From Bolinopsis microptera (Eukaryota; Ctenophora; Tentaculata; Lobata; Bolinopsidae): 64,000 nt of DNA. Where the stretch lies: positions 21,882,828 through 21,946,827 of the forward strand of contig NC_087076.1 in the NCBI RefSeq assembly GCF_026151205.1, written 5' to 3'. Numbering within the stretch: position 1 is the first letter of the stretch; every line of letters starts with the position of its first letter. Of this stretch, positions 1-64,000 are shown one piece after another. The position numbers were made by a program, and so were the translations under genes. A model generated the notes under the pieces. The model ran no database searches and was not told where the DNA came from. It saw only the letters and a program-made list of their open reading frames with translations.

Positions 1-95
1 CTGGGGACACTTTCTGGGGACACGTTCTGGGGACACGTTCTGGGGTCACGTTCTGGGGTCACGTTCTGGGGTCACGTTCTGGGGTCACGTTCTGG
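1..95. repeat. 13-bp tandem repeat at window edge
   Basis: About seven units of ttctggggtcacg; the leftmost ones carry 'gacac' in place of 'gtcac'. The array probably continues to the left of the window. No coding potential is evident. Confidence 0.9.
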
Positions 96-1453
96 TTCTG
101 TCTATTTTCTTTCTCTGGACTGATTTCACGTTCAGTCAGCAAAAGTTGAACACTTATCCCATTCATGCTCTAGACGTTTCATTTCATGATTTGTATTTTG
201 TTGTTTCACTGGTAGATAATCCAGACTGGAGATCTGTGGAGATATGCCGTATAATCAGCCCGTTGGTAGGCAAGTAAGTTTTAAAACTAGATACTCGTTC
301 TGCTGCGAAGCTGCCTCTGTGGTTTCGTTGATAGGAAGATTTTGTAAATTTCAATACTCTCATCGAATATGTGGTAGACACCGGCGTTTATAATAATTGT
401 GAAACCCACGTACACGTTTCTGATTGATTACGGTTGAATGTTTTTACAAATCGTGCATGTCCGTAGTCTAGCTGGCTTACCGTTGGTTCATCAATTTGTT
501 AATTATTTTATAGGTTTAAATTCGAAAAAAAGTGCACATTTTGTCAAGACGTATATATTCGTAGTACCTACGCATTTGTTGTCATAGAAACAAGTTATAA
601 TTCAGCAGCAGATTCGGTATCCCTCAAGCTCATTACTTCCCCAAATCTTGGGTTATTTCAGTCAGACAATCTTCTGACGTATAGGTGCACTCTTTTACGA
701 TTTGATTCAAAAATCTCCCATTTGATTGGATCCCGGCAAGACACATTTAAACTCCTTATTAACATGTTAAATAGTTTTGGCATATTCGCAGGGAAAGAAC
801 CATCGCACTCGCCATGCTGGCATTAAACACACGCCATGATTCTGTAATGGCTGCGTTCCCATTGGTTCCCAGTAACTGGTACTGGGTCAGGTGAACCAGT
901 CAGCTGGCTCGGTCTTGTCACGTGGGCAGGACCAGCCAACCAGAAGGCAGCATCCTCAAGAACGGGGTTTTATTCTAGAGTACCTTTCAGGGAGGCAGCA
1001 ATAAAGCAGTTTAATAGATGGCTTGTGATTGGTTAACCGGCCGGCCAATCACAGACGATCTCGTGGTTTTGCGCCGTCTGATTGGCTATAGAAGTCAGTC
1101 ACGCGGCTTTCAGCTGTTGACCGATATCTTTGATAATCTGGTCACTGCTTGGAGCTTCTTTTTGGGGGGTCGCTGTTCTTCCACCGGTGCTCTAACTTCC
1201 TCTCCGAACCGAACATCAGTTCGTTTTGAGTGGTATCCGGAGAGATTGTGTAAAACACAGGCTAAGTCAGCGACTGACCCGTTTATCAGGGAGACAGCCT
1301 GTAAACTGACAGTCAGACTGGTCATGGTGCTCGACACATAAAATTAAGATTCTAATCTCTCTCGCCCGTAATTTGACTGTCAGATTTGTGACAGATTGTC
1401 AGAGTATCTTCATATTTGCTCTCAGAGATTCTCGCTGAACTCCCTGACACTTT
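96..1453. other. Non-coding stretch, nothing recognised
   Basis: The only open frames are short (about 108 codons at most, 1018-1341) and resemble no family I know. I searched for the missing RRM1 and early RRM2 exons of the CELF gene and did not see them here. Confidence 0.6.
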
Positions 1454-1624
1454 CTCATTCGGTAATATTATTTGTGCCTATCCGTGTCGTGTTCACCCTC
1501 CAGCTCCCTTCTCATTCGGTAATATTATTTGTGCCTATCCGTGTCATGTTCACCCTCCAGCTCCCTTCTCATTCGGTAATATTATTTGTGCCTATACGTG
1601 TCATGTTCACCCTCCAGCCCCCTT
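1454..1624. repeat. 57-bp tandem repeat, three units
   Basis: Units start at 1454, 1511 and 1568. Each opens with ctcattcggtaatattattt and closes with ctccagctccctt, with few substitutions. Removing an internal 37 bp from this unit gives exactly the 20-bp unit of the array that follows. Confidence 0.92.
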
Positions 1625-2094
1625 CTCATTCCTCCAGCTCCCTTCTCATTCCTCCAGCTCCCTTCCCATTCCTCCAGCTCCCTTCTCATTCCTCCAGCTC
1701 CCTTCTCATTCCTCCAGCTCCCTTCTCATTCCTCCAGCTCCCTTCCCATTCCTCCAGCTCCCTTCTCATTCCTCCAGCTCCCTTCTCATTCCTCCAGCTC
1801 CCTTCTCATTCCTCCAGCTCCCTTCTCATTCCTCCAGCTCACTTCTCATTCCTCCAGCTCCCTTCTCATTCCTCCAGCTCCCTTCTCATTCCTCCAGCTC
1901 CCTTCTCATTCCTCCAGCTCCCTTCTCATTCCTCCAGCTCCCTTCTCATTCCTCCAGCTCCCTTCTCATTCCTCCAGCTCCCTTCTCATTCCTCCAGCTC
2001 CCTTCTCATTCCTCCAGCTCCCTTCTCATTCCTCCAGCTCCCTTCTCATTCCTCCAGCTCCCTTCTCATTCCTCCAGCTCCCTTCTCATTCCTC
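1625..2094. repeat. 20-bp tandem repeat, about 23 units
   Basis: The unit is ctcattcctccagctccctt, almost perfectly conserved; rare variants carry a single change such as 'cccatt' or 'ctcactt'. Because 20 is not a multiple of 3, all three forward frames read through as Ser/Pro/Leu-rich translations. These are repeat artefacts, not genes. Confidence 0.95.
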
Positions 2095-3442
2095 GTGATT
2101 TGATAGCGAGTTATTAGATTTGCTGTCTGGTGTTCAGATTCCTACATGTTAGATATTATATAAGCTGAGCATGTTCAGGTTTTTAATGAAACATGTACCA
2201 AGCCCCACCTTATTACCCCTGCCTTATCATCCTTATCACGACCCACTCTAAGAAGGTGCAGTTTTGCAGCAGAATATTCGCGAGTTTGACTGGTGATGTC
2301 ACAATGGTGTCCCCTCCTCCGCCTCCTCCTCATTACATGCAAACACTCCTTTACTCACCAACCAATTACACTAAGTAGTCCGCCACTTAATTTGCTTCAC
2401 AAAATATATGTCGTCCAGCTCTTTCAAGTACACTCGACCGCCAGCTCTGTTACTTTGTGTCTCCTCCGCGACAACTGAGAAAACGTTGGAGCTTCGGAGC
2501 ATTTTTGTCGTTTGAATGTTTGATTTTTTGTTCGGATTTTAATTTTTTACGCGAATTTAATATTCAAGCCACGTGAGGAAATCATAATTTCAGTGCGTTA
2601 GTAATTAATATCGAATGCTACACTAACAATCCTTCTGTACCACATGCGTATCGTCCAATTTACTTTGGATTATAAATTAATATGAACTAATCTAAAACAT
2701 AATTGAGTCCGATTTGTTCATTATCCTCCCCTGGTTGTGGGGGCGGAAACAAATCGGCCCAATCAATTCTCAGCTAAATTTATCGTTAATTAGCATTGTC
2801 TATAACTTGGATTAATCTCGGTCACCCCACGCTGTATAACTATATTCACTTCTCACCAGGTTAAACTTGTCCGCTGAGCTCAGCCTTACTCGCTCATTTT
2901 TTAACGTCAGTTTTATAGTTTAATCGTGATAATTGATAGATAATAATTAATTATTAGATAATTAGTGTTTTCTCCGTTTAGCTTTCTTAAATTACTCTGA
3001 TTTAAAAATTAAATCAAATGAACTCGCAGGTTTTTTTTTTCTTCATGGTGACAACTTCGCACTCTGATGGGGCAATTCGACCCTCACTTAGTCCTTACTG
3101 GCCTAGATATTTCAGCAAATTACCCCATTAACATTCCCGCTGATGGGATTTTGGAAAGCTTTCCCTCGAAATTAGCCCAATTCCCCTCCATCATCTCCGG
3201 TAAAGCTCCACCGAACTGTGCCATCTCCCTAAACTTTCGAGTCTTGTAATAAAGTCCATTAGGATTCTAGCAGTCACGTGACGGCGAATATTATTCCATA
3301 TAGAGGAAATTTTAATATCATTAATGCGTTCTCTCTGTACCGCTTGGAGGCAGGTCTGTGAGCAAGCTTGGTTCAACCGTTCTCCGGGAGTCGTCCAGGT
3401 TAATTTAACTTGGTGCTGGCCCCGTCCCGGTCTCCCTCATTA
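2095..3442. other. Non-coding stretch, nothing recognised
   Basis: AT-rich sequence with only short chance open frames. No exon with convincing splice sites or domain similarity was seen. Confidence 0.55.
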
Positions 3443-3461
3443 GGGGGGGGGGGGGGGGGGG

Positions 3462-3511
<50 letters not shown>
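3443..3511. repeat. Poly-G run
   Basis: About 69 bases of nearly pure G with one C. Such runs can form G-quadruplexes and are often mis-sized in assemblies, so the length is uncertain. Confidence 0.9.
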
Positions 3512-3514
<3 letters not shown>

Positions 3515-5148
3515 CTCCAATCATTAATAAAACTCGTGTTAGATTCTAGATTTCACGATCTCCCAGGACACCACTGTTTTGCAGGTTCTGAACCTGTTTC
3601 TTTAACCGTTTAACATGCTTCTTATCGCTTAGAAAGTATTGTTGTTGCGATGTAGCGAGTTTGGTGATATGGTCCTAATTGTTTACACGCGAGCATGTCG
3701 AGAACAATGTTTGCCTGGGTAATTACTTTAGTCATATTTCATAGTGTTAGTGTTTTATCTGTCCTGAACCCTACTACATATTATGTACTATAATATAAGT
3801 AATATATAACTAAATCTTCACTTCTCCGTTTTACCAAGTTGGGTACGATGTAATATTGTGCAGTACGTTCAGTATTACTATTTTGAAATTATCCAATACA
3901 GCGCTCAGTATTACTATTTTTTTTATAATATTGTGCAGTTCGATCAGTATTACTATTTTGTCAGCGCGTCAACCCAGAGCCAAACCCACGTGACCTATAA
4001 CTCACTGTTTCGCACTGAGGAGCTGTTAGAAACGCAAGTATTGAGTCACAGTGAGCTCTGCTATACTCTGCACTCCTACCTGAAGTGGGCCGACACTTCC
4101 TGTCAATGTCCGGGATCACACTACTTTCCGTGTGCCCGCCCTCCCAGTTTTGATTAATTGGTGGATTGGTTGGCGATATCTTATTACTATTTCGGATTTG
4201 TCATATGTTAATTATGCCCGTGTTTACATTTTACGTCTCCCAGTAAATGTCGACATCTCATACGAGAGAAGTAGCCGGTTTCCTGGCTCACCGTTTTAAA
4301 ATTATTCACATTATTACGGTCTCTGGTTGTGGTTGTTAATCGTAGCTCGATCACTATGGTTTTACAGTTTACACTCGTCACACCGCCTGAGAAGCTATGA
4401 CTATCAACTAGAACTCTGAATTAGTATAATAAGTAAAGGGTAATATAAGCAGGTTGAATGTGTGTCTGGGTCCCCTGAGTGCAGTGGTCAGGGTGACAGC
4501 AGTAAGGGTAACACGTGACACTCAGTGTCACCATGACAACCCCAGTAAGGGTAACACGTGACACTCAGTGTCACCATGACAACCCCATCTCCTCAACATG
4601 CAGGGTTTTATACCTCTCCCTGAGGGGCCTGGCTGTAAACACTCACACCTCAGTACAGAGTGCCGCTCCGTCAACTCGGTGATTTCATCTTGGTCTGTGT
4701 GTGTGTGTGTGTGTGCGTGTGTGTGTGTATTTCATCGTTATTAGATCAGTAATGTTTTGATCATGATGTCGGGGCTGGTTTCACTTCCTTGTCGAACACG
4801 TCTTTCTACTTACATAATGTACAGGTTCACTGTTTGTGCTTGGAGCGGTTATTTATTTGTGAGTGTTTCCACCTGAATGGTGGTTATCTTACCGGGTTGA
4901 GACCACTTTACTTCCTTTATATTCTACTTACTTAGTGTTTGTTTAATAATTATTCAATAATATTATTATTACCTTGCCGCAATTTCTCTGTTCTTTCCTT
5001 TTTGTTTTCATTTCCACTGAGTTTAATCAAGTAATGACTTTTCCATTTTACTTATTTGTTGATAAATAAAATATGCATTTTACCAATTATCCGTTTAATA
5101 CATCAACATTAATTAGATAAATAATGCTAACCATGTTGTTTCGTTTAG
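3512..5148. other. Probable intron or upstream flank of the CELF gene
   Basis: No coding exon recognised. It contains two copies of a cagtattactatttt-type motif (about 3889-3960), a duplicated 43-bp palindromic unit (4501-4586) and a (TG)n run near 4698-4728. Since the first visible CELF exon starts mid-protein at 5149, at least the right part should be CELF intron. Confidence 0.6.
4501..4586. repeat. Tandem duplication of a 43-bp unit with a perfect palindrome
   Basis: Two identical 43-bp units (4501-4543 and 4544-4586). Each contains gtgacact-c-agtgtcac, a perfect 8-bp inverted repeat around one base (4515-4531 and 4558-4574), overlapping a CACGTG E-box-like hexamer. Confidence 0.9.
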
Positions 5149-5228
5149 GTTGCTCGTTCCTTAAGTTTACCCAAAGATCAGCCGCCCTGAACGCTATTAA
5201 TGCTATGCACAACAGCCGAATAATGGAG
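5149..5228 (+). CDS. CELF: CELF exon: second half of RRM2
   Basis: Acceptor tcgtttag before 5149 and donor gtttgt after 5228. It encodes the RNP1-side strand and second helix of RRM2, ending in SRIME; the frame starts with two bases of a split codon. This is the first exon visible in the window. Confidence 0.88.
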
Positions 5229-8200
5229 GTTTGTAATTTCTTGATTCTAGAAGTAATTCTGTGAACTCTCTTTGTATTATACCGTATTCATTCGAATGTC
5301 ATATCAAGATGTTTTAATGGATATTTGAGAACGCAAACAGTCTCTATTATAAGTATTTTAGCTATTAGCTTGTACATCTCTAAAGTAAAATAGTCTCTAT
5401 TATAGTTATTGTAAAATAGTCTATTATAGCTATTATCTATTAATTTAGTCTCTATTATAGCTATTAATAACATGTCTAACCCCCATCTTCAGTCTCCTCC
5501 ATTCCAGGGCGCATCATCACCACTAGTAGTAAAGTTTGCCGACACAGAGAAAGATAAAATGATGAGGAGGATGAACTCCTCGGTGGGTCTGGTGTACGCA
5601 GGATTTCCAGCCATGGCTGGCTCTGTCAACCAGTACGCAATGTACCAGCAGGTACGTTTCTAGCTCAATGTATTATTTCACACATTTTTACACATTTTTG
5701 CAGTTTGTTGTACTGTTTTTATAATATTGTGATCACACCCTGTATAGCTGTTGAGTGAAGGTATGTTAACGCCGTTCTTCAGATTTAACGCCCAATTTGC
5801 CACTCGCAGTTCTTTCCGACACTGTTGTAGTTCTAGCTCTTTTGGTTCCATTTTCTTACACGCCACTTTTATTCTTGTAGTTCTTGAATTCCTCCTCTAA
5901 ACCTCCTCTAACCTCCTCTAAACCTTTCAAATCCCACCAGCGATCACATCTCACTTTGTAACCATGGTAACTTTAATAATCCTACCCAAGACTCCCAACA
6001 TCTTATTTTATACCATTTCTCTGAACGCGACTAAACGCACTCCAATTACAGCAAATGTTACAGCAACAGGCACTGATGCTACAAGGTCTCATACCTGGTC
6101 AGTCTACCATCGGAGCTTCTGCCATCCCTGGTAAGTTAACATCATAGCAATCAATATACCTTTACTTTTAATTTACAATTTTCAAATTGGATTTTAGATT
6201 CGATTTTCCATCTCGATGATGATTAAGCCTCTTATTTGTATTTGGCTGACTTTTTTGGAGTCCTTTTTTAATTAATCCCATTTGATTTTTATTTAGTAGA
6301 GCGGTCTTTAAATGATGATTGGCGTTAATGCGGCTCCTTTTTCCCTAGATTCTGATTTAATATCCTAGTAAACGAGATTTAATCGGTGAGCTAGTTTGTG
6401 GCAATACATATATTACATCGTAGTAATTGCTGGTAAACACAACATACTGGCTACTCAGCTGGTTTCACAATTTACCGCTTGAGTAGTAGTTACCATAGTA
6501 ACTGCTTTACAACCTCTACCACCAGAGGCCATAGCAATTTATTTGGCAAAAAATAAAAGTGCCGAGACAGATAAACCAAGTGCGTTGTGTTTACCAGATT
6601 GACTCGTAGCTGTTTACACGGATGTAACCCAGCTTTTAGTGTTATACATGTCCGTTACACCCCCGTTACCTAGAGACCAGTACTTCATGTCCGTTACACC
6701 CCCGTTACCTAGAGACCAGTACTTCATGTCCGTTACACCCCCGTTACCTAGAGACCAGTACTTCATGTCCGTTACACCCCCGTTACCTAGAGACCAGTAC
6801 TTCATGTCCGTTACACCCCCGTTACCTAGAGACCAGTACTTCATGTCCGTTACACCCCCGTTACCTAGAGACCAGTACTTCATGTCCGTTACACCCCCGT
6901 TACCTAGAGACCAGTACTTCATGTCCGTTACACCCCCGTTACCTAGAGACCAGTACTTCATGTCCGTTACACCCCCGTTACCTAGAGACCAGTACTTCAT
7001 GTCCGTTACACCCCCGTTACCTAGAGACCAGTACTTCATGTCCGTTACACCCCCGTTACCTAGAGACCAGTACTTCATGTCCGTTACACCCCCGTTACCT
7101 AGAGACCAGTACTTCATGTCCGTTACACCCCCGTTACCTAGAGACCAGTACTTCATGTCCGTTACACCCCCGTTACCTAGAGACCAGTACTTCATGTCCG
7201 TTACACCCCCGTTACCTAGAGACCAGTACTTCATGTCCGTTACACCCCCGTTACCTAGAGACCAGTACTTCATGTCCGTTACACCCCCGTTACCTAGAGA
7301 CCAGTACTTCATGTCCGTTACACCCCCGTTACCTAGAGACCAGTACTTCATGTCCGTTACACCCCCGTTACCTAGAGACCAGTACTTCATGTCCGTTACA
7401 CCCCCGTTACCTAGAGACCAGTACTTCATGTCCGTTACACCCCCGTTACCTAGAGACCAGTACTTCATGTCCGTTACACCCCCGTTACCTAGAGACCAGT
7501 ACTTCATGTCCGTTACACCCCCGTTACCTAGAGACCAGTACTTCATGTCCGTTACACCCCCGTTACCTAGAGACCAGTACTTCATGTCCGTTACACCCCC
7601 GTTACCTAGAGACCAGTACTTCATGTCCGTTACACCCCCGTTACCTAGAGACCAGTACTTCGTATTCATGTCCGTTACATCCCATTATAGTTTTGCCCTA
7701 CCAGCCTATTTCGTTTGATTGTTGACTGTCGTCCTACCCCATTTCCTTTGCCCCCCCCCCCCCTCATTTTAAGAGTTTGGGTAGGGGTTAGAGCCAGGAA
7801 TAATATTTGGGAATGGATAAAATTGGGGTTATCGTTAGTGTTGACGATGCAATGTTTACCCGTCCGGCTTTTCCAAAAGTTTATCATACAAAATAACTAT
7901 CCCCATGTCCAAATTTCCTTTAATTAAGTTGTAAACCCTAATCTCCCCGCCCCACCTCCCTCCCCCCGTTGTTATCATATGTTGCATGTTGATTACAAGG
8001 CGAGGGTATGCTTTCTCTGGGCCCCTGGGGCCTGTGTTATCTCGCGAGTGTTGGGACCTTATATCGGCGGGTGAAATGTGCGTGTGGTATATTGTACACT
8101 TTACTGTGAATGCACTTCTTCTTTCATTGGCGCCCACTCGCCCCATTTTATCCCGATTTATTTTCTCCATATGATCGCAGGGCATTATATAATATGTGAT

Positions 8201-11200
8201 TATAGAGCGACTCACTGATCGGTATTTGATTAAACTATGTGCTTTGCCGTGCCGCGTGGTTCCCATGGCAACGGTTGTAAAGAATCCAAGTTCAGGGACT
8301 ATAATGAATGTTTGTTTGTTTATTGTTGAGATGTTATTTGGCGTGTAGCCTGTGTGCCATACGTTTACTGCTACAGTACCTGAACTTGTAACTTGTAACC
8401 ATGGTAACTTGTAACCATGGTAACTTGTAACCATGGTAACTTGTAACCATGGTAACTTGTAACCATGGTAACTTGTAACCATGGTAACTTGTAACCATGG
8501 TAACTTGTAACCATGGTAACTTGTAACCATGGTAACTTGTAACCATGGTATCGATACACGTGAAGTAATAATGATAAAAGCGGGCATGCATCATGATAGA
8601 TAATAAACTTTAAATTTATTCAAATTACTTTTAAGTGAATCATAGATGAAATTCTTTGGAAATGCCCCTCCATTTACGAATGCTCTTGTTAATCTGTACT
8701 AGCTTTACTTAAAACTCACACTAAAATATTTCAGAAGGAGCTCTAGTTGGAGGTCAGTCTCCAGCTGCTACAGCAGGACTTTTCGGGAACATCCCCATGG
8801 CGATCTCGTTCAATCCCCAGCTGGCTGCTCTTAACATGCAGGCCTCCCGGGTCCCACAGAAAGAAGGTACGTGACTTTTCTGACTTGGTGACGTCATAGT
8901 CACGTGACGTCACTCTGTGATGTCACGTGCCGCGTGACTTCTATCGATGCATGTATTGCTGTCAAGCTGTCATATATTCATGTGTACGTGACTTGAGATT
9001 ATGAGTGTTCCCAACACAGCCGTATTACATGTGACTTTGGGTTCTGTGTTTCAATATTTTGTGTAAAGAATATTTCTCGTTATCTACTATCACTGAGTAT
9101 ATTATCTTCCCAATATCTCAGTGCATCAACCCCCCTCACAGCTCTCTTTAAATCACACGACCTCAAATTTAAAGTTTTTGACTTCAGGACTTCTGGAGAC
9201 CAACCCCCAGCAGACATGGGCAGTGTCCGCTAGCCCCGGTCCCTCAAATGCCCTTATGCCATCCAGTCAGCCCCCGGCCCCCGCCATCCCCGACACATCA
9301 GCCACCACCAACACCACAACCTCCAGCAAGACTGAAACTGTAACCTCGGCCACAGCGTACGCTGATAACAAACCCCCGCTAGTTGCACAAGTGCCCCACA
9401 GTTACGCGGCTAGTTACATTTCCAGCGGCCACACCCCCAGTCTCGCAGCTTACAGTTATAACGGCGGATTATCAGCAGCTTATAACGGCGGATTGTCAGC
9501 TTATACCGGACTTTCAGGCGGTCTAGCCTCAGCAGGACTCACCCAAGCCGGACTCGCCCAGGCCGGATATGCATCAGCCGGACTCCCTGCCGGATATGCT
9601 TCAGCCGGACTTACATCAGCCGGATTAGCATCAGCCGGATTAGCATCAGCCGGATTAGCATCAGCCGGATTAGCATCAGCCGGAGGTCTCTCAGCAGGCT
9701 TAAGTCAGGGACTCGTGAGCGGATATCCAGGTCTGTCTTACTCTAGTGGATCTTTGTTAGGATCAGGACAGGATTATGCCTCTTACACTATGTCCCCAGG
9801 AGGTGGGGTCAAGCTCCTCCAGAACCCTTACGACCCTGCCAAAGCAGCGGCTCTCGGTCTCAGCTCTAACGGTCTCATCAGTAACCCTCTGAATGCAGCT
9901 GCAGCTCAACTAGCTTCATCTCCAAGTCTAACTGGCCATGCTGGGCTCGTACATTCGGCCTACGGGACTGGTCTCTCTGCGTCTCCCTTGAGTTTGGCGC
10001 GTCTCCACGGCGGGGCGGTGGGTATTCCGATGGGGCAGGGGCTAGCGGCGGGCGGATCAACCATGCGTACTGCAAGAGTATACAAGGGTACTGAATCAGG
10101 TATCTAGAAACTTTAAACCTTTCTCTAAGAGAGATCTTGCTTTGCAGCGTGGCTACAGGTCTTGCCAAACACAAGATAGTATTTCTTGTGATACCGATCG
10201 AAAATAAGTTTAATTTTTAAAGATTAGTGAAAAAGAAAACCGCAAATATTATACCACCAATAAAATTAGCAACACTTTCGTGTGTGAGTCAAACATCACT
10301 AGATACCTACTAACCTTAAACTTTGATTACATATCTGTGATTTAAACCACCTTTGTTTTGCACAATTACAGCTTATTTTTCATTCTCTGAACCTTTTCTT
10401 GGACCCTCTCACACTCACACCTACAGTGTCCTAATGTGTCAGTGTGCGTTAGAATTCTGTTTAAATATCCGCGGATTTGCTGACTGATTCATTTCCGTTC
10501 ACTTTCAGTTCATGTATGCTATTAACTTGAATGTCTGTTTTTATGGGAAGTATAAATGTTATTTTCAAATTACTTACCTCACACGTAATCGCGGAAGAAG
10601 TAAGTCTGGTGTAACTCAATGTTTGAATTGTTAAGTTGGGTAAAGTAAGCTTAATTCCCTCCAACAACCGGTGCTCCAATCTTGTTCGTCTTTGTGTGTG
10701 GCAGTTGTATACTCGTCTATCCAGTAAACTTTAAAGCCATTTTAAAGATTTTGGCCTCAAAGTTTAAGGCCGCTAACTCAATGTCCTACCTGTTATGTGT
10801 GTCCCGTGTAGTGTGCTACATATTATGTGCTAATGATGGACCTGTGTAATGTATGTGATAAGTTTGTTTGTTCGGCTACTTGGCTCAGTGGTGGATCTCA
10901 TCTAGCATGGCTAGTCATGCTTAAAGATACTGCAGGAAGTGGTTAAACCAATTTGCAATTGTTACCGAACCGACTATACAGGTTACCTTGTAGAGATTTG
11001 TAAATTTCAGTTCAATAATTATTTTAAAGGTATAGGTATAAGTATAATAGATCCACCACTGCTAACGCTGTGATTGTCCCAGAGAAAGCTGTGTGTTGTA
11101 GAACTCTGAAAATACTTTAATTGTTTGATTTTGTGGTTAATATTCGGCCCCCTACAGGCCATATAATAACATGTTCACTGATATACTTACTACGTGTTAC

Positions 11201-12284
11201 TACCATACTGAAAATCAAAACAAAACTGCCAACGACCCAACAAGCAAATATTATTCACTGCATATTCGTGTGACCAGCTCATGACAGTATGGAAGACATG
11301 CTCATACTGTATATATCTGCAAATTTGCCTACATGCCCGCTGGGAAACAAGATCTCTGTTAAAAGCTGCATTTTGCTACACCCAGCACTCTGTTAAGATG
11401 GTTTATAGATGTTGCTATCCGTGGTCGGGCGATGGACCTTTGCTCTGACTTTTTATCACAGATGTAGGTTTTTACTAATTTAGCTTCGTGCTCAAGATAT
11501 TTATAAGCATTTGAAGTCAAAACAAATGTGTATCGTCTAACTACCAGCAGCAGCATCTATGAATCCTCGTTGATTTAGATCATAAGCAGCTCTTCCTTTT
11601 CTGATATGTTGAATGATTTTTGCTTAAAAGCTGTACGATTTCACGTATTTATCGTTAAGACAGTGTGAGCAGCTAATTTACCATAATACATGTTCCTTGT
11701 GACTCAATATATACTTGATTTCTCGTGTTAAACTTAATTATTCGGATATGCTAGACTATCTCACCTGGCAGAATAATCATTTCAAAGCCCAACCCTTTCA
11801 GGGCCCGAAGGAGCTAACCTCTTCATCTACCATCTGCCTCAAGAGTTTACCGATTCAGACCTGTTTCAAACATTTGGTCCGTTTGGTAATGTCATCTCCG
11901 CTAAAGTCTTTGTCGACAAAGTCACCAATCTTAGCAAATGCTTTGGTAAGTGACAACAATTCCATTTTAATAATACCAATCCGACCTGATTGGGTGACGG
12001 CTGTCGCGTGTCAGAAAACCATATGGCTCACCAAATATTTTGAAAAAGATCATCAAAGATTACTAAAAAATAATTCATTATCAACACTTTTTACTCTTCA
12101 TCTATAAATCTTAGCTATTGCTTTAAAATTTTAATATTAAATAACAAATCTTACAGGGTTTGTGAGTTATGACAACGCCATATCAGCCCAAGCTGCCATC
12201 AACGCTATGAATGGCTTTCAGATCGGAATGAAACGACTCAAAGTTCAGCTGAAGAGAGCGAAGGACACAAGCAAGCCCTACTAG
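5149..12284 (+). CDS. CELF: CELF/Bruno-like RNA-binding protein (3' part of gene, 7 exons)
   Basis: Gene-level entry. Exons: 5149-5228, 5508-5651, 6052-6130, 8735-8866, 9188-10099, 11802-11945 and 12157-12284 (stop TAG). All introns are GT-AG and the exon phases join. The product runs from the second half of RRM2 ([19 protein letters not shown], then [17 protein letters not shown]) through a long linker to a complete RRM3 ([32 protein letters not shown]) and the family C-terminus [22 protein letters not shown] proteins bind GU-rich RNA and control splicing, translation and mRNA decay. RRM1 and the start of RRM2 are missing, so the 5' exons lie upstream. The linker is odd: it holds Ala-Gly-Leu-Ser repeats in an unusually long exon. 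Family assignment is very secure; the exact CELF paralogue is not. Confidence 0.95.
5508..5651 (+). CDS. CELF: CELF exon: end of RRM2 and start of linker
   Basis: Acceptor attccag and donor gtacgt. It encodes [17 protein letters not shown], the hallmark last strand of RRM2 in CELF proteins, followed by linker sequence ending YAMYQQ. The exon is in phase 0 with both neighbours. Confidence 0.93.
6052..6130 (+). CDS. CELF: CELF exon: glutamine-containing linker
   Basis: Acceptor aattacag and donor gtaagt. It encodes [17 protein letters not shown] and ends AIP plus one base of a split Glu codon. Similar Q-rich segments follow RRM2 in CELF1/2-type proteins. Confidence 0.88.
6648..7661. repeat. 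39-bp minisatellite, 26 apparently identical units
   Basis: The unit begins atgtccgttacacccccgtt and ends agaccagtacttc; 1014 bp is exactly 26 x 39. I saw no substitution between units. Since 39 is a multiple of 3 and the unit lacks stops, it is open on both strands (13-residue peptide repeats). A partial unit follows after a gtattc interruption. It lies inside a CELF intron, so the translations are very unlikely to be real proteins. Confidence 0.96.
8391..8550. repeat. 16-bp tandem repeat, ten units
   Basis: Unit acttgtaaccatggta, each with the palindrome ACCATGGT. It is intronic in the CELF gene. Since 16 is not a multiple of 3, several frames appear open as artefacts. Confidence 0.94.
8735..8866 (+). 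CDS. CELF: CELF exon: linker
   Basis: Acceptor atatttcag and donor gtacgt. It encodes [20 protein letters not shown] and continues to ASRVPQKE, matching the Ala/Gly/Met-rich linker style of CELF proteins. Split codons at both ends agree with the neighbouring exons. Confidence 0.9.
9188..10099 (+). CDS. CELF: CELF exon: long linker with Ala-Gly-Leu-Ser repeats
   Basis: Acceptor gacttcag and donor gtatct. The 912-bp exon encodes about 304 residues: a Pro/Ser/Thr-rich start ([17 protein letters not shown]), then a Tyr/Gly/Ser/Ala-rich region with tandem AGLAS-type pentapeptides (about 9526-9690, from DNA repeats such as tcagccggattag), then Ala/Leu/Gly-rich sequence ending YKGTES plus one base. 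The region is low in complexity, predicted disordered, and could promote self-association. The open frame extends upstream to 9121, but the acceptor and the phase match fix the exon start. Confidence 0.92.
10100..11801 (+). other. CELF intron
   Basis: GT-AG intron of 1702 bp before the RRM3 exon. I saw no exon or RNA gene in it. Confidence 0.8.
11802..11945 (+). CDS. CELF: CELF exon: first half of RRM3
   Basis: Acceptor ccctttcag and donor gtaagt. It encodes [20 protein letters not shown] (RNP2 is LFIYHL) and ends TNLSKCF plus one base. It is nearly the same as RRM3 of other animal CELF proteins. Confidence 0.96.
12157..12284 (+). CDS. CELF: CELF last exon: second half of RRM3 and C-terminus
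   Basis: Acceptor atcttacag. It encodes [18 protein letters not shown] (RNP1 is GFVSY) and ends [11 protein letters not shown] before TAG at 12282-12284. Animal CELF proteins end in a very similar peptide. Confidence 0.97.
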
Positions 12285-13309
12285 ACATGAAAGTCAGATA
12301 ATCCCTTTACAGTATGATGATGAATAGCTGCAGCAAGTGATGAGCTTGCCCAGGGACTTGCGCTGTTGAGCCGCGTGTGATCTGTAGCACGTGTTGTGTG
12401 ACGTCACGTGTTGTGTGACGTCACGTGACGCGCAGTAAGCGACGTCACGTGAGAATGAGCACGTAATGACGCGGCTAGATAGTAGGACTACAACAGATTT
12501 ATTTTTGTAGCCCCAAACGCAATAAGAAACTTGCGAAGACTATGTGGATAAATCTCATGATGATAATTATATGATCTTAAAATTTAATTCAGAAGTGATT
12601 AGATTTAAACGATAATAATTATATATTATATAGGCTCTCATAAGATTTTTAGATTATGATATGCAATTTTATGATACATTTATCGAATTGAAATTTTTAA
12701 AAGCTTTTCAAGCGTGTGTATGCGTAACTCTCGTGTCGAGTTATGTTCGGTATTCCATGTTAAGATTATTTTTCAATGGTAAATCTTGTAAATAGCGAAA
12801 AGTATATTATAAAAAGTGAGATTTTTAAGGTTTCTTATTATGCTAGTGAATTGTTTATTGATATTGTTTACTGAATCAGTCTCTTAGGAGCCATTAGATT
12901 TATTAGGGAACGTGTCGTAGAATGTTTTACCGCAAAATTTCACATTGCTCCTCTACGTTTATTTCCACCGTTCATTCACTCTCGCTCAAGATAAGGACCT
13001 TGTTTGTTTACAGTAACTTAAGCTTCATACATACTCACCGAGCCCTCTTAAAGATTTTTGTTTCAAGTACGTCAATGATAAGAAGTTAACATATTTGAGA
13101 CCGTTATGATATATTTATTAGTTTAAGAAGGAAGCAAGTAATATAATTTCACGGATCCGCCACCCGTTTCCATTGCAAGAAACTTAATATTTTGTTCCCA
13201 CAGTATTTGTCACGAGAATTCTCTCTTGCAATAACCGGGTGGCAGGTTGCAACTGTTGAGTATATGATAAGCTTCTCAATGAGATATGAGCCATTTCCAC
13301 GAGAATAAA
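12285..13309 (+). other. Probable CELF 3' UTR
   Basis: AU-rich sequence after the stop, with AATAAA at 13304-13309 as a candidate polyadenylation signal. The first 190 bases hold a cluster of TGACGTCA and CACGTG palindromes (12385-12460). The extent is inferred, not measured. Confidence 0.5.
12385..12460. promoter_or_regulatory. Cluster of CRE-like and E-box palindromes
   Basis: Several overlapping TGACGTCA and CACGTG motifs, in part as tandem copies of tgtgacgtcacgtg. A similar cluster lies in the CELF intron at about 8890-8935. These match CREB/ATF and bHLH-type site shapes, but they may equally be a simple repeat. Confidence 0.4.
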
Positions 13310-13683
13310 ATGTTTATAACTTAACGGCGGTTTTTATTTATAATATTTATTAAACTAGAGTAACTTGTACGCAGAATTTTATCGTCAGGGCACATTTTTT
13401 CATTAGGTTAAATTTTTATAATACATCATTAGGCGGAAACTTCTCGGTATCTGAATCCTAATTGAATAACTGATCGCAGTTAATAACTGTATCAGTATTC
13501 TTCCTGTTTAACCGAGGTAATGATACTAGGAACCTCTCTAATTTTTAATCATCCTAACAATCGTTGCCCTGACGATAAACTCCAAGTTACATTGGGTTGT
13601 GTCCTGTATCGAGATTGTGAGGTGAACTTTTTATCTTTCTTGTCCAGAGTATATCATGCGGAGATCTTTTCAGTGTGAGATGC

Positions 13684-14558
13684 GTGATCAGGTGATTACA
13701 TTATGTGTGACCAGGTGATTACATTATGTGTGATCATGAGATTACATTATGTGTGACCATGTGATTACATTATGTGTGATCATGAGATTACATTATGTGT
13801 GATCAGGTGATTACATTATGTGTGATCATGTGATTACATTATATGTGATCAGGTGATTACATTATGTGTGATCATGAGATTACATTATGTGTGACCATGT
13901 GATTACATTATGTGTGATCATGAGATTACATTATGTGTGATCAGGTGATTACATTATGTGTGATCAGGTGATTACATTATGTGTGATCATGTGATTACGT
14001 TATGTGTGATCAGGTGATTACATTATGTGTGATCAGGTGATTACATTATGTGTGATCAGGTGATTACATTATGTGTGATCATGTGATTACATTCTGTGTG
14101 ATCATGTGATTACATATTGTGTGATCATGTGATTACATTCTGTGTGATCATGTGATTACATTCTGTGTGATCAGGTGATTACATTATGTGTGATCAGGTG
14201 ATTACATTCTGTGTGATCATGTGATTACATTCTGTGTGATCATGTGATTACATTCTGTGTGATCATGTGATTACATTCTGTGTGATCATGTGATTACATT
14301 TTGTGTGATCATGTGATTACATTCTGTGTGATCAGGTAATTACATTCTGTGTGATCATGTGATTACATTCTGTGTGATCATGTGATTACATTCTGTGTGA
14401 TCAGGTGATTACATTATGTGTGATCATGTGATTACATTATGTGTGACCATGTGATTACATTATGTGTGATTACATTATGTGTGATCATGTGATTACATTA
14501 TGTGTGATCAGGTGATTACATTATGTGTGATCAGGTGATTACATTATGTCTGATCATG
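13684..14558. repeat. 21-bp minisatellite, about 41 units
   Basis: Unit close to gtgatcaggtgattacattat. Variants gtgatcatg, gtgaccatg and attctgtg are interspersed, with runs of the same variant suggesting expansion in blocks. One unit is shortened near 14468. Most units contain the palindrome TGATCA. Confidence 0.95.
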
Positions 14559-14591
14559 TTATCACGCTCTTCTTCCCCTGACCGCGTTAAA

Positions 14592-14704
14592 GGTCGCGAC
14601 TAAAAGATTTTCAGTTGGATCGTATGTAAATTTAGTCTTATAACTGTAAGGCATGATTGTCATGCGATCCGTGAAAACGTACTTCCAATCTTTTAGCCGC
14701 AACC
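14592..14704. repeat. Fold-back (MITE-like) inverted repeat
   Basis: The ends ggtcgcgactaaaagatt and aatcttttagccgcaacc are inverted copies with two mismatches, and inner blocks (ggatcgtatg / catgcgatcc) also pair. The 113-bp unit could fold into one long imperfect hairpin. No clear target-site duplication was seen. It directly follows the 21-bp minisatellite. Confidence 0.6.
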
Positions 14705-17318
14705 GACAGTTCTGATCGTTGATCACACTCGCCTATGAGTTGCGTGCTTCCTACCCTGATTACAACCAACTTGATCTAAAAAACCAGACCTGCTTTATAA
14801 CTAGACATAAGCTAGTTGCTGTATAGACATCATTTTGTAATAGCGTAACGTCAATTGCATTACAATCATGTAAACGAATAGACAAATATTTGAACACCTT
14901 CGTGGGCATTATTATTGAACTTAACACAAATCCGTTAAGGCATAAAGGACCAAATCCTAAATGCTGAAACTGTTGAATAATTTGGCTGATAAAATTTAGT
15001 TCCGTCACGTTTTTGGTTGTGATCAGGTGATAGAACCCTCAACTTATTAGCGATCAACTGTTGTTAACAGAATAAATTATTCTAAGATTGTTCCGCTTCA
15101 GAAATCATCCCAAAACTCTTAGATTTGTTAAATTGTGGCAGTCAAAATTAATATTTCAGTAATTTTTGCCAATACGTTATCTTTGAAAGAATTGTCATGT
15201 TTTCCAGCAGGCATTTAAAAGTTCTGTGGATCATATTATCTAATGAGACTCGTGTCTCTTCTGACGAGACTCGTGTCTCTTCTGACGAGACCCTTGTCAA
15301 TGTTTCCTTGTCCGCTAAGTGTCAGCTGAGTTCATGTCAAATTTTCTGCTATCGCCGCCCAATAACAAAGTGCGATACCAGTTTCCAGCTTGAGTTACAG
15401 CCAGGGGAATGTCTTTATTTCCTCACGATTCAACCAAATATCTCTGACTAACCGGTACTGACAATGTTTATTGAGGGGCGCAGATAGCACGCTATATTTA
15501 AACCGGGGTGTGTGGATGTGTTTCATGTAATTTTAAAACTGTGATCGTTGCTATAGTGACCGTGTTCTGTCGTGGGGGTACTACGTGTAGTGTGGCGTGT
15601 TGACCTATTTAACTGAGCTTTATTGTTTTATCTTGGAATACACTTTCTTAACACTGATGATGATGATATAAACTTCACTAAACATAATATACATTGTTGT
15701 ATGAGCCTGGGTAAAATGCCATGATTTGTTTATATTTTTGAAAATACTTCTAGATAGATGTGCTAGATTGGTGGACTGAGTCTGCCACTTGGTAAATATT
15801 TGGTAGTTTAAATGAGTAATATATGATATTGAGGCTTGGAATTATGTGCATATTGTATATGTGCAGACCTTTATGTGTTTAGCAGACTAAAATCTACGTG
15901 ATTTTCACTTCTCTCCAGAAAAGAGGTCCAGAATTGAGTTCCACAAAAAACACTTCTCACAAGTCCAGTTGTTTCTTCAACTTTTCCAGTCACCTGACAG
16001 CGCTATTAAATTAACTCTTCTATAACTTTTGGTGAGCTCATTTCTGGACGTCCAAAAATGTTTCCTAAATCAGGCGAAAATGTAATACCAGGGATAAAAT
16101 TACTCAGATAAGGAGCTAGATAAGCCACGTGGCACTATGTACAATGCATGACTCGCAAGTGATAACTTGATAAATATATAACTTGATAAAGGAGTCATTT
16201 GATCTGGACCTGTCAGTTGAAATACCACAATTATTACCCTCAAAACAGTACTGGCAGTATCGGAAGTACCACAGACAGGGCACCCTGTAATGTCAGAATG
16301 GGAGGAGGAACTTTCAATTTTCATATCTCTGTGGAGATAACAAGGAGGTCGGTGTTGATTACAGGAAAAGTTGGTCTTGAGTTTCCATGAAAGCTGCAGA
16401 TTGTGTCCATGGAATGTGCTCCTTATCAGACTTGCTTGTGGCTAGGCTGGTGCTTTTAGATTTTTAGGCGTACTACTTAAAATTAAATGTGGCGATTGCA
16501 AACCCAATTGTTGACGTCTCTACAGCAGCCTTCCAAACTATGAACTAGATTTGTGAAAGCATCCCTCGAATGTTAATGATAGCCTGAGTTTATAAGCAAT
16601 AACTATAAGTATTTAAAAATACTCACAATTTGAAAAATGGGTAGATTCTAAAAGCCAATAAAGTTAATCACAGATAGTTTTAGTATAAAATAGACACTTT
16701 CCCCAACAATGATTCATCTCCTCCAAGTGCAATTGTAAATATCAGTAAATAGCGTGACACCAATTATCATTTGTATTTACTGTTATAACCTTGGTCTGGC
16801 AGTTACTGTCTGTCGCAATGGTCAATAATTATGGTTAAATTGATTCTTACAGTTCTTAATAAATATATGTCCTGGTCGAACTTTCCTTATTTTCATCAAA
16901 ATGAATAGTACTAGTAGAACTGCAACGATGGTTCATGATCGTTGTTTTTCGTCAAAACTTTTACTAAGATGGGCACGTATATGGCATGGTATTAAAATTT
17001 AAAATATAAAGACTCGCTCGATATAAAAACGACGTTACGTCCGCAGTCCGTGGTTAAATTGTTTCCGTCAGAACCCATATCAGAATGACAACATATAATA
17101 TTAATTGATTCATGATTATGCTTATCTTCATCGCGAGTTAAATGGAGAACTCAGACAAGTGATTAAAAACAAATTACTGCAGAAAGCGGTTAAGTTTAAC
17201 CGGAGCTCAGGACTCCGATCAACTAATACTATGACAATTTATGGTTCTTATGACTTTTATTTATTTTGACGGGAAAAGTCTAACGTCTCTTTCCATTGAA
17301 AAGCACGTTTCAGATTGA
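14705..17318. other. Non-coding stretch, nothing recognised
   Basis: Only short chance open frames. A tripled tctgacgagactcgtg-type motif is present near 15243-15295. Confidence 0.55.
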
Positions 17319-25007
<7,689 letters not shown>

Positions 25008-25049
25008 CTGTGGGAACTTGAGGGGAGAGTTTAGATCTTAATGACACAA

Positions 25050-25260
25050 AGTTTAGAGTTTAGAGTTTAGAGTTTAGAGTCTAATGATAAAAAGTTTAGA
25101 GTTTAGAGTTTAGAGTTTAGAGTTTAGAGTTTAGAGTCTAATGATAAAAGTTTAGAGTTTAGAGTTTAGAGTTTAGAGTTTAGAGTTTAGAGTCTAATGA
25201 TAAAAAGTTTAGAGTTTAGAGTTTAGAGTTTAATGATAAAAAGTTTAGAGTTTCTAGAAA
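25050..25260. repeat. 7-bp tandem repeat in a higher-order pattern
   Basis: Runs of 3-6 units of gtttaga are separated four times by a 'gtctaatgataaaa'-type spacer, giving a two-level repeat. Confidence 0.9.
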
Positions 25261-27183
25261 GTTTAGAACTTAATGATAGAAAGTCCAGGGAGTATAGAGA
25301 TTAGGTGATAGTTAATATATGAAAGACGGACATCGGGACAATTTGTATCGGCACTCTCAGACCTTACACATCTTATCTTTAATACCGGGAGGGCAAAGCT
25401 ATTACATAGTGTCCAATATTCAATTGCTTCGTAAATAATTCATAATTATTCATAGTATTAGTTACTTCATAAATATTCAATTGCTTCGTTATCATTGAGG
25501 AGATTAGTGAGGATAACCGTTAGATTGTGTACCTCTACCTACCTACCGTCCCTCGTGTTACAGCGTACAGTTTCTTACACCAGAAACATGGTTAATATTG
25601 CTGTTCCCAACATTTATCAGTATTATATCTCATTTTATAAATACTGGTTTGTTCTTCAGTGACTTTTGGCTACAATTACTATCAGGTGAAATTATTTGCG
25701 TATACAGAAGTACTTTGATCATCGATTGTTTTAGACTAACTCAACAGGCATTCTCGCTACCTTCACAGTTCGCAAACAAGGCGGCTGGATTGGATAATTT
25801 GCTGACTCTAAGCTATTCACTGTAATTGTACAGAAAATTGTAAGGAAGGAGGTCACACCACTGTTAGAATACTCATGTTTTCAACTGTCCCAAATTATAA
25901 AGTATCACACTACTGATGTGTGAGAGAGCTGGTCCAGTAACTCAGTGAGAAAGTACAGCTTTAGTATCACGTACAATACCTACAGCTTTAGTATCACGTA
26001 CAATACCTGATAAAAACCTCTCGTTCCAAGTTAGTTATCATCAGTAGTCTAATGTGATGATCGTGCATTATTTGATTTGATAATTGTTTTAACCTACTAA
26101 GCCTCAGGGGCACACCATGGCTGTTTTTTTAACCAGCCAAACCAACAATCTCCTACAATACCCCTCAGAACACTGCATTTCCTTACATCTCGTTAAATAA
26201 TCCTTACATTACCTCTAACATGACGCTCAACTAATCGTCTGTGATTATCTCCATGCTCGAATCAATCACATCACCCGTACATCTACCCGTACATCTACCC
26301 GTACTTCTAACTGTACATCTACCGCTTAGTTCTTCCTGCTTCAGCTCCAGATGTCACATTCTAAACTGTAATTACACTTTCAATCATATGATTACCGCAC
26401 TTCACGGACATGGTTTTCTTATAAGTTGTTTTACGTGCCTCATTAAGCTTGTATTTTAAAACTTGTCCTTGTACTGCATTTAATATTTTACTGCTCCAAA
26501 GCTTTGCTGATAAAGTGCTCCATGGTGGTGAAATAATTCGCAAAGATTCTCTCTTTACCAGGTAAGAACACTAGAACAGTTAATGCTGAGAATGGTAATC
26601 CCACGTGGGTGATAATAAGCGTCACCATCTGACTATCATGATCTAACGCGCTATTATATCATCTGATATATAGATTCTCAGTGGCTGTAAGCAAGGTATC
26701 ATGGGTTATAAATATTCTGATCAAGGTACCAGGTGGTCAAATGCAAATCCGTTTAATTCAACTGTAGAGGAGCCTGTTGAAGCGGATGGTTGATTTAGTG
26801 ACATGCATGAAGTGTCTCATTGATAGATAACTTTTCTATGTCAGATATTGTCAAGTTGGATGTATCAATTATTACAGTTACCAGGCTTTTTTATCACATT
26901 TATAAATGGGGATTTTGGTGGGGAGGTAGTCACGTGTTCACTGTTCAGCATGGTTCAGAGAAATTGCCGAGCTATGAATAATAACAATGTTCACATAGGG
27001 CCAAATACACAATCAGGAGAGTAAACAAACGATGTTGATATGCGTCTGCTCGCTGCTCCTGCTCGTGATTGGACGGATCAATTGACATAGCACCTCGGTC
27101 CTCGATTACTATTGGTCGGTCGGGATGGGGCCCTTCAGACTATAATTCAGTTGTTATTATGATTGTTTCGTGGTGTTGGTTAC
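25261..27183. other. Intergenic or intronic, nothing recognised
   Basis: It contains a 27-bp duplication (acagctttagtatcacgtac..., about 25957-26008) and a tripled cccgtacatcta motif (about 26275-26305). No exon is supported. Confidence 0.5.
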
Positions 27184-27237
27184 CTGCTTTGTGTTTCTTT
27201 TGACTTTGCTATCGTAATTCGTACTCTGGTCGTCACT
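27184..27237 (-). CDS. Candidate upstream exon of unrecognised gene
   Basis: Acceptor tattgcaag and donor gtaacc frame 18 open codons (SDDQSTNYDSKVKRNTKQ) in phase 0 on both sides, which fits the downstream exons. It is short, so it could be chance. Confidence 0.35.
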
Positions 27238-28155
27238 CTTGCAATAAACGTATTGCAACATATCGATCTATACGTCATCCCAGCAATAATCTACACAACC
27301 TTGATCAGCCTTATTACTTATGCTCACGACTGACTACCGTCCTTTTACCCATTAATTCCCAGCGGTTATATAATATGCAGCCTCAAGATGGTACGTCCAA
27401 CATCCTTGCTTATCTTTTGCTATTTCTAATCCGACTGTAGTTCTCTATTCATTCTTATTGATTGGTAACGTTTCAGAGCTGCCCGTTTTTGTGAACTCTA
27501 ACAAAAAGGTGGTAATCCAATCTTGTGATATTTCAGAGTTGTTAATCAGTGGCTATAACATCTGCCGGACTCGCTCACTAAGACTTCTAATAAGCGGTGG
27601 CAAATGGTGACTGCCTTATTGTTCTCTTTAAAATCTTTAATCTGTACTACTCGCTGTTTAGTGTATAATTTAAAAAGCTTCTGCGGTCTTAGTTTGTAGC
27701 CTTTGTAGGTTATAATGACAGCTATGTCTGAGAAGTGGGATATCTTACTGAATAGTAATGCCCCAAAGTTAGATTTTCCACGTGAGAGACATAAGTCAAA
27801 TCTGATTACATAAGTGAGGGACAACTTTAAATCGATTCTACGAGCAAAAATACGTTAAGTAAAGTAAGTTAAAGTTCTAGCGTAAAGCGTTTCGAGTGGA
27901 TATACTGCGATGCGCTCTATTATTATTATCAGAGAGTTTCAACCACCAATTCTAATTCCTTCTCCTGTAGTTTTTGGCGAAGGGTTGGTGTCAGAATCAG
28001 GATGATTTATTATATATTCGGTCCAGGCCTCAGCCTAATAATCTATTGTCGAAGTTTTAACTGATATTAACCAGGTGTTCATAAAATAAGCTGTTTCTTA
28101 AAATCTGGTCAAAGAAGCCGCCGCCTATATAGAGTATAAAATATAGACTTTGTAC

Positions 28156-28194
28156 CTCAATCTTATGTTCTTCAGCCAGACAACATACAATTAC
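28156..28194 (-). CDS. Weak candidate exon of unrecognised gene
   Basis: Thirteen open codons (VIVCCLAEEHKIE) between an acceptor ttaacag and a donor gtacaa, phase 0. Very short, and close to the divergently oriented GPCR start. Confidence 0.2.
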
Positions 28195-28310
28195 CTGTTA
28201 AAATCACTAGTAGTAGTACAACATAATATCGGAATCTAATGAAAAGTTCACTGGTTCATAGTAATTGACACATTGTAGGATTTTAAAATAAATTAATCTG
28301 ACAGGTAAGC

Positions 28311-29486
28311 ATGGTAACTAACACTACAGATCCTGTGTCCAACTATCTGCAACCACCCTCCCCTCAAGCAGATACTATCCTCCTATTCATCTACTTTCTT
28401 AACCTCATAATTGGACTGCCAGGTAACTTGCTTCTAATTCGTTCCTATTTACATTTTCTAAATGGGGAGGGGGCGCTAAAATGGGGGGCCGGGAGGGCTA
28501 AAATGGGGGCGCTATGGGCGTCTCTTACATCGTTGCTTTGCGTTGATGAGAGATTATCTATTTAGTTTTTACTTTCCTCTTCCCCAGGTAACTTGTTGGC
28601 TCTCTGCTACTTCACCACACAACCTGCTGACGTCCCTACCTTGCTCTACAGACTAATCTCCATGACAGACATCTGTATCCTCCTCAACAGTATTCCCACC
28701 TGTACCAGTCTACTTCACCACAGAGACACCATCATCTTTACAGTCCCGGGTATGTGCACCTTTCTTGGAATGTTCCAGACAATTCTCCCTGCTTTCTCGG
28801 TTGCTATAGTAACCGTCCTGTGTCTCACTCGGACTGTGCAGCTCTTCTTTCTAGTTCGCAAGCCCAATAAATTAGCCATATTTGCTGTTCTGACGGTGTA
28901 TCTGGCGTATCTGATCATCTCTGAAGCTGTGCCTGTGTTTTGTGGAACTTTCAAGTTTATTTATACTAAACAAGAAGTTTATTGCTGGGACATACCGGCC
29001 CACTCTGGTCCTGAAGCCAGAACAGCAAAGTATATCGAGATAGCCATGGACTGGATATCATTCTCCATTCCTGTCATTCCCATTATAACTTGCTGCGTTG
29101 TCTCCACCACTAAAATCTGGCTAAGCAGGAGGATATGTGCCTCCAACAAGGACCTAAAATCTCGGGCAACAATAACAATCATGATATTCACAGCCGCCTA
29201 CATAGTCTTCAACATTCCAATCTTCATTGTTCAGCTGCTAAGAGTCTTGCTGTTTGCTCACAATGAGGACTATCCAGGACGGTACTTCAGCAACTACTTC
29301 ATGTATCAGTACGGTTGGAACCTTGCCAAGATGCTGCTTCCAACAGTGAACTCAGCTGTCAATCCTATAATTTATTTCACCAGGATGTTTAAATTCAGGA
29401 GGTGGATGTTGGGGTTGCTTGAAAGAAGGGTCTTACAATCAGAATGTACTAATATTGATCCGGTGATAACAGTTTCCCGTTTGTAA
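28311..29486 (+). CDS. Rhodopsin-like orphan GPCR (two exons, 336 aa)
   Basis: Exons 28311-28422 and 28588-29486 (TAA), joined inside a Gly codon. Seven-transmembrane receptor of the plasma membrane. The N-terminus has a glycosylation site (NTT, residues 4-6). TM1 carries GLPGNLLALCYF with the conserved Asn. A Cys before TM3 (GMCTFLG) can pair with one in loop 2 (VYCWDIP). TM7 has NPIIY within NSAVNPIIYFTRMFKFRRW, followed by a basic helix-8 segment and a short tail. Unusual points: the DRY position at the end of TM3 reads LTRT, and TM6 lacks CWxP, reading AAYIVFNIP. The ligand is unknown; family membership is clear, the subfamily is not. A strong donor-like site (acag/gtaagc) lies just before the ATG and could mark an alternative 5' exon. 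Confidence 0.85.
28423..28587 (+). other. 165-bp GPCR intron flanked by a 12-bp direct repeat
   Basis: Both splice junctions lie within the same sequence, ccaggtaacttg (28419-28430 and 28584-28595). The intron contains G-rich repeats of 'gctaaaatggggg'. If retained, it leads to a TAG at 28563-28565. Confidence 0.85.
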
Positions 29487-32400
29487 CGGCTAACAATACC
29501 ACAGCTGTGAAAGCTTGGCCTCTAAATTTCTATATTTTATCAGTATAGATTTATTGTACATAGTATAAGCCTTTAAACGATTAGCAGCCAGTTTTCCGCG
29601 GCCGTGCTTTAAGTGTGTTATACTGGTATACAGTGTTTTGACTCCCATAGTGTTATAGTGTGAATCGACTCCCCACTGCAAGCCCTGTAATGCAAATGGT
29701 CTGAAATTACTCAGCCACAGGTTAGCTCACGTTCATTATAATAATTAGTGTTACTACAGTTAGTGACTTTTAGTAACTGGTAGTGACTTTTAGTAACTGT
29801 TAGTGACTTTTAGTAACTGTTAGTGACTTTTAGTAACTGTTAGTAACTGTTAGTGACTATTAGTGACTGTTTATTTACAGTACTTTGCAATTTCATTCTA
29901 TTTACTTCATGACAATAACGGTCCAATGTTCTGAGAAAACCAATTTAATAAACAGAAAAACACTAGCTTTATCATTAAATGTCAGTGCTAGCTTGAAGCT
30001 TGACATGCTGACCAGTTGACAATTCTAGATTGATTGTTGAGTTGAAAGTGATCACAAATTCGCCTCCTGCAGAGAGCTAATTTGCTGATGGTGTTTATGT
30101 GAAAATAACCACTTTCTCAGAGAAAGAGAGAGAGATGCAGGCTGATTAATGATTATAGGTACTCTCAGTGGTGCAGTACTCACAGAGGTGCTACTAAACA
30201 TTTATTCTAGTAGTTACACGGAACTTTATCGAGACTTCTAAAAGTATTTATCATAATGTGCATTTGACTTTTGGGCATATTATTTTGCTCCATTTATTGT
30301 ACAGTGTCATTTTATAAATATTATCTTATGACTGGTTAGAATTTATTGGCAAATAAATTTTAAGAGTGCGTCCTGGCTCCTATTCGTGAGTCTTTCAATG
30401 TAGAGCCACAAAAATTATCTAAATGCTTAAGTAAAGATGAAACAGCAGCCAAGTGAACTTATTCATTTTCATAAAGCGTTTATATGATGGTACATGATGA
30501 ACTGTTGAAGTGACATGCACTTTTTAAAACGAAATATTTTAACGGCTGTATCGTACCGAGTGCACTTTCTATCGATTTGACTATTTGATGTTTCAAATGT
30601 TTTAAAAATCCAATTTAAATAATGTGCAAGCAGTGATTCATAATTGTCGGCCACTGTCGACTCAGTTCAATCTACTTGACGTGTGCAAACTACATGGTAG
30701 TGAGCAAGTGGGTAATTCACTCTGAAGAATAAAGTGCTATTCTCATCATCTTGTGCCAGGCTGTATAGCACAATTTAACTGAATTTAAACTAAATACTAA
30801 ATCTAATTTGATAGTGCTGGCACAGCAAAGAAAATGCATGTTCTATCATCGTCATGGCAACAGTGCATTTTCAGATCATTGATTAAATGTAGGTATTCAA
30901 GTTTCTAGCGACTTGCTAGTAAACTTAAGACAGTTAAATCAACTGAAGAAGACGTAGTTACGTGGAATGATTATTTCAATTCAATAAAGTTTCTAGCCTA
31001 AAGTCTGCTGCTTCAATTTGTTCGCAAGTTAAGAGTCTAAAGAGAAATTCTCCAAGAGAAATGAAGTTAAATCAATGTAATGTAAAATGCTGAAATATGA
31101 GAATATTCTCGATTCCACACGATGTAACTCGTCATTATAGTAACTCTGTTAGGCCTCAATATCTAATGTTCTTCTTCAGTCTGATGTGTATTTCTGATAT
31201 AGAATAAAATGGTTAAATCTGTTGGAGCGGTTATCCCTCATGAGGAGCTTTATATACATGATAATATCTAGTAATGATATGAGATAATATAATAATAATA
31301 ATAATAACGCTTTATTTGTATACCGCTTAGGCCGTATAAGCGACCAAAGTCCAAAAAATATAGTTCACTCATAAGGAAATGGAATTGTAATTAGTAATTA
31401 TTCGGTAATCTGTTGATGCTTCGTGGGGAGGGTCGGGGCAGAATATCAATATAATCTCGGTAGTAATACTCTAGTAGCAGAGTGTAGTTGAGTCTGCACT
31501 CCGAAGTACAGAAATTTGATCACACAGGGTCCTTTTTTTAGTCATTCTGAACTAAACAAAGCTTCTGATACAACCACATTGTAGAGACACACGTAATACT
31601 TTACGTATTTGTTATTGAAGTTTAGTAAGGCACACTCCTTACTGTTGTATCAGACACGCTTCTGATACAACCAAATTGTAGAGACACACTTCTCTCCTTT
31701 TCTGATCTTGATATTGGGACATACTTCCCGATCGTTTGATACTAGTGAGTGTAGATTGACATAGTTAGGAACGCCCACTTTCTCGCCACGTAGACCACTT
31801 ATAGTTATACTAGTTAGTTAACTTAGACCAGTTTACAAGATTATGCAGCAGTAACTTAATTATGATATCGAATAACGTATATATATATCCACAAAATATA
31901 ATTTAGTATTTTTGTCTCTGTTGTCTCTGCTCTTTCGTGTGACTGATTTATACATTGTACGTCTCAATTCCTACCGTGGACAGGATTGTTGTTCACACAG
32001 ACTCTAGTACCCTTCAGTCAATAAAGTTGCTCATCAAAAAAGTTAACTTGATATTATTATTGATAATAAAAGTTACCATGTACTGCACGATTAACTTACT
32101 CTCATACTTCCGACTAGTACACATACATACATTATCTTTCCACATCAAATAGTTCATTCTCTGTTTTTTTACGTTTAACGTTTGTCTCTTTATGATTACA
32201 ATTTATTGACAGCCTAAGATACTTCCAAGTCAATTACGTAGCTCATCCGAAATAGGTAAATAATAAAATATAACCCTCAAAATATTTTGTGGTATTTGAG
32301 AGATGGGAAGGTCCACCATACATTTTGCTTGCACACACGAGTATTTTACCATCAGACATCATATCAATATTTGGTCATACATCCGGATCCCGATGGCATT

Positions 32401-32945
32401 GTCGCAGAAGCACTCTCGTGGCACTTTCGTGGCACTCTCGTGGCACTTTCGTGGCACTCTCGTGGCACTCTCGTGGCACTCTCGGGGCCAAATCTTCGTT
32501 TGAATGTGGGACAATTTTGAAATGTATCCTGCATGAATGTTATCGCAACGCCTATAAGCTGATAGCATGTATCACGTCGCCAGATCAGGATTGTAAATCA
32601 CAAGGCTTCGACAAGGCTAGTAAATAAAGGGTAATGCTTTCATGACAACGTGGTTATTGTGAAATGATAATAATGAAGGTATACTGATCGTCTTATGCTT
32701 TTGAACGAACATGATTGAAAGTTGGCACTATGTCGCCCAGGGTGCCGCCATCTCGCCATAGTGCCACGACAGTGACGCCATAGTGTCACAACAGTGTCAC
32801 GACAGTGCCGCGACAGTGCAATTCAGTTATATTTTCCAGAACCCTCGTCAAATTATCGCATTAAATTATTGCACGGTTAAAAATTTCTCATGGTCAATTT
32901 TTTCAGTAAAGGATATAGCTGAGAAGAGAGCTGAAATTCAGCAAA
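29487..32945. other. Intergenic, nothing coding recognised
   Basis: It includes a gttagtgacttttagtaact array (about 29757-29870), an (aat)n run near 31290, a duplicated cttctgatacaacca block (about 31562 and 31660) and a gtggcactctc array (about 32417-32486). AT-rich elsewhere. Confidence 0.5.
32417..32486. repeat. 11-bp tandem repeat
   Basis: About six units of gtggcactctc/gtggcactttc. All forward frames read through as artefact peptides. It lies 460 bases upstream of the kinase gene. Confidence 0.88.
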
Positions 32946-34570
32946 ATGTTCAATTTTAATCCCGTAAAAGACAATTTTATAGCATGTGGAAAATCTGGTA
33001 AGCTTGAGTATTCAGCTTACCGTGGACGAATTGGATGTGGTAGCAGTGGGACTTTAGTGTATGAAGGCAGATTTGAAAGTCATCCTGTGGCTGTAAAGAT
33101 GATTCCTAAAGAAAACTTTAAAGGCATTACTGAAAATTGATTGGATTGGGAGAGGAGATGATTAATGAGGCTAAAATTCTAAGGGAGTATGAACATAACA
33201 ATGTCATACGGTACTATCTTCTTGATCATGATGATCGCCTAATATATTTGGCTCTTGAACTGTGTAAGGGAAATCTAGCAGAATGCATTGAACTTGGCAA
33301 ACCCGAAAAATTACTCTCGGGAGAAGGGCGACATATCATGAAGAAGCACTTGCTGAATGGAATTCTTGATGGCTTACACTATTTACATGGGGCTGGTATC
33401 ATTCACGGTGATATGAAGCCTCAGAACATCCTCCTTCAAGTCAATAAAAGTAATCAAGGCAGTGGTATTGACAAAATTAAGTATAATGCTGTTATTTCGG
33501 ATTTCGGACTGAGTCTTATAATTGATCCTGGGAGAGCAAGCAAAACTGCCATAGACGATCTGATCGGAACTGATGGATGGAGACCTAAAGAGGTTGTTGA
33601 AAAACTCGAAGAGTTTTCCAAGAAAAATATTAGTGGAAGTAGACCATACATGAGCCTTGAAGGAAACATGGACAATTTGTCTCTTGATAAAGATAAAATC
33701 AAGGGGACAAAACATGTTGATATCTTTGCGTTCGGATGTATTATACAATATGTGATGAGCGAAAAGAAAGAATCAGAAGGTCCGGTTTGGTATATGCATC
33801 CATTTGGTGACGATAAATCTCGAACAATGCACATTAAAAGGGGAGTGCGAAGTGCCTACTTATCCAAAAATCCATCTAAAAATACCGAATTAGATGAAAT
33901 TTTGGCTGATATGCTGATAAGTCTTTGCGTTGACAAAGATCCTCAATGTCGCCCTGCTACAAAAGAAATAATCAAACACCCTTTCTTTTGGGAGCCGTCT
34001 AAAAGATATCGGTTCATTGAAAAAGTTGCAAATGAAGTAAAGTCTCTTCCTGTCAAAGGAGAGTTACACGCTATGCTGAATGAGAAATGGAAAAAATTTC
34101 ATCCGACACCTTACGGAGAAAAGATTATGAGTGCTGTTAAGTATATTGCTAAGTACAGGAAACAGAAGGTCGATCCTAACAAACATTTTTTACTCGATGC
34201 TCTTCTTAATAACATAAGGAACATCAAGCAGCACTATCCTGATATAAAGAAAGATTACGGAGATATGGATATATTAGCTGATCTAGGTGATGGCAATGAA
34301 GACGATTTTCATCGTTATTTCCTCCAACGTATTGCACAAATTCTACCGGTTGTGTATACGTGCTATTACAAGAGTCAACGAAATGAGAGGGGGGCTTACG
34401 AAGAATATTTTAACGATAAAGAGGAGGCATCCCTTATTGACAGTCGCGAAAAAATCTACTGGTTTACACTCGGCAAAATATGTTATACCCTGGACCATGA
34501 TAATTCAGGCAAAGATACCCGGAAAAGAGTACGAAGCAGATCACATAGTAGTGAATGGAGAATGGAGTGA
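32946..34570 (+). CDS. IRE1/RNase L-like kinase with KEN ribonuclease domain (frameshifted)
   Basis: The protein kinase and C-terminal KEN domain of the IRE1/RNase L family, here without a luminal, membrane or ankyrin part in the visible frames. The first segment (32946-33140) has the glycine loop GCGSSGTLVYEG and VAVKMI with the ATP-binding Lys. The second frame (from about 33137) has the alpha-C Glu region, HGDMKPQNIL (residues 90-99 of that segment), SDFGLS, GTDGW and VDIFAFGC. The KEN domain follows at about 285-405, from HPFFW through IRNIKQHY to DFHRYF. The IRN...H pattern of the nuclease site is kept (N362, H366); the catalytic Tyr of IRE1 does not align to a Tyr. HGD replaces HRD. The two frames overlap with a -1 shift in a short A run (33133-33136), so the gene is either a recent pseudogene, polymorphic, or carries an assembly error. 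It has no introns in this part. The family call is firm; the N-terminus is unsure. Confidence 0.85.
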
Positions 34571-37459
34571 ATGGAGAATATAGCAAAAAGCTGAGCATAA
34601 TAAACCCTGTTTTGTCCCATCAGTTTAACCTTCCCTAATTAAGTTTCCTTTAAAACAATATGATCTATTAGATTAACTCAGATTATCAAGACTTGTGTGT
34701 TAGGATGGATGTATCTTGGTATTTAAAGTTCGTACATAGTTAGATAAATTCTTTAAAAATATACATATCTATTAATTATCACAGTTCAATATGATTGTGA
34801 ACACTAAACGGATGCATGATGAATAGTTGTTTACCTTATTGACCAAATATAATTTATCTTCAAACGATTGTCACCAGACTTAAATTGAGCTTGGCAAGAT
34901 CATGATGTTTCCAGATTATGTGCATTATATTATCATATTTTGGCATTATGTTATTATATTTTAGTGAATTTTAATAAATTTGTTTGTTCTGTAAAATATG
35001 CTAAAAATTTAATTTCTTGTTTCATTGAATTGTCAGCCATAGGTTTTTAATCCGTAAACATTTGCATAATATCAACAAAATAAATACTACCCACAAAATG
35101 TTGCAACTTCAGATATAAGGCTCAGAGATACACAAGAAGTTATAAAATCAACAGTCTGACCATTAAATTATGCAAGTAAAATTTTAACTGAAAACTGACG
35201 CTCAGTGGGGAGTTTTATCTAGATTGGAACAAAATGGGATTATCAACATCATTTTAGTGTTAAAGACATGTTAGAGATGTCATCAACTTGATGACTCATC
35301 AAGCAATGAACATGAATTTATCGAATAAACCGTATTTAAAATCTCACTGTTACACTTTCAAACCATGTATGAATATAAGGTCCAATGAGGTAGGACCTAG
35401 AGTAGTACATATCACAGTTGAGATATGTTTGATATTATGAAATTGAAGGACATTTATCATAATATATTACATATTAAATAATTAGTTTTATTATTGTAAA
35501 ACTTACTAGATATTTGTTGCTGCGGTTAGCACATGACCTCCTCTGCTTCATAGAAGGTAAAATCTCTTGTATGATTGATACCCTCGAATACTTTGAACCT
35601 GAAATGAATTTCTATGGTTAATATATTTTTCAGCCAACAAAGATACATTTTGGAATGCTAAAATATCAACAAAACTATTTCCATAAGGGCACTTATGCAA
35701 ATACAAAATACTGACAGTAATTTCAATATTATGACTATGTTAGCTGGAATTACATAAAGTTATTTTATAAAAATATCAATATACGGTCATCAAATAATGT
35801 AGAGTTTTTCAGATTTATAACGTACCTAAACTCCATATCGGTATAGATGAGTTTTTACTCATCCTTTTGTCAGCATCTTCTATCCATTTCACAAAAATTT
35901 AATAAATTCGAATCCTGTAATTCAGTCTTCTTGTGCTTGAAGCTCCCTTTCAAGGTGTCACATATCTTGGCTATTATATCAAAACTTATTATCACCAAAC
36001 TTCAATGAGGGGACAGATTGAGGGAGGGGGTAATATAATTAAATCTAATCACTTCTTAGCGTTTTACCTTCCCAGAGACATCTTACATTTCCCTGAAGCC
36101 CCCTAAAAAGAGGAAACTACTAGGCCCACGGTTAAAAGTAGGTTCATTTAAATAATAGACTGGCTAAAAACAAATCCTTCGGCTTCCTGTAATTGGCTGG
36201 TTGCACTTGTGTAACAAGGAAAACAAATTTTAGGAAAACAAATTTAAATTTTGGTATTTATTAATAACAATCAAAACATATCATATCATAAAAATAAAGC
36301 CGCGCGTTGGTTGACTGCCTCAGTAAGGTGAATAATTTAAGCTTGAAGGTGCCCTGCGCATTTACAGAACCTTATGCGGCGATCACATATTCATGAGGAC
36401 CTGTGAGCGCCAAATTTAATTTAAAGTTTCTAGAAATCATACATCACTACGTGTTACTCATGCTTTTGGATTATAAGAGTGCGGATTGTCAGGTATTTCA
36501 TTCATTCATACTTAATCGGTTTAAAGCTGTATATTTAGAACTCACTATTGTTTAAACTACGAAAGCAGAACGTAGATAATGGACAATATACCGACGACAA
36601 TACCAAGGACCCGAGTGCCGCATTGACTTTTCCGGATCCGTTTTTACCGAAGGCTTATCCACCAGTTACTCATGCTGCATGTATAGTCTGATAATATTTT
36701 GTCTTATCTCTAGCAAGCATTCTGTAAATTGAAGTGTCGTATTTATTATAGAAGAGCCAGCCAACCTCCGCATTATAATCTTTTGTGTGCCAAGTTCGTT
36801 TATAAAATCTAATCATATAATAAGATTGATCCAATAATCTAAGATGAACGGTATATCATAGCTCATCGTTATTAAAATCCGAATGGATGAATTAATCAAG
36901 TAATGTTCCCTTTCAACACAACTAAACAACAAACACATGCTTGCTCACCAGTGGTGACGCAATCGTAGGGGCATGCAGTTGGTTCAGATAACTCTCACCC
37001 CGACGATGGCGTCGAGAAATTATTAAATTATGCATTTGCGCCATACTGGACACATTTTATATTTAATATTTTGTGGTTTGTAGAAATTAGTGTTATCTAC
37101 AGTATAGCTTAACTGGCGAGCAAGCATCGTCCCACTCGGCCGGGACGAAAATACCGAGTCCAATCACAGAAAGTTAACCAAAAGATAAAAATAAGAGCTC
37201 GGATATCAACAAAAATCACACACTCCAGACGACGGGGGAAGAGAGGAAAGGAAGTAAGCTGCTGGGCTCAACAAATTTTGATAATTGTAAACAAAATTGT
37301 TCTTGTGCCCTATAATAATTTGGTATTGAGGTATGACCCTGTACTGTGTGTGATAGTGAAAATGAAAATGAAAGTGAATGTGAATTTATAATGCGAACGA
37401 AATGAGTTATGGCCAAACGATTCTTTAATTTCAAAATAATAAAGTCAAAGGACTCTGTT
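34571..37459. other. Intergenic, nothing recognised
   Basis: AT-rich with short chance frames only. No repeat array or RNA gene stood out. Confidence 0.5.
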
Positions 37460-39525
37460 TTAAAATACAAGCTCATTCTTATCGAAGTTTAATTCTGTCC
37501 ATTCTAATTCTTCGTACCTGGACTGTATCTTGAGTAGCTCACTTTTTAGTGTTACTTTAACTAAGTTCGTTGACTTAGTAAAGCTTATCAAACTGTCAAT
37601 TTTTCGACAGTCGTTCCACATTTTTGTTGATTGATAAATGAAAGAGGAGGATGGGTTCGGGGTGATGAACTGGTCTGAACGTCTTTGTGATGGTGATCTG
37701 TGGAGTAAAGATAGGAGTGAGATTGGAGATTCTAATCTGACAATTTTGAACAGTTCTAATAGACATGTGTATTTGTAGAGGTTGTGGACGGTAAGAAGGC
37801 CGTTCTTGTTAAACAACGGCTTTGTATGCTCTTTTTCAAAGAATTCCCTTCCTAGGATTTGTTCATCTATACAACGTGTTCTGGCACATGTTCTAAATTT
37901 ATCTAGATATGCTTCAAGGTCACCAAATAGTATTCTGATACATTTTTTCTGAGTGATGAAGATAGGTTGAAGCATATTGTTACTCGACCCACCCCATACC
38001 GATATTCCAAATCTTAGGTGTGACTCAAATAACGTGTGGTACAATTCTTTATGGTGTTTTTTTGGGATAACGTGTCGTATTCTACTGAGTCTTCCGATCT
38101 CACACCTAAGTTTCGAGTTGAGGGCTCTTATTTGAACATCCCATTTTAGCTTTTCGTCAATAATAACACCTAAAAACTTGGTCTCTTTAACTCGCTTTAT
38201 TACCGTATTATTCAGAGTTAGTATATATTCTGATTCGTTATCTGCCTCATTATCAGTAGCTGTACGTGACGGATTGAAGTGAATGTAGCAGCATTTCTTT
38301 ATATTTATATGTAATAGGTTGCATTTCATGTACTGGTGTAACAAACGAAGAATTTCGTTTGCTCTTTCATACAGTTTTTTTCTACATTCATCTACTACGA
38401 ATATGTTTGTGTCATCTGCAAATAGTATGAACTTGCCCAGATCAGTTGTTCTAAATAAGTCGTTAACATATATTATAAATAGCAAGGGTCCGAGACAAGA
38501 GCCTTGGGGAACTCCAAAGAGAACAGGCAGCTTGTCAGACTCTTCGCCCAGTACAGAGACATATTAATATCTGTTAGAGAGATAACTAGCGATGAGTCTA
38601 TTGGCGTTTCCACGTATTCCATAGTTGTCTAGTTTATTAAGTAGTTTTTCATGTGAGATCGTGTCAAACGCTTTAGATAGATCAATAAATATTCCAAGTA
38701 CATGCAGTTTTTTGCTAAGACAGGATTCTATGTAATTCACTGAGGAGTTGAGGGCATGGCTTGTGGAGTGATTTTTTCTAAATCCGTACTGGTACTCGTA
38801 AATCATTTTCTGGGACTGAAAGAAGCTATACAGTCTGTTGTAAATAATTTTTTCAAATATCTTACCAAAAACAGCTAAGGTTGATACTGGCCTATAGTTT
38901 TCCAGCAATTCCTCATTATCCTTCTTGTAGATCGGACTGATTCTCCCAGTCTTTAAATCATCTGGGAATACTCCATTCCTCATGCATTCACTGTATAATA
39001 AAGATAGTATAGGACAGATCACTTTAGACGATTCTTTAACTACATGTATTGGGATGTCGGATGACTTCCCATTCTTCAGTTCAGATATAATCATTCTAAC
39101 CTCGTCAGCTGTACAGTCATTCATGAAAATACTGGACGTGTTTGCTCTAGGCAGGTAGTCATAAAAACTAGGAAGATTGTTAATAGTTAGTTCTCCAATT
39201 TCATTATATGCCCCGTTTAAAATAGACGCTAGAGAAACAAAATACTTATTAAATTCATTGGCTATTACTCTACGATTGGTTATCTTCTCATTGTTTATAG
39301 TAAACAGTGGTTTTATTTGCCGTTTCTGTTTGCCTCGTATTTGATTAATCAGTTCCCATGTCTTCTTACTATTACCGTTTGTGTCTGCAAATTTTCCCAT
39401 AAAATACTTAGTTTGAACATCTTTGCGATCTTTTTTAACCATCCTTCTATAATCCTTATAAGTTTTGTATCTAGAACAATATGGCTGTTGGAATACTCCG
39501 AAGTAAAATAAGTGTCTAGATTAAA
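37460..39525 (-). pseudogene. LINE reverse transcriptase, 5'-truncated with one nonsense codon
   Basis: One continuous minus-strand frame from about 39525 to 37460, broken only by TAA at 38566-38564. Visible RT blocks: [55 protein letters not shown] and FADDTN (variant of the YADD catalytic box). After these comes the thumb and the [15 protein letters not shown] region. The sequence before block 1 is short and no endonuclease is present, so the copy is truncated at its 5' end. It belongs to the Jockey/CR1-type RT group but is not close to the two elements at 43495-54190. A 58-bp piece of another element's 3' end abuts it at 39530-39587. Confidence 0.9.
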
Positions 39526-39529
39526 AAAA

Positions 39530-39587
39530 TATATATAAATCAAGTGTTAGATTTCAGCCATGCAAAATTACAATGACATATTTTGAT
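39530..39587 (-). repeat. Copy of LINE A 3'-terminal sequence
   Basis: Nearly identical to 43533-43590, which lies downstream of LINE A ORF2: both read tataaatcaag, then gtta, then atttcagccatgcaaaatta, ending attttgat. This fits the end of a very short, 5'-truncated insertion of the same family. Confidence 0.75.
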
Positions 39588-41289
39588 AAACTAATATCAA
39601 TGTTTTAGTGCAGGGTAATACAAACATACTGTGAACTTTTCAGCAAAAACTGTTTCACTCCATGAGTTCAACACAGCAACTGAAAGTTGACACCATGACC
39701 AATAATAAACGTCCCCTCTTTTCTAGAGGCTAGAGATGACAAACCAAAATGCTTGTCATTTTGGTTTGGGGCACCCACCCCTGTAGCTGCTCAGACACCT
39801 CACAGCAATTAGACCTAAGTGACTCTTGCTTGGAAAAGGTGCATCAACTAACAACAAATCTAGGAGGCCTCAAAGCTCTTTTTCTGAGGGATGAGGTTGA
39901 AGGATGCAGCTTGCAGTCCAAGATGCTGAGCTGTTGATCTTCCTCTGATTCCCCATGTGCTCAGTGGTGTAACGTTGCCAATTGGTGACCCCCCCCCCCC
40001 CCCCCCCCCCCGCCGAAAATGCACCCCCTGTTGGAGCCCCTCCCCTTTTGGAGCAAAACGCGCAGTTTTGCTAGTACCTCATAATTTAAGTTTTTCAAAG
40101 TTATCCCACATTCAAACAACGATTCTGCGCCCCCCTAGGCCTAAGATGCCCCCCCCCCCCCCCCCCCCCCCCCCCCGCCCCCACGCACAGCGGGGTCAGC
40201 GGAGCCCTTCGTTACGCCACTGCATGCTCCATAGCAGATCAAACCTAACTCGTGTTCTGATATGATTTTTGACCTGAATCTCAGACTCTCTTCTTCTTAT
40301 GCTCACTGTAGATATTACCCATTCGAGTCGCAGTTATGACGTGTGACCCTGATGAGACCCTGTGTGCTACGGTACAGCGTTTCAATTTTTGGAACGCTGG
40401 TATGTTCTATTACAGATATCTATATTTATCTAATTCTAATGTAATATTTCATTATTAGTAATTATTTAACCAGTGTACCAAAAGCTGGCCCCCAAACTAA
40501 GAAACAAAGTCAAAAATTGTTCTTTCAAAGGGTGCATACAGTCCAACAGCAGCAACATCGAGACTGGCTTCATCCTGGGTATGCTAAGTACCAAACAACA
40601 AGTGGGAGGTGGATCGTTGGTATACCATTAAATCGATTTAACACCGCAATTCCAGTCGCAAGCCTGGGACCACTACTAGCATAGTCACAACATCTACAAA
40701 GCTGCCATATAGCCTGACTGACAATTTTCTCGACTGACTGACAATGTTTCTTCTTTTCCCCATTTAGAATACAAAGATTAGTACATTTTAGCTTATGATT
40801 AATATTATATTTTTACCTATAGTTTACCTAGATTGAGAATGAAGTTGGTTGGACAGGCGGGAGTGCAGGTTTTATTTTTACATCCTTACATGTTCACTAC
40901 ATTTTGCTTCTTGGATGAAGAATGCTAGATTGTCTCTCATTGCATTATGGCAACATAGTGGAGGTTTTTCAGTGGTAGTATAGTGCTAAAAGCCATGTTT
41001 AGTTGAGGTTCACTTCTTTCTTGCTTGGTCTAGATCACAAATGATTCTTAAGTCGATGATATGACTCATTATTATATATAAAACAAATTGAACCTTGAAT
41101 GAAATGAAACTGTTCTTTTTGTTTCCTCAGTTCTCCTTATGTTTTTTTATCTTGCCCAAATCTAGCTTGGTGATATTTCTGATTTGGGTATTGTAGGTTT
41201 AGTTGAGCAAACTTACAAAATTTACGACTTCAACAAAAATTTTGCTGCAGTTACACTACGCATGCACAGTCAATTTTCTTTACAATGTA
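39588..41289. other. Intergenic with a MITE-like element
   Basis: Apart from the element at 39961-40223, no coding or RNA gene recognised. Confidence 0.5.
39961..40223. mobile_element. Possible non-autonomous DNA transposon (MITE) with poly-C runs
   Basis: The ends cagtggtgtaacg and cgttacgccactg are inverted repeats with one mismatch. Inside are two long poly-C runs (about 39989-40011 and 40149-40176). Short cagtggcgtaac-type termini with homopolymer interiors are a pattern I associate with small DNA transposons of marine animals. No exact target-site duplication was found; catgtgct and catgctcc flank it. Confidence 0.55.
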
Positions 41290-42420
41290 TTTCTACTAGT
41301 TAGTTCGAAATTTACTGGACGGCACTCCGCTGGTCATTCAGCGGCAGCGTCTATCGTGTACTGTTTATAAACACTGAGCCGCGCCGCGCTTAAAATGTTT
41401 ACGGTCGCGGTCAGATTGCAAAAATACACTGTTGGGCTTGATTGACGATGTCAACCCTTCAAGATCGCGTAATTGCTCTGCGAATGAACAAAGCAACTTC
41501 GATGCGAAGTAAAAATGATAGTTTGCGCGGCTCGTCGGATCAGCAGATCCTGTGCGTGGCGCCTACAGCTGACCTACGAATTTCTGAACAATTGAAAATT
41601 GTGGCTGTGTGCGCGGCGTACTGTATATGTGTTTGAAATTGAAATTTTAATTTATTTATGAATATAACATTATGTATTGATTGTTTTGTGGTAAATAAAA
41701 ATTTTCTTTCCTAAAAAGGACTGCACTGTCTAAGCTTAAGCAATTTGATTGCTAATTATTGGATGAGGTTGTCGCCTTGCTCTAACCAAAGACTTTTTGC
41801 TTGCAATAGCGCGCGACCACCAAAGAGGGCAAAATATTTTACTTGTGAAAAAAGCGCATCACGCAGTACGCGTATACACATGGCTATGTGAAATTGCAAT
41901 TGTCGCTTATTATTTTTGCTTTGCGTTGATTGACGGATATTACTTGTCTAAGTTTCTTCGAAGTAGCGCGCGCCGCTTTCTTTTTGAAATAGCGCACGCT
42001 GTTAATTGACGATGTCAATTCATCGCAGCTCAGCGCGGCACAGCAGCGCATTTCGCCGATCTAGCGAGAGAAGCCTCATTGAGTGCGCGGCGCGGCACAG
42101 TAACGCATCGCGCTACAACGCGCGCTGGGTCAGTCCAATAACAATTGACAACAATTTGAGACTGCATAGCAAAGTTGCGAGCTGAAAGGGTTGGCATCAT
42201 CAATCAAACTAATCATTTAACTTAACTTTTTAGTTCATTATTATGGGAAAGTAATTTTTAACGGCCCACGATGGGACCACGTTGAATAGAGCCGCGCTAT
42301 TTTCTATCCCGTTTGGCGCTGCTAGTCGCGCTTGCGTCCGCGCGTTACGCGTACGTCATGTAAAATATTGAAATCACAAATGCGACCTTATTGTTGCGCG
42401 CGCGACCATGCGCTACCCAT
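41290..42420. other. CpG-rich block, probably repetitive
   Basis: Dense in cgcg, unlike the AT-rich surroundings. Inverted copies of a ttgattgaYgatgYcaaccctt motif lie at about 41439-41460 and 42187-42210. The right part (42294-42359) has a diverged copy at 56580-56642. Short open frames here resemble nothing known. It may be a repeat family or a CpG-rich promoter. Confidence 0.45.
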
Positions 42421-43494
42421 TTCCATGTTTTTAATTAAAAAATCGACGTACGACCACAGTATATAAATTTTGAAACAATTAATTATTTGGTAATTGATGC
42501 ATCTAGAGTCATTTTAATATAGCTTGTATACATTTTTATTGTTATGCATAGATAGATAGCCTGATGAATCGAGCGCTAATTCTAATGCAGAAGAAATGAC
42601 TACTTATGAGCAAACAAACCGCCTAGTTTGATGTTAACTTTCGTATTCTTTACTATTTAAGCAAATTGTATTGTTGGCTGATATTTTTCCAGCTTTAAAT
42701 TTGATATCGTCCACAAGTTTCGGGAAATGATGTTTGTAGACTTGATAGTAGAGGCTCTTACGGGCAAAAAGACGTGTTTTCTGCTACGAGTTTAGAGACC
42801 TAACCGCTAATTGGACACAATAGTATGATGTCTAAGGATCGATAATATGTTAAGAAGTATAAATTTGGCCTTATTAGTCACGTGCTATACCAATGCGCGT
42901 TTTAAACTTTGACAGTCTATTACTCTAAGGCAAATAAAGTAATTATATCCATATTTTGTCAGCAATAAGATCACATTATTTTCTATTTAGTGTGAAAATA
43001 TGAGCTAGAACGGACATAATCTCGCTGAGTTATAGCTGTTTGAAATTTATGATGAACGCGCGGGTGCCAATTGATAACAACTAAATGCTTTTGCGCGTAG
43101 TGCGCGTCGAAAATTTGGCAAAAACGCTTTTTTTTATTTTATTTTATTTTTTTTATTGAAATCTTTCAAATCAGTCAATTACATACAAGTTTACACAATG
43201 AATTAGTTAAATATAATATTGTCCTCTAAGCATGGATTGTCAAAGTTGAAATTGTCTCGGACAAAATGTATGTAACCAAAGGACCTGAGGGTCACCAAAA
43301 CACAGATATTGAGTGCAAATGCAGCTCCTGCACAAGCATGGGCCCTTATAAAATTGTAATAAGTTACTTTAAACAAAATCACACACCCATTCAATCAATT
43401 CATAAAATATTGTGCTGTGAGATGAAATTGAGAAATATGTGAATGCAGACAGCAAGAATAGATAATCTTGAATAAACTATTTTACGGATTTGTT
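42421..43494. other. Intergenic with a possible LINE 3' tail
   Basis: On the minus strand, the sequence up to about 43130 ends in an A-rich stretch containing AATAAA-like and AAATAAAATAAAA motifs, as LINE copies do. A 63-codon frame (43394-43203, -) may be remnant coding but matches nothing I recognise. Confidence 0.4.
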
Positions 43495-43917
43495 TCTATT
43501 TTTTTTTATTTGAAAATTCAATTAATCATTATATATATAAATCAAGCGTTACATTTCAGCCATGCAAAATTACAATGACATATTTTGATTACTAAATGAT
43601 AAATGGTACTGCAATATAAGTTGCTTAATGTTTGGCCGGATGACAACTAACGAGAAAAATAAACTTGATTATATAATAATTAATTCGGCTGAACCAACAC
43701 ATAGCAAGAGCCACATTAACGTTGGGGCCGTCTACCAAATTTGAATGACAAACATTAACAAGAAATCAAACATATCATAAATAATTATAAGGATTTTGTT
43801 CATTACAATTCCGTCACAACTGATGAAGAAAAAAGAAAAGGACAAGCAGATAGGAAATTGGACGGACAGAATTGTAACCAACAAAAACAAATTTCTGAGA
43901 CTCATAAGACTGATGAG

Positions 43918-46900
43918 CTAATCTGGCCAGACTGTATCGGCAGCCCAGAGGTACTTGATCAGTTTGGCCTTAAAAGTAGAAATCCGTTCTGACTGCCGGA
44001 TACATACTGGTAGACTATTCCATTTCAGCATAGATCTATGAAAAAAGCTATTTCGGAAGGCATCCGAGCAGGGCACAGTGGTACTCATGTAAGTTGAAGT
44101 ATCCGACATATCAATTATTTGAGCATTGTGCCTAGTGTATCGGGTGCCCTCTGGACGGCATAGGACTATATATGTAGGGAGCGAAACTGGAATTATGCTA
44201 TTCACTATTTTATAGAAGGTCATAAGATCGTTATAAATAAACTTCTGTTTAACAGGGAGAATATTTAGTTTCTTTTGCTCTGTAGCAAGTTTATCGTCAT
44301 TATAACTGGAGTAAGGTTCACCATTGATCCATTTCATAGCCCTCTTTTGGATAGCAACAAACTGTTGAAGATGAGTTGCAGATTGAGGGGACCATATGAC
44401 AGAACAATGTTCAAATATAGACCTAATTAACGCTAAATAGAACGATCTTTTCTGCCTTTTATCAGTAGTGAAATGACATGTTCTCTTAAGTAGTCCAAGT
44501 CTAGATGTAGCTTTGGAAACAAGCGCTTTACATTGTGCACCCCAATTAAACCTGGAGTTTATTGCGACTCCTAAATCTGACTGAGAGGGCACAAAGTCAA
44601 TATCACTTCCAGAAAGTTTATAAAAGAAGGTATTGAAGGGCAAGTTATCCAGCACGTTTCTTTGCAGGGACACAGAGAGGGCTTTGCACTTTTGTGGGTG
44701 GAACTTCATTCGATTTCTCACTGACCAATCATATAATCTATTGATGTCATTTTGGATTATGTGATGGTCAGGGTAACCAAGAATCTCCCTCCAAATTTTA
44801 GTGTCATCTGCATAAAGGGCGATATTGGTGCCTTCAGAGACACAGGAGAACATGTCATTTATAAATATTACAAACAATAAAGGGCCAAGTATAGAACCTT
44901 GAGGGACACCAGACCGAACTGGTAGAGAAGAAGACGTTTGGCCTCCTATCACTACTTGTTGTTGTCGCCCCTCAAGATAGGACTTAATAAATTTAAGCAT
45001 TAGTCCATCGACATTAAAAATATTCTTTAATTTACTTAAAATGAGGTCATGCGAAACGCTATCAAAGGCTTTCGCAAAATCAAAATATATTATATCAGTC
45101 CTGGACCTGTTATTCAATGCAAGTGCAAGATTGTCCGTGAAAGGTATCATTTGGGTTGTGCATGAACGTTCATTAACAAAACCGTGTTGTCGGTCATCCA
45201 ACAGATCAGAACACGCAGCGTATAATGCAGTCTTTATGCACCTTTCAAAGACTTTCATTACAAGAGATGTTAACGAGATAGGCCTGTAGTTCTCGACCGA
45301 AGACTTATCGCCCTTTTTGTGCACTGGTACTACAAGTGCCAGCTTCCAATCAGGGGGTATGCATCCGCTCGAGAAAGACAGGTTAAATAAAACACTAAGT
45401 GGGTATGCAAGGCTTTGGGCACAGTTTTTGAGGACTCTCCCATGAATCCCATCAGGGCCAGGGGCCTTGTTAGGATTTAACTTTTTAAGAATCAACAGAA
45501 CATCTTCTCTACTAAACACAAGACTTGAAAAACACTCATCACGAAAATCTATGTCAATGCCATAATCGCTCTCTTGAGAAAACTGCTCATAAAAATATTC
45601 GTTAAAAAGGGCAGCTTGATCAGATGGATTGTTTCGAAAGCGATTTTGATATTTGACAGTTTCAGGGATCCTGGTTGACTTTGATTTAGATTTAACGTAG
45701 GTCCAGAATTTCTTGGAGATAAGAGCATCATCGGAGTCATCCTCAACACTGAGTCTCATTCTTTCGTCCATCAAATTTTTAAATTTTGTGCGAAATGCAC
45801 GAAACTTTTGTTTATGAGACTCAGAGTTGCTCCCCTTATGCCTTATTCTCCATTTCTCCTTATTTCGTAAGAGACGATCACATTCGGAGTCATACCATGG
45901 GGGCTGGAACTGAGACTTAATGGTCTTTTTAGGGATCCATCGGTCACAGGCTGCACCGAGAACTCCTCTGAATCGACTCCAGGCAAGATAAGGATCATTA
46001 CACTCAAATATACTATCCCAATCGATGCTAAATAACTCAGAATTCAGGCCCCTAAAATTACCTTTACTATAATTAAAGATCTTTCTTTTAGGCTGCTTAA
46101 TATACTTGGTCTTAATATCAATGTCAAATGTGATACAAAAGTGGTCGGACATACACATTTCGTTTTGATCTAAAACTTTAACATTCTTAATAAGGTTTTG
46201 AATGTTAGTGAACACAAGATCTAAGGTGTTGCCTGACTTGTGAGTAGGGGAGCTAATAAGTTGTGTATGTCCGAGGTCATCAGTGAGAAAATTTACAAAG
46301 CTAGAATGTAGCTGGCAAGATGACTGACCATCTGGCCAGGAAATCGAAGCCAAATTAAAGTCACCTACCAGAATGTGCCTTTGCAATTTTCTGGCAGATG
46401 CTAAAGTAACAAAATGTTTCTTGAAAGATTCAAAATTATCTAAGCCAAGCGTTCCTACTCTATAAAATGTTGATATACAAAAGTTTCTTCCACACTGAGT
46501 CTTAATTATGATGGATAATAATTCAGCTTGAACACTAACTTTAGAGAACTTTAGACTCGAGATATCAATGTCTGTTCTATGGGCAATCAGAACACCACCA
46601 CCGTTTTTTCTGAATTTCTTGGGCTGGGTTGCATCCACTGGATGCGATCTTAAGGATCGGTCAAGCCTAAATACTTTGTATTTGTCAGGGAGCACCTCAT
46701 TACTGAGAATGGAATTTTTCAGCCATGTCTCGTTTAGAATAATGATGTGAGGCTTATGTTTGTAGATATAACCATGGAATTCATGTATCTTGGTCATATT
46801 TAGTGGTGGTGTTCCTGATGCTAAATCGCGTGTATTTAGGAAACCATGGACATTATTGTAAACAACGGATAAATTTGGTCCAGGGTTCAGTAAGGAACAA

Positions 46901-47424
46901 TTACAAATTACTATCAGGGAAATATTAAGGAGAGATAGAAAAACCAGACCACACCTAGACATGACCCCAAGCCAGCTGCTGGTTATACTGAAAAGTAACT
47001 TAACAGTCTGTTTCGGTGACATGGTAGGTGACATTTTGGTTTTTGTGGTAGATAGCAATTTTACAGAAATTGCAGCTAAGGCTGTCCCAATGCCCCCCTC
47101 CCCCCTATACACAAGTTTAAAGTGTCTGAGAAAAATGGTACAAAATATTACCATAAAGTAAAGATTTATGGATGACCTCAAACATGGTACAGAGTGTATT
47201 TTAGGTTGTAGGGGAGCACCAGGGAGTATATTAGCATCGATAGTCAAAGAAAATATATACAAAATAACATAAAAATAAAATATACCCAATAGAGCACATA
47301 ACATATGACGAGACAGAAGACAGGACAACAAATTTTCCCCGTTACCTCTATTACTTTTACTGATGATAACATACCTAGAAAACATACCAGTTGCAACACG
47401 GTGTTGTTGAGCCGATATTCCCAT
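43918..47424 (-). CDS. LINE A ORF2: endonuclease and reverse transcriptase (1168 aa)
   Basis: Drives target-primed reverse transcription. Residues about 40-180 hold three hydrophobic, membrane-like segments, ending at NPGP (180-183), a relic-like 2A core. An APE-type endonuclease follows: VVYNNVHGF, ILNETWL with the catalytic Glu, GGGVLIAHR, VGDFN and MSDHF. The RT has NKAPGPDGIHG, WKLALVVPVHKKGDKSSVEN, YFDFAKAFDSVSHDLI, SGVPQGSILGPLLFVIFIND and YADDTK. A C-terminal thumb/connection region follows, with HFTTDKRQK and EHCSVIWSP. Family resemblance is to CR1/L2/Jockey-type LINEs. The ORF is intact. The N-terminal start is the first Met of the frame and is not certain. Confidence 0.95.
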   Translation of the reverse strand: MGISAQQHRVATGMFSRYVIISKSNRGNGENLLSCLLSRHMLCALLGIFYFYVILYIFSLTIDANILPGAPLQPKIHSVPCLRSSINLYFMVIFCTIFLRHFKLVYRGEGGIGTALAAISVKLLSTTKTKMSPTMSPKQTVKLLFSITSSWLGVMSRCGLVFLSLLNISLIVICNCSLLNPGPNLSVVYNNVHGFLNTRDLASGTPPLNMTKIHEFHGYIYKHKPHIIILNETWLKNSILSNEVLPDKYKVFRLDRSLRSHPVDATQPKKFRKNGGGVLIAHRTDIDISSLKFSKVSVQAELLSIIIKTQCGRNFCISTFYRVGTLGLDNFESFKKHFVTLASARKLQRHILVGDFNLASISWPDGQSSCQLHSSFVNFLTDDLGHTQLISSPTHKSGNTLDLVFTNIQNLIKNVKVLDQNEMCMSDHFCITFDIDIKTKYIKQPKRKIFNYSKGNFRGLNSELFSIDWDSIFECNDPYLAWSRFRGVLGAACDRWIPKKTIKSQFQPPWYDSECDRLLRNKEKWRIRHKGSNSESHKQKFRAFRTKFKNLMDERMRLSVEDDSDDALISKKFWTYVKSKSKSTRIPETVKYQNRFRNNPSDQAALFNEYFYEQFSQESDYGIDIDFRDECFSSLVFSREDVLLILKKLNPNKAPGPDGIHGRVLKNCAQSLAYPLSVLFNLSFSSGCIPPDWKLALVVPVHKKGDKSSVENYRPISLTSLVMKVFERCIKTALYAACSDLLDDRQHGFVNERSCTTQMIPFTDNLALALNNRSRTDIIYFDFAKAFDSVSHDLILSKLKNIFNVDGLMLKFIKSYLEGRQQQVVIGGQTSSSLPVRSGVPQGSILGPLLFVIFINDMFSCVSEGTNIALYADDTKIWREILGYPDHHIIQNDINRLYDWSVRNRMKFHPQKCKALSVSLQRNVLDNLPFNTFFYKLSGSDIDFVPSQSDLGVAINSRFNWGAQCKALVSKATSRLGLLKRTCHFTTDKRQKRSFYLALIRSIFEHCSVIWSPQSATHLQQFVAIQKRAMKWINGEPYSSYNDDKLATEQKKLNILPVKQKFIYNDLMTFYKIVNSIIPVSLPTYIVLCRPEGTRYTRHNAQIIDMSDTSTYMSTTVPCSDAFRNSFFHRSMLKWNSLPVCIRQSERISTFKAKLIKYLWAADTVWPD

Positions 47425-47618
47425 AGAACTTTAAAGTATATTATTAACAGAATTGTGTCTCGCCGTTGTGTTTTGTCAGGTATTGTGCTATAATATGAAG
47501 TAACATACATTATGCTATCACTTCGTTTGAATAATTATAAATAACATCCAAATGATCAGATCCAATAGGATACTGATGCAGACAATGAAAAATTTAAATA
47601 TTGAATTGAATTACCACA

Positions 47619-49130
47619 TCAGTATCCCAATGGATTAAACCTCTTTGAGTGTATGATTCTGAGATAGAACTTTGCCAACACTGGCATCCCAGCCTTGGGG
47701 CTGGGATGAATATCATAAAAGCCCCTATTGTCACATTTAGGAAATAATCTCTCGTTTCTGTTTCCATAGCGGTCTAAGAAAGCCCAAAAAACATCAAGGT
47801 AAAACAGTTTATGCCTAGAGCAGCGATCAAAGATCAAATTATTCATAGCACAAACATTACCAGGGATTTTATCTTGTCCGTTGGGGTGGACTGGTGGAAT
47901 GGCTTGTACAAAAACACGTGCATTTGGATAAAGTTTTTTTGCTGTCTTCATAAGGTCACTCACAGGGGTCTTGAGATGATTGACACCCTGGGTACAGTAC
48001 CGGATGTCGTTGGCACCGAAGCTTAAGAACAGTTTCTTTACCTGCACAAGAGGGTTCTTTGTATGAAAGGCCTCAATAGATTTCTGTATAGCTGAGATCT
48101 TAAGCCCACCCTTAGCTATGTTGGTGACAGTTTCTTTACCTCTACTGAGGCGATCAGCGTCCAATCGGGCAGCAAAGGAGTCACCAGCAATGAGAATGAT
48201 AGACTTCTGGTGTTTTTGAGAGTCTGTGATGGGAGCTTTTGGGGATACTTTATTAGGACTGTCGGATGTAGGAGAGGGAAGAATAGGAGATGAAGGGGAA
48301 GAGGAAGGTGTGGTTAACTTTCTGAAGGAGAGACTATACCTCCAACAAATTTCATTGTCAGAAGGTGCAACTCCTGGGGCAATCCTGTGCCTCATGACTT
48401 GCTGTGCACCAGGCTTCATGATGTTCAGTGTGCCATTGGTGGCAGGAAGGGTGAAGTCTGCGTTAATCAACTCTTGGGCTGGCCTTGACCTAGAGGCCCT
48501 AGTTGTGCGTTGTTCTACTTGGGTTGTATCGAGCACAAACTCAAGTGACCGCGGAGCCCCTATTGAGTAAGTGCAAATGGAGCTGGACTGTGATATTATT
48601 AGGTCTTCATCGTCTTTATGGAGGCTTAACTTAGCTTGCTGAGTGTCGTACCTAGTAACAAGGCAAGCATCCATGTTGTTGGTGGTGGAGGGGAGGTCAT
48701 TAATAAGTCCCATCAACTTAAAGATGCTAGGGAAGTTGTTGATGGGATGTGGCTTGTTAACTATGTTACCAAAGCAGTAGTCTTCTGATGAAGGGCTTAG
48801 CCATAGGGTGTGGACTTTTTTAGATTTGCCTTCAAGATTCATTGAATCTAATTCTTCTGTGATTTTCTTGAATAGATTTTCATCCATTCCAGGGAGGACT
48901 GGAACGTGCTCTACGAGCGCATGTGGGCTATACGAGGCATTTTGAACAGTAGTTTCCTTCTTCGTTTTCTTTTCCTTCTTCTTTTCATCTATACGTTCTA
49001 TTTTAGAAGCAAGCTTTTTCTCTTTCAGACTGTCCAGGATACTCTGAGTAAGTAGGGTATGCATGTGTTGCTTTACTTCAAGAGATAAGTTTTGCAGTAA
49101 GGCGAGGAAGTTGGCGGGCAGTGTTGGCAT
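47619..49130 (-). CDS. LINE A ORF1: AlkB-like dioxygenase plus SGNH hydrolase (503 aa)
   Basis: Two-domain ORF1. Residues 1-65 are Lys/Glu-rich and helical. Residues about 105-272 match AlkB-type 2-oxoglutarate/Fe(II) dioxygenases: KLSLHKDDED gives the HxD iron ligands (H171, D173), H248 in QQVMRHRI is the distal ligand, and WRYSLSFRK gives the RxxxxxR motif (R264, R270) that binds 2OG. AlkB enzymes remove alkyl groups from RNA or DNA bases. A Ser/Pro-rich linker leads to an SGNH/GDSL-like domain: AGDSFAARL (S318), FGANDIRY (G372, N374) and YDIHPSP (H475). The usual DxxH has D at -2 here instead of -3, so hydrolase activity is uncertain. Esterase-like ORF1s are known in CR1-type LINEs; I do not recall AlkB as a usual part. 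The next ORF downstream is the RT. Confidence 0.9.
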   Translation of the reverse strand: MPTLPANFLALLQNLSLEVKQHMHTLLTQSILDSLKEKKLASKIERIDEKKKEKKTKKETTVQNASYSPHALVEHVPVLPGMDENLFKKITEELDSMNLEGKSKKVHTLWLSPSSEDYCFGNIVNKPHPINNFPSIFKLMGLINDLPSTTNNMDACLVTRYDTQQAKLSLHKDDEDLIISQSSSICTYSIGAPRSLEFVLDTTQVEQRTTRASRSRPAQELINADFTLPATNGTLNIMKPGAQQVMRHRIAPGVAPSDNEICWRYSLSFRKLTTPSSSPSSPILPSPTSDSPNKVSPKAPITDSQKHQKSIILIAGDSFAARLDADRLSRGKETVTNIAKGGLKISAIQKSIEAFHTKNPLVQVKKLFLSFGANDIRYCTQGVNHLKTPVSDLMKTAKKLYPNARVFVQAIPPVHPNGQDKIPGNVCAMNNLIFDRCSRHKLFYLDVFWAFLDRYGNRNERLFPKCDNRGFYDIHPSPKAGMPVLAKFYLRIIHSKRFNPLGY

Positions 49131-49190
49131 CTTGTTGTGAAGTGTGGGAGGATCGGGAGGAGACTGGGTGATCCGGATAAGAGATCAACA

Positions 49191-49397
49191 GCAGGATGTT
49201 TCAGTGGCACCGTTGTAAACCCTAGCAATCTGGATCTGAAACAGTTAATAGGCCAGAGATTTATAGTTCAGAGTGAAAAAAAATTTGAATTATAATGAAC
49301 AGAGGTGTTGTAAAGAACTGTATAGCAGAAAAAAGAATGCAATACTTATCTAAAGGAGAAGTAGCTAATTTAAGGAGTTAATAAATTTCAAACATCA
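49191..49397 (-). other. Junction between LINE B 3' end and LINE A 5' UTR
   Basis: About 200 bases between the LINE B ORF2 stop and the start of LINE A. The boundary between the two elements cannot be set from one copy. Confidence 0.4.
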
Positions 49398-52300
49398 CTA
49401 GATCTCTAACAATAAAACTAACCTCGTACCAGACCGCAGGAGCCCTGGTAGTACAAGACTACCAGGGCAATAGGAAGAAACGATTACCACCTCCACAACC
49501 TGCCATCTAACTATTGAATAGTCAAGTTCAGAGTCCGAATCCACCGGGATAATTTTCCCCCACATGTAAGTGGAAAGTTTACTTTTAAAATCAGTGATAC
49601 TCTCTATCTCACGGATATCTAGAGGAATGTGATTCCACTTAGTGTGGGTCCTATAGAAGAAATTCTTGGCAAAAGCGTTGGAGCTTGCTCGAGGTGAGAT
49701 AGGGCTTACAAAACATAGAGAGTCCATGTGACTATTTCTGAGCCTTGAGTGGCCTTGAAATGGTTGCAAATATGAGGGTAAAGTGACAGGTATATGTTGC
49801 TTCACAATTTTAAAGAAGAAGATGAGATCCAAGAAGTCAAAGCGGTCTTCAATCGGCATAATCTTCAGCTGTCTGCATTTTTGAATGTATGTGGATGGTG
49901 GATAACTCATATACTCCTCGTGAAGAATCCACTTAATAGCACGCTTTTGGAGGCCCTCCAGCTTGCTTATCTGGGATTTTGTGACTGGTCTCCATATAAC
50001 CGAGCAATGCTCAAATAGGCTCCTCACTAAAGTGAGATACAGTACTCTACGACGATTTACGTCTTGGACAAAATAACAATTTCTTCTCGCCATGCCTAAT
50101 TTTTGGTTTGCCTTAGAAAGGACTTTGGAGCACTGATCTTTCCAATCGAGATTTGATGTCACAATTACACCCAGATCCTTTTCATGATCAACATAGTCAA
50201 GTGTGATTCTTCCCATGGAGTATACAAAGTTAAAGAGTGGTAGGACACTAAGGAGGGAAACTGTTTCGGATATCCTTCCTGCGACGGTGAGGACCTTACA
50301 TTTGTCGGGATGAAATCTCATTTTATTAGAAAGTGACCAGTCATGGAGATAATCAATGTCCTTCTGCAGTCGCAGGATATCAGACTCCGAAACAATCTTA
50401 CGCCAAATTTTAGTATCATCGGCATACAGTGACAGTTGTGTGCCTGGTGAAATCCCCACTGATATATCATCAATGAACATAATGAACAGCAATGGTCCCA
50501 AAATTGACCCTTGAGGTACACCAGACTGGGCGTTTCTCATAGAAGAAAACTTGCCACTTATCAAGACCTGTTGTTGCCTGTCTCTTAGATAATCAGTGAT
50601 GAATTTCAGTAGCCTCCCATCAATACCAAATTTGCTCTTTAGCTTAAATAATATAAGATCATGGTTAACCGAGTCAAATGCTTTGGCAAAATCAAAGTAG
50701 ACTACATCTGTTCTCATATTTTCATTCAGTGAGAGCGCTAGGCTGTCGCACAGTCCTACAAGATTAGTTGCACAAGATCTCTCAGCTCGGAAACCATGCT
50801 GTTTGTCATTGATCATGCCATTAGTAAGTGCCAATAACTCATCTCTTATTATGCGTTCAAGAACTTTTGTGATTAAGCATGTAAGAGAAATTGGCCTATA
50901 ATTTGAAACCTCATGTTTATCCCCTTTCTTGAATATTGGTACAATGTGCCCCAGTTTCCACTCCCTTGGTAGTGTCCCAATGTTGTAGCATGAATGAAAA
51001 AGTATTGATATAGGGTATGCGAGCCCAACCGCACAGTTTTTCAAAAGTTTCCCATGGATACCATCAGGTCCATAAGCTTTATTAGCATTAATATTGGAAA
51101 GGATTTTGCGAACCCTTCTGTGGTCAAATTCAATATCAAAGCGCCAATCATTAGAGTAATCTATATCTATGTCATAAGTTGATGCCTCAGAGAACTGCTC
51201 GAAGAAAAAGTCATTAAATAGGTTGGCCTGGTCTTCAGGGCAGTTGCGGACAGTGCCTTTGTGGCTTACAAACTCAGGGATCCGCTGACTAGCTGTCTTC
51301 GATTTGACATAGGACCAAAATTTTTTTGTTATTAAAGCACTATCATCAGATTCATTTAATGTTTCCCTCATTTTTTGAGCAACCACATTTTTGAAATTTT
51401 TCCTAGCAAGGGAGAATGCAATTTCAGCTCTATCACTTTTATGCCTTTCTTTATGTAATCTCACTTTCTTACGCCATGCATCATAACACTCCGAGTCAAA
51501 CCATGGATCTTGGCCATCAGTCTTGACAGAGCATTTTTTAACAAATTTATCTGTGACATTAAAAAGTTTGTCCTTAAATTTTTTCCATCCAATTTCAGGT
51601 TCTGTGCCATTGAGCAATGCATCCCAATTCGTGTGTCGGAGTTCATGGTTTAGCCTCTCCCAGTTCACAGTCTTAAAGTTATAGCACATACGCCTGACTG
51701 GCTTCTTCCTACCAACTTTAACGTTGATCTTAAAATTGATGGGGAAGTGGTCAGACTTGCAAGCACTATCTCTCTCACCTACCATTAGGTCATTAATATT
51801 TGACACAGAGTTTGTGAGCAATAGGTCAAGTGTTTTGCCTTTGCAGTGGGTAGGTGTTAACACACATTGTTGAAGGCCTAGATCAACAAAAGATTCAACA
51901 AAAGATTGCTCAATAGGACAGGAGCTGGCCAGGGTAGACCAGGAAACTCCGGTCAGGTTAAAATCTCCTAGTATGAAGACTTTACTCAGTCCTCTTCTTC
52001 TGAGAAGAGTTTTCAAAGACTCAACAATTTTTTCATGATTTGCGGAGCCCAGTGTACCAACACGATAACATGTGCATACAACAAACTTAATTCCAGTGGA
52101 TGTCTTAAATTCCACAGCAAGAATTTCTGCACCATACTTGAGACGAACTTCCTTTGAAGTTAGATCAAGGTCTGCTCTCACTGCAATCATGACCCCTCCA
52201 CCATTCCTCCTAAACCGGGTTGGATTAGAAGGATCTGGTGGATGAGTTTTCTTCGATCTATCAGAGCGAAATATCTTATATCTGTCAGGGTGCAGAAATT

Positions 52301-53027
52301 CACTATCAGCAATAGAACTCTTAAACCAGGTTTCGTTAAGTATTGCAATATCTATCTTAGCCTCATTAAGATAAGTCGACACTTCAAGACATTTAGTGGT
52401 ATCAATCATTGGATGGGCATTGTTCAGTTCACCAAAAGGGATGAGACCTTGAACATTCTGAAAGTAAACATTCAATTTATTACCATTCCCAACTCTAACA
52501 CCTATGGGAGACGGCCCTGGGTTTACAATTCCAGGGTTTACTAAAACTATCAAAAAACCATTCATCAAAAACAACCAAATTATGCATCCCGTGAGTGTAT
52601 TGCCGGTTCTACCAGTAAATATGCAATTTAAGTTCTTATGGATTGAAATCTGGCAAAATCTATATAAACCATCGAAACTGTAATTATTCCTCAGATAATA
52701 CATATTTGCTAAATATAAAAAGAAATAAACTGTAAAGCATCGGCACAAGTTAGGAACTGGGTATGTTGGTACAAAGGCTCGGCAATCATAAGTGACCCTA
52801 GAAAAAGCCAACCCACTTACCCCGACATATGTGATAGTGATTAGCGAAAAGTGACATATGAATATAACATAAAAAATATAAAATAATAAGCGAGAATCAA
52901 TGCAGCTGTCTAAATAATCAAAAATACTACCTGTACCACGTCTACGGTTCTGATGTTTGATGGATTTTGCAAAAGAATTTCCACTAAACACTCCAACTCT
53001 AAATCTGTATGTTACTAAATCGATCAT
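49398..53027 (-). CDS. LINE B ORF2: endonuclease and reverse transcriptase (1209 aa)
   Basis: Same layout as LINE A ORF2. Three hydrophobic segments lie within residues about 45-165, then NPGP at 169-172. Endonuclease: VYFQNVQGL, ILNETWF, RNGGGVMIAVR, LGDFNLTG and KSDHFPINF. RT: NKAYGPDGIHG, WKLGHIVPIFKKGDKHEVSN, YFDFAKAFDSVNHDL, SGVPQGSILGPLLFIMFIDD and YADDTK. No stop interrupts the frame. The last 30 or so residues lack a counterpart in LINE A and may be read-through of the 3' UTR. Confidence 0.95.
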   Translation of the reverse strand: MIDLVTYRFRVGVFSGNSFAKSIKHQNRRRGTGSIFDYLDSCIDSRLLFYIFYVIFICHFSLITITYVGVSGLAFSRVTYDCRAFVPTYPVPNLCRCFTVYFFLYLANMYYLRNNYSFDGLYRFCQISIHKNLNCIFTGRTGNTLTGCIIWLFLMNGFLIVLVNPGIVNPGPSPIGVRVGNGNKLNVYFQNVQGLIPFGELNNAHPMIDTTKCLEVSTYLNEAKIDIAILNETWFKSSIADSEFLHPDRYKIFRSDRSKKTHPPDPSNPTRFRRNGGGVMIAVRADLDLTSKEVRLKYGAEILAVEFKTSTGIKFVVCTCYRVGTLGSANHEKIVESLKTLLRRRGLSKVFILGDFNLTGVSWSTLASSCPIEQSFVESFVDLGLQQCVLTPTHCKGKTLDLLLTNSVSNINDLMVGERDSACKSDHFPINFKINVKVGRKKPVRRMCYNFKTVNWERLNHELRHTNWDALLNGTEPEIGWKKFKDKLFNVTDKFVKKCSVKTDGQDPWFDSECYDAWRKKVRLHKERHKSDRAEIAFSLARKNFKNVVAQKMRETLNESDDSALITKKFWSYVKSKTASQRIPEFVSHKGTVRNCPEDQANLFNDFFFEQFSEASTYDIDIDYSNDWRFDIEFDHRRVRKILSNINANKAYGPDGIHGKLLKNCAVGLAYPISILFHSCYNIGTLPREWKLGHIVPIFKKGDKHEVSNYRPISLTCLITKVLERIIRDELLALTNGMINDKQHGFRAERSCATNLVGLCDSLALSLNENMRTDVVYFDFAKAFDSVNHDLILFKLKSKFGIDGRLLKFITDYLRDRQQQVLISGKFSSMRNAQSGVPQGSILGPLLFIMFIDDISVGISPGTQLSLYADDTKIWRKIVSESDILRLQKDIDYLHDWSLSNKMRFHPDKCKVLTVAGRISETVSLLSVLPLFNFVYSMGRITLDYVDHEKDLGVIVTSNLDWKDQCSKVLSKANQKLGMARRNCYFVQDVNRRRVLYLTLVRSLFEHCSVIWRPVTKSQISKLEGLQKRAIKWILHEEYMSYPPSTYIQKCRQLKIMPIEDRFDFLDLIFFFKIVKQHIPVTLPSYLQPFQGHSRLRNSHMDSLCFVSPISPRASSNAFAKNFFYRTHTKWNHIPLDIREIESITDFKSKLSTYMWGKIIPVDSDSELDYSIVRWQVVEVVIVSSYCPGSLVLPGLLRSGTRLVLLLEI

Positions 53028-53109
53028 GGTGTTTTACAGGTGAGTATACTTGCCAGACTACAACTGCATATCATTAGCTTAACAAGGTTCAGAAGACAGC
53101 ACAAAAGAA

Positions 53110-54190
53110 CTACTGATAGATATAAGGATTAAAATATCTACTGTGGATGGCACGAATATAAAATCTGGCCAACACACCCATACCTTTCTGAGGATTGGGG
53201 TGAATGCCTTTGTTCTCAAATAAGGGATCAAATCTCTTAACAGGCTCACTTAGAGCTCTCTTAAACTTTGTAAAGGGATAAAACACATCCATGAAAAAGA
53301 ACCTCCTAAATACACACTCATTGTATAAAATCCTATTAAAATCCATTACCCTCTTGTTAGTTAATTTATTGTTATCATTCTGTAAAGGTAATGGCAATAG
53401 AGATTGAACATATACCTTACAGTTGGGAAATAATAGGCCTATCTTACCAAAAAGTTGCTTTACTGGTCCCCTCAAAATACCAATTTTATCCCCCACACGC
53501 CTAATATCGTTTGTGCCTACGCTGATCAGAAGCTTCTCAACGTGGACATCAGGATGTGCCGTGCAGTAGTCCTCCAACTGTTTCTGGACTTTGTCCATTT
53601 TTGCTCCGCCTTCTGCAACATTTACGACTGTGACTTTCCCTTTTCCCAGCTTTGCGGAGTCCAATCTTTGAGCATAAGAGTCTCCAGCAACCAACGTGAC
53701 TCTTTGCGCAGGTACTTGGGCTTCGGTGCCAGAAGCTGGTGTACTAGTCTCTGTGCTGATATTCTGAGAGCTAACTTGGCCACCAGATTTCACAATAGCT
53801 CGAAATGACAGGGAGTATCTTACTTGCTCCGATTTCTTTGGAGGCTCTCCCTTTGTGGCCGGCTCTGCTCGCACAGCATGCCTCAGATTCTGCTGTGTCC
53901 CAGGCCGCATTACAACAAGACTGTTGTTCTTCATCCTTATCGTCTTGACACAATTAGGTTTCCCAGTTGTGCCCTCGTAAAACTCAAGCGTCCGTTCACA
54001 TCCCAGTGAGAAAGAGCAAATCGATTTCTCCTGGTCCATTAGTTTCTCACCGTCATTGTGTATTGAAGTACTCGCTTGGTTGTTTCCATACTTGATGACC
54101 AGACATGAGTCCAGAGGTCCAGTTATCTCCGTACTCGAGTTTACAAGACTCAGGAGTCTTGCGGAGTGACAATATTCAAACTTCGATTAA
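53110..54190 (-). pseudogene. LINE B ORF1: AlkB-SGNH, 5'-truncated
   Basis: The frame is open from an in-frame stop near 54188 to 53110; the first Met is only at 54039, within the AlkB domain. Upstream of this Met the frame encodes LDSCLVIKYGNNQ and STSIHNDGEKL with the HxD pair (near 54060-54052). From the Met: H54 in QQNLRHAV as distal ligand, and RYSLSFR (R74, R80) as the 2OG motif. The SGNH part has AGDSYAQRL (S121), VGTNDIRR (G175, N177) and GIHPNP. The Asp of block V is not where DxxH would need it. The copy cannot make a full ORF1 protein from its own start. Confidence 0.82.
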
Positions 54191-56579
54191 GTATATGAAG
54201 TGGGTACTTCTCGGAAAGGAAAAATTTAGGCAAACACGATGTGACTATTTTTGGGTTGATTTAATACAACTGCAAAAAATTATTCAAACTTAAAGCAAAA
54301 AAGTCAAAATTTTTACCACTTTTTTGGATTTTTACCTCAGAACAAATAGAGGGATTTGTTTTATTTTTATACAATCTTGTGCGGCTGTCTTTTAGCTATC
54401 TTTATGCAAGTTTTGCCGACATGCCAACAAAATTAACTTGCTCAAAATATCAAAAAACATGGTTTTTTTGGCCTATTTTTGGCCCAAAAATCGGTTTTTT
54501 GCGATTTTACCCCAGAACAATCAGTCCAATCATCTTGAAACCACTTTCAATCGATTCTACGGTCAAAAATACGTCTAGTAAGGTGTATCTGGGGTCCCTA
54601 ACGTATCGAGCAGACAATGCCCGTAAGAGCCTGAGCTACTATGAGACTGTATGCTCACGACCTTTTGTAAATACATATATGAAGAATAGAACATCATATC
54701 ACCTATTCTGATCTTTGATATAAAGTGAAAAAGATATTCAAATCATTGGTAACATATTGATTGTTGTAGATCACAGGTCTATGAATTCTCACATACCATC
54801 TCCATTACGAAGTACACAATTTTTCTTACTTGAGGCCGTACAGTGAGTTCTAATGGCTAGTCCCAAATGCATCAATGTGCTTGACTTCTATAACTTAACA
54901 TTATGCAATGAGCCTTTAATCTTATGTCCCAACTCCCATCGTATAGATGATTGATATTTCTTACAAGCACACAAGCAGAATTTCTTCTATAGGCTTCTTT
55001 TGAAAATTTCTTTGTTGTCTTTTTAAACCAAGAATATATTGCTCTATGAGATAATGCCATTTTCGAAAGATTTGAAGATGAATGTTTATTAGTGGGCTAC
55101 AAAATCCTGCCACTCATCATTGCCTATTGTAAAGTAAAATTATTTCTTGGAGCACTTAAATCAACCACTTGCCACAGTACAAATTCTCGCATTCCAATAA
55201 ATGTTATTATATGTTTATTATTTCTTTTTACCCATATTTTGACCAATTGTAAAAATATATATGCTCAAATGGATATTGTTTTAATTAAGTACCGGGGAAA
55301 GAAGGTGGACACCAAACATGAGATCCATCTATCAGAAGTCTCCTACAATCTCATCCCTGCCCCTTTAATGGAGTCTAAATAATGGAGCAGATCATGCGTT
55401 TTGAAACTTTTATATATTAGATTGTTAAAGATTTAAAATATTGTGCTCTGCCAATTGCAACACTAAAAATTTGATTGTGCTCTGCCAATCGCATCACTTG
55501 ATTTAATTGAATGTATATTAAATACATTTTGACACATTTTTCCTTTTATTTACTATCGAAACTTCTATTAGGGAAAACGAAATCTTTGACATACTTATTC
55601 TGATCAATTCAATTTAGGTGCCTACAGTTCATGTATGATGAATCTACTGGTTAGTGGTGACGACGCAGTCTTAACATTGGAGTGAGCCAATCTAATCCAA
55701 GCAAGTGAGGGAAATAATTTTATTTTAAACCTGGCGTGCACCAAGTTGGAAATGCAGTATCCAAGACAACCCACCATTATTAAAGGCTAGTTAGACATTT
55801 AAATTGAGTACACAACAGTTTGGTTAGGAATAAGGTTAAGGTTCCTAAAGTCATAATAACTATCTGTAACCCCTACCCTTGCATTATTTTAAATTTGTTT
55901 CACTAAAAAGTTTGTTTCACTATTTCTCACTCTTATCCTAAAAGTAGTTTATTATGATCATAGTTCTATAATACATGGGAAGTATCTGTGAAGCCCCACA
56001 ACCAAGTCTACTCTTGGTTTTAGGGCTGCGCAGATACTGCCCCACTCAATTCCCAATCCAAAACTGGACACCTTTTAGGTTACATAACTCAATGCACTCA
56101 ATGATGGTAGCCATAAAGCACATCACTCCATTTGTATCCTTTAACACACTATGATTTATTAAAACATTGTTACAGGCATTATTACTCAAATTTCTATTAA
56201 AATGAAACTGTAACCTTGCTGTGCAGAGTATGAATCAACCCCGAAATGTTGCTATTTAACAATTAACATAGCAATTAGAAAGATAGATTATTGTGTTTAT
56301 CCTTAGAATTCTATTAGTTGTATAATGTAAAACCGGTATAGTGTTGGAATTGTTCTCTGAATTTTGTAAAATTGATCCAGAAGATCAGAAAGGGATGCAC
56401 TTATGCATCAAAATGTTATGTATCCCAAATTTCTTGTTCCCAAGGTATTACATTTTTCACTCAGTGAGTGTTTCTGATTAAAGTATGAGTGTTGGGTGTT
56501 TGTCATGTAATGTAGGCCTAGGGCTGATCAGTGGTCAGTTATTTTGATTGATAATTAACTGGGACTGTTGAAAAGCACT
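54191..56579. other. Intergenic, nothing firmly recognised
   Basis: A 110-codon frame at 54379-54711 (+) is AT-rich and resembles no family I know. A duplicated ttgtgctctgccaat motif occurs at about 55440 and 55474. Confidence 0.45.
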
Positions 56580-56642
56580 GCGCTATTTCTATTCCGTTTG
56601 GCTCTGCTAGTTGCGCTTGACCACGCGCTACATGTACGTCAT
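56580..56642. repeat. Diverged copy of dispersed repeat at 42294-42359
   Basis: Reads gcgctatttctattccgttt, then ggctctgctagttgcgcttg, ending tgtacgtcat. The other copy has the same order with many CpG where this one has TpG or CpA. Confidence 0.7.
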
Positions 56643-59596
56643 ATCATTGATCATGTTTTTATTTGTTTAGATACAAGCTTGTCACGTTTGGCCATCATAA
56701 TTAAAGTGAAGTAAATAATTCAGTATCTTAATTAGGTGGCTGCATTTTGTTTTGAGTTTAGTAGGTCCTAGTATTTATCCCTATGCAGTCACTCGGATAA
56801 GTTTTATACCAGGACACTTCAACAAAAACACATATTCTGCCCACAATAAGGGGCCATAATTGTTTCAATTATGCAAATGTATAGGATTATTATTATCATT
56901 ACCTTGATGCAGTTATCTGTGCACATATGAATAGTCCAAATATACATTTTTTTAAAAATTGTGCATAAAAAGCGGCCACTTTGTTGATTTTATTTGGATT
57001 CGATCTAAGTACCACTGATCTGATATTATTTTCATTGTCGGGCTGAAATAAAACTTGTGAAAATTCCAAGAATGCACTGAGCACATTTATGCGCATTGCT
57101 AAGCATCTGGCTAATTTAATACTGCAACTGGCTAATGTATAATTGAGATAATTAACATGACCTTTATTCAGATGACGGTAAGATGATTTCGATGATGTCA
57201 AAACCGTTGGAGAGATGGATGCCTCATCTACCCCTGGTTGGCTCACAATACATATGATTATTCTGTTTGATATTTTTTCCTCCTCTTCAATCATTGTTGG
57301 TCTTCAGCTGTATGAGGTAATTTATTTCAAACAACTAAGCCTGATGCAAATGATGTTAAATATTATTAAGATCTGTCTTTCTTGTATGATCACATAATTC
57401 CGTGTTCTTGATGGAAGGCCACATGCACTGTTTTCAAACTTTAAAACAACGACCAAGCACTGTGTTGTTTTTGTTCTTATCATGATCAGTTTATAGTTAT
57501 CTTCTGATCTATTTAATTTGAGGCAAGCCACGCTTATAATACTTATTGTATCTTTACTAATAAGCTTGATCATATTCTCAGTAAATGAAGGTTTTTAAAT
57601 GAGCATGTGCTTCGTTACTTTTAGGATAAACTTACTTGTCGCTAGCTGCTGTAATGGCTACATTGTTATTTGTTGTGCTAATGATACCAAAATCGTAGAA
57701 TAGAGAGAGAGACTGAGAGAGAGAGAGAGAGATTGTGCTGACTGAAATAGTGGTGACTGGAGAACTCAGAAATACAAATCTGTGCAACATCTTAAAATTC
57801 CTAGTTTGATAGCCCTTACAACTCCCTCTGACACACACCGTTTGGTAAGTACTGTAATACTATTTTAAATACGTCCTTAGATAAAGAAATATTGGTCATA
57901 TTTTACCGGGGGAGGAGGGAGGACCCCGGGATCAGGTACTGAGTACTGTTAACTGTACGTGACGTTGGGGTGGTGTGTCATATATTCTTCCAAAACACAG
58001 TTAGTACTTTTGTACTAAGTGGTGGATCTGCTGCTCATTTCCCAGAAAAACAGTTTGTACTGTATGCTACTAAATAGTGAGTCTTAGGTCTAATTTGCCC
58101 AAAAACAGTTAGTAAATTAAGATATAATTTATTAAACAGAGTGCGATTGATCTTTTGTATAATTTTAAAAAGTGGCCTTTGGCTTTGTTGACTTTTCCGT
58201 TTGAGAAGGTGCAGTGTTTAATTTATTTTAAAATGTATTTCAACTGCTGGTTCTTAAATGATGTGTGATATGTATAGTACACATTACATACATGCCATGT
58301 GTGTAATTGTAATCTGTAAACATGTGGGCGTGTGTTAGTGTATGTTTTTAATTAAGCATAGATATCTCAACTGTTAGTTTCATTGTTTACATTCAATATC
58401 GGATCCTTTTAAAACTAAAAAGTCATATTTAATGAGCTGTTTAAAGCAATTTCTGGGTGGGTATCTTATTTTATAAACCAAGACATAGTACAGTGATTTC
58501 TCAACAGTTAGTACCACAAAAGCCGGTAAAAGGGGGTGGGTGTCTTAATTATTATCCTAAAAACAGTTAATACATGATCCCTTACCCCCGGCCCCCCCAG
58601 GTCAAGATTCATGCGAGATGGCGAGACAGGCTCATCGCACAAAATCTTAAAATAAACACAGAAAAAAAAACTAACAAAAAAATGTGTGAGAAAATAGAAA
58701 AAATGTAATTTAAAAGTTTTAAGCGACACAAAAATGTACTTTATATTTTGTGAATTCGGAACTTAGTGCGGTGTGAGATCACGTGGTTAAAGTATAACAA
58801 CTTTGAGCCGCGCAATTAGTGCGAGATTTTGACGAGTTTAGTATAAATCTCACCCCAATATCGCGAGTCTAGCTGCGAGATTTCGGCACCCTCTTTCAGC
58901 ACTACATATTCGGTCGCGCGCAACGGCCCCATCATACTATTCCTCAACTTGCTGGCCTTTTCGTCTTCATCATCAAGCCGACTTTTCATGGTCATTGAAC
59001 TTTTGGTATTGATTGTTTTGAATTATTACTGGTTGTGTTACTCTGACGGCTTACTTTTCTGTACTGTCTAAGTCTTAAAGGATACTAGTTGTTGTCGATA
59101 TTAATCGGTTTATAAGATCAAGATTCACAGTGGTTACTATAGTTACCATGGTTACCATTAAAGGAGGTCCGGTAATGGTCGAAATCTCAAGGTACTATTC
59201 CTGGCTACAGTCGACTCATCGAATAAGTCGACTTTCTCAGAATAATGAATATACTTGACACTACCATAGGCACAGTGGATATTTCTTCATTAAAAGTTTG
59301 AAAAAGGGTCTCTTCAACTGTAGACCTGACTTATTAATCCTAGCAGGTAAGTAACTCTGGATCCTCATCACATTGATTCCATTCTAAATTCTAGCCATAA
59401 ACAAAACAAATATTACCAGATAACTCCGTTCACCATAATTTGATATGTTCCAGTATGAACGAGGCCTTCCCCGGACAAATCCTTAAATGCCAGTCTTCTC
59501 TAGCTGAAGTACGAACTGTATAATTTATCAGATAAAGTATATTACAAGATGCTCTGGTGATAATTTTAGTAAAATAATTAATAATTGCCAAAAGAA
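56643..59596. other. Intergenic, nothing recognised
   Basis: AT-rich with only chance frames. A (GA)n-type run lies near 57702-57732. Confidence 0.5.
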
Positions 59597-59669
59597 TGAC
59601 CGTCGACGGGACTCGAACTCGGGATCAACTGCCTAGCGGCCGTTCCCTAAACTGGGGCGCCACGTGAGG
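59597..59669 (-). repeat. tRNA-like sequence (tRNA pseudogene or SINE head)
   Basis: The minus strand has a B-box match (agttcgagtcc) and an A-box-like tggcgccccagtttaggg at about the spacing found in tRNAs. The acceptor and T stems pair poorly, and an anticodon stem is only partly possible (aacgg/cagtt with one mismatch). It is therefore a decayed tRNA or the head of a tRNA-derived SINE. No functional tRNA is claimed. Confidence 0.5.
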
Positions 59670-59892
59670 CATGACAGATTTACAATATGTAACATTATAT
59701 ACTTCATAAAAATACACACTTAAATTTTTCGTTATGTATTGATCCAAATTACAGCGGCATACTTACAATTCTGAGAAATAAACATCGAGCGACATAAAGC
59801 GACATACTTACAATTTCGCTTACAAAGGGACATCTTTTTAAATACAAAGTAATTTGTGGGGCAAGAAATCTTGGGGGGGGGGGGGATCATGT

Positions 59893-59991
59893 TATTTTTT
59901 GTCCGTTTTTGTCCGTTTTTGTCCGTTAATTTTTGTCCGTTTTGAAAATATAGCTGCCAAACGGACAAAAACGGACAAAAACGGACAAAAA
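59893..59991. repeat. tgtccg hairpin repeat, copy 1
   Basis: Three to four units of gtttttgtccg, a short centre (tgaaaatatagctgcc), then three units of the complement aaacggacaaa. The whole folds into a long hairpin. A poly-G run (59874-59885) lies just to the left. Confidence 0.88.
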
Positions 59992-60299
59992 TTGTAACTT
60001 TTGATTTAAATTTTCTCCACAATTTGTAACAGGCTATCTGCAGAAATGGGTAGCCCGGTTAATGACCATGGTCCTTTCTCAAACTTTTAATCTTCAATTA
60101 GGCACAAAGAATAGTCTACACATTTTTTAATAACATAAAAAGGGATGAAAAGTTTTATTACTGGAGAGTAAAACTTTGTTAAACACAAAGATTCTTGAGC
60201 ACATTTTGAGTCAGACTCAAATGCGCTTAAAAACATTTTAGTATATAACAATAAATTATGTTAACAATAACACCAACAATAATTATAAATTGAACAAAT

Positions 60300-62869
60300 T
60301 ATTGAGAGATGAAAGAGAGGAAAAGGAGGAGGGGGGACTGAGGAGGGGGACTGAGGAGGGAGAGGAGGGGGGCTGAGGAGGAGTGAGACTGAGAAGGAGA
60401 ACTGAGGAGGAGGAATGAATAGGAGGAGGAGAAGAAGGACTCAAGAGGAGGAGGACCCAAGAGGAGGAGGACCCAGGAAAAGGCCCCATGAGGAGGACTG
60501 GGGAGGAGGAGGACCGATGAGGACTGATGAGGACTGATAAAGAGGACTAAGGACGAGGAGGAGGAGGAGGAGGAGAAGGACTGAGGAGTGAGGAGGAGGA
60601 CTGATGAGGAGAAGGAGGTGTATGACGAGGATGAGGAGGAGAAAGGAGATAAAGGATGAGGATAAGGAGGACTGAGGAGGAGGACTGGTGAAGAGGACTG
60701 ATGAGGAGGAGGACTGAGAAGGGGAGGACTTAGGAGGACTGAGGAGGGGAGGACTTAGGAGGAAGAGGATTGAGCAGGAGGAGGACTGAGGAGTAGAAGG
60801 AGGAAGAAGACTGAGGAGGACCCAGGAGGAGGAACCAGGAAGAAGAGGAGGAGGAGGACTGAGAAGGAGGACTGAGAAGGAGAAGGAGGACTGATGAAGA
60901 GGATGAGGATGAGGAGGAGGGTGAGGGTGACTGGGGAAAGGATTGAGGAGGAGGAAGACTGAGGAGGAGGAAGAGGAGAAGGACTGAGATGAGGAGGAGA
61001 AGGACTGAGGAGAAGGAAGAGGAGGAGGACTGAGGAGGAGGACCCAGGAGGAGGAGGACACAGGAAAAGGCCCCAGGAGGAGGAGGATGACTTGGGAGGA
61101 GGAGGACTGATGAGGACTGATGAGGAGGAGAAGTAAGTGGATGAAGAGGATGAGGAGGACTGAGGAGGAGGACTGGTGAGCAGAAGGAGGAGGACCCAGG
61201 AGGAGAAGGAGGAGGAGGAGGATAACTGAGGAGGAGGAGAAGGACTGAGGAGGAGAAGAGGGATCCAGGAGGAGAACCCAGGAGGAGGAGGAGGAGGACT
61301 GAGGAGGAGGACTAAGGAGAAGGAGGACTGATGAGGAGGATGAGGAGGAGGGTGACTGGGGAAAGGACTGAGAAGGACTGAGGAGGAGAATGCGGACTGA
61401 GGAGGAGGAACCAGGAAAAGGAGGAGGAGGACTGAAGAGGAGGACTGAGAAGGCGAAGGAGGACTGATGAGGAGGATGAGGATGAGGAGGAGGGTGACTG
61501 GGGGAGGACTGAGGAGGAGGGTGACTGGGGGAGGACTGAGGAATATGAGGAAGACTGAGGAGGAGGAGGAAGAGGAGAAGGACTGAGGAGGAGAAGGACT
61601 GAGGAGGATGACTGAGGAGGAGGAGGACTGAGGAGGAGGAGGAGGACTGAGGAGGAGGAGGACTGAGGAGGAGGAGGAGGAGGAGGAGGAGGAGTGAATA
61701 GGAGGAGGAGGGGGACTGGGCAGGACTGAGGAGGATGACTGAGGAAAAGGATGAGGAGGAGGACTGAGAAGGAGGACTGAGCTGAGGAAGAGAACTGAGG
61801 ACTGAGGAATATGAGGAAGACTGAGGAGGAGGAGGAAGAGGAGAAGGACTGAGGAGGAGAAGGACTGAGGAGGATGACTGAGGAGGAGGAGGACTGAGGA
61901 GGAGGAGGAGGACTGAGGAGGAGGAGGACTGAGGAGGAGGAGGAGGAGGAGGAGGAGGAGTGAATAGGAGGAGGAGGGGGACTGGGCAGGACTGAGGAGG
62001 AGGACTGAGGAAAAGGATGAGGAGGAGGACTGAGAAGGAGGACTGAGCTGAGGAGGAGAACTGAGGACTGAGGAGGAAGAGGAGGAGGAGGATGAAGAGG
62101 AGGTGGACCCAAGAGGAGGAGGTCTCAGGAGGAGGACCCAGGAGGAGGACTCAGGAGGAGGAGGAGGATGACTGAGGAAGACTGAGGAGGAGGAGGAAGC
62201 ATCTAAATATTATTTCCATTTTTGTTATTTTTTGTCCGTTTTTGTCCGTTTTTGTCCGCTCTATTTTTTGTCCGTTTTGATAACAGGATCCCCCTGGAGG
62301 AGGAGGAGGAGAAGGATGACTGAGGAGGAGGACTGAGGAGGACTGAGAAGGAGGAGGACTGAGGAGTACTGAGGAGGATCGCTGAAGAGGATCGCTGAAG
62401 AGGATGGCTGAGGAGGATGACTGAGGAGGATGACTGAGAGGGATGAGGAGGAGGACTGAGAAGGAGGAGGAGAAAGAGGACCCAGGAGGAGGACTTAGGA
62501 GAAAGAAGAGGAGAAGGACTCAGAAGGAGGAATGAGAAGGAGGAGAACTGAGGAGGAGGAGGAGGAGGACTGAATAGGAGGAGGAGGGGGACTGGGGGAG
62601 GACTGAGGAGGAGGAGTACTGACGAAAAGGATGAGGAGGAGGACCGAGGAGAAGGACTGAGGACTGAGGAGGAAGAGGAGGAGGATGAAGAGGAGGAGGA
62701 GGACCCAGGAGGAGGAGGACTGAGGAGGATGATGAGGACTGCAGAGGAGGAGGACTGAGGAGGACTGAGGAGGATGGCTCAGGAGGATGGCTGAGGAGGA
62801 GGAGAACCTGTGGAAGAGGAGGAGGAGGAGGAGGAGGAGGAGGAGGAGGAGGAGGAGGAGGAGGAGGAG

Positions 62870-62890
<21 letters not shown>
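60300..62890. repeat. GGA-rich polypurine tract of about 2.6 kb
   Basis: The plus strand is almost only G and A apart from recurring 'gactgag' units; typical blocks are gaggaggaggactgaggagg. The tract ends in a pure (GGA)n run (about 62817-62894). A 266-bp block is tandemly duplicated (61542-61807 and 61808-62073) with very few differences. Long Ser/Pro/Leu-rich minus-strand frames are artefacts. It is interrupted by hairpin copy 2. Confidence 0.95.
62225..62281. repeat. tgtccg hairpin repeat, copy 2 (half)
   Basis: Only the gtttttgtccg side is present. Its left flank gaagcatctaaatattattt matches the flank of copy 3. Confidence 0.85.
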
Positions 62891-62901
<11 letters not shown>

Positions 62902-62920
62902 TAAATGTTATTTCAATTTT

Positions 62921-63016
62921 TGTTATTTTTTGTCCGTTTTTGTCCGTTTTTGTCCGCTTTATTTTTTGTCCGTTTTGAAAATATAGCTGCCAAACGGACA
63001 AAAACGGACAAAAAAA
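62921..63016. repeat. tgtccg hairpin repeat, copy 3
   Basis: Both sides present, with the same centre (tgaaaatatagctgcc) as copy 1. It is followed at once by poly-C and then poly-G runs. Confidence 0.88.
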
Positions 63017-63024
63017 CATGAGCC

Positions 63025-63045
63025 CCCCCCCCAATCTTGCAGTCT

Positions 63046-63081
<36 letters not shown>

Positions 63082-63142
63082 ATCGCATTTTTAGTCTCAA
63101 AATCCAATCTCATCGCACTTTTTTTAGAATCTTGATAGGGGC

Positions 63143-63200
<58 letters not shown>
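63025..63200. repeat. Poly-C / poly-G / poly-C runs
   Basis: A short C run (63025-63033), a G run (about 63047-63080) and a C run (about 63147-63200) within 180 bases. The lengths are likely unreliable. Confidence 0.9.
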
Positions 63201-63202
<2 letters not shown>

Positions 63203-64000
63203 ATTTTACTGCTGCTAGGTAAAAATACTTTCATAGGTTCAATAGGTAGGTACTGCAATTGTATGGCATGAATATCTATAAAATTGTTTACACGTTTAGC
63301 GACAGTGAAAAGAAATCATAACAGCCACTTATTCTTGGAGATGGCAAAAAGATTAAATAAGCTAAAAGAAGCTTGTATTAATCCTCTGGATGTGGTATCT
63401 CCTCTATTTCAGAAGTCTTGGCCCAGATTTCTCTGGTCTACTAGACGTGGAGCACAGGTGTAAGTCTACTTCAAATGTTTGTTGAGAGTGTCGGTTGAGT
63501 GTTAGCAAATAACTCTTTCCAACGTAGATTGATGGCCATTGCAGAAATATTCTCCTTTACCGTAGCGAGTAGATCATCTTTTGCTTTCTTGGACCAAGAC
63601 TGAGTGCTGTGTTGTGAGTGTGAGTAGAAATGGTGACCTTTCCTCTTCGGGGGCGGGGGAGGAGTGGTAGTGAAATGTTGATGGGGGAGCGGGAGAAGTA
63701 GAGAGGGAGTTGTGGAGTATTTTGTGGAGCGGTTTGAGGAACAAACTAAATAACCTTCGAATAGATTTCGTAATTCCTGCTAGCATTGTACAAAATTTCA
63801 GGGATTAAATCCTGAAAAGTAGCGAATAGTATTGCCGATCAGGCCAGGACCATGTAAAAGTGTAACATTCCTTCTCCGAGAACAAATGTAAGTTGAAGCA
63901 AAATTACTATTGCCAATTATTTGCCAATGCTGATGAAAAAATGTTATTAAGATTTAGAAAGTTCTGAGATTATTATCTATCATACAATTTTGACACAACT
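63201..64000. other. Window end, nothing recognised
   Basis: Unique-looking AT-rich sequence with no frame longer than about 70 codons and no family similarity seen. Confidence 0.5.

Follow-up and report, generated by a model that had tools for sequence, protein, structure and literature searches.

The window (the whole stretch of 64,000 nucleotides of Bolinopsis microptera DNA analyzed here) contains a complete LINE, element A, which occupies ∼6.0 kb on the minus strand at 43501..49510, has an A-rich 3′ end, and was delimited by comparison with the copies L009–L011 and with an empty site in L020. It is flanked by a 5-bp target-site duplication, AATAG, at 49511..49515 (−) on its 5′ side and at 43496..43500 (−) on its 3′ side, where the first As are inseparable from the A-rich tail. 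A is nested in a 5′-truncated sibling LINE, element E, the 5′ part of which lies at 49511..54160 (−; 99.7% identical to L021 and L027) and the 3′ part at 43148..43500 (−; 100% identity with L020 over 353 bases); uninterrupted E sequence at the insertion point was found in L020. The original prediction concerned an open reading frame at 47619..49130 and left its strand unstated; the frame exists, lies on the minus strand, and is the 503-aa ORF1 of A. ORF2 (1168 aa; 43918..47424, −) encodes, according to the ORF list and Pfam, an APE-type endonuclease and a reverse transcriptase, and both ORFs are open. The "ORF2" listed at 49398–53027 belongs to E, its frame extending across the insertion point into the 5′ UTR of element A, and the 5′-truncated ORF1 of E (53110..54160, −) retains part of an AlkB domain, scoring over the Pfam cut-off, and an SGNH domain. 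With SGNH in ORF1 and endonuclease and reverse transcriptase in ORF2, A has the layout of an esterase-type LINE; target duplication, 5′-truncated copies, and the A-rich 3′ end are all present in its family, and the ORF1 layout suggests that its clade is CR1/L2-like.

A search of the genome (264.65 Mb in 232 contigs) with the ORF1 protein gave at least 88 matches (85 of 644 candidates scored), and the first 19 listed are full length, 95–100% identical, and free of stops. Because both ORFs are open, these 19 ORF1 copies are intact, and one copy (L002) is 99.5% identical to A over 3116 bases, A appears to have been active recently. The 5′ UTR of A holds a perfect hairpin at 49442..49468 (−). Families A, B, E, and F (E and F being sister families) all have perfect hairpins in this region, with arms of 8–11 bp and CTTG-type loops, seen 5′ of ORF1 in L012, L021, and L023 besides the window copy; none with arms of at least 8 was found in family C (L017) or in L047, and Rfam gave no match at gathering scores on seven element loci. 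The N terminus of ORF2 in A, as in L021 and L047, consists of hydrophobic, membrane-like segments ending in NPGP, followed by the endonuclease; this part is constrained in the E/F pair (dN/dS 0.17), and no constraint was detected in the A/L011 pair (dN/dS 0.92, p 1.0).

ORF1 runs from N-terminal helices through an AlkB domain to an SGNH esterase (residue numbers refer to the full 503-aa protein; those of alignment A1 and of the structure model, which omit Met1, are one lower). The helical, coiled-coil-like part covers residues 6–54 (48969..49115, −; helices 5–13 and 16–53 in the model) and is Lys-rich at its end; by analogy, it would form a coiled coil. The AlkB-type 2OG-Fe(II) dioxygenase domain, delimited by profiles and the structure model, covers residues 67–274 (48309..48932, −), and the SGNH hydrolase domain residues 308–496 (47643..48209, −), where, as originally predicted for the part following AlkB, Pfam detects it at 1e-9. 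With the window ORF1 alone, no Pfam AlkB match and, in a single-sequence search of the PDB, no AlkB chain was obtained at E ≤ 1, and 4c1b was matched only at E 0.49. Profile searches of PDB sequences recovered the AlkB domain: profile A1 (66 rows) matched ALKBH3 at 5.9e-16 and ALKBH2 at 1.3e-10, and profile A2 (17 rows picked for diversity, 22% mean identity) matched ALKBH3 at 3.6e-25, ALKBH2 at 9.2e-23, and Escherichia coli AlkB at 1.9e-8, so that within PDB sequences both place ALKBH3 and ALKBH2 above other AlkB members. At E ≤ 0.01, Pfam finds 2OG-FeII_Oxy_2 in 43/66 and Lipase_GDSL_2 in 60/66 of the A1 members. The fold predicted for the AlkB part is an AlkB-type double-stranded β-helix matching ALKBH3/ALKBH2, and the predicted structure also contains the SGNH fold. 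Overall, the profiles and the predicted fold confirm that the window ORF1 is an esterase-type ORF1p with an ALKBH2/ALKBH3-class AlkB domain, and the AlkB-like and SGNH fusion proposed from the sequence is thus supported, having withstood both checks set for it, the profile search and the fold prediction. The OSK domain is the RNA-binding SGNH of Oskar; it was matched at E ≤ 0.01 in 8/66 A1 members, a hint that the SGNH part of ORF1 could contact RNA.

The residues named in the original prediction are all where it placed them and in the order of AlkB enzymes. H171-K-D173-D-E175 (48606..48620, −) includes two of the Fe ligands plus an acidic residue that aligns with ALKBH3, H248 (48387..48389, −) is the distal Fe ligand, and R264-xxxxx-R270 (48321..48341, −) provides the 2OG-binding arginines; judged from secondary structure and from structural and sequence alignment, these ligands are predicted to cluster within the AlkB fold. 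The five ligands are invariant in A2 (17/17 rows) and complete in 60/64 of the A1 rows covering all five; of the 66 rows in total, P0004, P0042, P0051, and P0064 have incomplete sets, and P0026 and P0054 have gaps. Position 175 is Glu or Asp in 64/64 covered A1 rows and 17/17 A2 rows, and the residues aligned with it are Glu175 in ALKBH2, Glu195 in ALKBH3, and Asp135 in AlkB (excerpts of PMC3985658). The equivalent of the NxY pair, which stabilizes 2OG in ALKBH5 (PMC9289625, in part), is a nonstandard T159-x-Y161; Ser or Thr takes the place of Asn in 59/64 covered A1 rows, and Asn is kept in 8/17 A2 rows. The SGNH residues S318, G342, and N374 are present in all 17 A2 rows and H475 in 16/17, and the covered A1 rows give 64/64 for Ser, 63/63 for Gly, 63/63 for Asn, and 56/56 for His.

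The AlkB part is under purifying selection. Its dN/dS, from NG86 counts, was 0.174 for E/F, 0.165 for both A/L011 and L009/L011, 0.050 for L044/L045, 0.049 for L044/L046, 0.124 for L035/L043, and 0.144 for the Helitron pair L033/L034. All seven pairs reach a Fisher p < 0.001, but not all are independent (both A pairs share L011, and both L044 pairs share L044). In the L044 pairs, AlkB is under tighter constraint than residues 400–820 (0.18). The value for the window copy against L009 was 0.113; family B (AlkB dS 0), the window copy against L008 (AlkB dS 0.008), and the saturated between-family pairs were uninformative.

AlkB domains are widespread in elements of this genome. PF13532 gave at least 151 matches (150 of 587 candidates scored), all those listed being above the cut-off; three loci, L029 (ALKBH2-like), L030 (ALKBH3-like), and L031, were set apart as host-gene-like. 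In L031, an ALKBH3-like AlkB ORF and a separate SGNH-like ORF lie ∼700 bases apart (1063–1950 and, downstream, 2662–3438, +), and this locus may be a domesticated AlkB/SGNH pair or another element. Fourteen further loci were read (L032–L038 and L040–L046), and all 14 contain AlkB by a profile that had no rows from genome loci except the window ORF, and, by eye, HxD, H, and RxxxxxR. SGNH was found by profile in 9/14 and not in L036, L038, L044, L045, or L046; in L044, Pfam matches it weakly (0.0079), and the others show SGNH by eye. With coiled coils assigned by eye, the layouts are coiled coil-AlkB-SGNH (L032, L035, L037, and L043; L036 is alike, with SGNH at motif level), PHD-like finger-AlkB-SGNH (L040–L042; PHD weak, 0.003–0.007), and AlkB-coiled coil-SGNH (L038 and L044–L046; SGNH at motif level). 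Where the downstream sequence was read, LINE identity was supported by an endonuclease, recognized by Pfam in L035 and L047 and by eye in L040 and L046. A 478-aa SGNH family (L047 and L052) has AlkB too, L047 without a PF13532 match. When four SGNH loci (L049–L052) were sampled for AlkB, L050 and L052 had both domains by profile, L051 had neither (its end is SGNH-like by eye, with PF13472 at 30.4 bits, under the cut-off), and L049, with a coiled coil-SGNH ORF1, had SGNH without AlkB. AlkB is therefore not universal in the SGNH element ORFs of this genome and, because L049 carries SGNH without it, looks like a module added to an esterase-type ORF1; its absence from L049 may instead reflect loss. 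In L050, one 518-aa ORF (74–1627, +) seems to join a reverse transcriptase-like part (YADD by eye), AlkB, and SGNH.

The pair also occurs in Helitrons. In L033 and L034, SGNH and AlkB lie within one long ORF in reversed order compared with LINEs, and they precede DUF6570, Rep, and PIF1 helicase; DUF6570 is in L033, and Rep (Helitron_like_N, 5.6e-23) and PIF1 helicase (4e-22) are in its continuation, L048, and share the same ORF, L033 and L048 being read as one from a listed 3388-aa open frame. A short ORF just upstream in L033 ends in a 2A-like peptide, GDVETNPGP. A tree was built from 26 AlkB domains, excluding P0064 and P0013, which a motif pattern had cut wrongly. In it, LINE families A–F cluster with their homologues (81/98), L035–L037 form a separate group (97/95), the copies from Helitrons branch apart, and L030 pairs with L031 (98/84). 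The E. coli branch is very long and the deep order is open in 11/23 inner branches, so one AlkB capture or several would both fit the tree. Six homologues with an organism in their name are from Mnemiopsis leidyi (P0087, P0098, P0116, P0117, P0118, and P0120), and the others are from a Moritella MAG (P0097) and, more distantly, Prorocentrum (P0124). P0097 is a PHD-AlkB-SGNH ORF1 like those of B. microptera and is probably eukaryotic contamination of the MAG; in viral contigs, eight stretches fitted a pattern and none was confirmed. The host lineage of these elements is probably that of ctenophores.

Cells use AlkB-type enzymes to rid single-stranded RNA and DNA of damaging methylation. The substrates of ALKBH3 are m1A and m3C in single-stranded DNA or RNA (PMC10816986); reverse transcription can be blocked at a modified base, and treatment with AlkB relieves this, as shown with m1G (PMC7968990; excerpts of both). 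LINEs depend on a long RNA template that can be read through, so the simplest interpretation is an eraser carried by the element itself. We give roughly even chances to the joint proposal that the ALKBH2/3-class AlkB domain of this esterase-type ORF1p would bind the single-stranded RNA, and perhaps the new cDNA, of its own element and oxidatively strip Watson-Crick-face methyls (m1A and m3C) that would halt reverse transcription, and that the SGNH esterase would have lipids or membranes as its target, the role suggested for its zebrafish counterpart. Within this functional inference, sequence comparison favors m1A/m3C-type repair over m6A.

Alternatively, AlkB could be an epigenetic eraser that acts on m6A in the RNA, or 6mA in the DNA, of the element and so lets it escape host control, as has been proposed for an orchid Gypsy element (PMC9289625, in part). 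We consider this unlikely because ALKBH3 and ALKBH2 rank first and neither ALKBH5 nor FTO was found at E ≤ 0.01 in the A2 profile search of PDB sequences, which is no proof against either (the absence of ALKBH5 among the structure matches listed carries no weight), because position 175 is Glu or Asp, and because a Helitron with the pair has no RNA template, although its mRNA could be m6A-marked. Somewhat less probable still is that AlkB serves mainly as a single-strand nucleic acid-binding module of ORF1p with catalysis secondary or lost: AlkB enzymes do bind single-stranded nucleic acids, the clade of the window ORF1 has an altered NxY pair, and no structural RNA-binding domain is reported in RepBase esterase-type ORF1ps (PMC3905857, in the text available), but ligands that are invariant across A2 and nearly so in A1 are conserved beyond what binding by itself should require. 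That the enzyme targets host RNA, tRNA, DNA, or defense factors and not element nucleic acid is improbable; LINE ORF1 proteins generally work in cis, on the RNA that encodes them, and our analyses gave no positive evidence for host targets, although the presence of the pair in two classes of element would be consistent with such a role and AlkB enzymes do act on tRNA too (known biology; PMC7968990, in part). Finally, a chance motif without AlkB homology, to which the failure of Pfam on the window copy might point, is ruled out by the profile and structure matches, the homologues, and the selection.

Beyond repair of the element's own template by ORF1 of A, we propose, tentatively and with slightly less than even confidence, that AlkB-SGNH has become an accessory module in general use among mobile elements of this lineage, probably ctenophores, carried by many LINE families in several layouts and, with the order reversed, by Helitrons, that would repair their own single-stranded intermediates. 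If so, mobile elements bring their own nucleic acid repair; if the eraser is real, methylation or alkylation of the template holds back retrotransposition so strongly that elements carry one, and esterase-type ORF1ps gain a plausible RNA-binding domain where none was known before (PMC3905857, as excerpted). Because the pair recurs in LINEs and a Helitron, the question of repair versus erasure is directly testable.

The fusion had been described as unfamiliar as a standard ORF1 layout, and AlkB in a LINE ORF1 was not the subject of any paper among the matches listed in full-text searches of the open-licence literature. The platyfish Helitron (PMC4021074) likewise mobilizes an SGNH hydrolase, as in L033/L034; AlkB is unmentioned in the available part of that report, whereas the L033 ORF joins SGNH, AlkB, DUF6570, Rep, and PIF1. 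The AlkB of Flexiviridae plant RNA viruses, which is reported to repair RNA preferentially (PMC8234929, in part), also resides in a selfish RNA-based replicator and matches ORF1 in fold, but it lies in viral replicase polyproteins with neither SGNH nor reverse transcription. The paALKBH5-like ORF of a Phalaenopsis Ty3/Gypsy element (PMC9289625) is likewise a retroelement-encoded AlkB-superfamily demethylase, and its protein has m6A activity in vitro; that element differs in being an LTR element with a separate ORF of the ALKBH5 subfamily, and an esterase is unmentioned in the excerpts available. Human ALKBH3 and ALKBH2, the best profile and structural relatives, share HxDxE, H, and RxxxxxR but are host repair enzymes with no SGNH fusion and with the NxY Asn that is Thr in the window ORF1. 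The zebrafish element ZfL2-1 (PMC3905857, PDB 4c1b) is without an AlkB domain but otherwise shares with A the N-terminal helical/coiled-coil part, a basic stretch, the C-terminal SGNH esterase, and an endonuclease-reverse transcriptase ORF2, and its inserts carry 5-bp duplications, as in A (PMC4245944, in part).
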